From: a virus
Reading direction: 5' to 3' (one strand)
Length of the DNA: 64,000 bases
IMG/VR virus record: IMGVR_UViG_3300027806_000035
Location: 1 to 64,000 of that record
Part shown: positions 1 through 64,000 of the stretch, piece after piece
How positions within the stretch are numbered: position 1 is the stretch's first letter
Layout of the letters: the number at the start of each line of letters is the position of its first letter
Translations under genes and position numbers: made by a program
The notes under the pieces: model-generated
What the model was told of the DNA's origin: nothing
Databases searched by the model: none
Seen by the model: only the letters and a program-made list of their open reading frames with translations

Positions 1-462
1 GATAGTGAACAGCTTATGAATGCAATTATCAGGATCAAGCAGCGCATTGATCTGGGCATCGTTTAGCCCGACCTGCTTCGCTTGAATGACGATTTTCGCT
101 TTAGCAACATTGTGCAGCGAAACACGCCAGGTAACTTCGCGCTTAATCAGCTTGTAGAACGAGTTGTAGACATTGATCTTTCGGCTCAGCTGGTTGAGCT
201 TGGATTCAATGTGCTCCCTATCCTGACTGCTAGCATGTGCAGCTTTTTGCAGCTCGATCGTGAACTCGTTGACAGCCTTGAACATGGACTGCCGATCACA
301 ATAAATTTCGTGATACAGCGTTCGCAGATCGTCAACATGGATGGTCGCCAGCTCGGTCACATAAACAGTGCGACCAAGCGCTTCGCTCTGAATGCGAAAT
401 GCGTGAGGCTTGCGATTTTCTGGATTGTCGTCGTGATGAATGGCTTTGCTGGATGTTTGCAT
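1..462 (-). CDS. Hypothetical protein, 3' end beyond the window edge
   Basis: An open minus-strand frame begins with ATG at 462 (MQTSSKAIHHDDN...) and runs off the left edge after 154 codons without a stop. It lies 4 bases after the stop of the dNMP-kinase-like gene, consistent with one operon. The protein is hydrophilic and rich in Lys, Glu and Gln, with a probable helical central part. I see no recognisable domain. The opposite-strand frame at 82-474 is judged a shadow. Confidence 0.7.
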   Translation of the reverse strand, partial: MQTSSKAIHHDDNPENRKPHAFRIQSEALGRTVYVTELATIHVDDLRTLYHEIYCDRQSMFKAVNEFTIELQKAAHASSQDREHIESKLNQLSRKINVYNSFYKLIKREVTWRVSLHNVAKAKIVIQAKQVGLNDAQINALLDPDNCIHKLFTI

Positions 463-466
463 GTAA

Positions 467-1018
467 TCAGCTAATGATTTGTTTTACGGATTCGTACAGA
501 TCGTCAAGCGTGCCATTGTTGTCAATGACGTGATCCCAGTCAGCAAAAGAAGATAGCTCTACGTCCGACTGGTGGGTATCGCTCAGGGAGCTGCGATCAT
601 TTTCGCGATGAACATGAACAAGTAAAAACTTCTTACTCATGAGCAATGCGGCTTCATTGCGAAACCGCATGTCGTCAACAACGATCGGATACTTGCTTGA
701 ATGGCGGTCAAACTTTTGTTCAAACGCATCCAGCCAAGTTGTTTCCTTGACAAGACTGCGGCCCCATTCTGTGCCAAGCGTGCGGGCAAGATGCCTGTAG
801 CTTTTGCCAACGCCAGGGATGGGCGTTTCTTTTGCTTCGTAGCAATAGTGCTCAATGTCCTCAATGTTGAGGCCGTGGTGCATCAAGAAAGTTTCCACCA
901 TCTCAAGCAAAGGAGATGCGAAACTCAGGGCCTGATAGCCATGGCAATGAACAAGGTAGTGGGCAATAGTTGATTTACCCTGTTGCGGCGTTGAACTCCA
1001 GAGAGCGATGTGCTTCAT
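467..1018 (-). CDS. Deoxynucleoside monophosphate kinase-like P-loop protein
   Basis: A 183-residue protein with an N-terminal P-loop (SSTPQQGKST, residues 8-17) followed by a small kinase-like fold. Phage dNMP kinases look similar: P-loop, then a YRHLARTLGTEWGR segment typical of the family, then a VVDDMRFRNEA segment where the second nucleotide site is expected. Its role would be to phosphorylate dNMPs for phage DNA synthesis, alongside the dCTP deaminase and ThyX encoded elsewhere in the window. The start overlaps the stop of the preceding 40-residue gene as ATGA. The P-loop lacks the usual first Gly, so a related AAA-like or adenylate-kinase-like P-loop protein remains possible. Confidence 0.75.
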   Translation of the reverse strand: MKHIALWSSTPQQGKSTIAHYLVHCHGYQALSFASPLLEMVETFLMHHGLNIEDIEHYCYEAKETPIPGVGKSYRHLARTLGTEWGRSLVKETTWLDAFEQKFDRHSSKYPIVVDDMRFRNEAALLMSKKFLLVHVHRENDRSSLSDTHQSDVELSSFADWDHVIDNNGTLDDLYESVKQIIS

Positions 1019-1137
1019 TTGATAATCTTTGATGTGTAGTAGACCAGCAAAATGACTGCACAGACGACAGCAGCGGCTAAACCGGCAACTATTGTGGCCA
1101 GCAGTGAGATTTGTGCTACCTGAATGGCATTTTCCAT
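1015..1137 (-). CDS. Small single-span membrane protein (40 aa)
   Basis: A 40-residue frame begins at ATG 1137 (MENAIQVAQIS) and its TGA overlaps the next gene's ATG (ATGA, 1015-1018). Residues about 11-34 form one long hydrophobic segment (LLATIVAGLAAAVVCAVILL), followed by YYTSKIIK. It is presumably an inner-membrane peptide. Holin, superinfection-exclusion and lysis-accessory roles all fit, but nothing in the sequence decides between them. Its tight coupling to neighbours is the main support for a real gene. Confidence 0.6.
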   Translation of the reverse strand: MENAIQVAQISLLATIVAGLAAAVVCAVILLVYYTSKIIK

Positions 1138-1147
1138 ATCCGGCTGT

Positions 1148-1234
1148 CTAAGGTAGATGTATGCAAACAATAAGGAACACAAAAATGGTTACTACCAGCA
1201 ATAAGATCATTGCCACGCTGACAGGATCAGCCAT
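1148..1234 (-). CDS. Very small single-span membrane protein (28 aa)
   Basis: The frame starts at ATG 1234, overlapping the stop of the 93-residue gene as TGATG, and ends at TAG 1148-1150. The product is MADPVSVA followed by one hydrophobic segment (MILLLVVTIFVFLIVCIHLP). It stands directly before the 40-residue membrane protein, so two tiny membrane peptides are encoded in tandem. Function unknown. Confidence rests on translational coupling and a clean transmembrane pattern. Confidence 0.5.
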   Translation of the reverse strand: MADPVSVAMILLLVVTIFVFLIVCIHLP

Positions 1235-1515
1235 CAACCCAGCTCCCGAAACGGGCTTGAATGGCCGCCCAGGAGATCGACTGCCTCCAGCTCCCGGAAG
1301 TACCGGCGGCGGGCTTGGTGGGCCAGCTGGGCGCGGCTCAGGGCCTCCAGGTGAAAGGGGTTCGCGTCTTGAATGGTCGCCGGAGCCGGACCGCTCCTCT
1401 CGGCCAGCGCATCAGCCTCTTTTTCAAGAATCAGAGCCTCTGCGCCATACAAGTGAGCGCGAGCCGTGATGCAGTTACGCAGCTTGACTGACAGTTGATA
1501 ATCCATTTGGTTCAA
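1234..1515 (-). CDS. Hypothetical protein (93 aa)
   Basis: A 93-residue, charged, Ala/Arg/Glu-rich, probably helical protein (MNQMDYQLSVKLRNC...). It overlaps the end of the upstream NUMOD/HTH gene by 41 bases; the second ATG (1506) shortens this to 32. The stop is coupled to the following 28-residue membrane protein. I recognise no domain. Confidence 0.6.
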   Translation of the reverse strand: MNQMDYQLSVKLRNCITARAHLYGAEALILEKEADALAERSGPAPATIQDANPFHLEALSRAQLAHQARRRYFRELEAVDLLGGHSSPFRELG

Positions 1516-2122
1516 TTCGTTTCCAGTGATAACCAGCGCATGTTCCGCCGACTTTCATCGCTGAATGGATGCCCTGAGACGTTGCAAAAACATCCCTGGC
1601 GGCGGCGGTGACGCTTTCGTAGATGCGACCGCTTTCGACGGCCTGAACCATCTTACCAGATCCACGGGGTTTCGGGAAGTTCTGGGCGATGAAATCCGCA
1701 AGATCCTCGTCCTCCAGGAGCATAAAAAGCCTCTGGCGATCAATTCCACCGAACACGCTTGGACGATTGCGGGCAAGGGCAACGACATCAGCACGCCTGA
1801 AATAGCGCCTTGACTTGCTGCCCGCATTTTTGTAGGACTCAATCAGCCCTTTCTCTGCCCATCGCTGCGGAACGTCAATGCTGGTGCCCAAGGTACTTGC
1901 AATGTACGAAGCGGCTATCCAGTCGCCCTCGGCCTTGCGTGAAACCTTGCGCCTGCCCATCGCACTTGCGATAGACTGCCTAGTGCGCTCTGTATAGCCA
2001 TTCTTCTTTGCCCATCTGTTGTAGGCGCTGAAGATCATGGTTGGCAAAACATTGCCTGCAATAGACTCAAGGGCAGCTTTTTCTTCTGGCGACCAGAACA
2101 CTTTTTTCATGGAATCCTCCAT
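1475..2122 (-). CDS. DNA-binding protein with HTH and NUMOD1-like repeat
   Basis: A 215-residue protein. The N-terminal 50 residues (WSPEEKAALESIAGN, TERTRQSIASAMGRR) resemble a small HTH/SANT-like domain. Residues about 65-115 contain a MerR-like winged-helix pattern (ASYIASTLGTSIDVPQRW, then SRRYFRRADV). The C-terminus (VYESVTAAARDVFATS-type repeat and YHWKRI) resembles the NUMOD1 DNA-binding repeat found in phage homing endonucleases. No HNH or GIY-YIG catalytic motif is present. It could be a regulator, or a homing endonuclease remnant that kept only its DNA-binding parts. Met5 (MKKVFW) is an alternative start. Confidence 0.65.
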   Translation of the reverse strand: MEDSMKKVFWSPEEKAALESIAGNVLPTMIFSAYNRWAKKNGYTERTRQSIASAMGRRKVSRKAEGDWIAASYIASTLGTSIDVPQRWAEKGLIESYKNAGSKSRRYFRRADVVALARNRPSVFGGIDRQRLFMLLEDEDLADFIAQNFPKPRGSGKMVQAVESGRIYESVTAAARDVFATSQGIHSAMKVGGTCAGYHWKRIEPNGLSTVSQAA

Positions 2123-2376
2123 GCGTGACTGGAGATGCCGGGATGCGAAAGTTCACGGGTTCCGTGCAGTTGCTTGAGAGCCCTGCTTACCCTGTGACGC
2201 CAGGTTTCACGACCTGCATTGTTGATAGGCTTGAGATCGCCGGAATTCAAGTCAACGCCGCCATCGGCAACCCAAGAAAATACATCCTTTGATCGAAAGA
2301 TCGTTCCGCTTGGAAACCTTTTAATCCATTGACGAAGGATTGATTTCCAAGCGGCTACATCCTTGGCCTCACTCAA
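2107..2376 (-). CDS. Hypothetical protein (89 aa), TTG start
   Basis: I place the start at TTG 2376 rather than the farther GTG at 2499. The region between carries the separate 53-residue gene in another frame, and an AGGAGG ribosome-binding site lies about 10 bases before the TTG. The TTG overlaps the upstream TGA. The product (SEAKDVAAWKSILRQWIKRFPSG...) has a helical N-terminus and a basic C-terminus, suggesting nucleic acid binding. No family is recognised. It overlaps the next gene by 16 bases. Confidence 0.6.
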   Translation of the reverse strand: MSEAKDVAAWKSILRQWIKRFPSGTIFRSKDVFSWVADGGVDLNSGDLKPINNAGRETWRHRVSRALKQLHGTRELSHPGISSHAWRIP

Positions 2377-2534
2377 AACTGCTGCTCCTCCTGTTGGGAT
2401 TCGCTTTTGACATGCTGCAGTAGATACTGCGCCCATCCGATGTGAGTTGAGATGGCGTGCTTTCCAGGAGGGGAATTTGGAAAGCTTTGTTTCCACCACT
2501 CACGGAAAAGAACTTCAAGCTCGGATTCGTTCAT
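2373..2534 (-). CDS. Small hypothetical protein (53 aa)
   Basis: The frame starts at ATG 2534, overlapping the TGA of the zinc-ribbon gene (ATGA), and ends at TGA 2373-2375, overlapping the TTG start of the following gene. The product begins MNESELEVLFREWWKQSFPN and contains HIGWAQYLLQHV, a pattern seen in small helical phage proteins. The coupling on both sides and natural amino acid composition make it a likely real gene. Function unknown. Confidence 0.65.
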   Translation of the reverse strand: MNESELEVLFREWWKQSFPNSPPGKHAISTHIGWAQYLLQHVKSESQQEEQQF

Positions 2535-2998
2535 TGGTCCTTTGGAATCAATGTAAAGTTAGAGCAATAGGAGGCAAATGTCAAGCCCTCCTCAACCGGA
2601 TCCCTGTGCCCCAGGTCGCACGGGTCTTGCCTGATACCCCTGTAATGAGTGCATTTCCTGCAGGTTTTCCTGCCTGTTTTGGTTTTGCTTTTGAATCTTG
2701 GTATCTCAGGGTGGATGTTCGCGTGCATTTCACCACGGCGTATTCTGCCAATAGCGGATGCACTGCATCCATGCTTATCAGCGAGAACATACTGAGGGGA
2801 CGTATCAGTCAGGATGTCAAGGATTACCTCGTCAGACAGCCTTACCTCTGGTGCTGCACCTTTGGGTGCAATTCCATTCAGCTCGGTCCATGCAAAGTCG
2901 CAGCTCCTGCATCGGAAGCGACGACGAACATCGCCTGACTGATTCCTGCGTGTTTCAGTGACATAAGCAACGCCATTGCAGTTTTCACAAACGGCCAT
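2531..2998 (-). CDS. Zinc-ribbon protein with central HTH
   Basis: A 155-residue protein with CENC (C4, C7) and CRSC (C30, C33) forming a four-Cys zinc ribbon. A helix-turn-helix-like stretch follows at about 66-90 (YVLADKHGCSASAIGRIRRG), and then a second Cys cluster (C113, C116, C127, C145). The central segment resembles the HTH_23/NUMOD3-like motif of HNH-associated and regulatory proteins. It probably binds DNA as a phage regulator. No nuclease motif is visible. Confidence 0.7.
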   Translation of the reverse strand: MAVCENCNGVAYVTETRRNQSGDVRRRFRCRSCDFAWTELNGIAPKGAAPEVRLSDEVILDILTDTSPQYVLADKHGCSASAIGRIRRGEMHANIHPEIPRFKSKTKTGRKTCRKCTHYRGIRQDPCDLGHRDPVEEGLTFASYCSNFTLIPKDQ

Positions 2999-3008
2999 CT
3001 TTAGCGTC

Positions 3009-3236
3009 CTACACCAGAAGTGGTAGTTGTTTGAACGGCAGCGGCTGCCAATGGGTTAGCGGAGATTTGGTAGGTATAAAAGATCCATTCCACTCTCCTC
3101 TACCACGTCTCCATTTACCAGGCGCGTAATCAGTCCTGATCTGTTTTGGCCAGTTGCAGATGATTACCTCTTCCGCATTTGCGCCGATGAAAAATTGACC
3201 GTCTCTTGGTGCTGTTTTAATTGGTTGCCAGGTCAT
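3009..3236 (-). CDS. DUF551-like protein
   Basis: A 75-residue protein starting MTWQPIKTAPRDGQ and containing THWQPLP near the end. The W-x-PI-x-x-APRDG start and the THW-x-PLP end are the hallmarks of the DUF551 family, which is common in phages and has no assigned function. Its ATG overlaps the stop of the preceding gene (TGATG at 3236). Confidence 0.75.
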   Translation of the reverse strand: MTWQPIKTAPRDGQFFIGANAEEVIICNWPKQIRTDYAPGKWRRGRGEWNGSFIPTKSPLTHWQPLPFKQLPLLV

Positions 3237-3514
3237 CAGTCTCCTCCACTAAGGCTGGGGTGAAACACGAGAGCACCTTGCACGCTGTTACGCGGGCCTC
3301 TAGGGCGTGCAATTAGTTCAAAACGTCCCATCGGCAATTCATGGAGTCCGTTCCTGTCGGCAAAGATGGAGACAGCGGCAGCCTGAAACCCGCGTGGAAG
3401 CGTGATACAGGGATACCCAGTTTCTTCTCTAATTCTGTCTTGGCGGTTGAGGTCCTCATAGATTGATTCGACAAGTTTCTTGTATTCGTCGGGATAGAGG
3501 GGTAGTTCAGCCAT
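3236..3514 (-). CDS. Hypothetical protein (92 aa)
   Basis: I choose ATG 3514 (MAELPLYPDEY), which overlaps the end of the HNH gene by 8 bases, over an ATG at 3532. The protein has an acidic helical N-terminus (EYKKLVESIYEDLNRQDRIR) and a C-terminal part with GRFELIARPRG. It is probably soluble. No domain recognised. Confidence 0.6.
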   Translation of the reverse strand: MAELPLYPDEYKKLVESIYEDLNRQDRIREETGYPCITLPRGFQAAAVSIFADRNGLHELPMGRFELIARPRGPRNSVQGALVFHPSLSGGD

Positions 3515-4121
3515 TTGGTTGGTCACTTTCAATACCGAATTGGTGAGAGTTGAGCAAATCCCTTAAGCCCTTCAAGAGGGCTATGTCTTCTTTCTCAAGA
3601 GCGTGCTCATTTTCAATCATGTAGACAATGATGCGAATCAACTCTGCTGGACTTGCATTGCTTTTGACAAGATTGGCTCGCCTACTGATAACTCTGACAT
3701 TATCGGGGGTATATCCACGCTGATTGTTAATCCTGTCCAGACTAGCAGAGCTTGAATTAAGGCTACTATTGCGGGGGCCGGTGCCAGTTCCATCGGTAAT
3801 TTTGATGCCACGAATGGGGCAAACTTCAGGAATCACAATGTCATCAACCGTTAGCGTGAACTCAAGGCCAAACTTGTTGGCTCGTTGCCTTGCTGCGTAC
3901 AAGAGTTTCAGTCGCGGATCAATTCTCTTATACCGCTCAATTGCACACTTCGGGCACATGGAAACTATTGACGTTCCTAGAATGGTCTTTCTTTTGTTTT
4001 TCGCTGGATAAAAGTCAACAACTGGCAAGAGTTGCTTGCAATCTGAGCAAGGTGCCAACAGAGGGCATGGCGTATCTATTTTTGTTGTCCAACCAGACGG
4101 GAATGTTCGCACGTTGTTCAT
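3507..4121 (-). CDS. HNH-like (His-Me finger) endonuclease
   Basis: A 204-residue protein with zinc-binding pairs CSDC (25-28) and CPKC (56-59), then RQRANKFGLEFTLT, CPIRG, and the block SASLDRINNQRGYTPDNVRV followed by ISRRANLVKSNAS. This order is that of a common phage HNH-like endonuclease family in which the catalytic His is not in the classic HNH setting. Such genes act as homing endonucleases or DNA-nicking enzymes. Coupled by ATGA to the preceding gene. Confidence 0.8.
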   Translation of the reverse strand: MNNVRTFPSGWTTKIDTPCPLLAPCSDCKQLLPVVDFYPAKNKRKTILGTSIVSMCPKCAIERYKRIDPRLKLLYAARQRANKFGLEFTLTVDDIVIPEVCPIRGIKITDGTGTGPRNSSLNSSSASLDRINNQRGYTPDNVRVISRRANLVKSNASPAELIRIIVYMIENEHALEKEDIALLKGLRDLLNSHQFGIESDQPNG

Positions 4122-4417
4122 GTTTCACCGTTGGGGTAAACGTTCTCACTTGTGGATTGGTCGCCCCGCTCTGCCCGCTCTGCCTCAGCGGCGAGCAGGG
4201 CGCGGAGGCGTTGGCGTTCATCTTGCTTAATGGACGAAGTTGAATAGCATCCTCGTGGAAGATTGTCGGTTATCGGAGTTTCCTCCGGCACCAGCCAGTC
4301 ACGCAGGGCGCGGATCAGCATGGCAATCAACTTGCGCCGCAAAAGGCCGTGAATGACCATGTATGCGTCGCAGCTTTCAATCACCTCCCACAGCGGCGGG
4401 CGGTTGGTGTCGCTCAT
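4118..4417 (-). CDS. Picocyanobacterial-type small protein (99 aa)
   Basis: The start is set at ATG 4417 (MSDTNRPPLWEVIESCD), inside a longer frame. The first part, RPPLWEV followed by a 40-residue helical body, resembles a family of small proteins I associate with marine and freshwater Synechococcus/Cyanobium genomes. The C-terminus is Glu/Arg-rich (DERQRLRALLAAEAERAERG), probably a helix. It overlaps the end of the ERPWEREGWC-type gene by 41 bases next to a run of nine C on the plus strand, so a frame slip linking the two is conceivable. Function unknown. Confidence 0.6.
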   Translation of the reverse strand: MSDTNRPPLWEVIESCDAYMVIHGLLRRKLIAMLIRALRDWLVPEETPITDNLPRGCYSTSSIKQDERQRLRALLAAEAERAERGDQSTSENVYPNGET

Positions 4418-4913
4418 GGCTGGGACCCCCCCCCGCAGGCAGGGGCAGGGCGTGGGCGGGGAGCACAAAGCCATCGGACAGCGGCTCAGGGCGAACCAGC
4501 CACCAGCGGAGTGGTGGACCGTCAAGCGTCGACATGCACCAGCACCGGCCATCGCCATCGCACCACCCCTCGCGCTCCCAGGGCCGCTCGCTCACCGATA
4601 CCGGCTGCAGCGCCAGGCGGGTGAGGATGTCAGCGGCGCGCCTAAGCAGGCCAGCCCAGAGCGGCGAGCACTCGCTGGAGTACACGCGCAACTTGTCCAC
4701 CAACTCCCCCACCTCCCCTTCAGCAACCGGCGGGGGAGCGGAGACGGGCACCGTGGACGCATTTAGTACATCAGGATGATGCCCAACAAGCAGCGCCAGG
4801 GAGTCCAGCTCTTCGTTGCCGAACGTGTTGCCCAGGATGATTTCGCACATGCGGCGAACGAGCGCGGCTTCCCCCACCCCTCGCTGTGTTGCTGCCTCGA
4901 TCGGTTCTTTCAT
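4377..4913 (-). CDS. Hypothetical protein with ERPWEREGWC motif
   Basis: A 178-residue protein. It has an N-terminal helical part (EAALVRRMCEIILGN), a middle part with GEVGELVDKLRVYSSECSP, and a C-terminal block containing SERPWEREGWCDGDGRCW and LPAHALPLP. I associate this combination with small proteins repeated in picocyanobacteria and their phages; no biochemical role is known to me. The start overlaps the HNH-AP2 gene stop as TAATG. Near the 3' end the coding strand has nine consecutive G (4426-4434), a site prone to slippage or sequencing error. Confidence 0.65.
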   Translation of the reverse strand: MKEPIEAATQRGVGEAALVRRMCEIILGNTFGNEELDSLALLVGHHPDVLNASTVPVSAPPPVAEGEVGELVDKLRVYSSECSPLWAGLLRRAADILTRLALQPVSVSERPWEREGWCDGDGRCWCMSTLDGPPLRWWLVRPEPLSDGFVLPAHALPLPAGGGPSHERHQPPAAVGGD

Positions 4914-5443
4914 TAGTCAATCCAGTGATTTTCAAGACGATGAATAATGGCGTTCAAGTGAGCCTCATACGGATCTTCAAATGTACCGACGTGAATCTTT
5001 TTTCCGGTTCGTGGATGCTTATATTGTGCCCTGGTCTTTCTTCCAGATGGAGGTGCAGGCGAAATAAAGCGCCAAGGCATGGATCCCCTAGTTGATCTAT
5101 TTTTCATGTTTGTTGAGCGGCTGGCCCATCTTAGATTTCCTATTAAATTATTGCTTGGATTCCTATCTATGTGATCCACCTCGCTACATCCTGGCGGTAG
5201 CATGATTCCGTTCATCACGAGAACCAGCTGGTGACAAGAATACTGAACTCCGAAAAGCTCAATCCTGTAGTACCCCTGAAAATTTCTCCATCCAGCCGGT
5301 CGGCCTACATTGGAATTTGGCTTGTTACGGTTTGACTTTTTCCAGCGAAGTCCACTTGGAACGGCTGGATCAAGCTCAAGGCAATCCTGCAGCAGCTCCA
5401 AGGGAGGAATTTTCTTCTTGATGCAGCTGTGTTCAGTCTTCAT
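4913..5443 (-). CDS. HNH endonuclease with AP2-like DNA-binding domain
   Basis: The ATG at 5443 (MKTEHSCIKKK) overlaps the upstream stop by 11 bases and is preferred over a start at 5623, whose extra residues duplicate the upstream gene's frame. Residues 70-112 hold the HNH_3 pattern: CHQLVLVMNG, CSEVDHIDRNPSNNLIGNLR, WAS. Residues 136-170 (RAQYKHPRTGKKIHVGTF, then EDPYEAHLNA) match the AP2/ERF-like domain of homing endonucleases. It would cut DNA at a homing site and bind through the AP2 part. The neighbouring genes appear uninterrupted, so it is a free-standing homing gene. Confidence 0.85.
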   Translation of the reverse strand: MKTEHSCIKKKIPPLELLQDCLELDPAVPSGLRWKKSNRNKPNSNVGRPAGWRNFQGYYRIELFGVQYSCHQLVLVMNGIMLPPGCSEVDHIDRNPSNNLIGNLRWASRSTNMKNRSTRGSMPWRFISPAPPSGRKTRAQYKHPRTGKKIHVGTFEDPYEAHLNAIIHRLENHWID

Positions 5444-6167
5444 TTTTTTCTCCACTAGAAGTGGCGGCCGGTAGCGCGGGCTGGTGGCCGTAGCGGGCGA
5501 GTTCCTTGCGGACGTAATCCAGCGCATTGCCAAAATCGCTGTCGTACATAAACCGTTCGCCTTGATAGCCAACGGTTTGATATTTGTCCCATGAACGCTC
5601 AACAAGCGCATCCCATTCGTCATCCGTCACCCCCTCCCCCTGCGGCTCGGCCAGGGCGGCGCGGGCCTTGTCCGCCAGAACGGAGCGGTACAGGTGCTGC
5701 TCGTAGTCAGCCAGCAGCTCAGCGCACAGCGCTCTCCAGTCAGTCATCAGTCGTCTCCGTGGCGCCGGGGCGGGGCGGTCCCATCGGGCGAGGGCGGCGA
5801 GGGCGAGATCTACGGCATGGCGGTTGAGGATGGTGCGCATCGCGCCCATGGCGCGACGGCTGACAGTGCCGGCCTGAAACCCCAGGGCACGTGCCGCAGC
5901 GGCCAGGTCATCGTGCATCTGTTGGGGCATCAGCCCCATGATGTCATCATCGCTAGGCTCCCCAGCGACGGAGGCCGGTTCCCTGCCCTCGGGCACAGCC
6001 GGTCCATCGCCTGCAGCCAGGGCAGCGCGGGCGCGGTCCGCTACGCCAAAGTCAATCTCTACGGCTTCGCTGAGCGACACCAGATCGCCCTTCCAGTCGT
6101 ACTGCCACGGCAGCTCATCCCATGCTTCCAGTAGCTCAGCGCATAGAGCTTTCCAGTCAGTGCTCAT
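5433..6167 (-). CDS. Protein with two tandem TDWRALC modules
   Basis: A 244-residue frame in which one module occurs twice: STDWKALCAELLEAWDE with ADRARAALAA (residues 2-52), and MTDWRALCAELLADYEQ with DKARAALAEPQGEG (about 140-178). Between them is LAAAARALGFQAG, which occurs in similar cyanobacterial proteins. The second module begins at an internal ATG whose DNA context matches the start of the neighbouring 129-residue gene. The frame may therefore be two genes joined by a small indel. The C-terminus DNALDYVRKELARYG is helical. Function unknown. Confidence 0.65.
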   Translation of the reverse strand: MSTDWKALCAELLEAWDELPWQYDWKGDLVSLSEAVEIDFGVADRARAALAAGDGPAVPEGREPASVAGEPSDDDIMGLMPQQMHDDLAAAARALGFQAGTVSRRAMGAMRTILNRHAVDLALAALARWDRPAPAPRRRLMTDWRALCAELLADYEQHLYRSVLADKARAALAEPQGEGVTDDEWDALVERSWDKYQTVGYQGERFMYDSDFGNALDYVRKELARYGHQPALPAATSSGEKNED

Positions 6168-6546
6168 TGGTCGTCTCCGTGGTGATGGTGGTGATGGTGA
6201 TTAGGGCGGGGCGACGATTCCAAGCGTTTATGGCCGACTGCCGAAACGGTTGCCAGTAACTATCAGGCAGCTCCTCCTCTGGTTCTGGGGCGCGATCACC
6301 AAAAACACAGGCGCTGCAACTGGAGCAGCGAACAAACCACAGCAGTCTGTGATCTTCCAGATTGGCCCGGCTTCCACAGAATGGGCAGGGCAAAAGGGTT
6401 GACTGCGGCATAGGCCCCTCCCCCTGCGGCTCAGCCAGGGCGGCGCGGGCGCGGTAGAGCAGGGAGCGATCGTGCATCGGGCTGGCTGTTTTGTAGCCAT
6501 GCAGCTCATTGGTCAGCTCAGTACACAGTGCTCTCCAGTCAGTCAT
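6157..6546 (-). CDS. TDWRALC module fused to Lar-like zinc ribbon
   Basis: The ATG at 6546 (MTDWRALCTELTNEL) lies inside the last codons of the upstream 73-residue gene. Residues 1-45 form the TDWRALC...RARAALAEPQGEG module. Residues 50-115 form a zinc ribbon of the Lar (restriction alleviation) type: LLPCPFCGSRANLED, then RCSSCSACVFG, then SAINAWNRRP. Lar proteins modulate type I restriction and modification in E. coli, but many phage Lar-like ribbons have no tested role. The stop is coupled to the next TDWKALC gene. Confidence 0.7.
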   Translation of the reverse strand: MTDWRALCTELTNELHGYKTASPMHDRSLLYRARAALAEPQGEGPMPQSTLLPCPFCGSRANLEDHRLLWFVRCSSCSACVFGDRAPEPEEELPDSYWQPFRQSAINAWNRRPALITITTITTETTNEH

Positions 6547-6760
6547 CAGTCGTCTCCGTGGTGTTGGTGGGGTCGGCGGACAGCTCGGGGGTAGTGTTCT
6601 CGACATAGGCTGTGGGCCGCCGCTCGCCACTGGTGTCCCACCACCAGTCACCCCAGAAGGTCCAGCTACTGCACGTTCGGCGGGTGTCAGAGTTGACCCA
6701 GGCAAAGCGGCCAATGTTGCCATTTCCGTGGCGGTCCAGATAGATAGGCGAGATGGCCAT
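6539..6760 (-). CDS. Small hypothetical protein (73 aa)
   Basis: The frame starts at ATG 6760 (MAISPIYLDRHGNGNIGRF) and ends with TETTDD at 6539, overlapping the following TDWRALC gene by 8 bases. It is rich in Trp (SSWTFWGDWWWD) and could be a compact beta protein. An in-frame stop precedes the ATG, so the start is fixed. No family recognised, and the weak composition keeps confidence moderate. Confidence 0.5.
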   Translation of the reverse strand: MAISPIYLDRHGNGNIGRFAWVNSDTRRTCSSWTFWGDWWWDTSGERRPTAYVENTTPELSADPTNTTETTDD

Positions 6761-6795
6761 AGCTGTAGAAGATGATCGGTCTTATGGAGTGGCGG

Positions 6796-7164
6796 TCAGT
6801 CAGGCAGCGCCTCAAGGGCGTGGCGGATCGCATTGGTCTGAGCGCCGTTCCTGGGAACTGCATCGCCAGCCTGAATAGCGGCCAGCGCTTCAAGCGCCTG
6901 CTCCTTCAGGCTTTGCGGCTTCGGGCGGCGGGCGGCGCGGAGGTGGCCAATTCGGGTTTCAAATAGGCCGTTGTTGCGCAGCCACTCACAGCACGCTTCC
7001 AGCTCCTGATCGGCGCCCCAGCGGGCGGCTTGGGTGGCGATGTGCTCATCCCGTGCATCATCAATGTCGCAAGGGCACGGATTTTCGTCATCAGGGAATG
7101 AATTGAGCGCTTCGTCTCTCCATTTCTCCACCAGCTCAGGAGGTGGGGTGACTGGATGTTCCAT
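6796..7164 (-). CDS. Picocyanobacterial/cyanophage hypothetical protein (122 aa)
   Basis: It begins MEHPVTPPPELVEKWRDEAL and contains ACCEWLRNN, LRAARRPKPQSLKEQALEAL and a C-terminal IRHALEALPD. This order (TPPPELV start, CCEWL, LRAARRPKP, SLKEQAL, ALEALPD end) defines a small family that I recognise from Synechococcus and cyanophage genomes. Probably helical and cytoplasmic. Function unknown. Confidence 0.75.
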   Translation of the reverse strand: MEHPVTPPPELVEKWRDEALNSFPDDENPCPCDIDDARDEHIATQAARWGADQELEACCEWLRNNGLFETRIGHLRAARRPKPQSLKEQALEALAAIQAGDAVPRNGAQTNAIRHALEALPD

Positions 7165-7181
7165 GGTGTTAGTGGTTTGCT

Positions 7182-7775
7182 TTACTGCTGGATGGCGAGA
7201 ACACCCTGCAGAAACTCGCGAGCCTGCTCGTCGCCCTCAAAGAAGTGACTGTGCGCTTCTGCGCCGAGCAGGTACAAGCCAGCAACTTCCGTGCCCAGCG
7301 CGGACTCAAGAAGTCGGCCGGGTTCACCGGCTAGATGCACGGCCCATCCGGCCATGCAATGCGTGGTTTCACATGAATGCCAGGCAGTCATCTTGAGCGC
7401 ATTTGGCTTTAGCGCTGCTCGGGCAACCGCCTGCAATCGCTCCGAGGCATCGGCCGCAACAGGGAGGCCAACGGCATCCTCCAGGTAGGCACCCCTCAGG
7501 TCGGCATCCCTCAGGTCGGCACCGCTCAGGTCGGCATCCCTCAGGTCGGCATCCCTCAGGTCGGCACGCCTCAGGTCGGCACGCCTCAGGTCGGCACCGC
7601 TCAGGTAGGCACCCCTCAGGTCGGCACGCCTCAGGTCGGCACCGCTCAGGTCGGCATCCCTCAGGTCGGCATCCCTCAGGTCGGCATCCCTCAGAATTAG
7701 CCGCTGGCCAGCGGCGTCGCCACTCAGCCACTTCTGATGGCTCGCGAGTTGTTCGGGTGTTGGCAGTGATGTCAT
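7182..7775 (-). CDS. Pentapeptide-repeat protein
   Basis: A 197-residue protein. Residues about 27-92 are uninterrupted A(D/N)LXX-type pentapeptides ([18 protein letters not shown] and so on), which fold as a right-handed quadrilateral beta helix. The rest has a cap-like region with [18 protein letters not shown], a motif often found at the end of cyanobacterial pentapeptide proteins. Some pentapeptide proteins mimic DNA and block gyrase, but most are uncharacterised. The repeats are nearly identical at the DNA level in 15-base units, so copy number may vary. Confidence 0.85.
7487..7695 (-). repeat. 15-base tandem repeats coding for pentapeptides
   Basis: About fourteen near-identical 15-base units on the plus strand (ctcaggtcggcatcc and close variants) encode the pentapeptide array. 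Variation is mostly at three positions of each unit (atccc, acccc, accgc, acgcc). The high identity suggests recent expansion by unequal recombination or slippage. Confidence 0.85.
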
Positions 7776-7814
7776 GGATGGATTGCACAGGTGAGTTCAG
7801 TGTTGCCAGCGACT

Positions 7815-8504
7815 TCAGGTGATAGCCCACGAAGTAGCCGCCGTGATCACGCCGGACCCAAGCGACACGCCATCAAGCACGAACGCCGTATCATCACCGC
7901 AATAAACAATGGTCGATCCATTGGATTGCGCGTAGCGATAGCTAGCACCGTGCGTAAGTTTCACCCTGTCCTCCGCAACAGAGAAGTCCATAATTCTCGC
8001 GTAATCATTCGGACCGCCACCGACATAGCACCCAACTACATCGAAAACATCATTTCCACGACCGCCCCAGAGCTTGTCGATTTCTCCGCTGCCGATCCCG
8101 CCAACCAGCGTGTCATTGCCCGCGCCGCCCTGGAGCAGATCGTTTCCGGCGCCGCCACGCAGCAGGTCGTCGTCAGCGCCTCCCCCGAGGCTGTCATTGC
8201 CTGCTCCGCCGATCAGGGTGTCCCGGCCTGCCAGGCCGCAGAGCAGGTCATCTCCCTGGCCTCCTACGAGGCTGTCGTTGCCATCGCCGCCGATCAGCGT
8301 GTCATTGCCCAGGCCGCCGAGCAGCGTGTCGTTGCCGGCGCCGCCGTCAAGGCTGTCGTTGCCAGCGCCACCATCAAGGCAGTCACTGCCGGCATCTCCA
8401 AGAACAGTGTCATTGCCACCGAGGCTTGAGATTGCGTCGCTGACGCTTGTGCCAACAATGCTGTCGGCAAATTCGGTGATGGGAAAACGGGGAACCGAGG
8501 TCAT
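7815..8504 (-). CDS. RTX (hemolysin-type calcium-binding) repeat protein
   Basis: A 229-residue protein with about a dozen nonapeptides of the GGXGNDXLX type between residues 25 and 140 (GGAGNDSLDGGAGNDTLLGG). It ends with a domain typical of RTX C-termini (NDVFDVVGCYVGGGPNDYAR, then IMDFSVAEDRVKL). The repeats bind Ca2+ in a parallel beta roll. There is no enzymatic domain and no obvious signal peptide. RTX proteins are usually secreted by type I systems. In a phage it could be a small structural or adhesive protein, or one taken from the host. Confidence 0.85.
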   Translation of the reverse strand: MTSVPRFPITEFADSIVGTSVSDAISSLGGNDTVLGDAGSDCLDGGAGNDSLDGGAGNDTLLGGLGNDTLIGGDGNDSLVGGQGDDLLCGLAGRDTLIGGAGNDSLGGGADDDLLRGGAGNDLLQGGAGNDTLVGGIGSGEIDKLWGGRGNDVFDVVGCYVGGGPNDYARIMDFSVAEDRVKLTHGASYRYAQSNGSTIVYCGDDTAFVLDGVSLGSGVITAATSWAIT

Positions 8505-8662
8505 GGGATTTGCGTTGGTTGGATTGAGGGAACGGGGTGGAGCAGGCCGATGAGGAGCGAGAACTGATAGCCGCCCGCAAGCCCGATCATATCACGGAAT
8601 GGGAGGGCGGGCCATAGCAGCGCCATCGCTTACTGAATTTGGATCGCCGGAATCGCCGGAAC
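8505..8662. other. Intergenic stretch without a visible gene
   Basis: These 158 bases separate the RTX gene from the next minus-strand gene. I see no convincing short frame and no strong terminator hairpin. A short direct repeat (gaatcgccggaatcgccgg) sits at about 8648-8666. Confidence 0.4.
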
Positions 8663-9346
8663 CTACCTGCCAAGGAAAACCGACTCAGTTGAAACCTTCC
8701 TAAAGGCTCGCAAAAAAGATCCAACAGAAGATCGGAATGCGTGCCCTTGTGGGTTTCGACCAATTACACGGTATCCACCGTAAATGACAACGTAGATTCC
8801 TACCTCCGGTTTACTCCTAGATCGCCAAACCGATCCGGTTTCAATGCCTGGACTGAACTGTGGCTTTGGTGCAAGACTGACTACATCACTTACAGCCCTG
8901 TGAGCGCGAAGCTTATCACCAAGACCCTCCCAGGCTTCATCATTCAGGTACTTGCAGCAAGCCTCTCGCTCAACCTGTCGTTCACGCTGCTCCAAGGCTG
9001 CCAGTCCATCAAAAGCAAGTTTCTCTGCTTGGTCATAGGTCAGAGTTCCATCGTCCTCTTGGTAGCGATAGGTTCGATCGCCCATGCGAGCGCGCAAGCT
9101 GTAGAGCGCCTCTATTGCCGCGTGATTGGCGGCAAGTCGAGCAATTTCGTAAGCTGCAGCTTCTGGCTTTTCTTTGGTGCCAAACAGTTGCTCGAACCAT
9201 TCGCCAACAAGCTCAAAAAGCTCTTCCCTCAGGAAATGCGGCGTAGCTTCATGACATGAGCCAGACGAAGTAGTCGAAGACTGTCCAGACAAAGGAAAAG
9301 CTTCCTGGGATCTCCCAGATGTCGCGTTCGTGGATTGTTCCGTCAT
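8663..9346 (-). CDS. Hypothetical protein, start uncertain
   Basis: The convincing part runs from about residue 35 to the end: LREELFELVGEWFEQLFG, YEIARLAANHAAIEALYSLR, TYDQAEKLAFDGLAALEQ, REACCKYLNDEAWEGLG. It looks like a helical protein with a C-terminal beta domain (SRSKPEVGIYVVIYGGYRVI). I set the start at ATG 9346 (MTEQSTNATSG). This overlaps the upstream 85-residue gene by 98 bases, and the Ser/Thr-rich first 30 residues could be its shadow. A rarer start near 9250 is possible. No family recognised. Confidence 0.55.
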   Translation of the reverse strand: MTEQSTNATSGRSQEAFPLSGQSSTTSSGSCHEATPHFLREELFELVGEWFEQLFGTKEKPEAAAYEIARLAANHAAIEALYSLRARMGDRTYRYQEDDGTLTYDQAEKLAFDGLAALEQRERQVEREACCKYLNDEAWEGLGDKLRAHRAVSDVVSLAPKPQFSPGIETGSVWRSRSKPEVGIYVVIYGGYRVIGRNPQGHAFRSSVGSFLRAFRKVSTESVFLGR

Positions 9347-9506
9347 TGTTGAATAGCTGAATTTCAAACCGACCCTGGTTGTGCCAGTAAAGGCGGCCAA
9401 TGCGACCGCCACTACTTGTCACATGGATGAAGTTGTTGTCTTCCGGCTCATAGAGAGCATTCGGATCATCAAGCGAGAGATTTTCAAGTGGATCTTTCCA
9501 CATCAC
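9249..9506 (-). CDS. Hypothetical protein (85 aa)
   Basis: It starts MMWKDPLENLSLDDPNALYE and has a beta-rich body (IGRLYWHNQGRFEIQLFNND) with a hydrophobic C-terminus (FSFVWTVFDYFVWLMS). The strand-like segments suggest a small beta-barrel-like domain. The start overlaps the preceding gene's stop by 4 bases. Function unknown. Confidence 0.55.
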   Translation of the reverse strand: MMWKDPLENLSLDDPNALYEPEDNNFIHVTSSGGRIGRLYWHNQGRFEIQLFNNDGTIHERDIWEIPGSFSFVWTVFDYFVWLMS

Positions 9507-9745
9507 TTCAGCTTTTCAACTTGAGGTTGAAGCATCATCAGCAGCTTTTCATTGTTCAAGGCGACCGATGCAAGGGAAAGCCCAGAGAGAAGGGTCAGTG
9601 CGATAGCAGCCCATAGACCGAGTGACGGATCTGCTTGGCTGCGATTTCTTGCAGCAATAGACTGCCACCGAACATCACGCTGATACTGCTGTCCCCTATC
9701 CCAGCGATCATGCCTGCCCAGGTGATGCTCCTTTCTCGCGCTCAA
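9503..9745 (-). CDS. Small membrane protein with uncertain start
   Basis: The reliable part is the C-terminal half: a basic, Gln-rich segment (HDRWDRGQQYQRDVRWQ), then a hydrophobic stretch (LGLWAAIALTLLSGLSLASV) and a short tail. This resembles small single-span phage proteins. The longest frame starts at ATG 9871 but overlaps the 68-residue gene by 164 bases. I place the start at TTG 9745; a CTG at 9721 after AAGGAG is another option. Function unknown. Confidence 0.4.
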   Translation of the reverse strand: MSARKEHHLGRHDRWDRGQQYQRDVRWQSIAARNRSQADPSLGLWAAIALTLLSGLSLASVALNNEKLLMMLQPQVEKLK

Positions 9746-9914
9746 GATCTGGCGTGATGTCAGAAACCCCAGTGATGATGGTATTTGGGTGCCTGAACGT
9801 GAAGGATTCGACTGACCGCTCTTCTGTCCATCCGGTAGGGGATACCCACTCGGTTTCGTGTTTGATCGCATGGCCCTCGTTGGTTGTTGTGTAAGAAATC
9901 AGTAGAACTGGCAT
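9708..9914 (-). CDS. Small hypothetical protein (68 aa)
   Basis: It starts MPVLLISYTTTNEGHAIKHE with EWVSPTGWTEERSVESFTFR after it. The alternating polar and hydrophobic pattern suggests a small beta protein. It sits 17 bases after the preceding 144-residue gene. No family recognised. Confidence 0.6.
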   Translation of the reverse strand: MPVLLISYTTTNEGHAIKHETEWVSPTGWTEERSVESFTFRHPNTIITGVSDITPDLEREKGASPGQA

Positions 9915-9930
9915 CTTGTTAGGTCGGCGA

Positions 9931-10365
9931 CTATCCGACTATAGATGGATTGCGCTCAGCTGCCGTCAGCGCCTCCGCTCCGTCTGGATACTGATTGACG
10001 GAATCTTGTTGAGCTGGCCTTGGAAACTTGGCGATGAAGCCAACGTCATCTGGAATGTAACGAGCGCCGAAGTACCCAGCCACATGATTCCAAAAGCTCT
10101 TGCTGGTTTCTTCGTAGCGAACGAACTCTTGACCTGGATACGCCGGCTTGACTTCGTATGGGCCGTCGATGTCGCAATCAATGTCAGGCTCGGCAATCCA
10201 CAGGGCAACCGCGAAACCATCTTTGATAACTGCCACGGCAGTAACGGCTTCGTCAAAGCAGCTGCGAACTTGACGAATGAATTCAGCCAGTGAACTGACT
10301 TCTTCTTTTGTGTTGATCGACTGGTAGGGGCCGTAGGGCTTGTGGGAAAGGATTTCAATAGTCAT
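9931..10365 (-). CDS. Hypothetical protein (144 aa)
   Basis: It starts MTIEILSHKPYGPYQSINTK. An amphipathic helix (EEVSSLAEFIRQVRSCFDEA) is followed by strands (VTAVAVIKDGFAVALWIAEP) and an acidic loop (DIDCDIDGPYEVKP). It is probably a soluble alpha/beta protein. I do not recognise the family. Confidence 0.65.
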   Translation of the reverse strand: MTIEILSHKPYGPYQSINTKEEVSSLAEFIRQVRSCFDEAVTAVAVIKDGFAVALWIAEPDIDCDIDGPYEVKPAYPGQEFVRYEETSKSFWNHVAGYFGARYIPDDVGFIAKFPRPAQQDSVNQYPDGAEALTAAERNPSIVG

Positions 10366-10374
10366 CGCAATTCC

Positions 10375-10560
10375 TCAGGTGGCGGATTGGACAGACTGCT
10401 CTTTGCTGGCGTACTTCTGCACAATGTCAGGAAAGGCGGAACACAGGCGCCGGTAGTTGCCGGGATCGGCGGCAACCATTGCGTCGGCGAGCCTGGAGAC
10501 AAAGTTGCCGCCATAGCGACGCATGTTGTCAACCAGGGGGAATTTTGCGGGGGCTTGCAT
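10375..10560 (-). CDS. Small conserved phage-type protein (61 aa)
   Basis: The start is set at ATG 10560 (MQAPAKFPLVDNMRRYGGNF). The product contains YGGNFVSRLADAMVAADPGN, YRRLCSAFPDIVQKY and a short polar tail. The YGGNFV..LA.A...ADPxN....L..AFPDIVQKY pattern is one I have seen in many small proteins from phages and phage-like regions. Role unknown. Confidence 0.7.
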   Translation of the reverse strand: MQAPAKFPLVDNMRRYGGNFVSRLADAMVAADPGNYRRLCSAFPDIVQKYASKEQSVQSAT

Positions 10561-10631
10561 TTGTAGAATCGTTGGTTGGTGGGGCTGCTGGGTTGCAGCT
10601 GATGGAATCTTACAGGTAGGCGGCCATGCCG

Positions 10632-11135
10632 TCAATACTCGACCCATTCAACGACGGGGCGGGTCTTGCAAACTGCCAGCTCGGCCAGTTCCATGTAGGG
10701 GATCGGGACGACGGTTCCATTCTTCGCATCCGTCTTTGTGACAAGAAAGCAGTGCTTGTCGCGATAGGGGTCGTGGAAGCGCCTCCAGGGCGTGCTGCCC
10801 TGAAACTTGCTGGCTTCACCCATCCACCGGGCCACCAGCACCTGAACCGGGGCCAGGCTGGCAAGGCACCCGGAGGTCCACTTGGGACGGTCCGAGAGGC
10901 GGCAGTAGGCCGGGCTGAGGTAGCTGCCCATCTGGGTGACGATCCAGTAGGCCGTGTGGCCCACGGGGAGGGTGCGGAGCTTGTCGCGGTCGTGAATCGC
11001 CACGTCGGTCCAGTTGTGCTGGATGATCGGCTCCGCGATCAGCATCATCTGCTCATGGAGGGTCCGAGCAACGGGCTGCTGCCGCTCCATCGAGTGATGG
11101 CTGATGAGGTTTGTGACGGCTGGTTGGGATGCCAT
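10632..11135 (-). CDS. Hypothetical protein (167 aa)
   Basis: It starts MASQPAVTNLISHHSMERQQ. The body has LHEQMMLIAEPIIQHNWTDV, HTAYWIVTQMGSYLSPAYCR and a C-terminal ELAVCKTRPVVEWVEY. Codon use is strongly GC-rich at third positions compared with the next gene. No domain recognised. Confidence 0.6.
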   Translation of the reverse strand: MASQPAVTNLISHHSMERQQPVARTLHEQMMLIAEPIIQHNWTDVAIHDRDKLRTLPVGHTAYWIVTQMGSYLSPAYCRLSDRPKWTSGCLASLAPVQVLVARWMGEASKFQGSTPWRRFHDPYRDKHCFLVTKTDAKNGTVVPIPYMELAELAVCKTRPVVEWVEY

Positions 11136-11218
11136 GGCGTTCTGCGGGAACTTGCAGATCCTACCGCGCAGCCGACCTGCAAGCCGGTGTCAGGCGATAC
11201 CGTTGCAAATCGTCATCC

Positions 11219-11758
11219 CTACAGCTCCGGGATCGGCGGAAGATCAAGACAGGGGTACATTCGCTTGTCAGATAAACGATTCCAGTTAGTTAGCACGTTG
11301 CCAAGTGGCTCAAATGGCTCAGTCATAATGTGCCCCATTTTCGAGTAAGGGCAGATCCAGTCAGCTACGCGATTGTCAACAAAGATACGTGGATACTCAT
11401 GTTTAGTGCCGATCCAGATACAGCCAATATCAGTTGGTCGATGTCTTTGCAAGCAGCGAATGAAGGGATAGAACGCTCCCTCCAGTGCAAACTTTGGCGT
11501 GGTGAACATTCCACCCCAGCCAAGCTCGTCAATCTTCTTCAGGTTTTCAGTAAAGTATTCACCGTACAGAAACTCAAGCTTACAGAACCGTTGAGCAACC
11601 GAGTCGGATTCATAACAGTTCTTGAATTTAACAGTTAAAGATCTGTCAGGGCATAGAGCCTTTCTGCACAGGGCAATTCTGTTGATAGTTTGTGAAGAGG
11701 TAAACTGTGGCCATCCTGTTGCGGTGTATCGCTGGTGGTATTGAACTGCTCTTGCCAC
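11219..11758 (-). CDS. Hypothetical protein, start uncertain
   Basis: The longest frame starts at GTG 11758 and overlaps the upstream gene by 124 bases. The convincing part begins around residue 44 (VKFKNCYESDSVAQRFCKLE, GEYFTENLKKIDELGWGG) and continues through FYPFIRCLQRHRPTDIGCIW and GTKHEYPRIFVDNRVADWIC. A shorter form from ATG 11509 would begin MFTTPKFALEGAF and lose part of this. A frameshift between the two overlapping genes is possible. Function unknown. Confidence 0.5.
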   Translation of the reverse strand: MARAVQYHQRYTATGWPQFTSSQTINRIALCRKALCPDRSLTVKFKNCYESDSVAQRFCKLEFLYGEYFTENLKKIDELGWGGMFTTPKFALEGAFYPFIRCLQRHRPTDIGCIWIGTKHEYPRIFVDNRVADWICPYSKMGHIMTEPFEPLGNVLTNWNRLSDKRMYPCLDLPPIPEL

Positions 11759-12237
11759 AGCTTCGGCTTCGTGAAAGGATTTAGCTCAGTGTACTCGTCT
11801 ATTTCCCGCTGGCCGTATGTGATGACGATCAACCTGAGTAGATAATGATTTAGCTCTTTCGTGTATCGCTGCGGCGGAAAGCTATCAAGCCATTTAAGTA
11901 TCAATTTTGACTTCGCGGCACAGTTTGCCCAGTATTTTCTTAGCGACACAGCCTGCTCTTGCCTGATAGGCGTCGCAATCATGCCAGATACTGGACAGAC
12001 GAACTCAAGCCTCCCTGGCGCACCGTATCCACGAACAGCGTAAAACTGATACCATTTCCACTTTGCACGTCTTGATGCCTTGTGAATCTGAATAGATAGC
12101 ATCATCCTGATGTTATAGAGCGCTCTGTACTTCCACTGCTGGGTGCCGACGTATGGCTTCGGCTTGGCCGGTTGATCCTTGGGGACGATCAGGATGCGGT
12201 ACGGGAACCTCGTCTTCCCCTTGAATGTTCGCGCCAA
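11635..12237 (-). CDS. Hypothetical basic protein (200 aa)
   Basis: It starts at TTG 12237 (ARTFKGKTRFPYRILIVPKD). It is strongly basic with many aromatic residues (QQWKYRALYNIRMMLSIQIH, ASRRAKWKWYQFYAVRG) and two Cys-containing patches (FVCPVSGM, YWANCAAK). A nucleic-acid-binding role would fit the charge but is not proven. It is divergent from the plus-strand unit at 12238 onward. Confidence 0.6.
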   Translation of the reverse strand: MARTFKGKTRFPYRILIVPKDQPAKPKPYVGTQQWKYRALYNIRMMLSIQIHKASRRAKWKWYQFYAVRGYGAPGRLEFVCPVSGMIATPIRQEQAVSLRKYWANCAAKSKLILKWLDSFPPQRYTKELNHYLLRLIVITYGQREIDEYTELNPFTKPKLWQEQFNTTSDTPQQDGHSLPLHKLSTELPCAERLYALTDL

Positions 12238-12266
12238 CTGACAAAAGGTTGATTGTGATGTAAGAT
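12238..12266 (+). promoter_or_regulatory. Sigma-70-type promoter
   Basis: CTGACA at 12238-12243 and TAAGAT at 12261-12266, separated by 17 bases. The predicted start of transcription is near 12273, directly at the ATG of the 68-residue frame, so the message could be leaderless. It faces right, away from the leftward gene at 12237. Confidence 0.55.
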
Positions 12267-12273
12267 AGCAGGC

Positions 12274-12480
12274 ATGGATCGCGCTTCTTACCGATTTCTA
12301 GTCCTCAGGGGGGATTCACTCCCTGCGGTTGGCTGCCTTGAGGGGTGGATAGGTGGAAATGCGTCCGCACTCCGGCACCTGGAATCCATGTATCCAGACT
12401 GGACTCAAATCACATTGAACAAGGTAAAAGATGTTTCCACTTGCAGACTCGGAACGCGAAGAGATCTCTGCAGCGTTTGA
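12274..12480 (+). CDS. Small plus-strand hypothetical protein (68 aa)
   Basis: It starts at ATG 12274, about one base after the predicted transcription start. The product contains YRFLVLRGDSLPAVGCLEGW and MYPDWTQITLNKVKDVS; the last 15 residues look like noise because they overlap the next gene in another frame. Support is moderate: natural N-terminal composition and a good promoter. Function unknown. Confidence 0.4.
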   Translation: MDRASYRFLVLRGDSLPAVGCLEGWIGGNASALRHLESMYPDWTQITLNKVKDVSTCRLGTRRDLCSV

Positions 12481-12682
12481 CGAAGCTGAACGGAAGCTAG
12501 CAGAAGCGGCCCAGGCAGTTCAGGAACTTAATCAAGTCCTGAAAACCAAGGCCGCTTTTATTGGCAACGCGAGAATTAACAAGATCAGAAACGCCAGCAC
12601 TCCTGTTGGGGCTGGCGTTTTTGAGCTGTCAGTTCAGAGGTGCAAGATGCTCAAGTTTGGGGCTGCAAGAGCGCTGAAGTAG
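12431..12682 (+). CDS. Small plus-strand coiled-coil protein (83 aa)
   Basis: It starts at ATG 12431 after a weak AAGG ribosome site. Residues 8-45 (SEREEISAAFDEAERKLAEA and AQAVQELNQVLKTKA) form a heptad-like helix. The frame reads through a strong terminator hairpin at about codons 53-64 and ends one base before the convergent MazG-like gene. Either the hairpin acts only on part of the transcripts or the true protein is shorter. Function unknown. Confidence 0.45.
   Translation: MFPLADSEREEISAAFDEAERKLAEAAQAVQELNQVLKTKAAFIGNARINKIRNASTPVGAGVFELSVQRCKMLKFGAARALK
12589..12622 (+). terminator. Rho-independent terminator at convergent genes
   Basis: A perfect 10-base stem (AAACGCCAGC with GCTGGCGTTT) around a 12-base loop, ending in five T on the plus strand. 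It lies inside the 83-residue frame, and just past the end of the convergent MazG-like gene, and could act in both directions. Confidence 0.65.
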
Positions 12683-13120
12683 TCAGACAAGATCAGAGAG
12701 GTCAGGGGGCTGGTAGTTCGGCCCCTTCAGGATCTTGCCATCTTCCCGATAGATGGGCTTTCCGTTTGAGTCGAGCTTGCTCATGTTTGAACGGAAAACG
12801 CGACACATCGCTTCTTCAAGGTCGATTCCCAAGAAAGCTGCCATCTGCTCGCATACAAAAGCAAGATCAGACAGCTCCTTAATAACGCACTCCTTGGCCT
12901 GGCGAACAGCGTTGATGTCGCTATCAGAGGATTCCCCACCCTCCGACAACTTCACCCACAGGTCAAGGGCTTCCTTGAACTCGTTGCCCTCTTCTTGAAT
13001 CAAGCCAAGCTGCATCCTGAGAACCGACAGCGATTCGGGCGGGATGCAAGCTACGCCGGCTTGAATTGTCTTTTGACCAAAAGCGCGCCGAAATTCAATA
13101 GCCTGTTGTGTACGATTCAT
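12683..13120 (-). CDS. MazG/HisE-like nucleotide pyrophosphohydrolase
   Basis: A 145-residue all-helical protein. EEGNEFKEALDLW (an ExxE metal-binding pair), then VIKELSDLAFVCEQMAAFLG (a second ExxD), then EAMCRVFRSNMSKLDSNGKP and REDGKILKGPNYQPPDL. This arrangement is that of the phage MazG-like/phosphoribosyl-ATP pyrophosphohydrolase-like family, which hydrolyses (d)NTPs to NMP and PPi. In cyanophages MazG-type enzymes are thought to act on (d)GTP and (d)CTP. It is convergent with the small plus-strand gene. Confidence 0.8.
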   Translation of the reverse strand: MNRTQQAIEFRRAFGQKTIQAGVACIPPESLSVLRMQLGLIQEEGNEFKEALDLWVKLSEGGESSDSDINAVRQAKECVIKELSDLAFVCEQMAAFLGIDLEEAMCRVFRSNMSKLDSNGKPIYREDGKILKGPNYQPPDLSDLV

Positions 13121-13125
13121 GTTCG

Positions 13126-13347
13126 TCAGGCGAATCTTGCAGTAGTGATGCTGTTGCTGATGTGACGCCAGTGGTTGTCGAACGTATCAGCGAAGCGCAC
13201 GCCAGTTCGCCACCACAGACGAATCACCGACCTGCGCTCACTCCTGGGCATCTTGCTCCAGCTTGCTGCAAGATAGGCAGCCTCAGCCCTTTGAAGATCC
13301 GAAAGGCTTGGTCGTGCAGCATTACTGCTTGCATCAGTTTCTGACAT
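13126..13347 (-). CDS. Small hypothetical protein (73 aa)
   Basis: It starts MSETDASSNAARPSLSDLQR. A helical, basic and Trp-rich second half follows (KMPRSERRSVIRLWWRTGVR, FADTFDNHWRHIS). It lies between the AbrB terminator and the MazG-like gene. No family recognised. Confidence 0.55.
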   Translation of the reverse strand: MSETDASSNAARPSLSDLQRAEAAYLAASWSKMPRSERRSVIRLWWRTGVRFADTFDNHWRHISNSITTARFA

Positions 13348-13355
13348 TTTCAGGT

Positions 13356-13383
13356 AAAAAAATGGCCCCGGTTTCCCGAGGCC
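13356..13383 (-). terminator. Terminator after the AbrB-like gene
   Basis: On the minus strand GGCCTCGG and CCGGGGCC pair (one G-U) around a 4-base loop, followed by A and then seven T (13362-13356). It follows the stop of the AbrB-like gene by about 20 bases. Confidence 0.7.
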
Positions 13384-13403
13384 GTTGACTCAGTGGAAGT
13401 GGA

Positions 13404-13976
13404 TCAGAGATCCAGATCGCTCTCGCCATCCAGGTCGTCGCTCAGGTCGGCTTCAACCTGATCAGAGGCTTCCTTGACGCCAGCGGTGATCACGATCTGA
13501 CCGGGCGATGCTTCGATCTTGACGTAGGAATCAACGTCCTCGCCGAAGGGGAAGCCGGCGATCGTGGTGTGACGGCCGCCAACCACAATGTTGCCGGTCT
13601 TGCCGATCTTCACAACCGGGCTGCGGTTGGTGCGGCGATACGGACGCGAGGGGGGAGCCAGCTTGATGCCGGTCTGAGCTTCAAGCGAAGCCTTCAGGAA
13701 TTCGTTGAGGTCCGCCTGGGTAACACGGACTTCGACATCACCAGTGGCATTGTCGGTGATTTCGGTGTAGAAGCCGCAGGCCTTGGCGACAGCATCAATC
13801 TGGCTGCCTTCCATCTCGGCCATCTTCTGCTTGATTTCAGCAGACGACAGCGGAGTGCCCTTGGTACGGGTGGTGGCCTTCTGGTTTTCGGCGGGAGCTT
13901 CGGACATTTGTTGGGTAGTGGAACTATCGGTGGTGGTTTCAGCCGACTCGGCGGCGGCTGCTTTTCGGCGGGGCAA
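13404..13976 (-). CDS. Cyanobacterial AbrB-like transcriptional regulator
   Basis: A 190-residue protein. The first 45 residues are low-complexity (Ala, Thr, Ser, Glu). Residues about 48-70 (MAEMEGSQIDAVAKACGFYT) and 85-105 (TQADLNEFLKASLEAQTGIK) match the N-terminal part of cyanobacterial AbrB proteins, where an ACGY-type motif is typical. Residues 120-165 (SPVVKIGKTGNIVVGGRHTT, FPFGEDVDSYVKIEASPGQI) match their beta-rich part. In cyanobacteria these proteins bind DNA and act as global regulators of carbon, nitrogen and stress genes. The acidic C-terminus (DLSDDLDGESDLDL) is unusual. The phage copy may regulate phage or host genes. It has its own terminator. Confidence 0.75.
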   Translation of the reverse strand: MPRRKAAAAESAETTTDSSTTQQMSEAPAENQKATTRTKGTPLSSAEIKQKMAEMEGSQIDAVAKACGFYTEITDNATGDVEVRVTQADLNEFLKASLEAQTGIKLAPPSRPYRRTNRSPVVKIGKTGNIVVGGRHTTIAGFPFGEDVDSYVKIEASPGQIVITAGVKEASDQVEADLSDDLDGESDLDL

Positions 13977-14041
13977 CGTGAAAAGCCGTTGACGACCAAG
14001 AAATCATACCTTGCAGGAGCGGAACGCGCAAGCCCAGGCGC

Positions 14042-14449
14042 TCACCTTTTTTGAGGAGGCCACCACGGCAGCAGATACAGGTACGTCCGCTGCTGGTCTG
14101 TTGGAGCCGGCTGCCACCATGTCACAGCTCCCGGCAGGCGTGAACAACGGTCGTCCACCAGAACGCCAGCCTTGACAGCTGCATCGAGCACGGCACCTGA
14201 CAAATTGTCAACATCGCTGCGCCCGTGGCCATGAAACTCGATGCCGACCAGGGCATGATCCAGCGGCTCGCGCCCCTGCCATTGCTGCTGGAGGCTGGCC
14301 TGGGAGGCCGCCAGCCAGGCCCTGTACTTCGGTGAGGTGAACGATCGGCCCTGCCCCTGCCGTGGCCGCTCCTTGGGCTGCAGGGGGCCATCCAGAGAGA
14401 GGGTGAGCCAGTCAGGCCCATTCGGGCCGGGCTGCAGCATCATCATCAT
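14042..14449 (-). CDS. rusA: RusA-like Holliday junction resolvase
   Basis: The start is set at the first of four consecutive ATG (14449-14438). The body has LSLDGPLQPKERPRQGQGRS, TSPKYRAWLAAS, GHGRSDVDNLSGAVLDAAVK and AGVLVDDRCSRLPG. The DVDNL and LVDD segments carry the conserved Asp residues of RusA, a homodimeric resolvase that cuts four-way junctions with divalent metal. The overlap with the upstream gene is 38 bases. It completes the recombination module with the Rad52-like protein, nuclease and SSBs. Confidence 0.85.
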   Translation of the reverse strand: MMMMLQPGPNGPDWLTLSLDGPLQPKERPRQGQGRSFTSPKYRAWLAASQASLQQQWQGREPLDHALVGIEFHGHGRSDVDNLSGAVLDAAVKAGVLVDDRCSRLPGAVTWWQPAPTDQQRTYLYLLPWWPPQKR

Positions 14450-15170
14450 CAGCGCCTGAATCCCCTGCCCTGGCGGCACGCGCATTGGCGCAATGACTCA
14501 AAAGGTTCAACGCAAGAATCCTAGACTTAGCCGGACCGAAACGCTCAAACAAGATCTTGCCAGCTTCCTCAAGCTGCAAGTTAGTCGGATTCTTGAATAG
14601 CTTGATCGGCTTGAGAGCTTGCTTCTTTTCCGCATAACCCTCAGCGTAATAGCATTCCTGTATGTTTTTATACTTTCTTCCTGGGCCTACATCAGCAAGC
14701 AGTGACGGCTGCATCTGGTATAGATACTTAATAGTGCGATAGTCAATAATCTTATCGTACTTTCTTTTTCTTCTATCTTTCGCAACAGATGCAATCAAGC
14801 GCCTGAACTCAAAAAACTCTGGCGGAAAGTCGAATGACTTGTCTTCTTTCCTGAGCCAATCAATAAACTTATAGGCATACTTATTTTTTGATCTTTCTTT
14901 CAGTGCTGACTTTGTTACAGCAATGATAAATTGATTTAGATTCTTGACGCCAAGACCGTAGTAAACACTATGGATAAAGTCTTTAATGCCCTTAAGCTTG
15001 ATTTCCTTGTTGCGAAGCGTTGTGTATCCATGATGAACATTGGCTTCAACGATTCGCAGCATTGCCGCAAAAAAAGGCTCCGAATCTTGACCGGCCATAA
15101 CCGTGCCAAGGTGGAGCCTTGCATCTTCTACAAGCAGAGCACCGTAATACGGATCATTTCTGCTCAGCAT
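14412..15170 (-). CDS. Hypothetical basic protein (252 aa)
   Basis: It starts MLSRNDPYYGALLVEDARLH. The protein is Lys-rich and helical (NVHHGYTTLRNKEIKLKGIK, TKSALKERSKNKYAYKFIDW, SVAKDRRKRKYDKIIDYRTI), which suggests DNA binding. The last 25 residues (ARAARAGDSGADDDDAAARP) are low-complexity, acidic, and overlap the RusA start region. It sits between SSB and RusA, so a replication or recombination role is likely. Family not recognised. Confidence 0.6.
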   Translation of the reverse strand: MLSRNDPYYGALLVEDARLHLGTVMAGQDSEPFFAAMLRIVEANVHHGYTTLRNKEIKLKGIKDFIHSVYYGLGVKNLNQFIIAVTKSALKERSKNKYAYKFIDWLRKEDKSFDFPPEFFEFRRLIASVAKDRRKRKYDKIIDYRTIKYLYQMQPSLLADVGPGRKYKNIQECYYAEGYAEKKQALKPIKLFKNPTNLQLEEAGKILFERFGPAKSRILALNLLSHCANARAARAGDSGADDDDAAARPEWA

Positions 15171-15204
15171 GTCTCGCTACCGATTCAACAGCAGCTTACA
15201 TGGA

Positions 15205-15600
15205 TCAGAAGGGAATCTCTTCCTCTTCGGGTTCGGGGCGGCTTCCCTTGCTGCCAGACGGAGCGGAACCTTTCGGCTTGTCGCCACCAATGAAGGTGAA
15301 TTGCGAACAGTTAAGAGTCATGGAAGAATTTTTCTTGCCATCCTTCTCCCATTCATCAAGGCCAAGCTCTCCTTGAACAAGGATTGCACTGCCCTTCTTG
15401 ACGTGATCTCCGATGGTTTGAGCACGCTTGCCCCACACTTCAACGCGAAGCCACAGAGGAGCAGGCTTCGGGCCGTTCTTTTTGCCATAGCGATCAACAG
15501 CAAGGCTGAATTTCGCCACTGCTGATCCGCCATCAAGGAAGCGCAGTTCAGGGTCGTTTCCGACGCGACCACTGAAAGTACAGGAATTAAAAGAAGCCAT
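15205..15600 (-). CDS. ssb: Single-stranded DNA-binding protein
   Basis: A 131-residue OB-fold protein: NSCTFSGRVGNDPELRFLDG, AVAKFSLAVDRYGKKNG, LWLRVEVWGKRAQTIGDHVK, KGSAILVQGELGLDEWE. It ends in a disordered Gly/Ser/Lys linker and the acidic tip PEEEEIPF, the signature through which bacterial SSBs bind partner proteins. It is a full-length phage SSB and lies next to a second OB-fold-like protein. Confidence 0.9.
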   Translation of the reverse strand: MASFNSCTFSGRVGNDPELRFLDGGSAVAKFSLAVDRYGKKNGPKPAPLWLRVEVWGKRAQTIGDHVKKGSAILVQGELGLDEWEKDGKKNSSMTLNCSQFTFIGGDKPKGSAPSGSKGSRPEPEEEEIPF

Positions 15601-15618
15601 GCGGTAGGGGCTGGTTGG

Positions 15619-16020
15619 TCAAAGTGACAATTCATTATCGTCGGCCATGGGGCCTTTGTCAATAGGCTCCTCCAAGCTGTAAGCCTTCGACAGATCAACG
15701 TTGAAGCTGGGTGCAGCTCCAAGCTTTGGCGGAAGCGTAAAGAAAGCGTCCCGCAGGTAGATGTGACAGCACTTGATTCCGTCCTTTCTGGTTCTTGGCA
15801 TGATGCGGCTGATGGAGCCGCTCATTGTCATGTACTCGTTTGCGCGAACGAATTCAAGGATTATGCTGATCTTTCGGCCGTAGAAACGCCCCTGAGCGTA
15901 GTGAACTTCGCGATTGCCAAGAGAAACCTTCAAGACAATATCAACATATCTGCCATATTCGCCGTCTTTTCCCTCTGGGTCTTCAACGACGTAGCCATCA
16001 AAAGTCGCTGTTACTGGCAT
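15619..16020 (-). CDS. Second OB-fold/SSB-like protein
   Basis: I take ATG 16020 (MPVTATFDGYVVEDPEGKDG) as the start; the longer frame upstream duplicates another reading frame. The fold pattern (VDIVLKVSLGNREVHYAQGR, FVRANEYMTMSGSISRIMPR, KCCHIYLRDAFF) is that of an OB-fold protein, and the C-terminus is short and acidic (ADDNELSL). It overlaps the nuclease gene by 23 bases. It could be a second SSB or a cofactor of the annealing protein. Confidence 0.65.
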   Translation of the reverse strand: MPVTATFDGYVVEDPEGKDGEYGRYVDIVLKVSLGNREVHYAQGRFYGRKISIILEFVRANEYMTMSGSISRIMPRTRKDGIKCCHIYLRDAFFTLPPKLGAAPSFNVDLSKAYSLEEPIDKGPMADDNELSL

Positions 16021-16792
16021 CTTGTAGTGGTTGAATGAGTTTGCGCGGGAATGAAGAGTCTTCAAGTTCTTGGTAGATCTTGAAGCGCTCAATGAATTCG
16101 TCGGCAAATTGACGAATTTTCTCAATCGGCTCAATGAAAAGCGTTGGCTCGCACCAGTCGTAGCAAGAACAGATGACGATCTGCTCGATTGGCGGATAAT
16201 TGCCGGTTTCCTTTGCGGCAATGTTATGAGCAAGAGCGTAAGCGCTCATTTGAATGAAGCCTTCGTGATAGCGGCTCCTGGGCTTGCGCTTTTTTTCAAC
16301 GCCTTCCTCAAGATGCGATCTTGAAGTTTTCCAGTCCCATACGGTGTATTTCTGGTTCCACCAAAGCCTGAGGTCAGGCTTGCCAGCAAAACCATAAGGA
16401 CAGAACAGCTCCTCCTCAATGATCAGGTTTGATTCAGCGAGCCCTGGCCAAAGTGGACAGTTGCCGTCGTTTGACTCCTTGATCTCCTTGAGCAAGGGTT
16501 CAAGGTAGTGCATGTAAGCGCCGATATTGTGATGCGTCAGCTCTTCCATGGAAGGTGACTCGTCACTGTGCCTTACGTGCTCACCCGTCAGATACCCTTC
16601 TGCCATGTAGTGGATGATGGTTCCACGACGGCAGGCTTTCTCAAGAATCTCTTGGTGGTTGGGCTCTCTTTCCTGCCAGATTGCAAGTCCTTTTGCCTTG
16701 GCAGGATGGAAGATGGGCATTGTTTTGCCAAGGATCGTGGAAATCCTTGCATACTCAAGCCCATCCCTTTCGTAAAACTCGTGATCAGACAT
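15998..16792 (-). CDS. PD-(D/E)XK (RecB/Cas4-like) exonuclease
   Basis: A 264-residue protein with H61 in RRGTIIHYMAEGYL, an E cluster (IIEEELF), D140 in GFAGKPDLRLWW, D153 and K155 in YTVWDWKTSRSH, and Q181/Y185 in IQMSAYALAHN. These are the motif order of the RecB/PDDEXK_1 nuclease family (H, E, GxxD, DxK, QxxxY). It would resect DNA ends to give single strands for the Rad52-like protein, as in lambda Exo/Bet pairs. The start overlaps the Rad52-like gene's stop by 8 bases. Confidence 0.85.
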   Translation of the reverse strand: MSDHEFYERDGLEYARISTILGKTMPIFHPAKAKGLAIWQEREPNHQEILEKACRRGTIIHYMAEGYLTGEHVRHSDESPSMEELTHHNIGAYMHYLEPLLKEIKESNDGNCPLWPGLAESNLIIEEELFCPYGFAGKPDLRLWWNQKYTVWDWKTSRSHLEEGVEKKRKPRSRYHEGFIQMSAYALAHNIAAKETGNYPPIEQIVICSCYDWCEPTLFIEPIEKIRQFADEFIERFKIYQELEDSSFPRKLIQPLQDASNSDF

Positions 16793-17558
16793 TGAGCGCG
16801 TCCTTCGCAGCCGACTGGAGATCAGAAATAGAAGGAGCTTGAACGTCCTCGCCTACCTCAATGATCTGTTCACCCTTGCTGTTTTGGCCGGCATTGAGCT
16901 TCGCAGCGTATTCAGGCGTGAGATTGGCAATAAGTTTCGACCTGATCCCAGGCTTGACATCTTCCCACTTCCTGATCCCAAGGATTGCCCTCAGGGCAAG
17001 AGCACCAGTCCTGTTGATGCCAGCAGACTCAAGCTTGTCGGTAAGCGTGGAAACAAACTCAGCGTTGACGCGATCAATGTCAGAGACTTGAACGGCGTTG
17101 GGTGGCGCATCCTCAACAGAGCGCTGATCCTTGTCGTACAGGGCAAGGCCGAACGGATTGCCGAATGTCATGGCAGCACGTTTCAGTGCATCGGTTGCCG
17201 CCTCCTTGATTGCAGATTCATGGGCCAGGCCAAGATCGGCGTCAATGCCGTGACCAGCGCCGACGCCTTCGCGGCTAACGCCAAGAACAGTCAGCTTGAT
17301 GCGGGCGATGTAGGAAACACCCCAGCCATCGCGTTGATCGCGACCAATCTTGCGAGCCTTTTCGCTGACGGCGCGAATCTCAACAAGATCCTGATGCCAA
17401 GCATCAAAGCCGAAGATACGATTGAGTTCGCGGATAACCCACCAACCTTCAATGTACGAAAGGTTGCGACCGCTCTGCTGACGCTGCTTGACGACCTGTG
17501 ACGACAGTGCTCCTTTTAGCTCGTCGTTCTGGGCGTCCGTAAAAATTGCCGATTTCAT
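16785..17558 (-). CDS. Rad52-like single-strand annealing protein
   Basis: A 257-residue protein. LSYIEGWWVIRELNRIFGFD followed by AWHQDLVEIR is the diagnostic Rad52/Rad22 block. VSYIARIKLTVLG and GHGIDADLGLAHESAIKEAA follow, then DALKRAAMTFGNPFGLALYD. The C-terminal third is a separate helical region. It anneals complementary strands in phage recombination and repair. It is the first gene of the nuclease-SSB-RusA row. Confidence 0.85.
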   Translation of the reverse strand: MKSAIFTDAQNDELKGALSSQVVKQRQQSGRNLSYIEGWWVIRELNRIFGFDAWHQDLVEIRAVSEKARKIGRDQRDGWGVSYIARIKLTVLGVSREGVGAGHGIDADLGLAHESAIKEAATDALKRAAMTFGNPFGLALYDKDQRSVEDAPPNAVQVSDIDRVNAEFVSTLTDKLESAGINRTGALALRAILGIRKWEDVKPGIRSKLIANLTPEYAAKLNAGQNSKGEQIIEVGEDVQAPSISDLQSAAKDALNV

Positions 17559-17597
17559 TGGCTTGATGGCTGGGGCTTACACCTCCGTCATACTACC

Positions 17598-17930
17598 ATG
17601 TCCAGCAGCCGAAAAGCAACAGTGTCAACAGCTGGCGGAAGCAATCTAAATCGGATACTCAGGACAACGGCAAATCTGCTGTTTGAGCGGGGCGAGGATC
17701 CTGCAAGCGTCATGAATCTGCTGCAGGGCTTCGTCGCTCCGGCCATGATTCGCAAGTGGCATCAGCGGTATCAGGAGACACACGGCCTGACTGGCGCAGA
17801 TACAAGCAAGAGGGCTGTCAGGAGAATGCCAATGCCTCCGATCGACTTCAATGCCATTGAGCTGAAATCGCTTGAGCAACTGCTGGAACCGGAAATCATT
17901 GAGGAGGACGAGGAGGAGCCGAACTGGTAG
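17598..17930 (+). CDS. Plus-strand hypothetical protein (110 aa)
   Basis: It starts at ATG 17598 (MSSSRKATVSTAGGSNLNRI), divergent from the Rad52-like gene, and no strong ribosome site is visible. The body (RTTANLLFERGEDPASVMNL, APAMIRKWHQRYQETHG) is helical. The C-terminus is very acidic (LLEPEIIEEDEEEPNW). Function unknown. The minus-strand frames over the same bases look like shadows. Confidence 0.55.
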   Translation: MSSSRKATVSTAGGSNLNRILRTTANLLFERGEDPASVMNLLQGFVAPAMIRKWHQRYQETHGLTGADTSKRAVRRMPMPPIDFNAIELKSLEQLLEPEIIEEDEEEPNW

Positions 17931-18014
17931 CAGCAGGCACCGCAGCTAGCGTGGATGGGCCAGGGCGGGATGGCCACAAGCCAGTCGGCGCCTACATTCT
18001 TCGGTTGATTCGAC

Positions 18015-18176
18015 GTGGAAAATTCTGTGAAGATTCCAGAGCAGGTTTGTGCAGTTCTTGCAGACATCGCCAAGATTCGCCGAACGGTTCTTGAAAATGC
18101 TCCGCAGTGTCTTCCACTTTTGGCGCCGATGATTGTTGACGCGGAAGACCATCTACTGGCCATTCGGCAGGGCTGA
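18015..18176 (+). CDS. Plus-strand small protein (53 aa), GTG start
   Basis: It starts at GTG 18015 and ends at TGA 18174-18176. The product begins VENSVKIPEQVCAVLADIAK and continues with IRRTVLENAPQCLPLLAPMI, a helical pattern typical of real proteins. It overlaps the tail of the convergent minus gene by 24 bases. An in-frame stop lies just before the GTG. Function unknown. Confidence 0.45.
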   Translation: MENSVKIPEQVCAVLADIAKIRRTVLENAPQCLPLLAPMIVDAEDHLLAIRQG

Positions 18177-18389
18177 CTTCTTCTTGTTCTGAGTTCTATT
18201 TTTGTTCTTGGAACTGGCTTTCTGTTTCTGGATCTCTTGCATCTGGGCCTTGATCCTCTCAGTCTCGGCCCTGTTTTTTTGGTCACGAACTGACTTAAGA
18301 GCCTCCTGATAGCCAGGGGCTTCAAGCTCAGGGCGTTCGGCAAAGATTGCCGACCAGTCCGGGCAGGTCGATTTGTTGAGTTCAGCCAT
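18153..18389 (-). CDS. Small Lys/Gln-rich protein (78 aa)
   Basis: ATG 18389 (MAELNKSTCPDWSAIFAERP) overlaps the stop of the DnaB helicase gene by 8 bases. Residues 25-55 form a charged helix (QEALKSVRDQKNRAETERIK), and the tail is strongly basic. It resembles small coiled-coil accessory proteins encoded after helicase genes. Function unknown. Confidence 0.6.
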   Translation of the reverse strand: MAELNKSTCPDWSAIFAERPELEAPGYQEALKSVRDQKNRAETERIKAQMQEIQKQKASSKNKNRTQNKKKSALPNGQ

Positions 18390-19857
18390 CAATTCTGCGC
18401 AAGGTTTCGTCAAAAACAATCGAGCTTTGCAGGTCTATCGCACACTGCAGGATCCCACAGGTTCCATGGCGGTTCTTGGCAACACTGATCGCCAGTTCGT
18501 AGGGATCCTTCTGGGGATCATAGTAACAGGGCCTCAGCAGGAACATAACAATGTCGGCATCCTCTTCAATGCGACCCGAGGCGCGAAGATCAGATAGCGT
18601 TGGCATCTTGTCATTCCTACTTTCAACACCCCTGTTGACTTGGCTCAGCAGAAAGATGTCAATGCCAGTCCTGACAGCAAGCTGCTTGAGAGCCCTGGTT
18701 ACATGGCCGATGTTTGACGCTTCGGTGTTGTTTGCGTCGCCAGAGCAACCTTCAATCAACTGAAGATAATCAACGAATACAGCCGACAACTTTGGCCTTG
18801 TCTTTGCTAGCAGCGCAACCTTGGTTGAGATAGTGTTGATACTTTCCGCTGAGTCATAGATGTGAAATCTTTTAACGAACGGAGAATCGCGATAGCCCTC
18901 AAGCCTTTGGCGCTGATCGGCCGTGTAACTCCTGAGTCTCAGGTTATTTGATCGGATTGGATTTGTAAGGTTTTTGGACATACTTAAGTTCATGTAGTCA
19001 TAGCACGAAATAGCCTTATACTGAATCTGCCTTCTTGACATTTCAAGGCTAAAGAAAGCAACATCGCCGTGCGAATCGGCAAGCTGTGTTGCAAGAGAGA
19101 TAGCAATCGTACTTTTTCCCATTGCAGGCCTTGCTGCAACGACGATCAATCTGCCAGAATAGGGCGAGTTCCTGGATGCAATGCCACCTTGTATGGCATC
19201 GTCGAGAACCCGTAGGCCAGTGCTAATTGCAACGTTCTCCGGCAGGGGAGAAAGAAGTTCATCAACAGATGAATTCCAGTCGTCAGCCTTTTTTGTAGAT
19301 ACAGAAAGATTGCTCCATGTCTCCTGCTGGGCTTCAATAAGCTTTGGAACCTTGTCAAGAATTATTGATACGTCTGGCTGATCGTTAAAAATATCCAGCA
19401 TCTGTTCTGAGCTGGAAATCATTTCTCGCCTGACCAGCTTGATGCGCCAGACAGGGAGAATTGACTCAAGGCTTTCGATTGAATAAAAGATAGACGGAGA
19501 AGATGTTACAGACTCTACGAACTCACACTCTTGATCGTGTCCGCGCAGCCTCAGCATCTGAATAGCCATCATGCCGATGCTACCAGGAAGCAGAAATTGC
19601 GACTTAGAAGTACCAGAGAAGACTCTTTTAACAACGAAGAAGATCGCCTTTCTGTGAGGCTGAGAGAACCAGTTCTCATCAAGAACTGTGAAGATCCTCA
19701 TTAACGCCTGAACATCGTCCTCCTTTGCGTCACCTTCAAGCAGAAAACAGATTGTTGACAGGAATGAGATCTCAAATTCATCGGTATCCCAGGTCTTAAT
19801 TCCAGAGAGGAGATCTTCAAGGGTTTTTTGAGGTTGAGCATTGGTCCCTTTCGTCAT
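18382..19857 (-). CDS. dnaB: DnaB-like replicative helicase
   Basis: A 491-residue protein with an N-terminal helical domain (about 25-150) and a C-terminal RecA fold. Walker A RPAMGKST is at 243-250, FFSLEMSRRQ follows, Walker B VFVDYLQL is at 360-367, LLSQVNRGVE comes next, and LSDLRASGRIEEDADIVMFL lies at 421-440. These are all DnaB family motifs in order. It is the hexameric fork helicase. The preceding winged-helix protein, whose stop overlaps its start by 4 bases, may load it. Confidence 0.92.
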   Translation of the reverse strand: MTKGTNAQPQKTLEDLLSGIKTWDTDEFEISFLSTICFLLEGDAKEDDVQALMRIFTVLDENWFSQPHRKAIFFVVKRVFSGTSKSQFLLPGSIGMMAIQMLRLRGHDQECEFVESVTSSPSIFYSIESLESILPVWRIKLVRREMISSSEQMLDIFNDQPDVSIILDKVPKLIEAQQETWSNLSVSTKKADDWNSSVDELLSPLPENVAISTGLRVLDDAIQGGIASRNSPYSGRLIVVAARPAMGKSTIAISLATQLADSHGDVAFFSLEMSRRQIQYKAISCYDYMNLSMSKNLTNPIRSNNLRLRSYTADQRQRLEGYRDSPFVKRFHIYDSAESINTISTKVALLAKTRPKLSAVFVDYLQLIEGCSGDANNTEASNIGHVTRALKQLAVRTGIDIFLLSQVNRGVESRNDKMPTLSDLRASGRIEEDADIVMFLLRPCYYDPQKDPYELAISVAKNRHGTCGILQCAIDLQSSIVFDETLRRIDG

Positions 19858-20558
19858 CTCAGCGTATAGTTGATGGCGGACATGGCTGGCTTACCAGATT
19901 TGGCTGGCTGTTTGTCTTGGACGAGTTTGTTGATATAACCCTTGAAACCATTAAATCCTAGTGACTGCCATGTTGCTTCACTCGCAAGCTCGCAGAAATC
20001 GCCAAGAACATCACATTCCTTTGCGTATAGAAGTGCTGTCATCGAACGACTGCTGATCTCCCTCGCGAGCTTCGGGTGGGCCTTGGCCCGCTGATCCAGC
20101 CACTTCTCCAGGGCCTCCCTGTGGGGCTCCAGCCAGTCCGACAGCCGAAGCCGCGCCGATGCAGCGGAACGACCGCGCTTGCGCTCCTGTGGGGCCGCTG
20201 GGGCCGCTGGGGCCGCCGGGGTAAGCATGGAGAGGTGCTGCTGCTTAAGATCATCCAGCTCGTCAAAGAAGTGATAATGCTTTGAGTCGCCTTGGATAAA
20301 GATCTTCAGGTAGCCAGCTGTAACCAATTCCTTGAGAGCGTCGCTAACAGAAGGTGGGCTATCCCTGCTAGCGGAAAGCAGCCATTCCTTGCTGAAAAGC
20401 TCACCGCCAGAAAGGCAAACTGCGAGGGCGCCCTTGGCCGCAAGGCTCAGGCGAGGATCGTGCAGTGCATTGTTTGAAATGAGCGTAAAATTGCGCTTTA
20501 CCGGACGCGCTGAAAACAGCGGCCCGCTGAATTGCTTGCCAGTAGCGTCATCTACCAT
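19854..20558 (-). CDS. Winged-helix replication initiation/helicase-loader protein
   Basis: A 234-residue protein. The N-terminus (NFTLISNNALHDPRLSLAAK and GALAVCLSGGELFSKEWLLS) is the winged-helix pattern of phage replication proteins such as O- and DnaD-like proteins. A Pro/Ala linker (PAAPAAPAAPQ) and a helical C-terminal part (LEPHREALEKWLDQRAKAHP) follow. Gene order (this protein, then DnaB) suggests that it initiates replication or loads the helicase. Confidence 0.7.
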   Translation of the reverse strand: MVDDATGKQFSGPLFSARPVKRNFTLISNNALHDPRLSLAAKGALAVCLSGGELFSKEWLLSASRDSPPSVSDALKELVTAGYLKIFIQGDSKHYHFFDELDDLKQQHLSMLTPAAPAAPAAPQERKRGRSAASARLRLSDWLEPHREALEKWLDQRAKAHPKLAREISSRSMTALLYAKECDVLGDFCELASEATWQSLGFNGFKGYINKLVQDKQPAKSGKPAMSAINYTLR

Positions 20559-20588
20559 GTAGAGTTCCCACGTTGGTTGGGCAGGGCC

Positions 20589-20792
20589 TCAGCGAATCTC
20601 GCTGGGGTCTTTTTTCTCGGCCGATTGATTTTTAACTGAATCGTCGCTTGTTGGCTCTTGGCGCCTCAGTCCATTCAGCCAGCTCATAAATGCAAGGGAG
20701 CAGGCGTGCGAGAAGCTGATACCACGTCTTTCCGCCTCTGATGCCATGGAGTTGTAGAGCCTGTCTGGAATGTAAATGTTTCTTTTTGCCAT
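20589..20792 (-). CDS. Small ribbon-helix-helix-like protein (67 aa)
   Basis: The start is set at ATG 20792 (MAKRNIYIPDRLYNSMASEA). A single beta strand (RNIYIP) then two helices (RLYNSMASEAERRGIS, FSHACSLAFMSWLNGLR) match an Arc/CopG-type RHH fold. The tail is polar (SVKNQSAEKKDPSE). It is the first gene of the leftward operon and sits directly after the promoter at 20819-20847. A role as autorepressor of this divergent control region is an inference. Confidence 0.65.
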   Translation of the reverse strand: MAKRNIYIPDRLYNSMASEAERRGISFSHACSLAFMSWLNGLRRQEPTSDDSVKNQSAEKKDPSEIR

Positions 20793-20818
20793 GGGCTGCG
20801 GAGCCGGATGCTTGCAAA

Positions 20819-20847
20819 AAGGTAGCACCACTTCCCCGGCCCGTCAA
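20819..20847 (-). promoter_or_regulatory. Leftward sigma-70-type promoter
   Basis: On the minus strand: TTGACG (20847-20842), a spacer of 17, TACCTT (20824-20819). It points to the RHH gene and the replication operon at 20792 downward. The rightward promoter at 20904-20932 is back to back with it. Confidence 0.55.
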
Positions 20848-20903
20848 CCCCGTCCCAGAAAAGAGGACGCTTGCCTCACCCTGCATCTAAAGCCATGAAT
20901 TTC

Positions 20904-20932
20904 TTGCATGTATCAGCGCGGCCTGCAATAAT
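20904..20932 (+). promoter_or_regulatory. Rightward sigma-70-type promoter
   Basis: TTGCAT at 20904-20909 and AATAAT at 20927-20932 with a 17-base spacer. It points to the plus-strand operon (20958-23826). The longer frame starts upstream (20871, 20931) would lie inside the promoter, which supports ATG 20958. Confidence 0.6.
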
Positions 20933-20957
20933 GGCACCGCACCAACCAGCAAGTGCC

Positions 20958-21248
20958 ATGGAGCCAGTTAAGCCAAGTCCCAAAAAGCTAGCACCGAAAC
21001 GATTCCTGGAAGGCAAGCCAACGGTCCAGACAACTGAGTTCAGCGTTGGCGATGCAGTCTATGCACGCTACCACGGTGACAGGGTTTTGCGTATCGCTGG
21101 AATTGCCAAGGTAGATGCACCATTTCCACACTATCTATGCGAAGTTGATGGAGATGTGTATCTTGTTCCCAAGCTGCATCTGTCAACTAGAAGCCTTCTA
21201 TCAGAAGTGAGCGGTGGAAACCGCCGTCAACTCCAACTCCCCGTTTAA
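20958..21248 (+). CDS. Hypothetical protein (96 aa), first gene of the rightward operon
   Basis: ATG 20958 (MEPVKPSPKKLAPKRFLEGK) is chosen because earlier in-frame ATGs lie within the predicted promoter. The core (TEFSVGDAVYARYHGDRVLR and YLCEVDGDVYLVPKLHLST) resembles a small SH3-like or Tudor-like beta barrel. It is a few bases before the dCTP deaminase gene. No family assignment. Confidence 0.6.
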   Translation: MEPVKPSPKKLAPKRFLEGKPTVQTTEFSVGDAVYARYHGDRVLRIAGIAKVDAPFPHYLCEVDGDVYLVPKLHLSTRSLLSEVSGGNRRQLQLPV

Positions 21249-21249
21249 C

Positions 21250-21855
21250 ATGCTTAAGAACGATCGCTGGATCAAGGAGCAGGCCGCCGTTGGCATGATC
21301 TCCCCGTTTGAACCAAGTCTAGTACGCAAGGTTGAGACAGCGCTGGACGGAGCAACTGTAAATCGAAGCGTTCTTAGCTACGGGTGCTCCTCGTATGGCT
21401 ACGACATTCGACTTGCGGCAAGCGAGTTCATGGTATTTCACAGAATTCCAGGCTCGGTAGTAAATCCAAAGCGATTCGACCCATTGAATCTTGAGCAAGC
21501 AAGTCTTCATTCGGATGAAGACGGGATGTTTTACATTCTTCCAGGGCATTCTTACGGGCTTGGTGTTGCCGTGGAGAAACTAGAAGTCCCGAGCAACATC
21601 ACTGTTATATGTCTCGGGAAGAGTACGTATGCAAGATTAGGCATCATTGCCAATACAACGCCCGCAGAGGCAGCCTGGAAAGGGCATCTGACACTTGAGT
21701 TCAGCAACTCAAGCAGTGCCGACTGCCGTATTTACGTGAACGAGGGTATCTGTCAGCTTCTCTTTTTTGAAGGTGAGCCCTGCGATACAACCTACGAGGA
21801 CAGGAACGGAAAGTACCAAAATCAGCCACGGAGGATTGTCACGGCAAGGGTTTAG
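21250..21855 (+). CDS. dcd: dCTP deaminase
   Basis: I use ATG 21250 (MLKNDRWIKEQ), one base after the preceding stop; a GTG at 21214 would overlap it. The 201-residue product has SYGYDIRLAASEFMVF, YILPGHSYGLGVAVEKLEVP, LGKSTYARLGIIANTTPAEA, HLTLEFSNSS and EDRNGKYQNQP, in the order of the Dcd/DUT superfamily. The TLEFSN block carries the catalytic Glu of dCTP deaminases. It gives dUTP as precursor of dUMP for the adjacent ThyX. Confidence 0.9.
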   Translation: MLKNDRWIKEQAAVGMISPFEPSLVRKVETALDGATVNRSVLSYGCSSYGYDIRLAASEFMVFHRIPGSVVNPKRFDPLNLEQASLHSDEDGMFYILPGHSYGLGVAVEKLEVPSNITVICLGKSTYARLGIIANTTPAEAAWKGHLTLEFSNSSSADCRIYVNEGICQLLFFEGEPCDTTYEDRNGKYQNQPRRIVTARV

Positions 21856-21934
21856 TGTTAAGGCAGCTTGAAGATTGACGGCAAGGGGTGTGGCTAAGTA
21901 GGCTTCGGTCGCTGTCCACCCCTTTTCTGCTGCT

Positions 21935-22654
21935 ATGGATCCACGGTTCCGGGTTTCACTGATCACGCGAACGCCGGAGCCAAACCGGGCGATCTGGTGC
22001 GGAATGCACCAAGATTATTCGGAGGGATTTGTAGCAGGTGAGGAATGGCCTGATGAACCAAGGGCTGGCGAAATCATCATCAAGCGCTTGCTAGCAGGAG
22101 AAAGAGGGCACTACGGACCACTGGAGCACGCTCAAATTGTCTTGAATGTTGGCTGGTTCCCGCATTCAGTGATGCAACAGGCGAGAACTCACAGAATCGG
22201 AGTCTCGTTTGATGTTCAGAGTATGCGTTATACGGGTGACAGAATCTGCAAAGCAGCCAACGAAGAACTTGCCATTGAAGAAGTTTTTTACCTAAGGCCC
22301 GCTGGATACTATTCAGATAGAAATGGAAAAAAGTATCACTACACAGAGAGCCGGAGAAACAAAGATCTGGCGCTCTGCAAAGAAGCCGCCAACAGGTATT
22401 ACGAGTTAATTCTTGACGGATTTGCAGAAGAGCACGCACGCGGCATTTTACCATTTGATTATCGCCAACATTTTGTAGTTAGTTTTACGCTCAGAGCTTT
22501 CTTGCACTTTTTGGATCTTCGCGCCAAGTTGGATGCACAGCTTGAGATTCGGCAACTTTGCGATCTGATGTGGCCACATCTTGAAAAATGGTCGCCAGAA
22601 ATCGCAGCTTGGTATAAGGCCACCCGCTACGGCAAAGCGAGGCTTGCGCCATGA
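21935..22654 (+). CDS. thyX: Flavin-dependent thymidylate synthase
   Basis: A 239-residue protein with HYGPLEH (59-65) and the ThyX signature region RTHRIGVSFDVQSMRYTGDR (84-103), a variant of RHRX7S. It ends with SFTLRAFLHFLDLRAKLDAQ and LEIRQLCDLMWPHLEKW. ThyX methylates dUMP with methylenetetrahydrofolate and FAD. It overlaps the sigma factor gene as ATGA and follows dCTP deaminase, together a dTMP pathway. ThyX genes are common in cyanobacteria and their phages. Confidence 0.92.
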   Translation: MDPRFRVSLITRTPEPNRAIWCGMHQDYSEGFVAGEEWPDEPRAGEIIIKRLLAGERGHYGPLEHAQIVLNVGWFPHSVMQQARTHRIGVSFDVQSMRYTGDRICKAANEELAIEEVFYLRPAGYYSDRNGKKYHYTESRRNKDLALCKEAANRYYELILDGFAEEHARGILPFDYRQHFVVSFTLRAFLHFLDLRAKLDAQLEIRQLCDLMWPHLEKWSPEIAAWYKATRYGKARLAP

Positions 22655-23589
22655 CATGCGAGGACTACTTGAAGGACATTGGCAGAGTGCCACTGTTGAC
22701 AAGCGAAGAAGAGATCGTGCTTGGTAATAGAGTCCAAGCAATGATCAGAATGCTTGAATCGCACGGGATTGGCTATCAGCTATCGGCGAGCAATATTGAC
22801 GAGGCATTGCAGCAGCTCAACCAAGACGAAAAACGGCTTGTAAGACTTGGAATCAAGGCAAGAAATCGCATGGTTTCAGCCAATATGAGACTCGTCGTTG
22901 CGATAGCCAAAAAGTACGTCAACAAGCAAGTCCACATGACAATGCAGGACTTGATTCAAGAAGGTGCTATCGGCCTTACGAGAGCTGCTGAGAAGTTTGA
23001 TCCAGCAAGGGGTTATAAATTTTCGACGTATGCGTATCTATGGATAAAGCAAGGAATGACAAGGGGGTGTGAGGCCCAAGAGGGCATCATCAAGCTCCCG
23101 GCTCACTTGCAGCGTCTGATACGCAGGGCCGGTGAAATGAGAATTCGGCTTGCAGCGAAGCTCGGAAGAGAGCCGAGCTTCAAGGAGCTTTCCGATCAGA
23201 TGGGAGAAGCTGATCACGAAAAGCTCAGAAGCATCATCTCGATGCACTTCCTCATGTCACCTGCGATCCTGTGGATTGACAGGTGGGTGGAGACAGGGGA
23301 TCGGTCATTCTTCACGCTATCAGATCTGGCTGGTGACGGCTACGCAGAAGCCAAAAGCGAAGAGGAGGATACTAGTAAGCTGAACTTTATCATGCTTGCG
23401 ATTCAAGCACTTGAGCCGATTGACAGGGAGCTTGTCACAAAGAGGCATGGAATTGGCTGCGAGCCAACCAATTTCAAGGAGTTATCCGAAGCAACGGGCC
23501 TGACAGTACAGGTGGCAAAGGAAAGGTATCAAAAGGCTACAGCAAAGATACGGTATATCGTTACAACTTTCACCGCGCCTGATGGCTGA
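22651..23589 (+). CDS. RNA polymerase sigma factor, group-2-like
   Basis: A 312-residue protein. Region 1.2 is at 4-34 (DYLKDIGRVPLLTSEEEIVL). Region 2 is at about 70-140, with LVVAIAKKYV, MTMQDLIQEGAIGLTRAAEK, FDPARGYKFSTYAYLWIKQG. Region 3 follows (IKLPAHLQRLIRRAGEMRIR), and region 4 ends in FKELSEATGLTVQVAKERYQ. This layout is that of cyanobacterial group 2 sigma factors (SigB-E type), without the long N-terminus of the primary factor. Region 2.4 has a good RpoD-like core. It probably redirects host RNA polymerase to phage promoters and is co-transcribed with dcd and thyX. Confidence 0.9.
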   Translation: MTCEDYLKDIGRVPLLTSEEEIVLGNRVQAMIRMLESHGIGYQLSASNIDEALQQLNQDEKRLVRLGIKARNRMVSANMRLVVAIAKKYVNKQVHMTMQDLIQEGAIGLTRAAEKFDPARGYKFSTYAYLWIKQGMTRGCEAQEGIIKLPAHLQRLIRRAGEMRIRLAAKLGREPSFKELSDQMGEADHEKLRSIISMHFLMSPAILWIDRWVETGDRSFFTLSDLAGDGYAEAKSEEEDTSKLNFIMLAIQALEPIDRELVTKRHGIGCEPTNFKELSEATGLTVQVAKERYQKATAKIRYIVTTFTAPDG

Positions 23590-23826
23590 ATGGTTGCCAC
23601 CGTCCCGTCACGGTGGACTTTTTACCAGGGCCGACTCTCAAGGAAAAACGGGCTGGACCTTGAGCCTGGAAAGTGGAAGGACGCACCGGACGTTTCCAGC
23701 ATCGTCGTGCCACGAAGGCAAAATAGCACAAAACCCGGAAGCGGCTGCACACCTCCGGGCTTTGGCGGGGCTTCCTACAGGGCTGATTCCTGCAGATGCT
23801 ACGAACATCCTAGCGCAATTTCCTGA
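23590..23826 (+). CDS. Possible small plus-strand protein (78 aa)
   Basis: It starts at ATG 23590, directly after the sigma factor stop, and reads MVATVPSRWTFYQGRLSRKN with GLDLEPGKWKDAPDVSSIVV after it. A competing 99-residue frame starts at 23582. Composition is only partly convincing, and the C-terminus (RADSCRCYEHPSAIS) looks weak. No family recognised. Confidence 0.35.
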   Translation: MVATVPSRWTFYQGRLSRKNGLDLEPGKWKDAPDVSSIVVPRRQNSTKPGSGCTPPGFGGASYRADSCRCYEHPSAIS

Positions 23827-23834
23827 TCACCGAA

Positions 23835-24170
23835 TCATGATGATGGGTCCGCGTCATAGCGATGAAGCTCAGCAAGCATAAGGCTAAATCTAGTCTCAAT
23901 TGCATAGTGGCCAACGAATACTTTGCAGTTTGGATGGGCACCGCGAAGCGTCATTGTCTGCCAGTCAAAAGTAGGCAGACCCGCGTGAGACTCAATTTTG
24001 ATGCCAAGATTCCCATAACCAAGTTTTTCAACAAGATGCTCAATGTCCGACTCCTCTCTTGCGGAGGCGCAGATAATGTAAACTGCGCGGCCATCAAGTG
24101 CTGCAGACCCAGCATTTTTGACCATTCTGGTCGTGCGACCAGTACGCCTCAAATCAGCAAGACGGTTCAT
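23835..24170 (-). CDS. Hypothetical protein with GRTTRM motif (111 aa)
   Basis: I set the start at ATG 24170 (MNRLADLRRTGRTTRMVKNA). The GRTTRM stretch resembles a P-loop-like motif seen in small phage proteins related to ATPases. AVYIICASAREESDIEHLVE and a strand (NCKVFVGHYAIETRF) follow. Only half of an ATPase fold would fit. Function unknown. Confidence 0.6.
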   Translation of the reverse strand: MNRLADLRRTGRTTRMVKNAGSAALDGRAVYIICASAREESDIEHLVEKLGYGNLGIKIESHAGLPTFDWQTMTLRGAHPNCKVFVGHYAIETRFSLMLAELHRYDADPSS

Positions 24171-24271
24171 ATAAGTAGAGTTGAGGTTTGCGGCCCGCAA
24201 GGCGGGACAATCACAATATACCACAAAACCCAAGACTCGCACAAGAGGCAAGCCTTGGGCCTTGCAGGGTT

Positions 24272-25018
24272 TCATGCTGGCTGCCCGTGATCGCCTCCGT
24301 TCAAGCGCGAGCTATTGGCCAGTTGACCACTTGATTTTAACCGTTCCAACAGTGCTGTTCCATCCCACTCCTCGATCCATGTCTCAGGCTTGTATTTGCC
24401 ATCCACCCAAAGCATTTGCAACTCTTCAGGAGTGTAATTATCAAAAAGTAGAACGGCTGAAAATCGCTCCCTATCTTTTTCTGGGGCTTCGTTGACAAGG
24501 GTAGAGATGGATTCAGTGAATATGCCACCTCTCCGCACAAGCACTTCTTGAGTGTGCAAGCGCCACTTGTTGCAGAGTTCGGCAGCTCTTTTTGACGAAA
24601 TGAGCGGAGCCGGGGAAGACCTATAGCGGCAGGGCACCTCACTGAATCCAGTGTAGCATTTCCAGAAATCTACAGCATCCCAAATTCCATTGTCATCGCA
24701 TTCTATTGGTCTTGCTTTTTCGATAAGTGATCGCAGGTTGATGTCGCTGATTTTCGTGAGATCTTTTTGCCATGCCAATCTACGATTCAATTCATCAAGC
24801 TGGAAGAAAGCTTTTTGGCGAAGCTCGCCAGCCTTGCCCTGCTCAAGAACTGACAGATTGCCATAGGAAATCGTTTCAAAACCGGCCTCCCTGGCCCACT
24901 TGCAGGCTGTGTACTGAGTCCAGCCATTGGAAAGTCGCCAGTTGAGCATCATCTTGCCAAAGGCCTTACGGCACTCCAGCTGGCGATCCAGTAACTCTTG
25001 GTAGTACGGTTGAAACAC
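24272..25018 (-). CDS. XRE-like regulator (248 aa)
   Basis: The N-terminal part (FGKMMLNWRLSNGWTQYTAC, WAREAGFETISYGNLSVLEQ) matches a long helix-turn-helix of XRE type with an extended loop. The rest is helical (ELNRRLAWQKDLTKISDINL) with SSPAPLISSKRAAELCNKWR in the middle. It could control the leftward genes. The upstream neighbour is the primase gene. Function is inferred only from the HTH. Confidence 0.6.
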   Translation of the reverse strand: MFQPYYQELLDRQLECRKAFGKMMLNWRLSNGWTQYTACKWAREAGFETISYGNLSVLEQGKAGELRQKAFFQLDELNRRLAWQKDLTKISDINLRSLIEKARPIECDDNGIWDAVDFWKCYTGFSEVPCRYRSSPAPLISSKRAAELCNKWRLHTQEVLVRRGGIFTESISTLVNEAPEKDRERFSAVLLFDNYTPEELQMLWVDGKYKPETWIEEWDGTALLERLKSSGQLANSSRLNGGDHGQPA

Positions 25019-25092
25019 GATTGCAGTTGTTGGTTGGAAGCCCTCATAGCGAGGGCAGCCCGCATTCTATCACGGATGGCGACCTACAAGCG

Positions 25093-26715
25093 CTAGCGCT
25101 GCTGCTCTACACCAAGCCGCTGATCCTGCAGGAAATCTGGCGGGTCATCATCCGCTGCCCATTCAGCCACCATTTTCATTAGCTCCCCATGCGTGAAATA
25201 TCTTTTATCTGTTGGCATCTTAAATGTATTTTCAAAGATATCCCGACTTTCTTGCAGTTTTTGCTCAAAAAATCTTGCAGGTTCCTCTGCCGTCCTCCGC
25301 TCCTGCTGGGGGGTTCCAGGGTTCCGGTGCTCACACCCCTTATGAGGGGGGGTATGGTGAACCAGTAGATCCCAGTAATGCCAGTGCTTCTGGATGGTGG
25401 CCCAGCCCATGCCGAGGAGCTTCCTGACCTGGTTCTTGCTCAGGCCTGCGGCTGTGTCCTTCATCTTGCAGAACAGGTCGCGCAGGCGTTCACGGCTTGC
25501 ATTGAAAAGCCTTTCATTGCGGTTGCTATCTGCACTAACTTTGGCTTTTGCCGTTTTTCCATTTGCGTTCCAACCTCTTCTAAACGAGCAATTGGCCCAG
25601 CTTTTGCACCAACTGGTCAGGTTTTCTTTTGTTTCGTCGGATGCGTATTGATCGAATCCAGGTGACTCAAGTGCAAGCTGCTCAACAATGGCTGCAAGTT
25701 TCTCGGGTGTTTGGGGCTTGTAGCGCAACCTTGCTTGTGTTGTAAGCGCTCCAAGGTTATCATTACTTTGGCTGGGGCCAGTCCACGCAATGTTGCCCGA
25801 CGAGCGCTTGAATTCAGAAATCCCGTTGGACACTTTGCTGCACCGCTTGCTTTGCTTTCGCAAGCTATCTGCCTGAGATACCAGTTTCTTAAAGTTCAAG
25901 CAGCTTTGCGCCTCTTCTACAGCACTTTTCAGTTGCTGCAAGATCAGGACGGGATGGGTGATCGTTCGGTCGCCAACCACCAGGGCTGAGCCCTCTTGGC
26001 CGGGGAGGCGGAAACCGTTGCTCAGAGGGCGCTCAGAGGGGCTTCCGGCATGGAAGGGCATCTCGCTGGGGAACAGCTCGGCCTGGCCCGCTCCCGTGGC
26101 GATTCCGGCCCTCTGGAGAAGCGCACGGCCGATCCAGTGAGCCCGGAAGGCATGGACCCACTCCGGCAGCGCGATGTAGACGTGCAGCCCACCGGAATTG
26201 CTGCTGATAACAAAGTCAACCTTGCAGCCACAGTCTTCTGCAACCTCTTGCAGTCTCAGTAGTTCTTTGCTTTTGCCGAGTGGGTGCCAGTATTTGCTTG
26301 GCTTTTCGGGTTTATTGTCAATGTCAACGACGATAAGCCTTACTTGCCGCTCATGCCTGACTCCAATGATCTCCGCGTCATCAGAGGCGGCTCGGAATGC
26401 AATCTGAGAAAATGACAAGGGATGCCATCCAGACAGCCAGCTGGCGTCAGGCTTCCTGTAAATATAGTTTAGACAGCTTGTGTTGAAGGCCGAGCTAAGC
26501 AGCTTTTCATATTCGCGCTTCAGCTCTTTATCAGTTACTCTAAATTTAAGACCGTCTTCATCTTCGGCGTCAGCGGCGAGCGAATAGCTCTGCTCAAAGC
26601 TTTCCTCGCGGGGATCCCCGAGTCGCAGCCATTCCTCGGGCCACTCTGGGGGAGATTCTTGCCAGTCGTCCTGGGAACCCATTAAAGTGGGTGCGAGCGT
26701 GTTGGTGACGCTCAT
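25093..26715 (-). CDS. Archaeo-eukaryotic-type primase(-polymerase)
   Basis: The start is set at ATG 26715 (MSVTNTLAPTLMG), giving 540 residues. VRLIVVDIDNKPEKP (about 125-139) carries the DxD metal site, and FVISSNSGGLHVYIALPEW (168-186) the sxH motif of AEP primases. AELFPSEMPFHAGSPS and NGFRLPGQEGSALVV follow, as in plasmid-type AEP enzymes. The C-terminal half has an HTH-like helix (GLSKNQVRKLLGMGWATIQK). It would make primers for the DnaB fork; some relatives also polymerise DNA. Similar proteins occur on cyanobacterial plasmids. Confidence 0.8.
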   Translation of the reverse strand: MSVTNTLAPTLMGSQDDWQESPPEWPEEWLRLGDPREESFEQSYSLAADAEDEDGLKFRVTDKELKREYEKLLSSAFNTSCLNYIYRKPDASWLSGWHPLSFSQIAFRAASDDAEIIGVRHERQVRLIVVDIDNKPEKPSKYWHPLGKSKELLRLQEVAEDCGCKVDFVISSNSGGLHVYIALPEWVHAFRAHWIGRALLQRAGIATGAGQAELFPSEMPFHAGSPSERPLSNGFRLPGQEGSALVVGDRTITHPVLILQQLKSAVEEAQSCLNFKKLVSQADSLRKQSKRCSKVSNGISEFKRSSGNIAWTGPSQSNDNLGALTTQARLRYKPQTPEKLAAIVEQLALESPGFDQYASDETKENLTSWCKSWANCSFRRGWNANGKTAKAKVSADSNRNERLFNASRERLRDLFCKMKDTAAGLSKNQVRKLLGMGWATIQKHWHYWDLLVHHTPPHKGCEHRNPGTPQQERRTAEEPARFFEQKLQESRDIFENTFKMPTDKRYFTHGELMKMVAEWAADDDPPDFLQDQRLGVEQQR

Positions 26716-26870
26716 CCGGTCCGTAAAAAGCGATTCGCGTCGCTTGGACCGAAAGGGGGGATTCAGGAGGCTTGTCCTGGTCCCCCACCCCATTCAGGGC
26801 AGCTGGTAGCCAGTCTATCGCAGTGACGCAGGAACTGCAAGTACACTGCCAAATACCCCGCCAGCCATAA

Positions 26871-27218
26871 ATGCCACGCAAGCCGAACCTTGCTGTAACC
26901 GAGCTGCCGGCCAACTACAAGGCGCCTCCTAGACCAGTACGGAAATTCAATCCGACAAGAGCGAAGCTCAACCGCTTTCTTGAAGTTAGGTGGTCAAGCG
27001 GCGCCGTTCCAATCAGGATTTCCGAGGTTCAGTCTGCGCTTGAAATACCGATCGCATCTTGGCCAAAGTATAAACACGAGGTTGAGCGTTGGCTTACGGT
27101 TGTCGGCTGGAGAAATTGCACAAGAAAAATGGGTAGCGATAAGCCTTCTCTCCGGGGCTGGTGGCCGCCGCTCAAGCCGGTGAAGAGGATCGACGACTGG
27201 AGCGAGTACGACGATTGA
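26871..27218 (+). CDS. Plus-strand basic hypothetical protein (115 aa)
   Basis: It starts MPRKPNLAVTELPANYKAPP, divergent from the primase gene. The first 60 residues are basic (RPVRKFNPTRAKLNRFLEVR), and the second half has VERWLTVVGWRNCTRKM with GWWPPLKPVKRIDDWSEYDD. It is probably DNA- or RNA-binding. No family recognised. Confidence 0.55.
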   Translation: MPRKPNLAVTELPANYKAPPRPVRKFNPTRAKLNRFLEVRWSSGAVPIRISEVQSALEIPIASWPKYKHEVERWLTVVGWRNCTRKMGSDKPSLRGWWPPLKPVKRIDDWSEYDD

Positions 27219-27364
27219 TCCAGTCGCCTGGTAGGCTCTCTTGGCGCTCTTGGACGGGCGGGACGGCGGCCCAGGATACAGCCCCCACAGGCTCCTGGGT
27301 TTAGCCCCTCAACAGGCAGCCAGCCAAGACGCAACGCCCAACAGAGCGCGAGACTTGCAAGGTC

Positions 27365-27670
27365 TTACGGCCTTTTGTCCTGCTTGACGTAGCGGCCATG
27401 CTCGTCACGAAGCAGTCCGCCTTCTTCTTTCCCTTTGAGTGCCGGGTTGTAGGTGTTGTAGCCTGCAAGGTAGCCACCGCCAACTCCGGCACCAAGACCC
27501 ATCATTGGCAGTGCTGACAGATAGCACCTGTCGATTGCATCAGTGCCTTTTGCTGAAATGCGGCAATCAACAAGATATACCGCGCCCATGACAACTGCAA
27601 GGCTTGATGCAGTGCTGATGATCTTTGCACCACTACCGAAAATAGCCGCAGCAACACCTGGAATGTTCAT
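27365..27670 (-). CDS. Membrane protein (101 aa), holin candidate
   Basis: Two hydrophobic segments (about 16-34, IISTASSLAVVMGAVYLVDC; and 50-70, LSALPMMGLGAGVGGGYLAG) with a short hydrophilic C-terminus. It overlaps the stop of the preceding single-span protein (ATGA). Position at the end of the late operon and small size fit a holin or antiholin. This is an inference from topology. Confidence 0.5.
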   Translation of the reverse strand: MNIPGVAAAIFGSGAKIISTASSLAVVMGAVYLVDCRISAKGTDAIDRCYLSALPMMGLGAGVGGGYLAGYNTYNPALKGKEEGGLLRDEHGRYVKQDKRP

Positions 27671-27969
27671 CTTAGCTCAAGTTTAATAAGACGGCGATCG
27701 TGTTCGTTGACCTGTTCTCTCAGTTCATTGAACTGCTGCCCAAATGCGGCTTGGTTCTGAATAATAAGGTTGATTTGCTCCTTCATCTTTTGCAGCTCAT
27801 TCGGAAGTGAAATGACAAGCCATGTCATTCCAGTTGCCGTACCTAAGATCGCGGCTGCAAGAACTGCTGCGGCAGTTGCTTCAAGGACTTGCACCTTGCT
27901 GAATCTGCGAGGCTCGGCCGCGCTCGTTTGTTCTGGCTCCACGGGCGATACCGGTTCCCTCATTGGCAC
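27667..27969 (-). CDS. Single-span protein with coiled-coil tail (100 aa), holin-like
   Basis: Residues 1-25 are polar, then one strong transmembrane stretch (EATAAAVLAAAILGTATGMT to about 53), then a coiled coil (ELQKMKEQINLIIQNQAAFG and QQFNELREQVNEHDRRL). It is reminiscent of small holin-type proteins with the membrane segment at the N-terminus. It is translationally coupled to the next membrane protein. Function inferred. Confidence 0.5.
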   Translation of the reverse strand: MPMREPVSPVEPEQTSAAEPRRFSKVQVLEATAAAVLAAAILGTATGMTWLVISLPNELQKMKEQINLIIQNQAAFGQQFNELREQVNEHDRRLIKLELR

Positions 27970-27984
27970 TCTAGGCCGCCCGTT

Positions 27985-28434
27985 TTATGGCTTTTCCGGC
28001 CAGCCAATCTCCCATGGGAAGCCGGGCTGAGATGTAATGTCCCTCAGTGCTTGGCGATATTCAGCCCAAGCATCCTTGTCGCAGGTTGCATCCCAGATCT
28101 GAGTCCAATCACTTGACGCAAGTTCAGCATTTCGCTCGCTTCTCACTTCGGCAGCCTTTGCTTCCGTCCTCGCGGAAACTTCCTCGCTACTTGCGTCCTC
28201 AATATCCCATTGCTGAACCCAGATCCCATCTACCAAGACGGCAGTTCTGCTGATGGCGTTTTGCCAGTAATCAATAAGAGGCTGCGCAACGGGAAGGGCT
28301 TCTTCGTAACCTTCCGGGGCTTCAAACGGAATCGGGAAGCTCGTTTCAGGAAAGCGAGCAATGATCTGCCGCTCGTAAAGCGGAAATTCTGCAACCTCTT
28401 CACCTTCAAGACGGAGAAAGATTCTGGCTGTCAT
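27985..28434 (-). CDS. Tail fibre assembly/chaperone-like protein (149 aa)
   Basis: The C-terminal block SERNAELASSDWTQIWDATC then DAWAEYRQALRDITSQPGFP and EIGWPEKP matches the phage tail assembly chaperone family (RN..LA.SDWTQ...D....W..YRQALRD...Q.GFP...WP..P). These proteins assist assembly of tail fibres. The N-terminal part is beta-rich (RIFLRLEGEEVAEFPLYERQ). The position after the fibre genes fits. Confidence 0.7.
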   Translation of the reverse strand: MTARIFLRLEGEEVAEFPLYERQIIARFPETSFPIPFEAPEGYEEALPVAQPLIDYWQNAISRTAVLVDGIWVQQWDIEDASSEEVSARTEAKAAEVRSERNAELASSDWTQIWDATCDKDAWAEYRQALRDITSQPGFPWEIGWPEKP

Positions 28435-28474
28435 TGCTCACTGAAATGCTTAAGCAAAGCATAGCTCAAGTGAG

Positions 28475-29146
28475 CTAGAGGGCGATCCTCCGAAACGCTC
28501 TAACTGATCCCGTGTTTCCGCTTGGCGAGACAGCTGGCGACTCTCCATTGGAAAAGCTCAGTCTATGCGTATTGTTGAAAAGGCTATCGTAAGTAGAGGT
28601 CCAGTGCCCGTTTGCCATAAAAGCCTGCGCATTGCCAGACTGAAAAAGTGTCAATGCGGTCTGAGATGGCGTTCCAGAGGAGTAATTTGAATTTGATAAT
28701 GGGACTGAATACTGGTTGACGCCGTAGAAGGTTGAGTTCGTTTGCGTGGTCGGCTTGAGATTTCGATACGCTATCCCAAGTTCACTCAGGGACGGCAAAT
28801 ACCAATCCGTAAATCCTCCTATACTCAGCCCAATGCAAAACTGAGCAGCAAGAAATGTAGAGATGCCAATCTCAATCATCCTGTCCGTGTTCAGCCTTCC
28901 ATCGTAAACGCTTGTAATTGTTGGCTGCGAATTACCATTGCTGGAATTGCTGTAGGCTGTCGTAAGCGTATAACCACTGCCGCTTGCGCCTGTTTCAGCC
29001 GGAGCAATGATCAGGGCATGTGTTGCAATGCCATTCGCGCTGTGGCTTATGTATCCGGCGAAATAGCCACCACCAGTAGCCTCACCAAGCGTAAAGCTTG
29101 CCGGTGACCTGGACGAAGCAAAAAGGCGAAATGTATTTGGATCCAT
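28475..29146 (-). CDS. DUF1566-like tail-tip/fibre-end protein
   Basis: A 223-residue protein with GEATGGGYFAGYISHSANG, IGGFTDWYLPSLSELGIAYR and NLKPTTQTN in the centre, then NGHWTSTYDS and GSVRAFRRIAL at the end. This is the DUF1566/FGE-like C-lectin-type arrangement (G(G/Y)xDW.LPS..EL, W(S/T)ST, R..R). Such domains terminate fibres and may bind the host surface. It starts just after the 827-residue fibre gene. Confidence 0.7.
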   Translation of the reverse strand: MDPNTFRLFASSRSPASFTLGEATGGGYFAGYISHSANGIATHALIIAPAETGASGSGYTLTTAYSNSSNGNSQPTITSVYDGRLNTDRMIEIGISTFLAAQFCIGLSIGGFTDWYLPSLSELGIAYRNLKPTTQTNSTFYGVNQYSVPLSNSNYSSGTPSQTALTLFQSGNAQAFMANGHWTSTYDSLFNNTHRLSFSNGESPAVSPSGNTGSVRAFRRIAL

Positions 29147-29151
29147 GTTGA

Positions 29152-31635
29152 TCAGTTTGCGTAGTTGACGAGGGAAGACGCTCTCCAGCGAGTGCCGCCA
29201 TCATCAGTGATAAACATGAAGAGATGAGTCTTCCCAGTTGTCAAAGATGGAGCTGTTCCATTTGGCCACTCAACACCGCTAAACCAAGTAATTGAGCCGC
29301 TTGTGTGCGTGATCTCAAGGGTAAAGCTATATGCTCTACTGGCTGGAACATTGCTAACGGTGAAAGTAACCGAGGAGGAAATCGTTTTCGCAAAATAGTT
29401 ACCAGCCGAACAGTCAATGTTTAGTGATGGGACGGCGACTGGAACCTGCGCATAGGTGCCGTTAACGTCAAGATCTGTATTGGCCGCTGCACTTGCTTGG
29501 CCAATGGCAACCGATCCACTTGTTGAAATGTTGCCAGTAGTGCTGATGTTGCCGTAGGTGATAGCTGCACCGCTGACCTTGCCAGGGGTTGTGATGTCAC
29601 CAAGCTTGCTCTGGTCGATTGAGCCAGCCAACATAGTGTTGGTAACTGTCCCCGTATCAGCGCTTGTGATGATGGTTCCACTGACGTTGGGAGCCGTCAA
29701 CGTCCTCGAAGCCGAAAGCGACGCCGGAACGATCTCAAGCACGAACGAGCCCGTGCCACCGCCGCGACCACGAAGCAGAATGCCGTCCTGTGTTGCAGCC
29801 TGCCTGAAGGTCTGACCGGTTACGTTCGTGAAGGTATTGGCGCCAGTGAGCGCATTGTTACCGCCAGTGCTAATGCTATCCGTGATTCCATATCCAGAAA
29901 GCGTTGTCGGCTTGCTTGTAATATTTTCAAAGGCATAACCAGTGCAATAGACAAGGTTGCCGGATTGCGGTGTTCCGAGAACTGGGGACAGCAGCGTCGG
30001 GCTGTTGCTGAGCACCACGCTGCCGATCCCTGTGCTGGTCGTGACGCCCGTGCCGCCGTTGGCCACAGCCAAGGTTCCAGCGAGCGTCACAGCGCCCGTG
30101 GAGGCCGCTGACGGCGTGAGGCCGGTCGTTCCACCCGAGAAGCTGCTGACGCCGGCTGTGGTCGTCGGAGGGACCGTCCAGGTGCCGTCAGCCCGCAGGA
30201 AGTTCGTGGTTCCGCCGCCGCTCGCGGGCGCCAGCCCAGCAATGCTGTTGCTGAACAGTGGAATCTCGGCATCTGATCCGGTGCTGCTTTCAATCGTTCT
30301 GTTGTATCCAGACCATGTAAGATTGGTCGGAACGTTGACTTGTGCTCCAGTCTCAATTCCGTTGAGCTTCACCTTGTCAGCGCCGCTCATGCTGCCAGCG
30401 GCACTGGTTGTTGCAGCACTGATTGAAACAGACGGAGTTGATCCGCTGCTGACAGAAATTGGCGCAACGCCACTGATGCTGGTGATCGCAACAGAGCTTG
30501 AGAATGAAATAACTCCTGTATTCGAGTCGTAAGTCAGATCGCCGCTAGCGCTGATTGCATTGCGAGCACGCGCTTGCGTAAAGTACAGATTCGTCGTTCC
30601 TTCCGTGATCGCATCCGAATTAGTCGGAATCGCGGAACTCGGTAGCAGGCTGGTTGGAATCTTCCCGCCAGAATCCAGCCTCGCAAGGCCGTTGGCGACG
30701 TTCATCGAAAGGGAGATGTTTCTTGCGAAAGTCCAGTCACCATTGCCATCCTTCGTGGCAACTCCGCTAACAGAGAAGGGCTGACCGGACTCTGATGTTA
30801 CGTTTGTAATATAACGGCTGCCAGCAAATTCCTTGACGGCGAATTGAGTTGGCGCAGTATTTGCATCGACCTGACCAGTAGACGCAACAAGTGACGTATT
30901 GTTGCTGATCTCCCGAAGCTGTGCTCCAACGGTTGTGACACCGTTATCGCGGCTAAGGGGACCGACCGTGTAAAGCGTGGAAGATCCAGAGCCGCTACCG
31001 CTTGAACTGCCGCTGACAATCAGCGTTCCGGTTGAGCCGTTGACACGTCCAACCCTGGCGACAATTTGCTTGTAGCCACCGGGCTCAGAACTCGTCAGGC
31101 CACCGCTTTGACCAACGTACAGAGCTTGATTTGCTTGCCAGCCAGGAAAAACGGTGTTGTATCCGGTGATTTGTCCAACAAGAATTCCATTACCTTCGGC
31201 ATTGACAGAGAGGGAATCTGCAATAAGTCCAATTGCCGGACCTTTTGCAGTGTCTGAGGCCATTGCCTTCTTGACCTCGACTGCCTCGCCACCGCTGGCA
31301 GTTCCGCTGATGTAGAAGGGGGTTCCCTTGGCAAGAGTTTCTGTATCTGTATTCTTGACCTTGATATAAAGCGAGCCGGAAACATCCGCTTCAATCTGAC
31401 CGGCTTCAAGCAGCCCAGTGATGGTCAGATTCTGGAAGGTTGGGCTGGCCGAGAAGTCAAACAGATATTCAAGATTGGCGAAAGTCGTTACACCGTCACC
31501 AATCTTGATCCATCTTGACTGGTCAGTCTTGATTTCAATCGCAATTTCACCAGCTGCAACCACAAATGGATTTACAGCGGCCCACTCAGCAGTTGTGCCA
31601 ACAAGATGACGAGTCCGCGCCAGCTGCTCAGTCAT
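29152..31635 (-). CDS. Tail fibre protein (827 aa)
   Basis: The N-terminus (TEQLARTRHLVGTTAEWAAV and IAIEIKTDQSRWIKIGDGVT) is a module frequent at the start of phage tail fibres. The middle has Ser/Thr/Gly-rich beta repeats. One repeat (SGGGTTNFLRADGTW) also occurs in the 456-residue protein at 39860-41230. The end (ITHTSGSITWFSGVEWPNGT) is a typical fibre end. It probably contacts the host surface. Confidence 0.8.
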   Translation of the reverse strand: MTEQLARTRHLVGTTAEWAAVNPFVVAAGEIAIEIKTDQSRWIKIGDGVTTFANLEYLFDFSASPTFQNLTITGLLEAGQIEADVSGSLYIKVKNTDTETLAKGTPFYISGTASGGEAVEVKKAMASDTAKGPAIGLIADSLSVNAEGNGILVGQITGYNTVFPGWQANQALYVGQSGGLTSSEPGGYKQIVARVGRVNGSTGTLIVSGSSSGSGSGSSTLYTVGPLSRDNGVTTVGAQLREISNNTSLVASTGQVDANTAPTQFAVKEFAGSRYITNVTSESGQPFSVSGVATKDGNGDWTFARNISLSMNVANGLARLDSGGKIPTSLLPSSAIPTNSDAITEGTTNLYFTQARARNAISASGDLTYDSNTGVISFSSSVAITSISGVAPISVSSGSTPSVSISAATTSAAGSMSGADKVKLNGIETGAQVNVPTNLTWSGYNRTIESSTGSDAEIPLFSNSIAGLAPASGGGTTNFLRADGTWTVPPTTTAGVSSFSGGTTGLTPSAASTGAVTLAGTLAVANGGTGVTTSTGIGSVVLSNSPTLLSPVLGTPQSGNLVYCTGYAFENITSKPTTLSGYGITDSISTGGNNALTGANTFTNVTGQTFRQAATQDGILLRGRGGGTGSFVLEIVPASLSASRTLTAPNVSGTIITSADTGTVTNTMLAGSIDQSKLGDITTPGKVSGAAITYGNISTTGNISTSGSVAIGQASAAANTDLDVNGTYAQVPVAVPSLNIDCSAGNYFAKTISSSVTFTVSNVPASRAYSFTLEITHTSGSITWFSGVEWPNGTAPSLTTGKTHLFMFITDDGGTRWRASSLVNYAN

Positions 31636-31696
31636 TGATTCTAACGTCTTAGACGTACTACTGCTTCAAGGCAACTGTAGCCAAGACGCTCAATGG

Positions 31697-32965
31697 CTAC
31701 TGCTGGAACACACCGACGTAGACGGTTCCTTTGTCGCAAAGGGGAAGAATTCTGTCCCTGCAATCAATGTTGTGGACGCGGATGCAGCCAAGTGTCGGGT
31801 GCAGTGTTTGACGTTCTGCCCATGCTCCAGGCCATCCACATGCACTCCCGCCGCCGTGCGTCATAATCCCAGCTCTGCCATTAACAGCTTCCTGATTTTC
31901 AAGCTCAATCATGTCGAATGAATACCAGCCATACGACTGAGCGGTATCTGATTGAGGGGGATTCGGATTAGTCTCGTAATCTCGGTAGATCTGACCGATC
32001 TTGTAAAGTCCCGGAGGTGTATCGCCACCGGTTCTCTTCCAGTCAGAGTGCTGGCCGCTTGCAAGGCAGGGAATCTTCCACAATAGATTGCCTTCGTGGT
32101 CGTATGCCTCCATGTCACGATCGCGATCATTGACAAGCAGGTAGCTGTCTCCAGGTTTGACGGGAGCAGCAATCTTGGGGCCGGTCAGACCTTCTTCCTC
32201 TTTGCCGCGAGGGTCAAGTCCTGCGGGTTTCGGCTTTTCTTCTTGAACGCCAGAAGGAATAGCTCGCGTTGCTTTTTCAAAGTAAGCTTCGCGTTCATCG
32301 AGCCCATTAGCTGGATCTCTACCATTCACTTTTGCGCTGACTTGCCTGCAGCTTGCGCCATTGTCAACAAAGGAATTGATGGCATTGAGATGCCACCAAA
32401 AACCAGCTGACGTGAACGGATACGTATTGGCAACATACTGGCAGCCAAGCATCACATCCTTGTCGCCAAGGAAGTCTGAAAGACGCTGATAGTTGTATCT
32501 GCCAGTGAGCTGCAATGCGCCGGCTCCCTTGAACCTTGGTCCATCGCCAACCTGGGTGTTGCCCAGATCCTTGCGCCCCTCGTAAGCGTCGCCAGACGCA
32601 AGCTCCATCATCCAGCGCAGGCCGCCGGATTCATGCGCCACCTGGGCCAAGAAGTGGCGGATCCTGGCCGGCGTGTTGATCGAGAACCGCTGCAGGCAGG
32701 CGTTCAGGTCATCGACCTGGGTCTGGCTCGGCATCCGGCCGAACACAACGGCTGCCTGGTGGATCGAAACCAGCTCCTTGCCGGTTGGCGCGTCCTGCTC
32801 GTCCCAGGCGCCGCTCCAGATCTCGTAGAGCTTCCCGTCCCGGTCAAGGGCGGCAGGCTCCACGGCGACCAGGCGGACCAAGGCTTCCTTGACGAAATCG
32901 CGATGGCGACGAAGCTCGGAATTCAGGTTGTCGGCAAAATCGGCAGGAACTGGTTGATTGCTCAT
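31697..32965 (-). CDS. Endolysin: GH19-like lysozyme plus L,D-transpeptidase-like domain
   Basis: A 422-residue protein in two parts. Residues about 65-235 look like a GH19 chitinase-type lysozyme: FLAQVAHESGGLRWMMELAS (with H111, E112 and E121), RFKGAGALQLTGRYNYQRLS, YPFTSAGFWWHLNAINSFVD. After a Lys/Pro linker, residues 270-422 carry an L,D-transpeptidase (YkuD)-like part: MTHGGG (H370), TLHPTLGCIRVHN (H389, C394). The usual SHGCIR is changed to TLGCIR. The enzyme probably cleaves or remodels peptidoglycan at lysis. It lies inside the fibre gene cluster. Confidence 0.75.
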   Translation of the reverse strand: MSNQPVPADFADNLNSELRRHRDFVKEALVRLVAVEPAALDRDGKLYEIWSGAWDEQDAPTGKELVSIHQAAVVFGRMPSQTQVDDLNACLQRFSINTPARIRHFLAQVAHESGGLRWMMELASGDAYEGRKDLGNTQVGDGPRFKGAGALQLTGRYNYQRLSDFLGDKDVMLGCQYVANTYPFTSAGFWWHLNAINSFVDNGASCRQVSAKVNGRDPANGLDEREAYFEKATRAIPSGVQEEKPKPAGLDPRGKEEEGLTGPKIAAPVKPGDSYLLVNDRDRDMEAYDHEGNLLWKIPCLASGQHSDWKRTGGDTPPGLYKIGQIYRDYETNPNPPQSDTAQSYGWYSFDMIELENQEAVNGRAGIMTHGGGSACGWPGAWAERQTLHPTLGCIRVHNIDCRDRILPLCDKGTVYVGVFQQ

Positions 32966-32984
32966 TGCTTGGTATGGGAGTGAT

Positions 32985-35900
32985 TCAAACCTTCACGACA
33001 ACGATCATGCCATGAGCTTCGTGCTCGTTGATCAGCGAGCTTGCGGATGGCGATCCAGCAGGGGCGAACTGCTTGTAGAGATAGTAGATGTTGTGCAGCC
33101 CTGGCGGCATTGCTTTCGCCCACTGCGAACCAGAGGTTGTATCAACGGTTCTGTTTTCTCCATAGAAAGCGTCGGCAGCTGGCGACGATTGACTGTTGAC
33201 ACCTGGCGCAACGTAAGCAATCACGTTGTTTACGTCAGTGGTTGGGTTGTTGTAAATATCAAGAAATGCCGTCACGAGCGTATTGGATGCCTGCACCCAG
33301 CTAATTCTTGGAGCAACGGGATAGACAGACGAAGGAGCGACGGACCAGTTAAGGCTTGGGACGTTCCAAGAATTCCCAAAGAAGTAAACAGCCCGAGCGT
33401 CGTACAGGTTGTAGAAGTTGGCTAAGTAGATGCGGGGGAAGTTGGCACTCCCAGATCCCTGAATCGTTCCGCCAAGGTCAATCGTGCTAGTTCCGGCCGA
33501 GGTAGTGCGAAGCACGCCAACAAAGCGTCTGGACGGATCACCATTTTTCACGATCACGCCGTCTCTGTCGCCCCTGGTTGGCATGACGGTATCACTTGGC
33601 CATGCCGTATAGTCAACTGCGAGTGTTGGACTTTGGGTGCTTCCAGCGTTATACAGGTAAATGTCGTAATTCCTGTTTGCAATGTTTGCTGGTGCAAAGC
33701 CGTTTCCAGCGTTGCCGGTCAGAAGGCTGAAGGCCTGCAGTCCAGAGAATCTGACAACCTGCCAACGCAGTGTTGCAGTGCTGTAAAGAGCAATCTCATT
33801 GCCGTTAAAAGGATGGACGTAGAGAGTTGTCGAATTCAGCTGGTTCTCCCCTGGCGTGCTTGAAGAAGATGAGAGGCTGAGTCGCAGGTTGACAACAGAC
33901 TTGACCGCATCACCAAGAGTTTCAATTAGTGTTGCAGGGGTGATGGCAAGATCATTACGCACAAACTCTTGAGCCTCAAGGCTGGTCGCAATCTCAATCG
34001 CACCCCTCTGAGAAGTGCTTGCGGCTGGAAGTTCTGGCAGGACGCCGCCAAATCCATTTACACCTCCCCAGTTGGGTGAACCACTGATCGTCGCATTGCC
34101 AAGATTCAGTCCGTTGTTGACGGTGAGTGTATTGACGGCAAGTTGATCAAAGAAAGTTGGGAATGCAATTTCGTCAATCGGAACATTGGAGTCGCCGATC
34201 GCCTCAAAGGAGATCTCATTGCCAGTGGCGAGATCCTGCAGGCCCTGCGGAGTTACAAGCAGCCCCTCTTCGTTGAAGCCACTTGCGTACACCCGACCAC
34301 CATCTTGATTGGTGAAGTAATAGGTGAACTTGTTGACAGCGCTCAGTTCAAGTTGGTACTCGGGCAGTGCCTTTGTGTAATTCAGCGTGCCGGCCCATTC
34401 CCAAGCATGGCCGAACAGGCGAATGTTCGACGGGCGGCGGAACTCAACAGGCCAGTTGCTCCAGCTCGTTGCAGCACCAGATGGAGCGGCAATGCCATCA
34501 AGAGCTGCATTTGGATTGCGCTCACGGGTGGCGGCAACCTTCGGTAGCAAGATTGTGTGAGCGTTTGACGAGCTGAAGCCAAGGCTCATCAGGAACGAAT
34601 GAATACCGAGATAGTCGGTGGCGGATCTGTACTGAGCCTGAATCAGCGAATCAGACGACCAAACAGTTGTGAGGTTATAGCCGCAATTGATCGTGCCATC
34701 GTTGGCATCGGTGTCGTTGTCAAAGATGACAGCAGGCTGACTGTTCTTCCAGTAATCCTCAGGGTTGTAGAGGGTGTCCATGTGGACATAGGCCTGTTCC
34801 CACTTTTCGAGAGAGAATGAGGTATCGGTGTTCTGAATCTTGCAGCTCCACTTCTTGCCCTGGTAGGAAACGCAGTCGCCGGGACGATACAGCTGTCCAG
34901 AGAGCCAGTTGCGAAGCGGATTGCTACGACGAAGCTCAACGGACGCTGAACGAGTCACGCCATTCTGTTCGGGAGCAACAGAGTTGCCGATAGCAACAGT
35001 GAGAATTGCGCTATCTGGAATGTTGCCAACGATACCACTGCTACCAGGGCTGGTCTGCAGGATGTAGTCACGAACTGGAGTCCGCGACAGGACATTGGTA
35101 TTGTTGACGCGCAGCGAATAGCGGCGTTCGTCAATCGAGCGCGTATCTTGCAGGCGGCGAACGTAGATCCTTGCGCCAGCCAGATCGGGCCAGCTCTGGC
35201 CAGTGCTCAGGCCTTGCGAGTTCAGAATCGCATCGCCAGGCTTGATGCCGTTCTGATCTTGAAAGACAGCGGTAACAGTGATGACATCGGGCTGCGCCGG
35301 ATTCCATGCAGTTCCGGTAAGACGAGCGCGATAGTCAAGTCCTCTTGCATTTTCAATCCAGATGAAGGAGTTGCCCTTCAGCGAGTATCCGTCACGCGCA
35401 AGTGATGCAGGGGTTCCTGGGCTGGAAATGCTGTCAGTCAGTGGAACTGTCAGCGTGATTGAGGTTGCGTTGTTTGCGACACCTTCGTCAACGACGCCAA
35501 GATAGATCTTGCGAACGTTGTTGCGCTTTTCTGTCAGATCGGTTGCAACACGGATTGATCCGACGTTCCAGTTCGAGTCACTGACAAATGCGGCATTCTT
35601 ATAGCCCTCGGCGATCGCAGCGCATCCGCCGAAGTTGCTGTTGCTATTTGTGATAGTGATTTCACCACCGGAATCAACCCAGTGGTGGACACCTTGGCCA
35701 ATCGCAAAAACGGAAACCTCTTGGATGATCGCATCGTTGATGCAGCGAATATGGAAGCTCCGGCGTGCCGGATTCATCCGCACATCATCGGGATCACTGT
35801 TGATCAGGTCGTTGTAGCCAGTGAAGTAGTTGCCCCACTGCGGACTCTGATTCGATGCGTATTTCTGCCAGCAGGACAGGTCGCGCTGCAGGCTGACGCC

Positions 35901-36926
35901 AGTGAACTGCGCCGTCACCATCGACTTAAAGCCGGAAGGCTTGGAGCCGTCAGCAAAAATGCCGCAGATACCGTAGTTGCTTCGGATTGAGCAGTTGAAG
36001 ATGTACGGAGAAGCGGAGAGAGTCGTATCAGTGTTGATTGTCTGAGCGCCAGACGCTGGCCTGGGGCCGACAATTTCGTATTCGGCCGTGCGCGTTACGG
36101 CAAGGCTGTTGTCAAGATTGCCGGTATTGTTGACGCCACCGAATGCCTGAACGATTTTGGCATAGAATTCATCAAGCTCAGCCTTACTTGCAAACTGAAA
36201 GCAGTCCAGTAGATGGTGCGAGGATGTGCTGCCGACTTGATCCATGAAGGTCATGCCGAAGTAGTATCCAGCGCCAGTCACCTTGAAGATGGCTCGGCGG
36301 TTGCTGCAGTCGGATGCCTCGTCAGCAGGCGCCGGAACCGAGCCAGGCCGAACGATCGTCTTGCGGAGGTCGATGTTGCACAGGCTCGCGCCACGGACCA
36401 GCAGGATGCCCCCGGTGCCGGAGGGGTTGAAAGCCTCCAGCTCCGCATCCGTGGGATCCTTGCCGTTCTCCCACTCGCTCACGGACGCAGCCCCGGCGCC
36501 ATTCAGGGCGTAGGAGACGCCAGGGGACAGGAAAATGCTGACGAGATCAGTATTTGCAAGAGGATTTTCGTAGTATGACTTGGCGGTGATGATACCGGCT
36601 TCAATAACAGCGCGGTTGATTGTCTTGAAGGGCCTTGCCGGTGTGTAACCGCATTCCAGGCGCTGAAGTTCAATGCGCTCAGTCGCTGATCCGCTTGTTG
36701 AGTAACTTCCGCTTACGAATCTATCACTGCCGATATATGGATTGACGTACAGGACATAGGGTGCGGACAGCGGATCACTGATGACAGCGCCAGAGCCAAT
36801 TTCAGCGCCGCCGCTCAGCTGGCGAACAGCATCGGTGATCGCTGCAACCTGAGCGCGAACAGTGCCTTGCGAGCTGTTGATGTTGTCGAAAGAGCCGACC
36901 TGGCCACTGCGGACAATCTTGGTCAC
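32985..36926 (-). CDS. Large tail fibre/virion protein with DUF1565-like N-terminus (1313 aa)
   Basis: It starts at GTG 36926. The N-terminus (APYVLYVNPYIGSDRFVSGS, YTPARPFKTINRAVIEAGII) is the DUF1565-like start of a right-handed beta helix, a segment also seen in cyanophage structural proteins. Long beta-helix and beta-solenoid regions follow, as does a peptide rich in Asn and Ser. It probably forms a large fibre or tailspike. The segment 36290-36540 has much higher GC than its flanks. Confidence 0.75.
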   Translation of the reverse strand: MTKIVRSGQVGSFDNINSSQGTVRAQVAAITDAVRQLSGGAEIGSGAVISDPLSAPYVLYVNPYIGSDRFVSGSYSTSGSATERIELQRLECGYTPARPFKTINRAVIEAGIITAKSYYENPLANTDLVSIFLSPGVSYALNGAGAASVSEWENGKDPTDAELEAFNPSGTGGILLVRGASLCNIDLRKTIVRPGSVPAPADEASDCSNRRAIFKVTGAGYYFGMTFMDQVGSTSSHHLLDCFQFASKAELDEFYAKIVQAFGGVNNTGNLDNSLAVTRTAEYEIVGPRPASGAQTINTDTTLSASPYIFNCSIRSNYGICGIFADGSKPSGFKSMVTAQFTGVSLQRDLSCWQKYASNQSPQWGNYFTGYNDLINSDPDDVRMNPARRSFHIRCINDAIIQEVSVFAIGQGVHHWVDSGGEITITNSNSNFGGCAAIAEGYKNAAFVSDSNWNVGSIRVATDLTEKRNNVRKIYLGVVDEGVANNATSITLTVPLTDSISSPGTPASLARDGYSLKGNSFIWIENARGLDYRARLTGTAWNPAQPDVITVTAVFQDQNGIKPGDAILNSQGLSTGQSWPDLAGARIYVRRLQDTRSIDERRYSLRVNNTNVLSRTPVRDYILQTSPGSSGIVGNIPDSAILTVAIGNSVAPEQNGVTRSASVELRRSNPLRNWLSGQLYRPGDCVSYQGKKWSCKIQNTDTSFSLEKWEQAYVHMDTLYNPEDYWKNSQPAVIFDNDTDANDGTINCGYNLTTVWSSDSLIQAQYRSATDYLGIHSFLMSLGFSSSNAHTILLPKVAATRERNPNAALDGIAAPSGAATSWSNWPVEFRRPSNIRLFGHAWEWAGTLNYTKALPEYQLELSAVNKFTYYFTNQDGGRVYASGFNEEGLLVTPQGLQDLATGNEISFEAIGDSNVPIDEIAFPTFFDQLAVNTLTVNNGLNLGNATISGSPNWGGVNGFGGVLPELPAASTSQRGAIEIATSLEAQEFVRNDLAITPATLIETLGDAVKSVVNLRLSLSSSSSTPGENQLNSTTLYVHPFNGNEIALYSTATLRWQVVRFSGLQAFSLLTGNAGNGFAPANIANRNYDIYLYNAGSTQSPTLAVDYTAWPSDTVMPTRGDRDGVIVKNGDPSRRFVGVLRTTSAGTSTIDLGGTIQGSGSANFPRIYLANFYNLYDARAVYFFGNSWNVPSLNWSVAPSSVYPVAPRISWVQASNTLVTAFLDIYNNPTTDVNNVIAYVAPGVNSQSSPAADAFYGENRTVDTTSGSQWAKAMPPGLHNIYYLYKQFAPAGSPSASSLINEHEAHGMIVVVKV

Positions 36927-36985
36927 AGCACAAGCGCGTCAATACGCACAGTGTAGATGCGCTGAGATTGAGCCAGTTGGCAAGT

Positions 36986-38146
36986 CTAGGAGAAGGGGCC
37001 GATCAATGGCTTGATGCCAATTCCATCTTTATCCTTGACGACGACGAACTGAGAAGAGTAGTTGATCGCTTCGTCTACGGAAGCTCCGATTTCACCGGGG
37101 CCAAGCAGAATGTCGGCTTCAATCCATACGGCATCCTCTTTCTCGCAACCAACGGATCGCTGATCCTGAACGCGAAGGCGGACTCTTGCCTTTGATCCAG
37201 TTTCGGTCATCAACATCAACCTGATGAAGCCTCTTGCATCAAAACTGCCAGAGCCTGGATTGCTGACAGGTATGAATCCATTGAAGCTTCCAGATCCCCT
37301 GACCACATCTTTGACGCTATCACCAAAGTCTTCGCCAATAGCAGTCGTGTCGAGAACTGTTGGATCGGTTTGCAGCGTCCATTCGCGGCAGCCAACAAGA
37401 ATCGACCAGCCACGCTGCTCCGGGTCATCGGCAACGCTTGTCATTTCTTCCGGTAGGTCGATATAAGCGCTTGCCCCCTGCTCTCGTTGAGGCATTTCCT
37501 CAAACAGAAACTCTCCAAGAGCTTCAAACGCAATTTGGTAGTCGGTTGACGAGCTGTAGGGAGCAATCAGCAGATTTTTGTAGTCAACATTTGAGAAAGT
37601 GATTAACTGGTCTGGACTTCTATTGATCGCTCCGTTTTCAGAGGTATAAAAAGTAATGCGATCAAGCTGATCACGATTGACGTAGGCTTCAATCACCCGG
37701 TCAAAACCTGTCGTCAGCTGCGTTTCCCAAAAACCGGCGGAAATCGTGTAAGCGAAGAAGTCGTCAGCGGGATCCTGAAGCGTGCCAGGAACAATGAAGT
37801 CATCGGCTGGATCACCAGGTGTCCCTGGATTGACCATCAGCGGTGCAACGTCTGACTTCCAGAAAATCGTGTTTCCGCTTCCCCTGTGAGCGGTTTCAGG
37901 CCCCTGTGCCCAGCTACTGCCACCCCAAAATCTGTGCCCTTCTGGACACGGGGCGTATTGCTGGCTGGAGGTTCTTACAGGAAAGCCGAGGTACGAATAG
38001 ATCAGGACTCTCTGGCCGGTCCAGAAAGCCTTGTCTTGGCAGAAGATCGCATTGGATCCAGCCCTGCTGGACTGCGGGAAAACGGTGGGCTCAGGCCATT
38101 CCCGGCTGAGCTGCACATAGCCGCCGTAGCCAAGAATGACAGACAT
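36986..38146 (-). CDS. Virion structural protein (386 aa)
   Basis: It starts MSVILGYGGYVQLSREWPEP and is rich in beta strands and aromatic residues (FWGGSSWAQGPETAHRGSGN, YTISAGFWETQLTTGFDRVI). The position between fibre genes and small tail-tube-like proteins makes a minor tail or baseplate-like role likely. Its start overlaps the stop of the 133-residue gene by one base. Family not recognised. Confidence 0.6.
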   Translation of the reverse strand: MSVILGYGGYVQLSREWPEPTVFPQSSRAGSNAIFCQDKAFWTGQRVLIYSYLGFPVRTSSQQYAPCPEGHRFWGGSSWAQGPETAHRGSGNTIFWKSDVAPLMVNPGTPGDPADDFIVPGTLQDPADDFFAYTISAGFWETQLTTGFDRVIEAYVNRDQLDRITFYTSENGAINRSPDQLITFSNVDYKNLLIAPYSSSTDYQIAFEALGEFLFEEMPQREQGASAYIDLPEEMTSVADDPEQRGWSILVGCREWTLQTDPTVLDTTAIGEDFGDSVKDVVRGSGSFNGFIPVSNPGSGSFDARGFIRLMLMTETGSKARVRLRVQDQRSVGCEKEDAVWIEADILLGPGEIGASVDEAINYSSQFVVVKDKDGIGIKPLIGPFS

Positions 38147-38547
38147 CAGAAGGAACCGGTGATAGGACCGCTGAACTGAATCGAGATGCTGATGCGCAGC
38201 AGATCACCAACAGAAACAGATGCACCGCGAGAGGTGATGATTGCCGTTCCTTCACGCGAGCCGTTGCTGGTATTCTTGATCCACTCAATCTTCAGCGTAC
38301 CATCGGTCGTGTTGTTTTGATCAATGGCGTTGATCAGTCCTGCAGCAACCGAATCAGATGGATCGTAAAACAGTGTACCAGAAAACGTGTTATTCCTCAG
38401 CTTGCTGCTGACGTATGTTCGATCGCTGGCACCAAGCGCCGTAGTTTCAAGTGCGGGCTTCTCGGTTGGCTGTTCAGCAGAAATGAAGCTGCCGACATGC
38501 TGGCCGTTCCAGTAGACGTATGCGTCTGCGCCGGTTGCAATGCCCAT
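38146..38547 (-). CDS. Tail-tube-like structural protein (133 aa)
   Basis: A compact beta protein: MGIATGADAYVYWNGQHVGS, FISAEQPTEKPALETTALGA, NTFSGTLFYDPSDSVAAGLI, and LLRISISIQFSGPITGSF at the end. The pattern (short strands, GTLFYDPSD, C-terminal ISIQFSGP) resembles phage tail tube proteins. The major tail protein is a different gene at 56053-56805, so this may be a tail-tip or second tube protein. Confidence 0.6.
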   Translation of the reverse strand: MGIATGADAYVYWNGQHVGSFISAEQPTEKPALETTALGASDRTYVSSKLRNNTFSGTLFYDPSDSVAAGLINAIDQNNTTDGTLKIEWIKNTSNGSREGTAIITSRGASVSVGDLLRISISIQFSGPITGSF

Positions 38548-38601
38548 TGGACTTGAATACTTTGCCTCATTCTACCGCCCTTGGTCAAAGCTGGCTAACA
38601 G

Positions 38602-38838
38602 CTAGTTGAGCCCCCTTGGCCATATCTGGCCAGTTGTTGGAACTGAGCCACCTCCTCCACCGCCACCGCTACCGGAGATTTCAATGTTCATAAAGTAGGT
38701 TGGCCCCGTTCCATCTTGCTGAAAGCGTTTGTAGTTTACACGCACTGTTCCTTCAGTGCTTCCGCTAACAAGTGACACACTTGAAGCTGAAAGCGAAGTC
38801 GTAGCCTGATTCGGTGGATCCTGGTTAAATATCGCCAT
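38602..38838 (-). CDS. Small hypothetical protein with Gly-rich stretch (78 aa)
   Basis: It starts MAIFNQDPPNQATTSLSASS and has a short beta part (TEGTVRVNYKRFQQDG) and a run of Gly (GSGGGGGGGS) near the end. It is probably a virion decoration or connector. Coupled to the preceding gene by a one-base overlap. Confidence 0.55.
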   Translation of the reverse strand: MAIFNQDPPNQATTSLSASSVSLVSGSTEGTVRVNYKRFQQDGTGPTYFMNIEISGSGGGGGGGSVPTTGQIWPRGLN

Positions 38839-39857
38839 CAGATAATCCTTGCCCCAAAAGCCATGGAGGCCGACGTGTTGGCGCCACTACCGTTCAGCCT
38901 GAGAAGAATTTCCCATTCTTCAACTCCAGCTGTTACCACGAAGGTATCGCCAATCCCAAGTGTGTTATTCACGTATGTTGGAATAATCCCAAAATCTGAT
39001 GGGAGCTGTGAATTGTTCATGTAAAAAGAGTAGGGGACTCCGGTTACAATCGGATTGTAGTTGCTTGTGTAAGCCGGATTTCCAGAAGCTACCGCATTTG
39101 GTATGAGCAGGGAAAACGCTGTAGAGTTTCCACCTGCGTAAGTCATGGGAATTGGCAGGCTGCTTACATAGTTTGTTGATCTTCCTGGGATTGAGTAGCT
39201 TGACACGCACGTACTGAAATCAGCCCCAGAGCTAGTCGTTCCAGCAATAATTGATCCAGCTCCATAAGATCTTCTCAATGTAAACAATGAATTGAATGAG
39301 AGTGTTTGACTTGCGTTTGAGGTGGAGATTACTGGAGTAATGAAATGCGAGAAAAACGTTTTATCAAGATCCATCCAGCTAGCCACCTGATGGCTTGGAT
39401 GTGAGATAGTAAATACAATATTTTGCGTTGTGCTTTGCTTGAGCACAAAGTAAGAATGCGTATTATTTACCTGAGATGTGTAACGCAAAAGTTCTGCGTT
39501 AGTTGCAGTGGACATGCTGCCAGAGTGCATCTGCCTTCCAGATGGAGAGCTGGTAGTATTCGAGAAAAAATCAAGCCATAGGGTTCCAGTCGGAACATTT
39601 GTTGAAGTATTCCATCCAGTTGTAACTTGAAACCAAAACCCAGCAGTTGTAAACTGGAACCAGTAGAAGCAGTCTCCGTAAACCTTTCCGGCTGAGTATG
39701 TAATTCTGAGAACTCTGTTTAGAGTGCTGCCAGACGTAAAGGCTGAGTGCCAGTCCGACATCAAACCAGCATCAATAAAGGCAGACCTGAACGCATCTGC
39801 AAGCTGTGTTGCAGTCCAAGTGGCCGTAAGTGAATAGGTCTGCTTGGTGACTGGCAT
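38838..39857 (-). CDS. Virion structural protein (339 aa)
   Basis: It starts MPVTKQTYSLTATWTATQLA. Thr/Ser/Asn-rich and aromatic (FYWFQFTTAGFWFQVTTGWN), with long beta stretches; the end (VEEWEILLRLNGSGANTSAS) is a short beta domain. It lies in the fibre/baseplate cluster and is probably a minor tail protein. No family recognised. Confidence 0.55.
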   Translation of the reverse strand: MPVTKQTYSLTATWTATQLADAFRSAFIDAGLMSDWHSAFTSGSTLNRVLRITYSAGKVYGDCFYWFQFTTAGFWFQVTTGWNTSTNVPTGTLWLDFFSNTTSSPSGRQMHSGSMSTATNAELLRYTSQVNNTHSYFVLKQSTTQNIVFTISHPSHQVASWMDLDKTFFSHFITPVISTSNASQTLSFNSLFTLRRSYGAGSIIAGTTSSGADFSTCVSSYSIPGRSTNYVSSLPIPMTYAGGNSTAFSLLIPNAVASGNPAYTSNYNPIVTGVPYSFYMNNSQLPSDFGIIPTYVNNTLGIGDTFVVTAGVEEWEILLRLNGSGANTSASMAFGARII

Positions 39858-39859
39858 GA

Positions 39860-41230
39860 TCAGCTGTTGAAGGAAAGAATTGAGAACTGAAGGGCCAGCG
39901 CCCTGGTCACTGTATCAGTATTCTGAACCCTGAGGTACACAAGGCCAGCTGTCGGCTGAACGAGTGGGACTGGCGAGAGTCGGATGGTTTGTGGTGTCGC
40001 CGTGGTTACAAGTTCTGCGTAATACTCGCTACCAGCTAACGGCAGTGTGCCGCCTGGATTTGTTCTTGCATCAGCGGCGCGTGCAGCACTGGTCCCGTAC
40101 ACTCTAATCCAAGCTGGAGTGGATGCAGTAAGGCTCAGCAGCTGAAACAGGCTGTTGCTTGACAGCGTGAAGTCTGCGCTGGCGCCAGCTGCAAGCGATC
40201 CTGTCGTATGCGTAAGCGTACCCGCTGAAACACCGGTTCCAGGCGGCTGAGCCCACGTACCATCGGCCCTCAGATAGTTTGATGTTCCGCCACCGCTTGC
40301 GGGTGCAAGACCGGCATCGCCACTGGAAACAAGTGGGAGTGTCGCATCATTGCCGGTGCTGCTCTGAAGTAGCCTGATTGACGGTGTATATGACAGATCA
40401 GTAGAAGATTGCGGAGGCGCCGCCCATGTGCCATCTGCTCTCAGGAAATTGGTAGTGCCACCACCAGAAGACGGTGCAAGGCCGGGGTCAGCGCTAGATA
40501 CAAGCGGCAGCGTAACATCATCGCCAGTGCTACTTGCAAGCAGCCTTGTTGACGGCGTATAGGCAAGGTTTGTTGGAACATTCGGCTGTGCGCCAACTTC
40601 AATGTTGTCCAGCTTCAACTTATCGTTCTTCGACATCCCGCCATCGGCCGTCTGGGTGGCCATGGGCAGGGAGAGCACCGGATTGGTGCCCCCGGTCGAG
40701 CTGAGGGGTGCTTCGGCGCTGACGCTGGTGACGTACTGGGTCGGCTGGACCGTGCCGCCTCCAGGGCCTCCTGGCGTTGGCAGAGGGGCCGGCAGGATCG
40801 GCGTGGTCGATGAACCGGTGGAGTCCGGCATGAGCCGAGCCGCCAGCTCCATCGACATATTTGATACTTCTGCGCCACCCTCCACGCGATTGATACGTGG
40901 TGGGGAGTCTTCAATAAAGTACCAGAGAAGCCCAGGATAGGCCGAGCCATCAAGAAACAGCCTCAGGTCATCACCAGCACCACGAAAAAAGCTTTCGTAA
41001 AAGGCAATCGGCGCAAGTCCCCTTGAGTTGATGCAGGTGAGCAGCACCTGGGCGCACAGATAGTTCGAGATATTCCTGAATTCAACTGTAAGCCTGCCAT
41101 CGTATTGACGATTGCCAAACTTGCGTCTTGACGAAACGCCGCCAAGACTTGTATCGGACCCCACCGGAAAGCGCGGGGCCACAAAATCCATTGACGAAGG
41201 GGTGATGTCTGGGAACTGTACGAAGTTCAT
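39860..41230 (-). CDS. Tail fibre-like protein with repeats shared with the 827-residue fibre
   Basis: A 456-residue protein. The N-terminal part (MNFVQFPDITPSSMDFVAPR) resembles a small tail protein. After a Pro/Gly linker it has SAEAPLSSTGGTNPVLSLPM and two near-identical copies of the block (SS)GGGTTNFLRADGTWAAPP, SSTG(D/N)DATLPLVSSGDAG. The same block occurs once in the 827-residue fibre. The start overlaps the J-like gene's stop as ATGA. Fibre domain exchange is likely. Confidence 0.7.
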   Translation of the reverse strand: MNFVQFPDITPSSMDFVAPRFPVGSDTSLGGVSSRRKFGNRQYDGRLTVEFRNISNYLCAQVLLTCINSRGLAPIAFYESFFRGAGDDLRLFLDGSAYPGLLWYFIEDSPPRINRVEGGAEVSNMSMELAARLMPDSTGSSTTPILPAPLPTPGGPGGGTVQPTQYVTSVSAEAPLSSTGGTNPVLSLPMATQTADGGMSKNDKLKLDNIEVGAQPNVPTNLAYTPSTRLLASSTGDDVTLPLVSSADPGLAPSSGGGTTNFLRADGTWAAPPQSSTDLSYTPSIRLLQSSTGNDATLPLVSSGDAGLAPASGGGTSNYLRADGTWAQPPGTGVSAGTLTHTTGSLAAGASADFTLSSNSLFQLLSLTASTPAWIRVYGTSAARAADARTNPGGTLPLAGSEYYAELVTTATPQTIRLSPVPLVQPTAGLVYLRVQNTDTVTRALALQFSILSFNS

Positions 41231-44200
41231 TTTTCAATCACCCAGTTTTCGTCAGTGGACAGCCCTCCCCAATTCTGGGACAAGATCAGCCTGCCATTTT
41301 CATCAGTCGGAGTCTCAATGGCATTTGCGATGAATCCGCTGTTTTCGGCCGGATCAATGTCCAGAATTCTGTAGGTCTTGTAGTCGGAGCCGGATTCCTT
41401 GATCACGAAAATGATGCCAGATGGTGAAGCCGTGCCATCTTCGTTGATCGTCAACTCAGATTCCGTGACCTCGCTTTCAAGGATGCCATCCCAGATCATC
41501 GCCTGATAAGTTCCAGGCTCAATGTCGGTGACGGAAATCACAAGGCCATCGCTCTTAACGATGCCAGTCTTGTATTCATTGAAGAATGTCACTTCAACAG
41601 GGACTTGCACATAGTCGCCTGGCTTGATTGGTGCGAGCAGCGAGTCCTGCGTCAACTCCATTGTAATGCCATGTGTTGAAAGCCTGCGAATACGGGCCTT
41701 CATCTTCAGATAGTCAATCAGGTGCTTCTCGTTTGTCGCAAAATCTGATAGATCAAACGACTGGATCGGATCATCCTCCGACGAAAGCGCACCAGCTTCG
41801 CGCAACAGAATCTCGCGCTCAACAGGGAAGATCCCAGGATTCGTGATCGTGCTCAGTTTCCGCTCTTCCCGCCAGCGACCAGAAACCTTGATCGACCTAC
41901 GAGACTCTTCGTCAATCGCCGAGAATGAGAAGCTGCGCATTTGCAGCAGGCCGAATACACCCTTGATGTCAACGGGTGCGTTCCAGTTGGTTCGGTCACC
42001 CTCCACGTACGGGAACATGGGACGCAGCACGTAACGCCCATCAATCTCCATGAAATACAGCAGGTGCTCTTCCGCTTTCTTGGCTACCCATTCCTTGATA
42101 TTCGTCGGGAGATAGACGAGATCACAGAAATACCTGTTGTCGTAGCACCACTGAGCTGATTCACGGAAGCTATCAATGTCAATCTGCTCATCGCTGACCT
42201 GATCGCCGGTTCCGTAGACCGGATTGGTGAACAGCTCAAGAGCGATGTCGGGGAACAGGTGCGTCGGCCCCGGCGTCATGTCATTCAGGAGTCTGCGAGC
42301 CTCTGGATAGCCAGCGTTCGCATAGCCAGAGAGCTGCCCCAGCTGCTGGAATGTGTTTCCAGGGAGGAGGTTCAGGCCGACAATGCCCATGTCCGGGTAG
42401 AGCGGCAGCGTCTCGTTCTGAACGATCTCGGTCACGGAGACGATTTCATGCTCCGGTCCGCCCTCAGCCGTTGAAGAAACCTCAGGGAATACGAATGTTT
42501 CAGCTAGCGCGCCAAATTCATCGACGAACTGCACGCCATCAGTGTATCCATAGCCAAGGTTCCCGTATCCCTGCGCCTGGTCCTTGTGGACGGCTGGCAG
42601 CCGGAACGGATCATCGCCATCGTTGACAACGCCAACGTCACTGCCGTTACCCTCTTTTCCATAAACCTGCAGCACAACTGATTCGTGCGCTCTGGTGATC
42701 AGATTTCCATTCGCCTGCCGCTTATCTTCGATCAGGACGTAGGCGCCAGAAGCGTTACCAGATCTGATCTCCCAGCCAGAAAGCGGCTCAAACTCAATTT
42801 CCCACTGTTCAACGGTTGGGAACTGGAGTCTGACCGTATTGAACTGACTTTGTTGATTGATTCCACGAATGCAATAGCACTCGGGAAAGGTGATCCATTC
42901 TCCAGTGCTGCTGCTTGGTCTGACGCGAATCCTGAAGAACGAGTACCGCATCTGAGCGGTCGTTACCGTTCCAGACGTATAGTTGAATTGCTTGAGCGTT
43001 GATCCCTTGGAGATCGTGTCGCCCCTGTAGTCAAGACATGCCTTGTTATCTGCAGCTCCGTAGGAAATAGTGTCCCTGAAGTTGCACAGATTGTTGATCC
43101 TGATGCCAAGAGTGCTCCTGATGATGATTTCAATCAGGCGCGTCGGCCTTGTGGTCGTGATTGTTGCAATTGAAACCCTGAACAGGTGCGGGAAATTTGT
43201 TGCCGTGTAGCGGTCAATGTTGCTGCCAACGTTCGCATTGACACGGAGGTCGGAAATAGTCGTCAGATCAATGACGCCGGGTCTGACAACGGTGAACGTG
43301 GCTTCAATGCTTTGACCTGGGCGCGGATCTTGTGAGCCAGGATCAGAGAAGTTTGCCTCGCTAGTGAAGACCTCGCCTTCGGGGCTGCGCCCGGTGCATA
43401 CGACAAGAGCCGTGCCGAACTTGTAAAGAGAGCCGATCTGAATTGCGTCGTCCCACTGCTCTTGCTTTCCGGCGATGGCGGAAGCGATGTCAGCGGCTGG
43501 CTCGCTGTAAAGCTCACCCTTATTTAGCGTTGCTTGAACCGTTTCCCTTGAATCAGCGGTTGATTCAACAACGTAAATAGTTGAGGCTGAACTGTAATTG
43601 CCGGAGAATGTCTGGTTGATGAAGTCGACATCGTAGTTTGCTTCAACGTCGGTTTCCTGTTGAACGTTGACGCGGTAGTAAGTTGACGGCTCTTCGTCAT
43701 CGTCAACTGCCCCATTCACGAATGTAATCTTGAATCTTGAATACAGCAGCGCCTTCTTCTGATCGTTCGTCAGCCCGGAAGCGTTGTACTGAAGTCGCGT
43801 ACTGAGTGTTACGCGCTTGCCGGACTGCTGGGTGACGGTGACGATTGGATTCGGTACGACCTGATCACCCGAGTCAAGCCATTGGATACCAGCTTCAAGA
43901 GCCGAGAGGCTTCCACTGAAAGCGGTGGATCTAAGTCCAGTGGTTGAATTGGTTGATCTGTATTCATTTACGGTTGTCCCACTCCCACCAATTCGCTCAA
44001 CCTCAACATTGACATCCCATGCTTGAGCATTGAACGCTTTGCTGAAGTCAGTTTCAACATCGCTGCTCTTGTCAAGAACGTATGTCAGTGTGTTGCCGAT
44101 CGCGCTTGCGTCGCCAGAGATGAAACCAGATCGAGTTGAGTAGACTGCGCGTGTTTTGTCACGTTGCGCCGCTGCTACATCATCAATCTGACAAACAACC

Positions 44201-45063
44201 TTAGCATCGCCATCATCACCCTTTGGAATGAGTTGAGCTTGGTACTGAGCCCTGATGACAGGATTTATACGATAAGCGAGATTGTTGCCGATTGGAGAAT
44301 AAACGCCAAAAGCAGCATTTGAACTGGGTCTGACGACAGAACAGAAGTCACCAGCCCATGCTCTGTCAATAGAGCGAGCTGCAAAAACATCGTCGCCACC
44401 CTGATTCTCAGCATTCCCCGGATCCAGATTTGCAAGTCTGCCGGCAATTCTGTCCTCAGACGTGATTCTGCCGCCATCCGGCCTGAAGTAGATGACGTAC
44501 GAGGATCCTAATTCTGTTCCTGGTCCAATGTTATACGCATTCAGAAGATTATTGCCCAGAGCAAAACCATTAGGGTCAAGTTCAGCAATTCCGCCATCGC
44601 CAGCAAGGAAAACAGCACGGAGTAGTTGCTGACCATTGCTTGTTTGCAGCTGACTCCACAGTAGATCCATGTTGACGCGGATGCCACCGTAGGTTTCGCC
44701 GTCAATCACCTCCTTCAGAGCGAAAACCATCGGCATCGGCTGGCCGATCGCTGCCGGCTGCTGCAGCGAATCGAAGCCCTCCCGAGGGGCGTAGCGGCGC
44801 ACATCGCTGACCGTCTTGCCCAGGCGCTCGCTGCTCTGGATCCGGGCTGGCTCCACCTCCCCAGGCCGGAAGAACTGGGCGATGATCGTCAGCCCCACGG
44901 AGATCGCCGAGGCGACCAGGGAGATCACAGCCAGCGTTCCCAGGGGCTCGCCGGCCACAACGGCTGGTCGAGGCCCTTTGGCAGCCCTCTTGGCAGCCTC
45001 TGCGTAGAACCGCTTCACCTCCTCCGGCCGGATCCCCAAGATGCGACCGAGGCGATAGTGCAT
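41227..45063 (-). CDS. Tip attachment protein J-like (host specificity)
   Basis: The start is set at ATG 45063 (MHYRLGRILGIRPEEVKRFY). The longer frame from 45141 only duplicates the upstream gene's end. The 1,278-residue product has an N-terminal hydrophobic segment (LAVISLVASAISVGLTIIAQ), then SSERLGKTVSDVRRYAPREG, PRITSEDRI-type blocks, long beta-rich tail-tip domains with LPTNIKEWVAKKAEEHLLYF, and RSFSFSAIDEESRRSIKVSG. This is the J/gp26-like tail tip. The last genes of the tail operon are upstream (K/L-like). Confidence 0.75.
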   Translation of the reverse strand: MHYRLGRILGIRPEEVKRFYAEAAKRAAKGPRPAVVAGEPLGTLAVISLVASAISVGLTIIAQFFRPGEVEPARIQSSERLGKTVSDVRRYAPREGFDSLQQPAAIGQPMPMVFALKEVIDGETYGGIRVNMDLLWSQLQTSNGQQLLRAVFLAGDGGIAELDPNGFALGNNLLNAYNIGPGTELGSSYVIYFRPDGGRITSEDRIAGRLANLDPGNAENQGGDDVFAARSIDRAWAGDFCSVVRPSSNAAFGVYSPIGNNLAYRINPVIRAQYQAQLIPKGDDGDAKVVCQIDDVAAAQRDKTRAVYSTRSGFISGDASAIGNTLTYVLDKSSDVETDFSKAFNAQAWDVNVEVERIGGSGTTVNEYRSTNSTTGLRSTAFSGSLSALEAGIQWLDSGDQVVPNPIVTVTQQSGKRVTLSTRLQYNASGLTNDQKKALLYSRFKITFVNGAVDDDEEPSTYYRVNVQQETDVEANYDVDFINQTFSGNYSSASTIYVVESTADSRETVQATLNKGELYSEPAADIASAIAGKQEQWDDAIQIGSLYKFGTALVVCTGRSPEGEVFTSEANFSDPGSQDPRPGQSIEATFTVVRPGVIDLTTISDLRVNANVGSNIDRYTATNFPHLFRVSIATITTTRPTRLIEIIIRSTLGIRINNLCNFRDTISYGAADNKACLDYRGDTISKGSTLKQFNYTSGTVTTAQMRYSFFRIRVRPSSSTGEWITFPECYCIRGINQQSQFNTVRLQFPTVEQWEIEFEPLSGWEIRSGNASGAYVLIEDKRQANGNLITRAHESVVLQVYGKEGNGSDVGVVNDGDDPFRLPAVHKDQAQGYGNLGYGYTDGVQFVDEFGALAETFVFPEVSSTAEGGPEHEIVSVTEIVQNETLPLYPDMGIVGLNLLPGNTFQQLGQLSGYANAGYPEARRLLNDMTPGPTHLFPDIALELFTNPVYGTGDQVSDEQIDIDSFRESAQWCYDNRYFCDLVYLPTNIKEWVAKKAEEHLLYFMEIDGRYVLRPMFPYVEGDRTNWNAPVDIKGVFGLLQMRSFSFSAIDEESRRSIKVSGRWREERKLSTITNPGIFPVEREILLREAGALSSEDDPIQSFDLSDFATNEKHLIDYLKMKARIRRLSTHGITMELTQDSLLAPIKPGDYVQVPVEVTFFNEYKTGIVKSDGLVISVTDIEPGTYQAMIWDGILESEVTESELTINEDGTASPSGIIFVIKESGSDYKTYRILDIDPAENSGFIANAIETPTDENGRLILSQNWGGLSTDENWVIEK

Positions 45064-45080
45064 CGGCAGGAGATGAGGCT

Positions 45081-45488
45081 TCACTTTACAAAACGGCGAA
45101 AGTTGAACTTTGGCAGTCCGGGAGTTGTAAGAGGAAGCCAAACAACACCTTTCCTTGTGTGAATTGTAACGACACCAAGATTGCCGCTATTTTCAAGTAC
45201 CGTAGAGATCCCGAGCTTTGGGTGTCCGCCGGCTCCCCTGTTCCGCGTCATTGCTACACAGCCCTGCTCAACAACATCAGTTGGACAGGTGTGATGATTC
45301 CAAGCCGTCTCCAGTGAACCCCAGAGTCCAGCAGCGGCCATGTCCATCCAACGAGGATCAATCTCTGGCCTGTAGATTCCGGCTTCATCGAGAAGGGTGA
45401 AACAGAGGAGCAAGCAATCTGCGGCTTTTCCTTCTTTCGGGTCAGCCCAGAACTCATGCTTCAGTCCAAGATACTGATGAAGGCTCAT
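45081..45488 (-). CDS. NlpC/P60-like tail assembly protein (K-like)
   Basis: A 135-residue protein starting MSLHQYLGLKHEFWADPKEG. KAADCLLLCFTLLDEAG has the Cys in an ADC context, and HPKLGISTVLENSG is a likely His motif, as in NlpC/P60 peptidases and lambda gpK. The position between the L-like and J-like genes fits lambda order. Catalytic assignment is by pattern only. Confidence 0.6.
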   Translation of the reverse strand: MSLHQYLGLKHEFWADPKEGKAADCLLLCFTLLDEAGIYRPEIDPRWMDMAAAGLWGSLETAWNHHTCPTDVVEQGCVAMTRNRGAGGHPKLGISTVLENSGNLGVVTIHTRKGVVWLPLTTPGLPKFNFRRFVK

Positions 45489-45973
45489 ACGGAAATGGTT
45501 CCAGATGTTGGCAGCGCTCCCACAAGCGACTGTGAAAGCGGTCTACCACCAACTGTAGCGTTGACAGTATCAAGTGGACTGGCAAGCTGAAGAACAGATT
45601 GACCCGGCCTGCCCATCTCAACCGCACCCTCAACCCTGCAGGACCACAGCATCTTGGTCAGCTGCGTAAGTTCTTGATCGGTTTCAGTGTCAATCTCTAC
45701 TGAAGTTACCTCAACCAGCCACTTACTGGAGTCCGCTTGCCAGAAGATGTTTTGGACAAGGGTGTTGGCTGGACATACGATCGCACCCCTGCTGCGTTCT
45801 CCGCCCTGCTTGCCGCCACCACCAGAAACGCCAAGAGGGGCAAAGTCGTAATCAACTCCACCGTAAGTGCGCGTTTCGTTAATGAAATAGTTTTGGTACG
45901 CATAGGGGAGGTAGCCCCCTCCCCCGCGTTCCTTGAAGCGGATGTAGCTGACAATTGCGAATTCCCCTTTCAC
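45485..45973 (-). CDS. Minor tail protein L-like (162 aa)
   Basis: It starts at GTG 45973 (MKGEFAIVSYIRFKERGGGG). The product has YLPYAYQNYFINETRTYGGV, a glycine-rich patch and a beta-rich C-terminus (MLWSCRVEGAVEMGRPGQSV). It lies immediately after the TnpB element in the coding direction and before the K-like gene, and corresponds in position to lambda gpL. Sequence similarity to L itself is not clear. Confidence 0.5.
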   Translation of the reverse strand: MKGEFAIVSYIRFKERGGGGYLPYAYQNYFINETRTYGGVDYDFAPLGVSGGGGKQGGERSRGAIVCPANTLVQNIFWQADSSKWLVEVTSVEIDTETDQELTQLTKMLWSCRVEGAVEMGRPGQSVLQLASPLDTVNATVGGRPLSQSLVGALPTSGTISV

Positions 45974-45977
45974 TGAA

Positions 45978-46010
45978 TCAGAGCCCCAGGCGCTTACGTG
46001 TCTTCATGCT
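45978..46010 (-). repeat. Outer copy (relic) of the tape measure 3' end
   Basis: On the minus strand these 33 bases read AGC ATG AAG ACA CGT AAG CGC CTG GGG CTC TGA and encode SMKTRKRLGL-stop. The tape measure gene ends with the same ten residues at 47348-47380. Only the first three codons are identical; the next seven and the stop all differ. This is the interrupted original end, left on the far side of the TnpB element. Confidence 0.85.
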
Positions 46011-46049
46011 TTGACTTCCAGCCACCATACAGATGGTAGCCTCCTTCTA
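46011..46049 (-). ncRNA. Candidate 3' part of a TnpB guide (omega/re) RNA
   Basis: Directly after the tnpB stop the minus strand has AAGGAG, an 8-base hairpin (GCTACCAT and ATGGTGGC, 46040-46021, one G-U pair) and TGGAAGTCAA ending at 46011. IS605-type omega RNAs end in such a hairpin and short conserved sequence, and the guide is the flanking DNA that follows. The guide would then begin at 46010, the first base of the tape measure relic. The 5' part of the RNA would overlap the end of tnpB; its start is unknown. Confidence 0.5.
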
Positions 46050-47255
46050 CGCTGTGCATGGGAATGCCTCAGCGATCGGGTGGGTTGACGCTTCACAGCC
46101 TGCCGCCACCGAAAGGGTGGACTGATGCACGGCTCCACGCCCGTTTTGACTCTCCGCCAGTCCGGCGGCGAGGATGTTCAAAGCAGCGTTGATGTCGCGG
46201 TCGTGAACCGTTCCGCAACTCGGGCACTGCCACTCCCGAATCGACAGCTCTTTCTTGCCGTCGTGATGGCCGCAAGCTGAGCAGACCTGACTGGTAGGGA
46301 GCCATCGGTTGATGACAACCACCTGCCTGCCATATTGCTCAGCCTTGGACTCCAGCAGAGCCCTGAACTGCCGCCAACCCGCATCGGCAATCGAGCGGGC
46401 CAGCTTCTTGTTCTTCAGCATCCCCGAAACGTTCAGGTCTTCCAGCACCACCGTTTGGTTTTCACGGATGATGCGGGTCGAGAGCTGATGCAGGAAGTCG
46501 AGGCGCCGATCAGCAGCCTTGGCGTGCAGCTTGGCTACCCTGCGTCTAGCGAAAGCCAGACGGTTAGAGCCCTTTTCCTTGTGCTTCAGGTTGCGCTGCA
46601 GCCGCCGCAGCCGCTTAAGCGCCGAGCGCAGAAACCTCGGCGGAGCAATCTTTTTGCCATCTGAGGTAACGGCGAGGGATGTCAAGCCCAAGTCTATGCC
46701 AATCACTTTGCCGTTTTTCGGCATTTGACTTGGCTCGACTTCTACAACAAAGCTTGCGAAATAACGTCCGCTGGAATCACGAATAATTGTGACACTGGTT
46801 GGCGATGACGGCAGTGAGCGACTCCAAATAATTGGCACTGAACCAATTTTTGCAAGAATCAAACGATTATTTTTTACGCGAAATGCATTGGATGTAAAAC
46901 GAGCTGACTGGGTGCCGCACTTTTTCTTGAAGCGCGGCGGGCCAACCCCACTGCCCCTGCGCTTTCCTTTTAGGCTATTCCACCAATTACGATAGGCTCT
47001 GTCAAGGTCGCGCACAGACTGCTGAAGTATCGTATTACTTGGTTCGGCAAGCCACTTTCTTTCAGGAGTCTGCTTCGCTTGAGTAATGCAAAGCTTGGCT
47101 AAAATTGGATAGGTAACTTTTTGACCAGCACTGTATAGCTCGCGGCTTTTGGCTAGAGCGTCATTCCATACAACGCGAGCGCAGCCAAAGGCCTTGCCGA
47201 TCGCACCTATTTGGTGCGGGTGTGGATACAGGCGAAACCGGTAGCGTCGCTTCAT
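46047..47255 (-). CDS. tnpB: RNA-guided nuclease TnpB (IS200/IS605 family)
   Basis: A 402-residue, full-length TnpB. N-terminal [20 protein letters not shown], then Ruv[13 protein letters not shown] (D188), Ruv[14 protein letters not shown] (E272), zinc-finger pairs CSAC (325-328) and CPSC (344-347), and Ruv[18 protein letters not shown] (D352/D354). All catalytic and zinc residues are present. TnpB is an RNA-guided DNA endonuclease that cuts targets next to a short motif. The first ATG lies 6 bases after an extended -10 box. Codon use resembles the GC-rich parts of the phage. Confidence 0.93.
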
Positions 47256-47261
47256 CAGTCA

Positions 47262-47270
47262 ATTATACCA
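47262..47270 (-). promoter_or_regulatory. Extended -10 element before tnpB
   Basis: TGGTATAAT on the minus strand (47270-47262), a perfect TATAAT with an upstream TG. The start of transcription would fall at or near the tnpB ATG (47255), so the message may be leaderless. No convincing -35 box is seen. Confidence 0.5.
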
Positions 47271-47347
47271 CGCGGGGCCACTCCTACCCACCCCCGGCTT
47301 CCCGTCGCCTTGGCGTATGGTCGCTTAATTGCCCGACAAGTATATAA

Positions 47348-47380
47348 CTACAGGCCGAGTCGTTTTCTGGTCTTCATGCT
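47348..47380 (-). repeat. Inner, recoded copy of the tape measure 3' end
   Basis: On the minus strand this reads AGC ATG AAG ACC AGA AAA CGA CTC GGC CTG TAG. It encodes the same SMKTRKRLGL-stop as the copy at 45978-46010, but with a different codon at every position after Lys. Over the last eight codons 14 of 24 bases match. Confidence 0.85.
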
Positions 47381-50300
47381 ATCGGCAAGTTCACGAATCG
47401 TCTGGTTCCGGGCCACCTTAGCAGTACGGGCATTAGATGCCTCAAGCTGCTCGGGAGTGACGAAATCGTACTCGTTGACGCGAGTGGTTTCGTACTTGAT
47501 CGGAGGCAGTTCTTTCGGGCTGCTGGTGACACGCTCCAGTCGGTCGATCTCCCTGGTCGTTTCACTCCGCTGATACGGAACGGCCCGACCATAGTTGCCG
47601 GTGTAGATGGTGTCACTAGATTCACCATCACCGCTCTCCATGCTGCTCGCGGCGCGACGGGTATAGCGGCCGATCGAAGGGGCACTGCCGCCCTTGTCGT
47701 CAAGGCCGGGGACGTACAGCTCGTCGTTGGGAATGATCGTGCCTGGGCGGTCGGGAACCCACAGCTCAGGGCCGTTCTCGCCGATGATCGCCGGGTCGTA
47801 GGGATCAGGGCGACCGCCCGAGGCATAGCCAGGCAGGCCGAGGTTGCCGAGGTTGAGCATTTCGCCGGTAAAGCCGGGGAGCGACGACTTCGGCTTGCTG
47901 CCAAACAGACCTGACAGTCCACCGCCAGCGCCAAACATTCCAGTGATAGAGCTGATGGATCCGAAGATTGAAGCTGCACCCATCAGGGTGTTGTAAGCCC
48001 CGCCCTTGCGGATCATCTGAGCGCCGCCAACGCCCATCGCGATGCTGCTGATCGCTTGCAGGCCGATGCCAACTGTTTTCTGGAACTTGGTGACAGAATC
48101 TGACATCTGAGTGCCGAGATCCTGAACGCTATCTGTCGCTTGCGCGGCTGCCTGGCCAAGCTGACCCAGCGATTCGGCCGTCTGATTTCCAGCTGCAGTA
48201 GCGGGACCATAGGCAGCGCCAACAGCCTCGCGCATTGCATCGTAAGCCTCAAGCATTCTCCTAGCATTTTCCTCAGCATTGAACTGAGGAGCTGGCTGAA
48301 CCTGGGACACAACAGAGCCAATTTCGGAAAGAAGCTTGCTGGTGATCGCAGGGTTTAGGCCGGGCTCTCTGCCTGGGCCGTGGAAGAAGTTCTGCCCCTC
48401 GGCTCGCAGGAAGTCGCCCTGCATCATATTGCCGTACTGGCTAACGCCTTTGAAATACAAGCGGCCATTGATGTCCTTGATCGACTGCTCAAGAAGTGCG
48501 GGATCAAGAAGCTCGGCCTTGACCTTGTTGAACAGGTCGGCGCCGTAACGATTTGGATTGACGACTTGGGCGCGACTCAGGCCAAAATTTGGTGCATACT
48601 GGCCGGCTTGGGTTACGACATCCACCAGATTCGATGGATACTGACCGGAGCGTGAGCGGCTGAGGATGTTCGCGAAAACATCAGTTCTGCCCAGCGGATC
48701 GGATCCACCATATTCGCCAATTGCAGTATTGACTGCAGCCGCAATTTCTTCATCCGTAAGACGCAGCGCCTCCTTGATGCTTCTGCCGGTCATCGGCAGA
48801 TCAGGCCCGCCAACGCCCGTGAACTGTCCAGTTGCTCCACTGGACTGAGCGTCCCGATACCACTGACCGCTCTTGGGGGGCTCCGTTGCCGGCGACCTGC
48901 CGCCTGGACCTGGGACAATCCCGTTCGCGGGAGCCGTGGCCGGGGCCGGAGTGGCGCCGCGAGCCGCCGCAGCCGCAGTCTCAGCCTTTTTGACAAGTTC
49001 AATGGCAGCCTGAAGAATCTTGTCGGTATTGTCCTTGACAGCAGTAATTGGCTGAAGCAGGGGGTTCTGCTCAGGTTTGATGCCTAAGACATCGGAGAGA
49101 TTCTTGAACAGCTGATCCTGCAGGGGGCGCAGCGTAAACTCAAGGAGGACATCAAGAGTCCGATCTGCAACGCCTTCAGCGAAACGCTGAACAGATTCCA
49201 GCAGGTTCCCGCCTTTCAGCAGTTCTTTATTGAGCTGGATAAACGAGTCGGTCCAGCCACTTGCAATATCCCTAAGTCCATTAAGAACCTTGAGCTTGGC
49301 ATTCAAGTTGTCAAGCGCTTTTGCGTTTCTGAGGATTTCCTCCTCCTGTCTTGGGTTGATGCCAAGCCCGCCACGGCTGTTGATGATTTGCAGCCACTTA
49401 TCATATTCGCTGACAGGGAGCAGGAGCGCAGAAATCTCACCCCTCGCCTGAGTAATGGAGTTGCTGAGCTGGTCGTTTGACTGGGTGTAAAACTCAATTG
49501 TTGGCCGCAGCTTTTCAAACTCGACAGTAACTTTTTCCGCAGTGGCAATTAAGCCGAGCAGTTCGGGTGTCAGCTTGAAATCTGGCCGCCTTGCAAGAGA
49601 GCTGACAAGGCTTGTGTAAGAGCCTTGAATGACGCCGATGGCAATTGAGAAATCGTCTGCGACAAGGCCAAGTGCCTTCCTGGATCTAGTAAGAGAGTCG
49701 TCAAGCTCTTTGAATGGACCGGTGGCAAGATCGCTTATGCGACCAATAAATTCATTGAAGTTGCCAGCCTGACCAGAATTGACAAGTGAAGTTTCAAGGT
49801 CGAGCAGGGTCTTCTGAAGCTGATCCCCGCGTGCCACGGCCTGCGTTACGCCAGCAGTAGAAACACTCCGAGTGGAGACAGACGGAATCTCCCTGAGCTT
49901 TGGAGGAGCCTTTGTTGTCTCAATCGCTTTCAGGTTTTCGCCCGCGAGCTTCAGATTTTCTGTGATGTTGTCGAAGATTGTTTGATTTGCCGTGAGTACG
50001 TCTTGATAGACCTGCTTGCCAGGATTCTCCTTCGCATTGACCTTTGCGCTTTCAAGGAAGCTGCTCTGCCTTGCCTGCATGACAAGGAGTTCGTTCTTGA
50101 TAACCTCTGCCTTAAGCGAGGCAATTTTCTTTTCGGCTTCAAATGTATTCAGGGCCGCATCTTCGTTTCTGCGTGCAACGCTTCTGTTGATCTCCTGAAT
50201 TTTTTCGGCGGTGCTGATATTCAGGTCCGAAACCCTCTTGGCAACCTCGGCCTTGTACTTTTCAAGCTCAACCTGTTGGTTGCTAATCGCAATCTCAAAC

Positions 50301-53300
50301 TGCTTACGGCGTTGCTCGATCTGATCCTGGGCCGAAAGCTGAGCGCCAAGGTAGGTGGTTACAGCGTCCGCAAGGCTTTGCGCAAGCTCGTCGCCAGCCA
50401 GCTCATTGCGAACCTCAAGCGCAGCATTCTTAAACTGCTGCTCCCTGATCTGACCCTGCTTGACAAGGATCTCAAGCTCTTTCTGGGCGTTTTCTTGACG
50501 AAGCTGGGAGATCCTGTCTTCAACGCCACGGCGAATATCCTCGATCTGCTTTTCGTAGTCACGACGCAGCTCAAAGGACTGACGATCAAGATCTTCCTGC
50601 TCGCGCTTGATGGCGTTGGCTTGTTGCTTGAAGCCCTTCAGGATGTCCGCTCCTTCGTTCCGCTTATTGAATACTTCGAGATCGCGTTGAGCTGTGTCGC
50701 GGCGGGTTTCTGCGTCCCTGATCGCCTTGTCGCGTTGCTCCTGTGGCTTGAGCTGTGGCGCAGGAGTGGATCTTACAAGTCCAGCGGTGATTTCAGCCAA
50801 ATCTTTAGTCGGAATCCCAAGAATTGAACCAGCTCCACCGCCTCCAAGCGGGCGGCCAATCAACCTCTCAAGAAGTCCAGATCCCCTTGGTGCGCCTGCT
50901 TTTTCAGCGGCAGCCTGCAACTGCCTGTTTGCAGCCGCTCTAGCTTCTGGTGTGGCTGCAGCAAAGGCATTCTCAAATCTTTTTTCCGTCCCGCTTCTCT
51001 CCAGTCCTGATGCAATAGCATTCAAGATGTCAGTAAGCGGCCCAGCAACAAGAAGCTGGATCTGTACGCCAAGGTCGGCCATTGCACGCTTCAGGCGATC
51101 ACCAGCATCAGCGGCTTCACGAAGCTTCGTAGCTCCATCGACCCCGAGCTTGTTATTCAGTTCACCCTGGATAATCGAGTAGGCAGCGGTCTTATTCCCA
51201 GCCTCAATCAGATTGCCAATCAGCTTTTCCTGGCCACGGCTTGCAAGCAGGCCGGAATCCTTGATCTGCTCAAAGTTGCCGACCAGATCACGCAGCATGT
51301 TGCCGGTGTCCTGGGTCGCCTGCATCAGCATGTCCACCTGGGAGCCGATCGCCGTGCCAGCAAGCGACAGGCCGAAGCCCAGCGTGCCGCCGGCCAGGCC
51401 ACCGAAGAAGCCGCCCAGACCGCCACCAGCAGCGGCTCCGGCGCCCTGACCGAACAGGAGGGGGAAGGCGCCACCGATCAGGCCTTCCCCGACCGCCTGG
51501 CCGCCTCTCTGGCCGAACCTGCGGGTCAGGAAGTCAGCCCCGGTATCCCGGCGAGCAATCTGGTCGTCAACCTTGTTCAGAACTTTGGTCAGCTGATCAA
51601 AGCTCGCGTCCGTCATCTTCACGCCTTCGCGTGTTTCAGACAGCGCCTGAGACAGAAGCTGCAGCTGCTTGATGCTGGCGCCTGACATATCAGCCAGATC
51701 CTTCAGGCCAAGAAGCTGATCAGCATTGCCGCGAGCAGCATTTACGCGGCCCTCAAAGTCGCCAGGATCCGGTCCGGCAGGAGGGGCTGGAGGATTCGGC
51801 CCACGACCGCCGCCGCCAGCAGACCGAACAGCGGAAGAGGTGAAATTGGCAGCAGATTGAACGCTGAGCGCAAAGTCGCGAATCGGCTTTGTAGCGGAAT
51901 TCAGTGCTTGCTGCAATTTTTCAAGCGGGGATCCAATAGCGGCACCGGCTTCGCTACCAAGGGTCTGCGTCTTACCAAAAGCAAAGATTGACGAAAGCGG
52001 TGATCCAATGCCGCGCCCCTGAATCTGATTGGCGGAAAACAGGGGATTAGAAGGTGGAGCGCTCTGAAGAGTTGGTAGCTTACCGCGAATTCTTTGGTCG
52101 CGACTCATCAGAATACCAGGGTTCAGAATTGATGACTCGCCCGCTTGTCCGGCAACCGGAGACATGGGTGCCGTTACGAACCTGGCAGAGCTGAACTTGT
52201 TGGCACTCTTGACGAAGGCGTCATCAATCTGCTTTTCAAGAAGCCCCGGAAGGTTCCTGAAAATTCGCTCAAGCTTCATTTCCGGGAATACGTCCTGGAA
52301 CGTACCCCTTGCGCTCGACTCCCTCAGTATTTCGGTTGGGAAGTTCTGGAGCCCAACCGCATCAATTCGCCTTCTGTATTTAGCCGAATCAATTGTCAGG
52401 TCAGCAATGGATTGCGAAAGTGTTCCATAGTTAGCTCCAAGGCTCGGACGCTTCACCGCAAAATCAAACTGACCTGCGATTCCAGTCTGCGGATTTCTAG
52501 TAGGAAGGTTTAGGGAGGCAGTCGCTATGCCCTCTCTTGCCGTTTTAACGGCTTTCCCAACTGCATTCGCGCCAGCACCAAAGGCCTTGCTGAAGGCCGC
52601 TTCAATAGCAGAAGTACCCTGCTCAAGCCTGCTAGTAGTGGCATTGATGATGTCACTGATTAGCATAAGAATGAACTTGGGAGGGCTGTTCCTGCCAAAG
52701 ACCTTATTGATCGCTTTTGTTGCAGCAGACGCAAACTTGGTTGCCGCCGCAGCAGCGCTGGATGAACCGCCGGCAAGCTTGTCGGCAAAAGTGCTTACAA
52801 CGCTCGCGCCAGTTTCAGCGGCGCCAGAGACTGCGCCCTTGAGGCCGCCAGCACCAGTTCCTGTAGCTTTCCCGCCAACAGAAGCGTTGAACGCACCGAT
52901 GATGTTGCTCAGGGCTTGCTCGCCACTGCGACCGCCACGGAAGACCTTGGCGGCAGTGTCTGCACGTCCGAGATCACCAAGAATCGAGGTCAGGGTTCCG
53001 GTATCGCGCTGCTGCCCACGGCCAAGCCTTTTTGCAAGCTGCTCGGATGCTTTTGACTCAGCCTGCGCATTGGCCGCTCTTTGCTTCTCTAGCGCAAGCA
53101 GTTGCCTTGTTCCGTTTAGCTCTTCATCAAGAATATCCAGGCTCTTCGCGGAAATCTCAAACGTATCAGCCTTTGCGGCATTGAGTGTATTTTGGAGCTT
53201 GACAAGGGTGTCACCAATCTCAACGCCTTTTGCCTGCGCTCCGGCAAGTTTCTCCTGCAAAAGGAGGCCAGAGGCGAGGATGTTAGCGAGTCGCTTTGGC

Positions 53301-54748
53301 GCATCAATTGGTGAGACGTCAGTGGTTCGGATATTTGAAGGCCTGATTTGTCCAGCCTGGCCGGCTCCAGCCTTGGTGGACACTCCACTGGAAAGCTCCT
53401 CCACCTGAGCTAATGCACTTCTCCAGTTTATTCCCTTTGCTGCAAGTTTCTGCGCCTCAGTTACTGGCGTTGGCGTTCCACGTCTATTCAGGCGCTCAAG
53501 CGACATTCGCTGGCGGTCAATTTCAGCTGTCTGACGCTTCGAGGCCGTTAGATCCCTTTCGGCAAGCGAGGAAGTTGCCTTGTCAAGCTTTTGGCGAAGC
53601 TCAAGTTTTTGGTTTTGACTGAGAAATGCTTGGTCAACACGAGTCTCAAGAGCCGCAATTCGATCAAGCTGCAGTTCAATCTTATCATAGTATCCCTGCT
53701 TCTTGATGATTGATTTCGGATCATCAAGCCTGGAGGCAGGGCCAAGCTGCGGCTGAATCTTCATACTTTGGCCACGCAGGCCAAATCCGCTCATTTCCTC
53801 GCGAACAGATGCAATCCGCTCCTCAAGAGCCCGGTACTCATTGGAGATAACAGGAACAAGAGAGCGCAGTCTTTCTAGGTAGCCAAGGTATGAGTCCATT
53901 GCGGCCTCGCTTCTTGTCACCGTGTCACCCATTGCAAGCGCGGAAGCAATGAGCTTGCGGGAGCCGGCAAGATTGGCTTCTGATGTACCTTGACCAAAAT
54001 TTTGACGCTGAGCCTGAGGAGATAAACCAAAGGCGATAGCCCGAAAGCGTTGCTGTTCGGCTTCTGCGAGCTTCTTGTTCGCCCCCTCTACGGCAACACT
54101 GAATCTATTGAAATCGGCAGACGCAATTTTAACGTTATTTGCAACCAGCGAAAGAGCGGATGCCTGCTCTTTGAGCTGACTTATGCTTGCGTCAAGGCCT
54201 ACGTCTTTGCCAAGCCCGCCAGTTACGAGTTTCTTGCGGAGATCTCCAATGCGGAGATAGGCATCAGCAAGGCCCTGAAGCGCGTTTACGCTTGCCTGGT
54301 TTTTCATGGCAAGGCCAAGGGCTCTGTTAAGCCCGATCGCCCCGGTCTGGGCCTCCCTCTGCCTCTGTGTTAGCTGGGCTGTTTTGCTGTTGAGTTCATC
54401 AATAGCGCTGGCCGCGTCAAGAATATCTTGCTGTAACTTTTTATAGGTTTTTGTTTCTGGATTTTTCAGTCTTGACAGTCTTTGCTGCGCCTTTTCGATT
54501 TTATCAAAGTTTTTTTGAATTTCAGCTCCAGCCCCAGCAATACCCTTTCCAGCATCGTCCGAAATACGGTTAAGCGCAGTCATGCTTGACTGCAGCTTTT
54601 CCACATCACGCACAGCTCTTGACGCGGATACGTCCAGCGGGGAGCTATTTAGCCTATTAACAATGTCGTCAAGCTTGCTAACTCTTTCAATCAGCCTGTC
54701 AACAGCTGAGCGGCCAGTTACCAGAAGGTCAATTGAAGCGCCAGCCAT
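47348..54748 (-). CDS. Tape measure protein with embedded cell-wall hydrolase domain
   Basis: A 2,466-residue protein starting MAGASIDLLVTGRSAVDRLI. Long Ala/Gln/Glu/Lys coiled-coil regions and several hydrophobic segments (GGFFGGLAGGTLGFGLSLAG near 1100) are typical of tape measures. Around residues 1985-2140 a SleB-like hydrolase domain occurs: LTDEEIAAAVNTAIGEYGGS, VFANILSRSRSGQYPSNLVD, TQAGQYAPNF. Near the C-terminus is GENGPELWVPDRPGTIIPND. The hydrolase probably opens peptidoglycan during DNA entry. The last residues (SMKTRKRLGL) are encoded by the recoded copy at 47348-47380. Confidence 0.92.
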   Translation of the reverse strand: MAGASIDLLVTGRSAVDRLIERVSKLDDIVNRLNSSPLDVSASRAVRDVEKLQSSMTALNRISDDAGKGIAGAGAEIQKNFDKIEKAQQRLSRLKNPETKTYKKLQQDILDAASAIDELNSKTAQLTQRQREAQTGAIGLNRALGLAMKNQASVNALQGLADAYLRIGDLRKKLVTGGLGKDVGLDASISQLKEQASALSLVANNVKIASADFNRFSVAVEGANKKLAEAEQQRFRAIAFGLSPQAQRQNFGQGTSEANLAGSRKLIASALAMGDTVTRSEAAMDSYLGYLERLRSLVPVISNEYRALEERIASVREEMSGFGLRGQSMKIQPQLGPASRLDDPKSIIKKQGYYDKIELQLDRIAALETRVDQAFLSQNQKLELRQKLDKATSSLAERDLTASKRQTAEIDRQRMSLERLNRRGTPTPVTEAQKLAAKGINWRSALAQVEELSSGVSTKAGAGQAGQIRPSNIRTTDVSPIDAPKRLANILASGLLLQEKLAGAQAKGVEIGDTLVKLQNTLNAAKADTFEISAKSLDILDEELNGTRQLLALEKQRAANAQAESKASEQLAKRLGRGQQRDTGTLTSILGDLGRADTAAKVFRGGRSGEQALSNIIGAFNASVGGKATGTGAGGLKGAVSGAAETGASVVSTFADKLAGGSSSAAAAATKFASAATKAINKVFGRNSPPKFILMLISDIINATTSRLEQGTSAIEAAFSKAFGAGANAVGKAVKTAREGIATASLNLPTRNPQTGIAGQFDFAVKRPSLGANYGTLSQSIADLTIDSAKYRRRIDAVGLQNFPTEILRESSARGTFQDVFPEMKLERIFRNLPGLLEKQIDDAFVKSANKFSSARFVTAPMSPVAGQAGESSILNPGILMSRDQRIRGKLPTLQSAPPSNPLFSANQIQGRGIGSPLSSIFAFGKTQTLGSEAGAAIGSPLEKLQQALNSATKPIRDFALSVQSAANFTSSAVRSAGGGGRGPNPPAPPAGPDPGDFEGRVNAARGNADQLLGLKDLADMSGASIKQLQLLSQALSETREGVKMTDASFDQLTKVLNKVDDQIARRDTGADFLTRRFGQRGGQAVGEGLIGGAFPLLFGQGAGAAAGGGLGGFFGGLAGGTLGFGLSLAGTAIGSQVDMLMQATQDTGNMLRDLVGNFEQIKDSGLLASRGQEKLIGNLIEAGNKTAAYSIIQGELNNKLGVDGATKLREAADAGDRLKRAMADLGVQIQLLVAGPLTDILNAIASGLERSGTEKRFENAFAAATPEARAAANRQLQAAAEKAGAPRGSGLLERLIGRPLGGGGAGSILGIPTKDLAEITAGLVRSTPAPQLKPQEQRDKAIRDAETRRDTAQRDLEVFNKRNEGADILKGFKQQANAIKREQEDLDRQSFELRRDYEKQIEDIRRGVEDRISQLRQENAQKELEILVKQGQIREQQFKNAALEVRNELAGDELAQSLADAVTTYLGAQLSAQDQIEQRRKQFEIAISNQQVELEKYKAEVAKRVSDLNISTAEKIQEINRSVARRNEDAALNTFEAEKKIASLKAEVIKNELLVMQARQSSFLESAKVNAKENPGKQVYQDVLTANQTIFDNITENLKLAGENLKAIETTKAPPKLREIPSVSTRSVSTAGVTQAVARGDQLQKTLLDLETSLVNSGQAGNFNEFIGRISDLATGPFKELDDSLTRSRKALGLVADDFSIAIGVIQGSYTSLVSSLARRPDFKLTPELLGLIATAEKVTVEFEKLRPTIEFYTQSNDQLSNSITQARGEISALLLPVSEYDKWLQIINSRGGLGINPRQEEEILRNAKALDNLNAKLKVLNGLRDIASGWTDSFIQLNKELLKGGNLLESVQRFAEGVADRTLDVLLEFTLRPLQDQLFKNLSDVLGIKPEQNPLLQPITAVKDNTDKILQAAIELVKKAETAAAAARGATPAPATAPANGIVPGPGGRSPATEPPKSGQWYRDAQSSGATGQFTGVGGPDLPMTGRSIKEALRLTDEEIAAAVNTAIGEYGGSDPLGRTDVFANILSRSRSGQYPSNLVDVVTQAGQYAPNFGLSRAQVVNPNRYGADLFNKVKAELLDPALLEQSIKDINGRLYFKGVSQYGNMMQGDFLRAEGQNFFHGPGREPGLNPAITSKLLSEIGSVVSQVQPAPQFNAEENARRMLEAYDAMREAVGAAYGPATAAGNQTAESLGQLGQAAAQATDSVQDLGTQMSDSVTKFQKTVGIGLQAISSIAMGVGGAQMIRKGGAYNTLMGAASIFGSISSITGMFGAGGGLSGLFGSKPKSSLPGFTGEMLNLGNLGLPGYASGGRPDPYDPAIIGENGPELWVPDRPGTIIPNDELYVPGLDDKGGSAPSIGRYTRRAASSMESGDGESSDTIYTGNYGRAVPYQRSETTREIDRLERVTSSPKELPPIKYETTRVNEYDFVTPEQLEASNARTAKVARNQTIRELADSMKTRKRLGL

Positions 54749-54782
54749 TGAGCCAAAAACTCTTCTCTAGCCAGTATAGGCA

Positions 54783-55373
54783 CTATAAGCGAAAACCGAT
54801 TTCGACCCCTCTCCGAACATTGAAAGATAGCTGGCCGCCTCTTGTGTAGGTCTGGAACCAAAACTTCGGAGCAGTAATTGAAGCATTTGGATCTTCCCTT
54901 GTGTATCCAATGGCAATGTCAGGGCGAAGGCCAAAGTCTTGCATTCCACCTCCATCCTTGCGCCTGAATCCACGCTCAATCACCGGCTTAATGGGAGTGC
55001 CGATCGCAAAGAAAAGCCCCTCTTCTTCGTCAATTGCAATTCCAGCATAAGGAGATGAGTTCGTGATTTCAAATCTAATCATATCGCTGCCAACTTTTGA
55101 ATTCAGAACTCGCTCGTATCTGCTGAGAGGGAAGTTTCTTTTGTTGTACGAGTAGACGGATCCCTCCTTTCTTGGGGGGCTTGCGGCGCCGCCAGGGATC
55201 ACCACATCCCAAGCAGACGAAAAGCTGCCGCTCCACGCGGGACCGGCCTGCGCAAGTCCATTCGTCACCTCAACGGCGACCTGTTGCACCGCCTTTGCAA
55301 CTGCCTTATTGATCTGCCCCTGCAGATCCTTGGCAAGGCTGATGTTTTGTCCGCGCCTTCTTACTCTGGCCAT
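54783..55373 (-). CDS. HK97 gp10-like tail completion protein, copy A
   Basis: A 196-residue protein with ISLAKDLQGQINKAVAKAVQ, EVTNGLAQAGPAWSGSFSSA, RFEITNSSPYAGIAIDEEEG and TYTRGGQLSFNVRRGVEIGF. The GPAxSGxF start, the FEIxNxSPYA middle and the RGG..xxVxR end are shared with the 211-residue protein at 57340-57975, so the two are paralogs. One probably has the gp10-type head-tail joining role. Here the gene sits between the tape measure and the tail chaperone. Confidence 0.65.
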   Translation of the reverse strand: MARVRRRGQNISLAKDLQGQINKAVAKAVQQVAVEVTNGLAQAGPAWSGSFSSAWDVVIPGGAASPPRKEGSVYSYNKRNFPLSRYERVLNSKVGSDMIRFEITNSSPYAGIAIDEEEGLFFAIGTPIKPVIERGFRRKDGGGMQDFGLRPDIAIGYTREDPNASITAPKFWFQTYTRGGQLSFNVRRGVEIGFRL

Positions 55374-55396
55374 TTTTTATTTCAACTCTAGCCAAG

Positions 55397-55420
55397 AAAA
55401 AGGGGCCTACCGGCGGCCCC
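55397..55420 (-). terminator. Terminator after the tail chaperone frameshift frame
   Basis: On the minus strand GGGGCC and GGCCCC pair around a 7-base loop and are followed by five T (55401-55397). The stop of the -1 frame (55407) lies inside the hairpin. Confidence 0.6.
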
Positions 55421-55598
55421 TCTTCGCTTTACTTATCGCCTCTTCTTGATCTTCCTGTTTGATCTTGAAGTAAGCTGACCAGAGGATTAGTTCCTCTGGG
55501 GTCATCGTCGTATCGACTTCGCGGAGACTCTTGCCAAGAGTTTCTGCAACTACCAGTTTCAGGTAGGTCCAGCGGTCTTCGCGGAGTTCGTCTGCGAT
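55407..55598 (-). CDS. -1 frameshift extension of tail chaperone (gpT-like)
   Basis: This second frame is reached by a -1 shift at the A7 run on the coding strand (55604-55598). After the AAA AAA codons the frame reads IADELREDRWTYLKLVVAET, LGKSLREVDTTMTPEELILW, SAYFKIKQEDQEEAISKA and stops at 55407. The MTPEELILWSAYF block is typical of the T part of G/GT tail assembly chaperones. The fusion would have 187 residues. A separate start for this frame is not needed. Confidence 0.75.
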   Translation of the reverse strand: MADELREDRWTYLKLVVAETLGKSLREVDTTMTPEELILWSAYFKIKQEDQEEAISKAKRGRR

Positions 55599-55969
55599 TT
55601 TTTTGTCGAGGACTCAACCTCATCATCCTCACTGCCAAGGACAACAAGAATCAGCTTGTCAAGATCCTCAGCACGAATCGCGGTCTTCAGCTCGGGGATT
55701 TCCCCAGCTGCAAACATCGCGCTGCCATCAGCATTCTTGGCCTTGCTGACGAGCAGATAGATCAGCCAGTCGGAATCGTCATCCTTGGTCTTGGATGCAG
55801 CACGGGCATTGCGACGAGCCCGGTCACGCTCAGCTGCAACCAGCGGCGTGATATACATTTCAAGCTCGGTGAAGCCATCGCTGAGAGGAACGACCTTCTT
55901 GATTGGTTCAAGATTGGCGGCCTGCTTCAGCTTTTCAAGAGCTGTGCCGAAGCCAGTAGTGGAGGCCAT
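55559..55969 (-). CDS. Tail assembly chaperone, unshifted form (gpG-like)
   Basis: Start at ATG 55969 (MASTTGFGTALEKLKQAANL). The protein has KKVVPLSDGFTELEMYITPL, a basic helical middle, SDWLIYLLVSKAKNADGSAM and RAEDLDKLILVVLGSEDDEV, ending SSTKKSQTNSAKTAGPT (136 residues). It lies between the major tail protein and the tape measure, where lambda has G and GT. The slippery run A7 in its last codons gives access to the T frame at 55407-55598. Confidence 0.75.
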   Translation of the reverse strand: MASTTGFGTALEKLKQAANLEPIKKVVPLSDGFTELEMYITPLVAAERDRARRNARAASKTKDDDSDWLIYLLVSKAKNADGSAMFAAGEIPELKTAIRAEDLDKLILVVLGSEDDEVESSTKKSQTNSAKTAGPT

Positions 55970-56002
55970 GTGAATAGACGGAGGCTTGAACAGGATAGCA
56001 AC

Positions 56003-56028
56003 AAAAAAGCCCCCGAACAAGCGGGGGC
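56003..56028 (-). terminator. Strong terminator after the major tail protein
   Basis: On the minus strand GCCCCCG and CGGGGGC pair around a 6-base loop, followed by six T (56008-56003). It lies 25 bases after the stop at 56053 and could lower transcription into the tail chaperone, consistent with high expression of the tail protein. Confidence 0.75.
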
Positions 56029-56052
56029 AGGCGAGGCTCCAGCCGAACAGCA

Positions 56053-56805
56053 TCAGGTGCGGGTCAGGTCGAAGGTGACGTTGCCAGACGGACGGAAGTT
56101 GATGCTCACGCTCTGGGCATCATCCGGGTTCACGTTCAGGCTTGCGGAAGTCAGTACAACCTCAGTCGAGATCGAACGGCTCAGCGTTTCGGACAGCGTG
56201 CCACCCGAATACACGGCGTCAATGTAAAGCTTGACGGCGGTGCCGGTTTGACGACGCTGCAGCACATCGCTGATCAGACGGTTCGACATAGCCGAGTCGG
56301 CATCCGTGAAGTACACGGTGGTCGTGCCAGTAGCATCAGCAAAGCTGGTCACGTAAGTCCTGAAAGGAGCAAACTGACCATTCGGGACGCCGATGGTGGT
56401 TACGTCGATCTCAGCTCGCGTGATCTCCAGGCTCCAGTCCCGAACCTGGGCGATCGGGGCGAAGGCCTTGTAGACGATGGTGGCCAGCTGGCTGCCAAAG
56501 TTGGTCGGAGCAGCGGTTGCAGTAGCAGCCGTGCCGCCAACAGTGCTGGAAAGCGTCATGATCCCAGTTGCGGGATCATACGTCTTCACGAAGTAGTCGC
56601 CAGCCGCGATGGCATTGGTGACAGTCGCACCAACGGGATAGGTGAGGGTCACGGGGTCATCGACCTTGAAACCCAGGAAATCACCAACCGTGATATTGCT
56701 GCCGGTGGTGGGAAAAGCAGAGGCGCCGAGGCAGGCCTGGGTGTTTGCCGGCTTATACCAGAAAGCGCCCGAAGTGCCCGTCAGTACCGTGGTGTCACAG
56801 GACAT
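56053..56805 (-). CDS. Major tail protein (tube)
   Basis: Start at ATG 56805 (MSCDTTVLTGTSGAFWYKPA), giving 250 residues. The beta-rich body has TVGDFLGFKVDDPVTLTYPV, RDWSLEITRAEIDVTTIGVP, PFRTYVTSFADATGTTTVYF and a C-terminal DAQSVSINFRPSGNVTFDL. The W-x-L-x-x-x-R-A-E-I-D-V-T-T-I motif is frequent in phage tail tube proteins. The strong terminator behind it supports abundant expression. Confidence 0.8.
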   Translation of the reverse strand: MSCDTTVLTGTSGAFWYKPANTQACLGASAFPTTGSNITVGDFLGFKVDDPVTLTYPVGATVTNAIAAGDYFVKTYDPATGIMTLSSTVGGTAATATAAPTNFGSQLATIVYKAFAPIAQVRDWSLEITRAEIDVTTIGVPNGQFAPFRTYVTSFADATGTTTVYFTDADSAMSNRLISDVLQRRQTGTAVKLYIDAVYSGGTLSETLSRSISTEVVLTSASLNVNPDDAQSVSINFRPSGNVTFDLTRT

Positions 56806-56911
56806 GGACTTTGAAGAAATGAACAGCAGTGCGGGCACTGCCCGATGTACCAATCCTAGCCACCACCTCGTTTCAGGCCGAATGAGAAGCCGTAGCCGGT
56901 AAGGTCAGTCC

Positions 56912-57343
56912 TTAGCCGAGATTGGTCGCATCCCAGGAAGCAGACATTCTCGCCATGAAATGCGGCTGCTCCTGATCCATGTAAAACATCGGACCGGAAA
57001 TATCGCGAACTCTCACAAAGGTTCCTGTCGCCGGCTTTTTTGTTGAGCCGAGATTCTTCAGGACGCAGGAAGCCGTTTCGGCAAGCTGTCTTGCACGCCT
57101 TCCGCCATTCCCCTTGCGCGTAAAAATGCGGATGATAATTGCACCGCGAGCGCGATCAAGGCTTTCTTCGAGAGCGGTTTCACTTGTTAGGCCAAATGTG
57201 ATGTTGACCATCACGTACTCGCCAGGGGGATCCGGCGACATGGCAATGAGGTTATCAAAGTAGATGCTGACAGGGGGAGTGAGCGCAGCAAATGCACTGT
57301 TGAGCGGGGTTTCAAGTGCTGCGCAGATTGCTTGGTAGTTCAA
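56912..57343 (-). CDS. Tail terminator/completion protein (gpU-like)
   Basis: A 143-residue protein: MNYQAICAALETPLNSAFAA, SIYFDNLIAMSPDPPGEYVM, RARGAIIIRIFTRKGNGGRR, RVRDISGPMFYMDQEQPHFM. The layout (N-terminal helix, three strands, a GxG...RRA loop, C-terminal strand) is that of phage tail terminator proteins. It comes just before the major tail protein, as expected. Confidence 0.65.
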   Translation of the reverse strand: MNYQAICAALETPLNSAFAALTPPVSIYFDNLIAMSPDPPGEYVMVNITFGLTSETALEESLDRARGAIIIRIFTRKGNGGRRARQLAETASCVLKNLGSTKKPATGTFVRVRDISGPMFYMDQEQPHFMARMSASWDATNLG

Positions 57344-57975
57344 TTGACGACCACTCCACTGTCACCCTTTCTAAAGGCAAGTCTAACGACGCGCTTCACA
57401 TCGGCAGACATCTCACCGCCGCGAGCATAGTTTTCATACCAATCACGCTCTGCGGTTGACACATTTGTCCCCTGCGGGTCTGGCTTGACATCCCAACGGA
57501 ATGTAGGCCCTTTTTCCCTGATGCCATATACTGGTTTGAACTCAATTCCACCAACCGGCTTTTCGGGCGTCTTCGGCTTTATCCACCTGCCTTCAAGAAT
57601 ATCCATTGCATACAGCGCGTATGGCGAAGTATTCACAATTTCAAACACCGTCACTCTTTGCAAAGCCTTGACAGTTGTTTTCAGCTGTGGAACGTCTTGG
57701 ATTCTGTAGGGGTATCCCTTGGGTGATGGCTGATTCTTTGCGAAACCACCAAGCGCGTTGGCTCTCCAGCTATTACGGAAGTCTCCGCTATAGGCCGGAC
57801 CCTTGGCAGCGAGTCCATTCATGATCTCAGCAGCTGCCCTTCTCGCTGCGTTGTTAATATCTCTTTTGATCCTTTCTGGAACTTCCGACCATGGCTTGCC
57901 GCTGAGGGGATCTTTTTTGCCCCTCCTTGCGATTGTGCTTGGCCTGGGCTTACTCGGCCTTCTTGGGGTTGCCAT
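57340..57975 (-). CDS. HK97 gp10-like protein, copy B
   Basis: A 211-residue protein with a basic Pro-rich N-terminus (ATPRRPSKPRPSTIARRGKK). EIMNGLAAKGPAYSGDFRNS, VTVFEIVNTSPYALYAMDIL and ENYARGGEMSADVKRVVRLA follow, parallel to copy A at 54783-55373. In siphophages a gp10-like protein occupies this position between connectors and tail terminator. It overlaps the terminator gene start by 4 bases. Confidence 0.75.
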   Translation of the reverse strand: MATPRRPSKPRPSTIARRGKKDPLSGKPWSEVPERIKRDINNAARRAAAEIMNGLAAKGPAYSGDFRNSWRANALGGFAKNQPSPKGYPYRIQDVPQLKTTVKALQRVTVFEIVNTSPYALYAMDILEGRWIKPKTPEKPVGGIEFKPVYGIREKGPTFRWDVKPDPQGTNVSTAERDWYENYARGGEMSADVKRVVRLAFRKGDSGVVVN

Positions 57976-58035
57976 GCCTGGGACTGCAACTCTTGCTTAA
58001 TTGTAGCCCAACAGGTAATCAAAGTGCCAAAAATG

Positions 58036-58344
58036 CTAAACGCGCTTCCAAGTGGCCGAATCGCTCCAGCTTCCAGCCTTGACGGCTCTGATCGGCTTGT
58101 TAGGTAGGCATCCCCTCGGCATCACAGTTGCAGGTCCATCCCACACCGAAATGCTGCCGATGATTTCAGCCGTTCGTCCGCTTGGCACTTGAACTACTGC
58201 TGGCTCACCGTTCGATCCGTAGACATCGCCAATGACGATCAGATCATTCAGAGCGAGAAGCTGAAGGATCGGCTTGCGGATCCAGCGGATGAAGCTCCTG
58301 TAACCTTCAGTCATCGTTGCGCCCTCCGGTGGCGTGATGGTCAT
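58036..58344 (-). CDS. Small structural protein ending in an SGxWSDxxxW motif
   Basis: I set the start at ATG 58344 (MTITPPEGATMTEGYRS); a GTG at 58386 adds 14 residues. The body is a small beta protein (NDLIVIGDVYGSNGEPAVVQ). The final residues IRAVKAGSWSDSATWKRV match the N-terminus of the next upstream protein (VRAVKSGNWSDPTVWNTG). In that protein the motif starts a long domain, so this one may be truncated there. Confidence 0.55.
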   Translation of the reverse strand: MTITPPEGATMTEGYRSFIRWIRKPILQLLALNDLIVIGDVYGSNGEPAVVQVPSGRTAEIIGSISVWDGPATVMPRGCLPNKPIRAVKAGSWSDSATWKRV

Positions 58345-58386
58345 GGACCGGGTGCTGCAAGCACGCCGGTCCGACCAATCATACAC

Positions 58387-60432
58387 CTACGTCTCAAGAG
58401 CGTCTTGCACGATGTCGCCGACCTCCTGGGTGGTTGCACAGTTCGCAACGCGAGAAAGCTCTGGCGTCAATTCAGTTCGCACTTCATCTGCAATCTGGCC
58501 AGGAGTCGGCACTGTTGGCGCGTTCGTCAGGCTCGTAGCCGTATCAGTCAGCGTGACGCGGGCCAGGGTGTCAGACGGCTTCAGGCGGCTGCTCACCGTG
58601 GCGTCGATTCGCGATAGTTCCGTGCTCAGCTCGGCGCGGACCGCTGTGGCATTGTCGGCAGCGCTGGGGCCTGGGTTGGCCGTGAGCGTGCGGGTGGCCG
58701 CGCTCCAGGCCGTGGTGGCGATACTGGCGGCACTCGGCGGCGCCGTGTAGCCGGAAGAGGGCAGCCGGCTGCTGACGGTGGCATCCAGGTTGCCCAGCTC
58801 CGGGGCCAGCTCTGTGCGCACCTGAGCTGCAGTCAGGGTCGAGCGGGTGGCGAGGGCGCCGCCGGTCCGCTCCAGATCTGCACGGATGGCGGCCACCAAT
58901 GCCACTTGATCAATGTTCTGGTTGCCAATTGCACCAACAATTGCATTCAAAATTGCCTGACCGTCATTTTCGTTCAAGATTGACTGTTCAACTGCTGTTG
59001 CAATCGCTTGCCGTTCTCCGCTGGTGAGGGAGAAGCCGGTTCTATCAAGGGCGCTGTTGACAGCGGTGGCAATAGCAGAAGCGGTTGGGGGAGTCGTATA
59101 AGAAGAGGTTGCAAGCCTTGTTGAAATTGCAACGTCAAGACGCCCCAGTTCAGTGCTCAGCTCGGTGCGGACAGCCGTGGCGATCTCGGCCTCTGTCGGC
59201 ACATCCGGGGCGTTGGTGAGGGTGGTGACGGTATCGGCAAGGGTGACGCGGGCCAGGGTGCCACCAGGCGCGAGCCGGCTGCTGACGGCGTCGTCGATCC
59301 TGCCAAGCTCAGTTGCCAGCTCCGACCGCACGGCGGTTGCGGCCTCGGCGGCAGTGGGCAGGGCATCGAGCTGCGTGTCCAGGTTGGCGCTGGCCAGGCC
59401 TACGGCGGCGCGGATGCTGGCGCCATCAATGGCAGCAGTGCCGGTGGTGGCATCAACGGGCACGCCAAGCGCCACGGACCCGGCAGGGGGGACGGCGCAG
59501 GTGCCGGTCAGCTCACCAGCAGGGCCGTAGACCGTGCCGCTGCGGACGTTGCTGGTGGCTGGGTTGCCGCCTACAGAGTCGGCGGTGTAGAGACTGCGGA
59601 TGATTCCTGACCCACCTACCCTAACCTGATAGTAAGTAGAAGAAGGGCTGGCTATCCAGCCCCATCTTATTGCGTAAATCGGATTGATTCCATTTATTGA
59701 AGTCAAAAGCGGGCCGGTTACTAACACTTGAGCGGCACTGCTGGTGCTACTGACACCAGCAGCGCTGCCCGACGCCGTGATTGTGCCATTCACGGTAAGA
59801 CTTCCCGCCCCTGTTAAACCGATTCCGGCTGCGACACCGGCATTTACACTTCCAACTACTGAAATTGAACCAGTACCATTGCTAAAAATTGCACTTCCGA
59901 TAGCGGCAGTTACGGTGCCCGTAACATTAACAGTTCCTGAAGATGTGAGTCTAATCGCCTCGGCATTGGAAACAGCGGAAACATTGCCTGTGAAGTTAAA
60001 AGTTCCTGAAGAACTAACCCTGACGCCACCAGTGTCAGTGGTAGAGCCTAGAATATTGGGTACAATTGATCCGACCATGTTTAGGGTGCCGGTGCCGTTG
60101 AAAAGTATTCCGACAGCGCCTGCTGATGCTCCATTATGATTTCCATTAAGCTGAACTGACGTACCAGTATTGTTAGATACCGTTAAAACTGTTGCAGTGC
60201 TTGCGATAGTATTTGCCGTCAGCGTGATTCCATTGGCACTGATTAAAAACCCACCACCCGCCGTCACCCCCGTCGTACTCGCGTTGCTTATCTGCAGCAC
60301 CGTCGGGCTGACATCAATCGTCACCGTGAACGTATTGCTATACACATCATCCGCCGCAGTCGGCAACGCCCCGGTGTTCCACACCGTTGGGTCAGACCAG
60401 TTCCCAGATTTGACCGCCCGAACGATTGCCAT
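58387..60432 (-). CDS. Beta-solenoid structural protein with C-terminal repeats (681 aa)
   Basis: It starts MAIVRAVKSGNWSDPTVWNT, a motif found at the start of phage and bacterial G8-like or beta-solenoid proteins. A Thr/Ser/Asn-rich beta-helix region follows (residues 20-280), then helical repeats of the type VRTELSTELGRLDVAISTRL and RVTLADTVTTLTNAPDVPTE, at least four copies. It is probably a fibre or head decoration. It lies between the connector genes and gp10-like copy B. Confidence 0.65.
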   Translation of the reverse strand: MAIVRAVKSGNWSDPTVWNTGALPTAADDVYSNTFTVTIDVSPTVLQISNASTTGVTAGGGFLISANGITLTANTIASTATVLTVSNNTGTSVQLNGNHNGASAGAVGILFNGTGTLNMVGSIVPNILGSTTDTGGVRVSSSGTFNFTGNVSAVSNAEAIRLTSSGTVNVTGTVTAAIGSAIFSNGTGSISVVGSVNAGVAAGIGLTGAGSLTVNGTITASGSAAGVSSTSSAAQVLVTGPLLTSINGINPIYAIRWGWIASPSSTYYQVRVGGSGIIRSLYTADSVGGNPATSNVRSGTVYGPAGELTGTCAVPPAGSVALGVPVDATTGTAAIDGASIRAAVGLASANLDTQLDALPTAAEAATAVRSELATELGRIDDAVSSRLAPGGTLARVTLADTVTTLTNAPDVPTEAEIATAVRTELSTELGRLDVAISTRLATSSYTTPPTASAIATAVNSALDRTGFSLTSGERQAIATAVEQSILNENDGQAILNAIVGAIGNQNIDQVALVAAIRADLERTGGALATRSTLTAAQVRTELAPELGNLDATVSSRLPSSGYTAPPSAASIATTAWSAATRTLTANPGPSAADNATAVRAELSTELSRIDATVSSRLKPSDTLARVTLTDTATSLTNAPTVPTPGQIADEVRTELTPELSRVANCATTQEVGDIVQDALET

Positions 60433-60435
60433 GAC

Positions 60436-60729
60436 TCACAGCCCCTTTGCATCAATGAACGCCTGAGCCGCTGCCTCCAGCGCCTGCAGGAATCCAGCCA
60501 CCGCTGGGTCGCTCGCAGCAGCCTCCACCGCATCGCCATAGACCACCGCCTGCGCTGCATCATCCAGGCGCTCCGGGCCATCCGGGCCCGCCCGGTAGGG
60601 CGTCAGCCGCACTGCAATGCTCACGCCCATCCCATCGGCGTGCCACATCGGAGACAGCGCCAGGTTTGCCGCCAGCCGGTCAAAGACCTTGCCGTCGCGC
60701 TCAACAGGTCGGTTGGTGTGGAGAGCCAT
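60436..60729 (-). CDS. Small hypothetical protein (97 aa)
   Basis: Start at ATG 60729 (MALHTNRPVERDGKVFDRLA). ANLALSPMWHADGMGVSIAV and VRLTPYRAGPDGPERLDDAA follow, then a C-terminal helix (SDPAVAGFLQALEAAAQAFI). It lies 4 bases after the preceding connector-like gene and probably belongs to the virion connector. Family not recognised. Confidence 0.6.
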   Translation of the reverse strand: MALHTNRPVERDGKVFDRLAANLALSPMWHADGMGVSIAVRLTPYRAGPDGPERLDDAAQAVVYGDAVEAAASDPAVAGFLQALEAAAQAFIDAKGL

Positions 60730-60733
60730 CGGA

Positions 60734-61363
60734 TCAGGTGTAGGTGTGGCCTGCTCGGCCGGTCCAGGTGACGTTGACTGCCGTGCCCTTGCTGGTGCGG
60801 ACGCCAGCAGCGTTGTAGATGCTGCGGGTGATAGTCCAACCAACTGAAGATTCGGCCAGGCCATAAACACCGCGACCGACGTAAATAACGCCTTGGGTGT
60901 CTGTATCGACTCTGACCTCCTTCACTTCTCTGGCTCTTTCCGGCAGCTGAGTTGGATCACTTGTATCCACCACCATGATAGACCTGCCGATAACAGAGTG
61001 AAGTATTGGTTTTGAGCCTCTGTGCGTCAGCGGAGTGATTATCTTGGCTGTGATAATCAACTCAGCCTGAGCGTATTCAATGCAATCATCTGGCTTTGGA
61101 AAATAGTCGCCAAGATACGAAGCTGGAATCAGAAACTTTGTATCCGTGATTCTGATTTCACCATTCACGTCATCCGGCGCTACATTCAACGGAATGACAG
61201 ATGTAGTGACTCTCGTGTCTGCGACGACCGGTGTTTCAAAGGTTCCGGTAGCAGGATCGTACACCTGCTCGCTATTCGCAACCTTAATGTAAGTTGCCGA
61301 AACACCCCACTGATCAATCAGTGGAGTTGGAATGGATCCAAAAACGTCGTCAACGAGTGACAT
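60734..61363 (-). CDS. Head closure/connector-like protein (209 aa)
   Basis: It starts MSLVDDVFGSIPTPLIDQWG. A beta-rich body (ATYIKVANSEQVYDPATGTF, RITDTKFLIPASYLGDYFPK, CIEYAQAELIITAKIITPLT) is typical of small head completion/connector proteins. The position between the head-tail adaptor and structural proteins agrees. Exact family uncertain. Confidence 0.6.
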   Translation of the reverse strand: MSLVDDVFGSIPTPLIDQWGVSATYIKVANSEQVYDPATGTFETPVVADTRVTTSVIPLNVAPDDVNGEIRITDTKFLIPASYLGDYFPKPDDCIEYAQAELIITAKIITPLTHRGSKPILHSVIGRSIMVVDTSDPTQLPERAREVKEVRVDTDTQGVIYVGRGVYGLAESSVGWTITRSIYNAAGVRTSKGTAVNVTWTGRAGHTYT

Positions 61364-61365
61364 GA

Positions 61366-62022
61366 TCAGAGGCGGTTATTCCAAGAACCGCCATAAGGCC
61401 AAAGCTGGCCGTTGATCATGCGAACGCCACTTGGTTTCTGCCTGGTCACAAATCCCCTGTAGCCGATGCGGGCAGTAGATTCACGCCTGACCTTCGGCTG
61501 ATAGAAGTCCCCGCGAATCATGTACTTTGCAAAGATGTCCATTGAGTACGGGGGAATGAACAGAGCGCCCGTCTGTGCATTTCCGCTTTTGTCAAACTTA
61601 ACTCTCAGATCACTCCGGCCAAGCTCAACCTCTTCGTATTCACTGTTCTTTTGGCGTTTCGATCCGCCATCAGCATCCTGAATTCCGGTGTAACCGCCAT
61701 TGATACCAAGAAATGCTGCCATGTAGGCAACACCGACCTTGAAGTCAAGCGGCAGCTCATCAACCTGAGAGTAGTAATAGTCAGCAATCAAGAGGCGTGG
61801 CCATGCCAGGCTTTGCTCTTGTGTTGCAGGACGACCTTTCCATTGCAGAGGATTGATCGCCATCGTCGCGGTGATCAATGTCTTCTGCTTATTTGAATCT
61901 GATAGCGCCAGCCACTGCTGCACGCCATAGCTAGGTGCGAGATCTTGAAGCAGAGCCGTGGCCTCAGCCACCGACAGGTAGGAATTGGCGTCAGGCGCCC
62001 CCAGCGTCGAGACAAAGGCCAC
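61366..62022 (-). CDS. Head-tail adaptor (connector) protein
   Basis: A 218-residue protein starting MAFVSTLGAPDANSYLSVAE (a DANSYxSxxEA start common in DnaT-like/head-tail adaptor proteins). SDSNKQKTLITATMAINPLQ, WKGRPATQEQSLAWPRLLIA and LPLDFKVGVAYMAAFLGING follow. It lies after the capsid gene, matching the adaptor position in siphophage gene order. Confidence 0.75.
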   Translation of the reverse strand: MAFVSTLGAPDANSYLSVAEATALLQDLAPSYGVQQWLALSDSNKQKTLITATMAINPLQWKGRPATQEQSLAWPRLLIADYYYSQVDELPLDFKVGVAYMAAFLGINGGYTGIQDADGGSKRQKNSEYEEVELGRSDLRVKFDKSGNAQTGALFIPPYSMDIFAKYMIRGDFYQPKVRRESTARIGYRGFVTRQKPSGVRMINGQLWPYGGSWNNRL

Positions 62023-62031
62023 GATTCATCC

Positions 62032-62211
62032 TCAGGCGGCAGGAGCAGGCTCGGGAGCAGGCGCCGGCTTGGGCTTCGGCTTCACGGTAGCGGCGGCCTT
62101 CGGGGCAGGCTCAGGGGCCTTCTCGGCGGCCTCTGCGGTCGCCTCTTCAGCCTGGGCCTCCTTGGCGGCCAGGGCGGCTTCACGCCGCATACGAAACGTT
62201 CCAGCACTCAT
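62032..62211 (-). CDS. Small Ala/Pro/Lys-rich protein (59 aa)
   Basis: The frame starts at ATG 62211 (MSAGTFRMRREAALAAKEAQ) and ends at TGA 62032-62034. The N-terminus is a helix and the second half is Pro/Lys/Ala-rich (VKPKPKPAPAPEPAPAA), like a flexible tether. It stands between capsid and adaptor genes. Possibly a small head protein. No family recognised. Confidence 0.6.
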   Translation of the reverse strand: MSAGTFRMRREAALAAKEAQAEEATAEAAEKAPEPAPKAAATVKPKPKPAPAPEPAPAA

Positions 62212-62234
62212 GATGAAAGTCCAGATAGAGAGAA

Positions 62235-62252
62235 GCCCCGGCGAACCGGGGC
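62235..62252 (-). terminator. Weak terminator-like hairpin after the capsid gene
   Basis: On the minus strand GCCCCGG and CCGGGGC pair around a TTCG loop and are followed by a pyrimidine-rich stretch (TTCTCTCT), not a pure T run. It may attenuate or protect the capsid message. Confidence 0.45.
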
Positions 62253-62273
62253 ATTTGCAGATCGGGAAAGCGA

Positions 62274-63257
62274 TCAGACGAAGCAGCGCATCCGGGTGAT
62301 ACGGATGTTGCGGTCGTCATCGAACACCTTGACCCAGTTGGCACCAGTTGCCAGTTCGGTGTTGCTGGGGGCAGCCTTCGCCGAAGTACCTTTCCAGCTG
62401 ATCCCGTTCGGGTGAACGAGGTAGTGGGTGCGGTTGATCAGGTAGTCGATGCCCAGGAACTTGTCGCGATCGGTTTCAACCGGATTCTTGGCGGGAGCAG
62501 TCGCGTAAGCGAAAGCACCAGGGCCGAAGAAGTAGGTGTCATGGACATCGGTGGAACCGGTGCCAGCACCAACGGCGACGGGCAGCTTGTCATCCACGAA
62601 CACCGGGCGACCCAGATAGGTGCCCTTCTCCAGAGCCTGCTCGGAGAGGCGGGTGTCCAGCTGCGAGGTGCTGGAAGACGGAACAATCAGGTCCATCTTC
62701 ATCAGAGCGTAATAGACCGGCGAACGCATCATGATGCCGGTCAGCTCGTCACCTGCATCACCCAGCTTGGCGATGCCGTCCACCATCAGGGACTGGGACA
62801 GCTGCGAGGAGGTGCCGCCGACAGCATGGCTGGTGGCCAGGGGACCGCCGGAAGCGAAAATGCCCTGCAGGATCGAAACGCAGGTCTTCTGCATGTCGCG
62901 GATCCAGTAGCGACCGGTGCTGCGGGCGATGGCCTGCATCGGGTCGGAACCGGACAGATCGGCAGCCAGGTCGGAAGACTTCCAGCTCTTGCGGCGCATG
63001 TTGCGCACACCGACCTGCAGATCACCTGCAATGTCGGTCGGGGCGGAAGCTTCGGTATCCGAGTCGATTTCGGAATCGCCGGACAGATCACCGAAGAAGG
63101 GGAGGTCGATGGTTTTGCCGCCCTTCTGAAATTCAGATTGGATGGCAGCGTTCGTGACCATCAGGCCGGAAGTAACCAGGGCATTCTTGTCCTGGATTTC
63201 TTCCTGCTGATAGTCAAGGAACAGCTCGGGGATAAGGGGAACACCTGCGAGAAGCAT
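62274..63257 (-). CDS. Major capsid protein
   Basis: A 327-residue protein starting MLLAGVPLIPELFLDYQQEE. IDLPFFGDLSGDSEIDSDTE, DLQVGVRNMRRKSWKSSDLA, SRSTGRYWIRDM-type helices, MMRSPVYYALMKMDLIVPSS, YLGRPVFVDDKLPVAVGAGT and THYLVHPNGISWKG follow. This layout (early QSE-type loop, long helix, RPVFVDD-type loop, HPNGxxW end) is typical of HK97-fold phage capsids. The position upstream of adaptor, tail terminator and tail genes confirms it. No scaffold gene is seen in the window. Confidence 0.85.
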   Translation of the reverse strand: MLLAGVPLIPELFLDYQQEEIQDKNALVTSGLMVTNAAIQSEFQKGGKTIDLPFFGDLSGDSEIDSDTEASAPTDIAGDLQVGVRNMRRKSWKSSDLAADLSGSDPMQAIARSTGRYWIRDMQKTCVSILQGIFASGGPLATSHAVGGTSSQLSQSLMVDGIAKLGDAGDELTGIMMRSPVYYALMKMDLIVPSSSTSQLDTRLSEQALEKGTYLGRPVFVDDKLPVAVGAGTGSTDVHDTYFFGPGAFAYATAPAKNPVETDRDKFLGIDYLINRTHYLVHPNGISWKGTSAKAAPSNTELATGANWVKVFDDDRNIRITRMRCFV

Positions 63258-63485
63258 TGTCCTAAAGCGGGTTTGTGGAAATTTGGTTCAGCTTCACAGC
63301 ACTGCTGCCAGACCGCGTACGGTCGCTGCTGCGAGGCACTGCCTCTCTTGCCAAATAATAGCCAAAGAAAAAGCCGGGGTTGCCCCCGGCCCATTTCCTC
63401 ATGACTTGACGAAGCTAAAAGACTTTTGCCCGTTGATCTGCTTTATCGGTAAACCAACAAGAAGCCTGGTAGCGCTCGATACAAG
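63258..63485. other. Intergenic stretch before the capsid gene
   Basis: 228 bases without a gene. They hold a terminator (63368-63390) for the upstream 95-residue gene and, after it, an AT-rich patch with TATTAT on the minus strand (about 63362-63357) that could belong to a capsid promoter. No clear -35 box. Confidence 0.4.
63368..63390 (-). terminator. Terminator upstream of the capsid gene
   Basis: On the minus strand GCCGGGG and CCCCGGC pair around a 4-base loop, followed by five T (63372-63368). It separates the 95-residue gene from the capsid gene. Confidence 0.75.
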
Positions 63486-63773
63486 TCAGTTCAGTGTGTA
63501 ACCCTTGCCGGTCAGCACGGCTTTCTCGCCGGAGTCCAGGGCGGCCCAGCCAGCACAGCCGCTGGCGGTGATGACCTTGGTGCCGGTCACGGTGGGAGCA
63601 GCTGCAAAAAGCTCATTGAGCTGAGCTTCAGTGAAAGCGTCGGGGAGAATGAAAGTAAAGTTCTTCAGGCCACGGGCACAAAGAACGATGGCAGACAGAA
63701 CTTCATCAACAGCGGTGGCGGACTGAACGCCGCGCATGTTGACGTTGGTGCGATAGGCGCCACTGACAGTCAT
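63486..63773 (-). CDS. Hypothetical protein upstream of capsid (95 aa)
   Basis: It starts MTVSGAYRTNVNMRGVQSAT. AVDEVLSAIVLCARGLKNFT and DAFTEAQLNELFAAAPTVTG follow, with a Gly-rich end (GEKAVLTGKGYTLN). Small, with its own terminator. It could be a head decoration or structural protein; family not recognised. Confidence 0.6.
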   Translation of the reverse strand: MTVSGAYRTNVNMRGVQSATAVDEVLSAIVLCARGLKNFTFILPDAFTEAQLNELFAAAPTVTGTKVITASGCAGWAALDSGEKAVLTGKGYTLN

Positions 63774-63863
63774 TGGAAGTCGGGGAAAGTGTCTGCGGAC
63801 ATGGTAGACAGTCCCGAGATTCAGCCAGAATCAAGAAGAAGTCCTAGGTAAAGCCTAAGCAAA

Positions 63864-64000
63864 ATGGAAAGGAGAACCTGGGATACACCTGTGCGGGAAG
63901 GGTGGAATCCCATCATTCATCACATGCTTAAAGCTATTGACAGCCACAACCGAATGTACTTTCGGACAGGGGACAACTGGCACTTGTTGAAAGCGGAAGA
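63864..64000 (+). CDS. Plus-strand protein, truncated by the window end
   Basis: From ATG 63864 the frame stays open to the end (45 codons plus 2 bases): MERRTWDTPVREGWNPIIHH, then MLKAIDSHNRMYFRTGDNWH. Natural composition. It is divergent from the leftward structural operon and probably starts a rightward unit outside the window. Function unknown. Confidence 0.6.
   Translation, partial: MERRTWDTPVREGWNPIIHHMLKAIDSHNRMYFRTGDNWHLLKAE

What the first reader, a model, noticed from the sequence alone, without database searches (positions are those of the whole stretch)
45978..47380. TnpB element flanked by two synonymously recoded copies of the tape measure 3' end
Seen: the tape measure gene ends SMKTRKRLGL-stop at 47348-47380. 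The same ten residues and a stop occur again at 45978-46010 on the other side of the tnpB element. The first three codons (AGC ATG AAG) are identical. The next seven sense codons and the stop all differ: ACC/ACA, AGA/CGT, AAA/AAG, CGA/CGC, CTC/CTG, GGC/GGG, CTG/CTC, TAG/TGA. The protein sequence is unchanged. Known: TnpB is an RNA-guided nuclease whose guide derives from DNA beside the element, and homing systems often restore the gene they enter while changing the target. Inference: the element acts like a homing element that carries a recoded gene end, so tape measure function is kept and the chromosome carrying it is not cut.
Basis: partly seen in the sequence, partly recalled or inferred. 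Interest (0 to 1): 0.93.

Follow-up and report, generated by a model that had tools for sequence, protein, structure and literature searches.

The report
RNA-guided homing element restoring its target
In a virus that probably infects cyanobacteria, a small RNA-guided DNA-cutting gene sits inside the last codons of a long tail gene, carries its own re-spelled copy of those codons so that the tail protein stays whole, and appears to use the displaced original codons as the guide to cut virus genomes that lack it; four other phage-like sequences show the same layout.

Summary
SMKTRKRLGL-stop occurs on both sides of a lone tnpB with every codon from the fourth on spelled differently. All six informative relatives without tnpB have one copy, spelled like the outer one, with the next gene 3-4 nt beyond it. 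So the outer copy is native and the inner copy is the replacement carried by a 1370-bp insert. The element's right end (..GGAAGTCAA) stops at the first base of the outer copy, so the predicted TnpB guide is the displaced native gene end. tnpA and the usual left end are missing; tnpB and its RNA hairpin look maintained. A survey of 140 distinct TnpB loci gave five with this layout: four restore a 3' gene end (one of them weak), one, in opposite orientation, a 5' end. Each restored end has at least one mismatch to its own guide within the first 12 nt. Best reading: an RNA-guided homing element that brings a replacement for the gene end it displaces, as mitochondrial mobile ORFs do with protein nucleases. 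Cutting, homing and immunity are untested. Changes beyond the guide suggest that the replacement may be foreign rather than recoded stepwise.

The parts
47348..54748 (-). tape measure gene (2466 aa) whose last 10 codons and stop are supplied by the insert
   Evidence: ORF; six empty relatives end in the same 10 residues, M or L at the second; weak local matches to phage tape measure proteins; no PHROGs match
46011..47380 (-). the whole insert, 1370 bp, absent from six relatives
47381..47385 (-). CCGAT, TAM position 5' of the insert (CTGAT in 5 of 6 empty relatives, CCGAT in L012; at 7 distinct left ends of related elements: TTGAT 4, CTGAT 2, TTGAC 1)
47348..47380 (-). inner, recoded tail SMKTRKRLGL-stop: replacement gene end carried by the insert
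   Evidence: among IMG/VR contigs this spelling was found only in 3300027793_000339
47256..47347 (-). leader of tnpB; no canonical left end seen; -10-like TATAAT at 47262-47267 read by eye (not listed by the consensus scan)
   Evidence: comparison by eye with left ends of L003, L005, L036, L037, L053
46047..47255 (-). tnpB, 402 aa, no internal stop; HTH_OrfB, OrfB_IS605 and Cas12f1-like TNB domains; D188/E272/D354 (RuvC roles recalled)
   Evidence: dN/dS 0.12-0.16 against four relatives (ratios of the values)
46011..46135 (-). 3' part of the omega RNA scaffold; its first 85 nt keep 73-77 of 85 identities to three relatives
46020..46041 (-). terminal 9-bp hairpin of the omega RNA, 9 of 9 pairs in the window, with both-side changes at 6 of 9 pairs against L003/L005
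46011..46015 (-). GTCAA, last bases of the right end, as in the related elements
45991..46010 (-). predicted 20-nt guide AGCATGAAGACACGTAAGCG, the start of the native gene end
45978..46010 (-). outer, native tail: the displaced original 3' end of the tape measure gene
   Evidence: same place and spelling type in six of six empty relatives
45485..45973 (-). next gene (162 aa, unknown function), 4 nt after the native stop as in the relatives (3-4 nt)
   Evidence: phrog_25799, unknown function

Best explanation
The insert is a transposase-less, IS605-derived TnpB element that behaves as an RNA-guided homing element. It entered the tape measure gene between the Asp and Ser codons, directly behind a TAM-like motif, and displaced the native last ten codons to its far side, where they serve as the guide (shown by comparison: position, boundaries, native identity of the outer copy). 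Its left edge is a replacement gene end with the same amino acids and different codons, so the tape measure protein is complete (shown by sequence). On co-infection TnpB should cut genomes with the uninterrupted gene end, and repair from the carrier should copy the insert, guide and replacement end included (inferred). The carrier should escape because the replacement end behind the TAM mismatches the guide at positions 12, 13, 15 and 18 behind a weak TAM (inferred). Four other phage-like TnpB loci show the same anatomy, one restoring a 5' end because the gene runs the other way; the replacement lies on the left-end side in all five, as expected if the right-end side must keep the native sequence as guide.
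For: Native outer copy in 6 of 6 informative empty relatives. Eight related copies read individually end in GTCAA before unrelated sequence; a pattern search that itself requires G[AT]CAA gave 12 related copies with 12 different guides. So the guide is the displaced tail. TAM-like CTGAT in 5 of 6 empty relatives, also at 2 of 7 related left ends. No Y1 transposase in the window's 86,446-bp record nor in the 6 records tested for the other cases. tnpB open, with catalytic motifs, dN/dS 0.12-0.16. RNA hairpin kept by both-side changes at 5-7 of 9 pairs against each of the 12 copies, 10 of which form 9 of 9 pairs and 2 form 8. Recurrence: stop-anchored scores 166, 70, 65, 49 against a maximum of 34 in 3000 unrelated pairs; start-anchored 109 against 37 in 2000. 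At least one guide mismatch within nt 1-12 in 5 of 5 cases. Precedent in fungal mitochondria: PMC3630166 (passages). TnpB gene drive in plasmids: PMC11870625 (passages).
Against: No cutting, RNA or cross data. Dra2 TnpB is reported to use only the proximal 12 nt of the guide (PMC10278001, passages); the inner copy matches 11 of those 12, so protection may rest on one position plus a weak TAM. CCGAT differs from the commonest TAM TTGAT at two positions. Six of the ten changes (positions 21-33) lie beyond a 20-nt guide. The six known empty relatives have 1-4 mismatches to the guide, so no perfect natural target was seen. Only one phage population was found with this insert. L166 is a weak case: its two ends differ at 1 of 42 nt and resemble each other past the stop. 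The first structure count, on a gapped alignment, gave no support for the hairpin (the gap misplaced the window's stem).
Confidence: 0.8

Rival explanations
1. Foreign-tail model: the same homing anatomy, but the replacement end was carried in from a distant phage's tape measure gene that shares the conserved SMKTRKRLGL end; the different codons reflect divergence, not selection by the guide. (A statement on the origin of the recoding; compatible with homing.)
For: Changes run to the stop codon, beyond the guide, and start abruptly at nt 12; a random draw from codon usage gives 8 of 8 differences with probability 0.025, not negligible; in L179 the two ends are only 74% identical in protein and 107 of 165 nt, dS not computable, as at saturation; mitochondrial precedents have foreign ends (PMC3630166, passages).
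Against: No donor: a scan of IMG/VR for [ML]KTRKRLGL-stop in any codons found 8 contigs, all of this phage group, and the inner spelling only in the window's population. Other collections were not scanned for it.
Confidence: 0.5
2. Ordinary TnpB transposon insertion near a gene end; the repeated tail is a target-site duplication or chance.
For: The right end and guide layout are those of IS605 elements; mycobacteriophage QuickMath has a TnpB element at its tape measure stop codon without any repeated tail.
Against: IS200/IS605 elements are not known to duplicate target sites (recalled); a duplication would start identical, yet 10 of the last 22 nt differ, all synonymous; tnpA and the canonical left end are missing; five loci exceed the unrelated pairs.
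Confidence: 0.06
3. The element is a domesticated competition or regulatory device: TnpB binds or cuts the tape measure gene of competing phages mainly to poison them rather than to home.
For: The target is the conserved end of a long virion gene; a phage intron endonuclease is known to act by interference competition (PMC11620839, passages); partial matches such as the inner copy could be bound without being cut (PMC12803034, passages).
Against: A replacement end with the native flank kept is what a homing element needs; the RuvC catalytic motifs are intact, unlike TldR-type repressors (TldR properties recalled).
Confidence: 0.2
4. Recoding mainly prevents recombination between the two 33-nt repeats (loss of the insert) rather than self-cutting.
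For: After recoding the longest shared run is 11 nt; this would explain changes beyond the guide.
Against: L166 keeps nearly identical copies, 41 of 42 nt.
Confidence: 0.2

Closest known systems
Mitochondrial mobile ORFs (mORFs) with C-terminal duplications: Allomyces macrogynus atp6; atp6, atp9, cox2, nad3 of Glomus sp. (PMC3630166, passages read)
   Same: Nuclease gene inserted in a gene's 3' part; brings a replacement C-terminus in frame; native C-terminus displaced beyond the nuclease gene
   Different: LAGLIDADG or GIY-YIG protein nucleases, mitochondria; here an RNA-guided TnpB whose predicted guide is itself the displaced native end
IS200/IS605 TnpB elements (ISDra2 type) and TnpB gene drive in plasmids (PMC11870625, passages read)
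   Same: TnpB family, right end followed by guide, TAM at the left, expected attack on copies without the element
   Different: No tnpA and no canonical left end; a replacement gene end occupies the left edge
IStrons (PMC4227781, passages read)
   Same: IS-type element whose insertion into a gene is made harmless
   Different: IStrons repair by RNA splicing; no group I intron reached Rfam's gathering score in the window
Engineered home-and-rescue gene drives (PMC7968924, search listing and start of abstract only)
   Same: Guided nuclease plus a rescue copy of an essential target gene (recoding as the means of guide escape is recalled)
   Different: Engineered in Drosophila with CRISPR/Cas9; here natural and viral
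Phage intron endonuclease gp210 of PhiPA3 (PMC11620839, passages read)
   Same: Mobile nuclease that attacks a gene of a co-infecting phage
   Different: Intron-encoded protein nuclease, not RNA-guided, no replacement gene end reported in the passages read

Membership tests
IS200/IS605 TnpB (RNA-guided nuclease) | OrfB_IS605 and TNB domains with RuvC catalytic residues | tested here: met
   Pfam matches over cut-off; D188, E272, D354 invariant in 9 of 9 aligned TnpBs (catalytic role recalled)
IS200/IS605 TnpB (RNA-guided nuclease) | omega RNA scaffold ending at the right end, guide beyond it | tested here: met
   GTCAA boundary in 8 related copies read individually and hairpin shared with 12 copies with different guides, found by a pattern that requires the boundary; RNA itself not observed
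IS200/IS605 TnpB (RNA-guided nuclease) | TAM 5' of the target | tested here: inconclusive
   CCGAT here, CTGAT in 5 of 6 empty relatives; related left ends TTGAT 4, CTGAT 2, TTGAC 1 of 7
IS200/IS605 TnpB (RNA-guided nuclease) | RNA-guided cleavage | not testable with these tools
   needs biochemistry
Autonomous IS605 transposon | Y1 transposase tnpA | tested here: not met
   PF01797 absent from the 86,446-bp record; the record may be incomplete
Autonomous IS605 transposon | canonical left end | tested here: not met
   the left-end motif found at 7 related elements is absent from the window's insert by inspection
Gene-end-restoring homing element (mitochondrial mORF type) | replacement gene end in frame, native end displaced past the nuclease | tested here: met
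Gene-end-restoring homing element (mitochondrial mORF type) | foreign origin of the replacement end | tested here: inconclusive
   no donor found in IMG/VR
Gene-end-restoring homing element (mitochondrial mORF type) | LAGLIDADG or GIY-YIG nuclease | tested here: not met
   the nuclease is TnpB
Homing element (functional sense) | transfer into an empty allele after cleavage | not testable with these tools
   needs a cross between phages
IStron | group I intron | tested here: not met
   no Rfam family at gathering threshold in the window
TldR (TnpB-derived repressor) | inactivated RuvC site (recalled) | tested here: not met
   catalytic motifs intact

The most novel reading that the evidence does not exclude
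Phages carry a recurrent class of natural RNA-guided home-and-rescue drives: TnpB elements that record the native gene end as their guide, supply a replacement end whose spelling has been selected to escape that guide, and restore a 3' or a 5' end according to their orientation in the gene.
Probability: 0.45. Interest if true: 0.95.

Novelty: new variant of a known kind. Interest (0 to 1): 0.87.

Why it matters
It would show how a transposon nuclease can become a harmless resident of an important gene and a drive at the same time, without a transposase, an intron or an intein. It gives TnpB in phages a testable role, is a natural counterpart of engineered rescue drives, and offers a computable signature (same peptide end on both sides of a nuclease gene, native copy directly after the right end) for finding more. 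On print: my ten literature searches returned capped lists; among the listed titles, abstract starts and the passages I read I saw no TnpB element with a replacement gene end. Most listed papers were not opened, the lists were cut, and subscription papers and most preprints are not in that library, so this is not proof of absence.

Tried and rejected
Donor of the inner tail: two IMG/VR scans, none found. Relatives of the tape measure C-terminus in named phages: 5 records, each matching only 10-12% of the query, useless for the tail. Target-site duplication: rejected, see rivals. Mycobacteriophage QuickMath TnpB at its tape measure stop codon: looked like a second tape-measure case, but the protein end is unchanged and no repeated tail was seen; an ordinary insertion that supplies only a stop codon. 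Similarity of the L179 gene and of the L218 gene in named phages: no match; plasmid homologs of the L179 gene: 24 records, all under 60% identity (28-36% in the rows listed), 24 of 24 matched over at least 80% of the query at one place. DNA of the L179 region against plasmids hit 671 records, but none covered 80% of the query and the places listed lay over tnpB or unannotated DNA. The L166 gene in plasmids: 319 records, of which 36 cover 80%; the listed matches stop before its last residues, so they say nothing about the tail.

Flank surveys. One search (450-nt flanks, no null; L179 and L209 not yet fetched) showed the window's element plus GC-rich noise of equal score. (exact runs of 7 residues or more, 126 distinct loci): 8 hits, null 24 of 4000 pairs that still held near-identical loci; L136, L179, L207 and L217 had runs of 7 and L226 of 10; only L002, L166 and L209 had 11 or more; 182 loci chosen (80, 9, 70, 16 picked by hand), 181 with TnpB, 140 after removing short and duplicate flanks; the window's population stands in as L002; L218 scored 34, equal to the null maximum, in that test and was recognised only on the opposite strand. 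(184 loci) was run without low-complexity filter and gave many spurious hits; L217, L183 and L173 there are paralogous genes or repeated elements away from the element ends and were not counted. One search kept the best 80 of 567 relatives and its list was itself cut, so 5 of 140 is not a population frequency. The first RNA structure counts used a gapped alignment that misplaced the window's hairpin; one search gave 50.6% paired cells, no support; the ungapped 3'-anchored count is. A first script used a pattern too narrow to find the relatives and a comparison off by one; one search replaces it. In 200 genomes drawn from the order of the nearest cyanobacterial MAG, 3 had a TnpB at E 1e-100 or better, which added little.

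Full report
Observation. The window holds, on the minus strand, a 2466-aa tape measure ORF ending SMKTRKRLGL-TAG (47348-47380), a 402-aa tnpB (46047-47255), and SMKTRKRLGL-TGA again at 45978-46010. The two 33-nt stretches share their first 11 nt and differ at 10 of the other 22, all synonymously. Between the window and its closest relative L012 the upstream 83 codons differ synonymously at 17 of 78 shared residues, so 8 of 8 changed codons is far above local drift (5e-6); it is less striking (0.025) if the codons were drawn freely from this phage's codon usage. Contig 3300027793_000339 carries the same structure, identical over the 13,197 bases compared; 3300027816_002554 carries the right half with one gap in 7,486 bases. 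The name 'tape measure' is not backed by PHROGs or Pfam; it rests on length, position and weak local matches.

Which copy is native. Searches with the tape measure C-terminus and with the downstream gene gave six contigs without tnpB that span the junction (L012-L017; 66-87% identity in their best matched segments). Three further contigs (L025, L026, L027) begin inside the downstream gene and are uninformative, and L019 belongs to the window's population. In 6 of 6 the gene ends ELADS[M/L]KTRKRLGL with outer-type codons, CTG GGG CTC TGA in all, and the next gene starts 3-4 nt after the stop. The empty site is therefore GAT|AGCATGAAG..., and the insert is 46011-47380.

What the insert is. The protein has HTH_OrfB_IS605, OrfB_IS605 and Cas12f1-like TNB domains and D188/E272/D354 at the RuvC positions (roles recalled); dN is 0.13-0.21 against dS 0.96-1.26 in comparison with four relatives, two from viral contigs and two from a cyanobacterial MAG. 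Eight related copies read individually end ...GTCAA followed by unrelated sequence, and a pattern search that requires this ending found 12 copies with 12 different guides. This places the guide boundary at 46011/46010: the guide is AGCATGAAGACACGTAAGCG, the start of the native tail. The last hairpin of the RNA is almost wholly different in sequence from the relatives but forms 9 of 9 pairs, with both-side changes at 5-7 pairs against each of the 12 copies. Seven distinct related left ends are preceded by TTGAT (4), CTGAT (2) or TTGAC (1); the empty relatives have CTGAT (5) or CCGAT (1) directly before the target. The window's insert lacks the canonical left end, and no Y1 transposase occurs in the window's 86,446-bp record, which has one TnpB. 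At its left edge, right behind the TAM position, sits the replacement tail.

Recurrence. I compared the two flanks of TnpB loci for a shared peptide end. Of 182 chosen loci, 140 were distinct with both flanks. Stop-anchored scores exceeded all of 3000 unrelated pairs (maximum 34) in four: L179 166, L166 70, L209 65, and L002, which is the window's population, 49. A start-anchored test on the opposite strand gave L218 109 against a maximum of 37 in 2000 pairs. L166 also scored 44 there, which is the complement of its repeated tail. In each case the copy on the right-end side begins exactly after the right end (GTCAA, TTCAC, TTCAA, TTCAA, TTCAC) and the copy on the left side completes an open reading frame.

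The four other cases. L209: a 70-aa gene end DIKTFVEETLE occurs twice, 5 differences in 36 nt, all synonymous; the outer copy also appears to hold the start of the next gene in another frame, and in the distant empty relative L237 (68% identity, no TnpB in its 22,551-bp record) the two genes overlap uninterrupted. L179 (and the same element in L181): 54 residues replaced, 74% identical, dS not computable, so the replacement is probably foreign; a small antisense ORF lies between it and tnpB. L166: an exonuclease-like gene end (KKV[S/A]HLIPFSNLA) with one difference in 42 nt, at guide position 10; similarity continues past the stop into a hairpin, so simple duplication is possible and this case is weak. 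L218 (six contigs, identical over the 1600 nt compared, so one population): the gene runs opposite to tnpB; the native first 30 residues lie beyond the right end and a replacement start, 64% identical over 28 residues, lies on the left side joined to the rest of the gene. No Y1 transposase was found in the six records tested for these cases; catalytic motifs are present in all five TnpBs (by pattern; L209 has GLDLG, seen). I have no close empty relative for L179, L166 or L218.

Mechanism. Shown by comparison: boundaries, native outer copy, guide assignment, completeness of the interrupted gene, recurrence. Inferred: TnpB cuts genomes with TAM plus native end; repair from the carrier copies the whole insert; the carrier escapes because its replacement end mismatches the guide. 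An exact replacement behind the TAM would recreate the target, and 5 of 5 replacements have a mismatch within the first 12 nt. In published work a 12-16 bp heteroduplex is needed for efficient cleavage and targets with mismatches beyond about position 8 are bound but not cleaved (PMC12803034, passages), Dra2 TnpB uses the proximal 12 nt (PMC10278001, passages), and on weak TAMs any mismatch within 15 nt sharply reduced editing by an archaeal TnpB (PMC11043419, passages). By these figures the window's mismatches at 12, 13, 15 and 18 with a weak TAM make protection plausible but not certain. The changes at 21-33 need another cause: foreign origin, or avoidance of recombination between the repeats.

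Comparison with known systems. The anatomy is that of mitochondrial mobile ORFs that bring a foreign C-terminus (PMC3630166, passages), with the protein nuclease replaced by TnpB. TnpB is already described as homing-endonuclease-like (PMC10278001) and as a gene drive in plasmids (PMC11870625). IStrons solve gene interruption by splicing (PMC4227781). I saw no report of a TnpB element with a replacement gene end in the searches listed under Why it matters, with the limits stated there. I rate it a new variant of a known kind.

Host. A cyanophage is likely: the nearest TnpBs in genome contigs lie in cyanobacterial MAGs, and two of the five weak tape measure matches are records of cyanophage KBS-S-2A. 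This is inference.

Noticed in passing
L209:2237-4608: TnpB inserted where two phage genes seem to have overlapped (70-aa gene and an epimerase-like gene); both stay complete because the 3' end of the first is duplicated with 5 synonymous changes.
   Followed up: partly
L218:2058-3787 (also L219, L220, L222, L224, L227): Opposite-orientation counterpart: replacement of the first 30 codons of a gene on the left-end side of a lone TnpB, native start beyond the right end.
   Followed up: partly
L179:1835-3864 and L181: Lone TnpB insert with a 54-residue diverged replacement C-terminus and a small antisense ORF (2232-2450, 72 aa) between the replacement end and tnpB.
   Followed up: partly
L143:900-2320 (QuickMath) against L142 (Gorge): TnpB element inserted at the stop codon of a mycobacteriophage tape measure gene, convergent, leaving the protein end unchanged; 15 of 356 matching records hold at least 80% of the query.
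   Followed up: partly
L203 and L204/L206, right ends: TnpB elements in different contigs share the first 15 guide nt, which suggests repeated use of one target site.
   Followed up: no
L249 (Staphylococcus phage LSA2311): TnpB lies between ORFs annotated as exonuclease, possibly a gene split by insertion.
   Followed up: no
window 45978-46010 and relatives: CTG GGG CTC TGA is the same in six relatives and the outer copy, perhaps because GGGG serves as ribosome site for the next gene.
   Followed up: no
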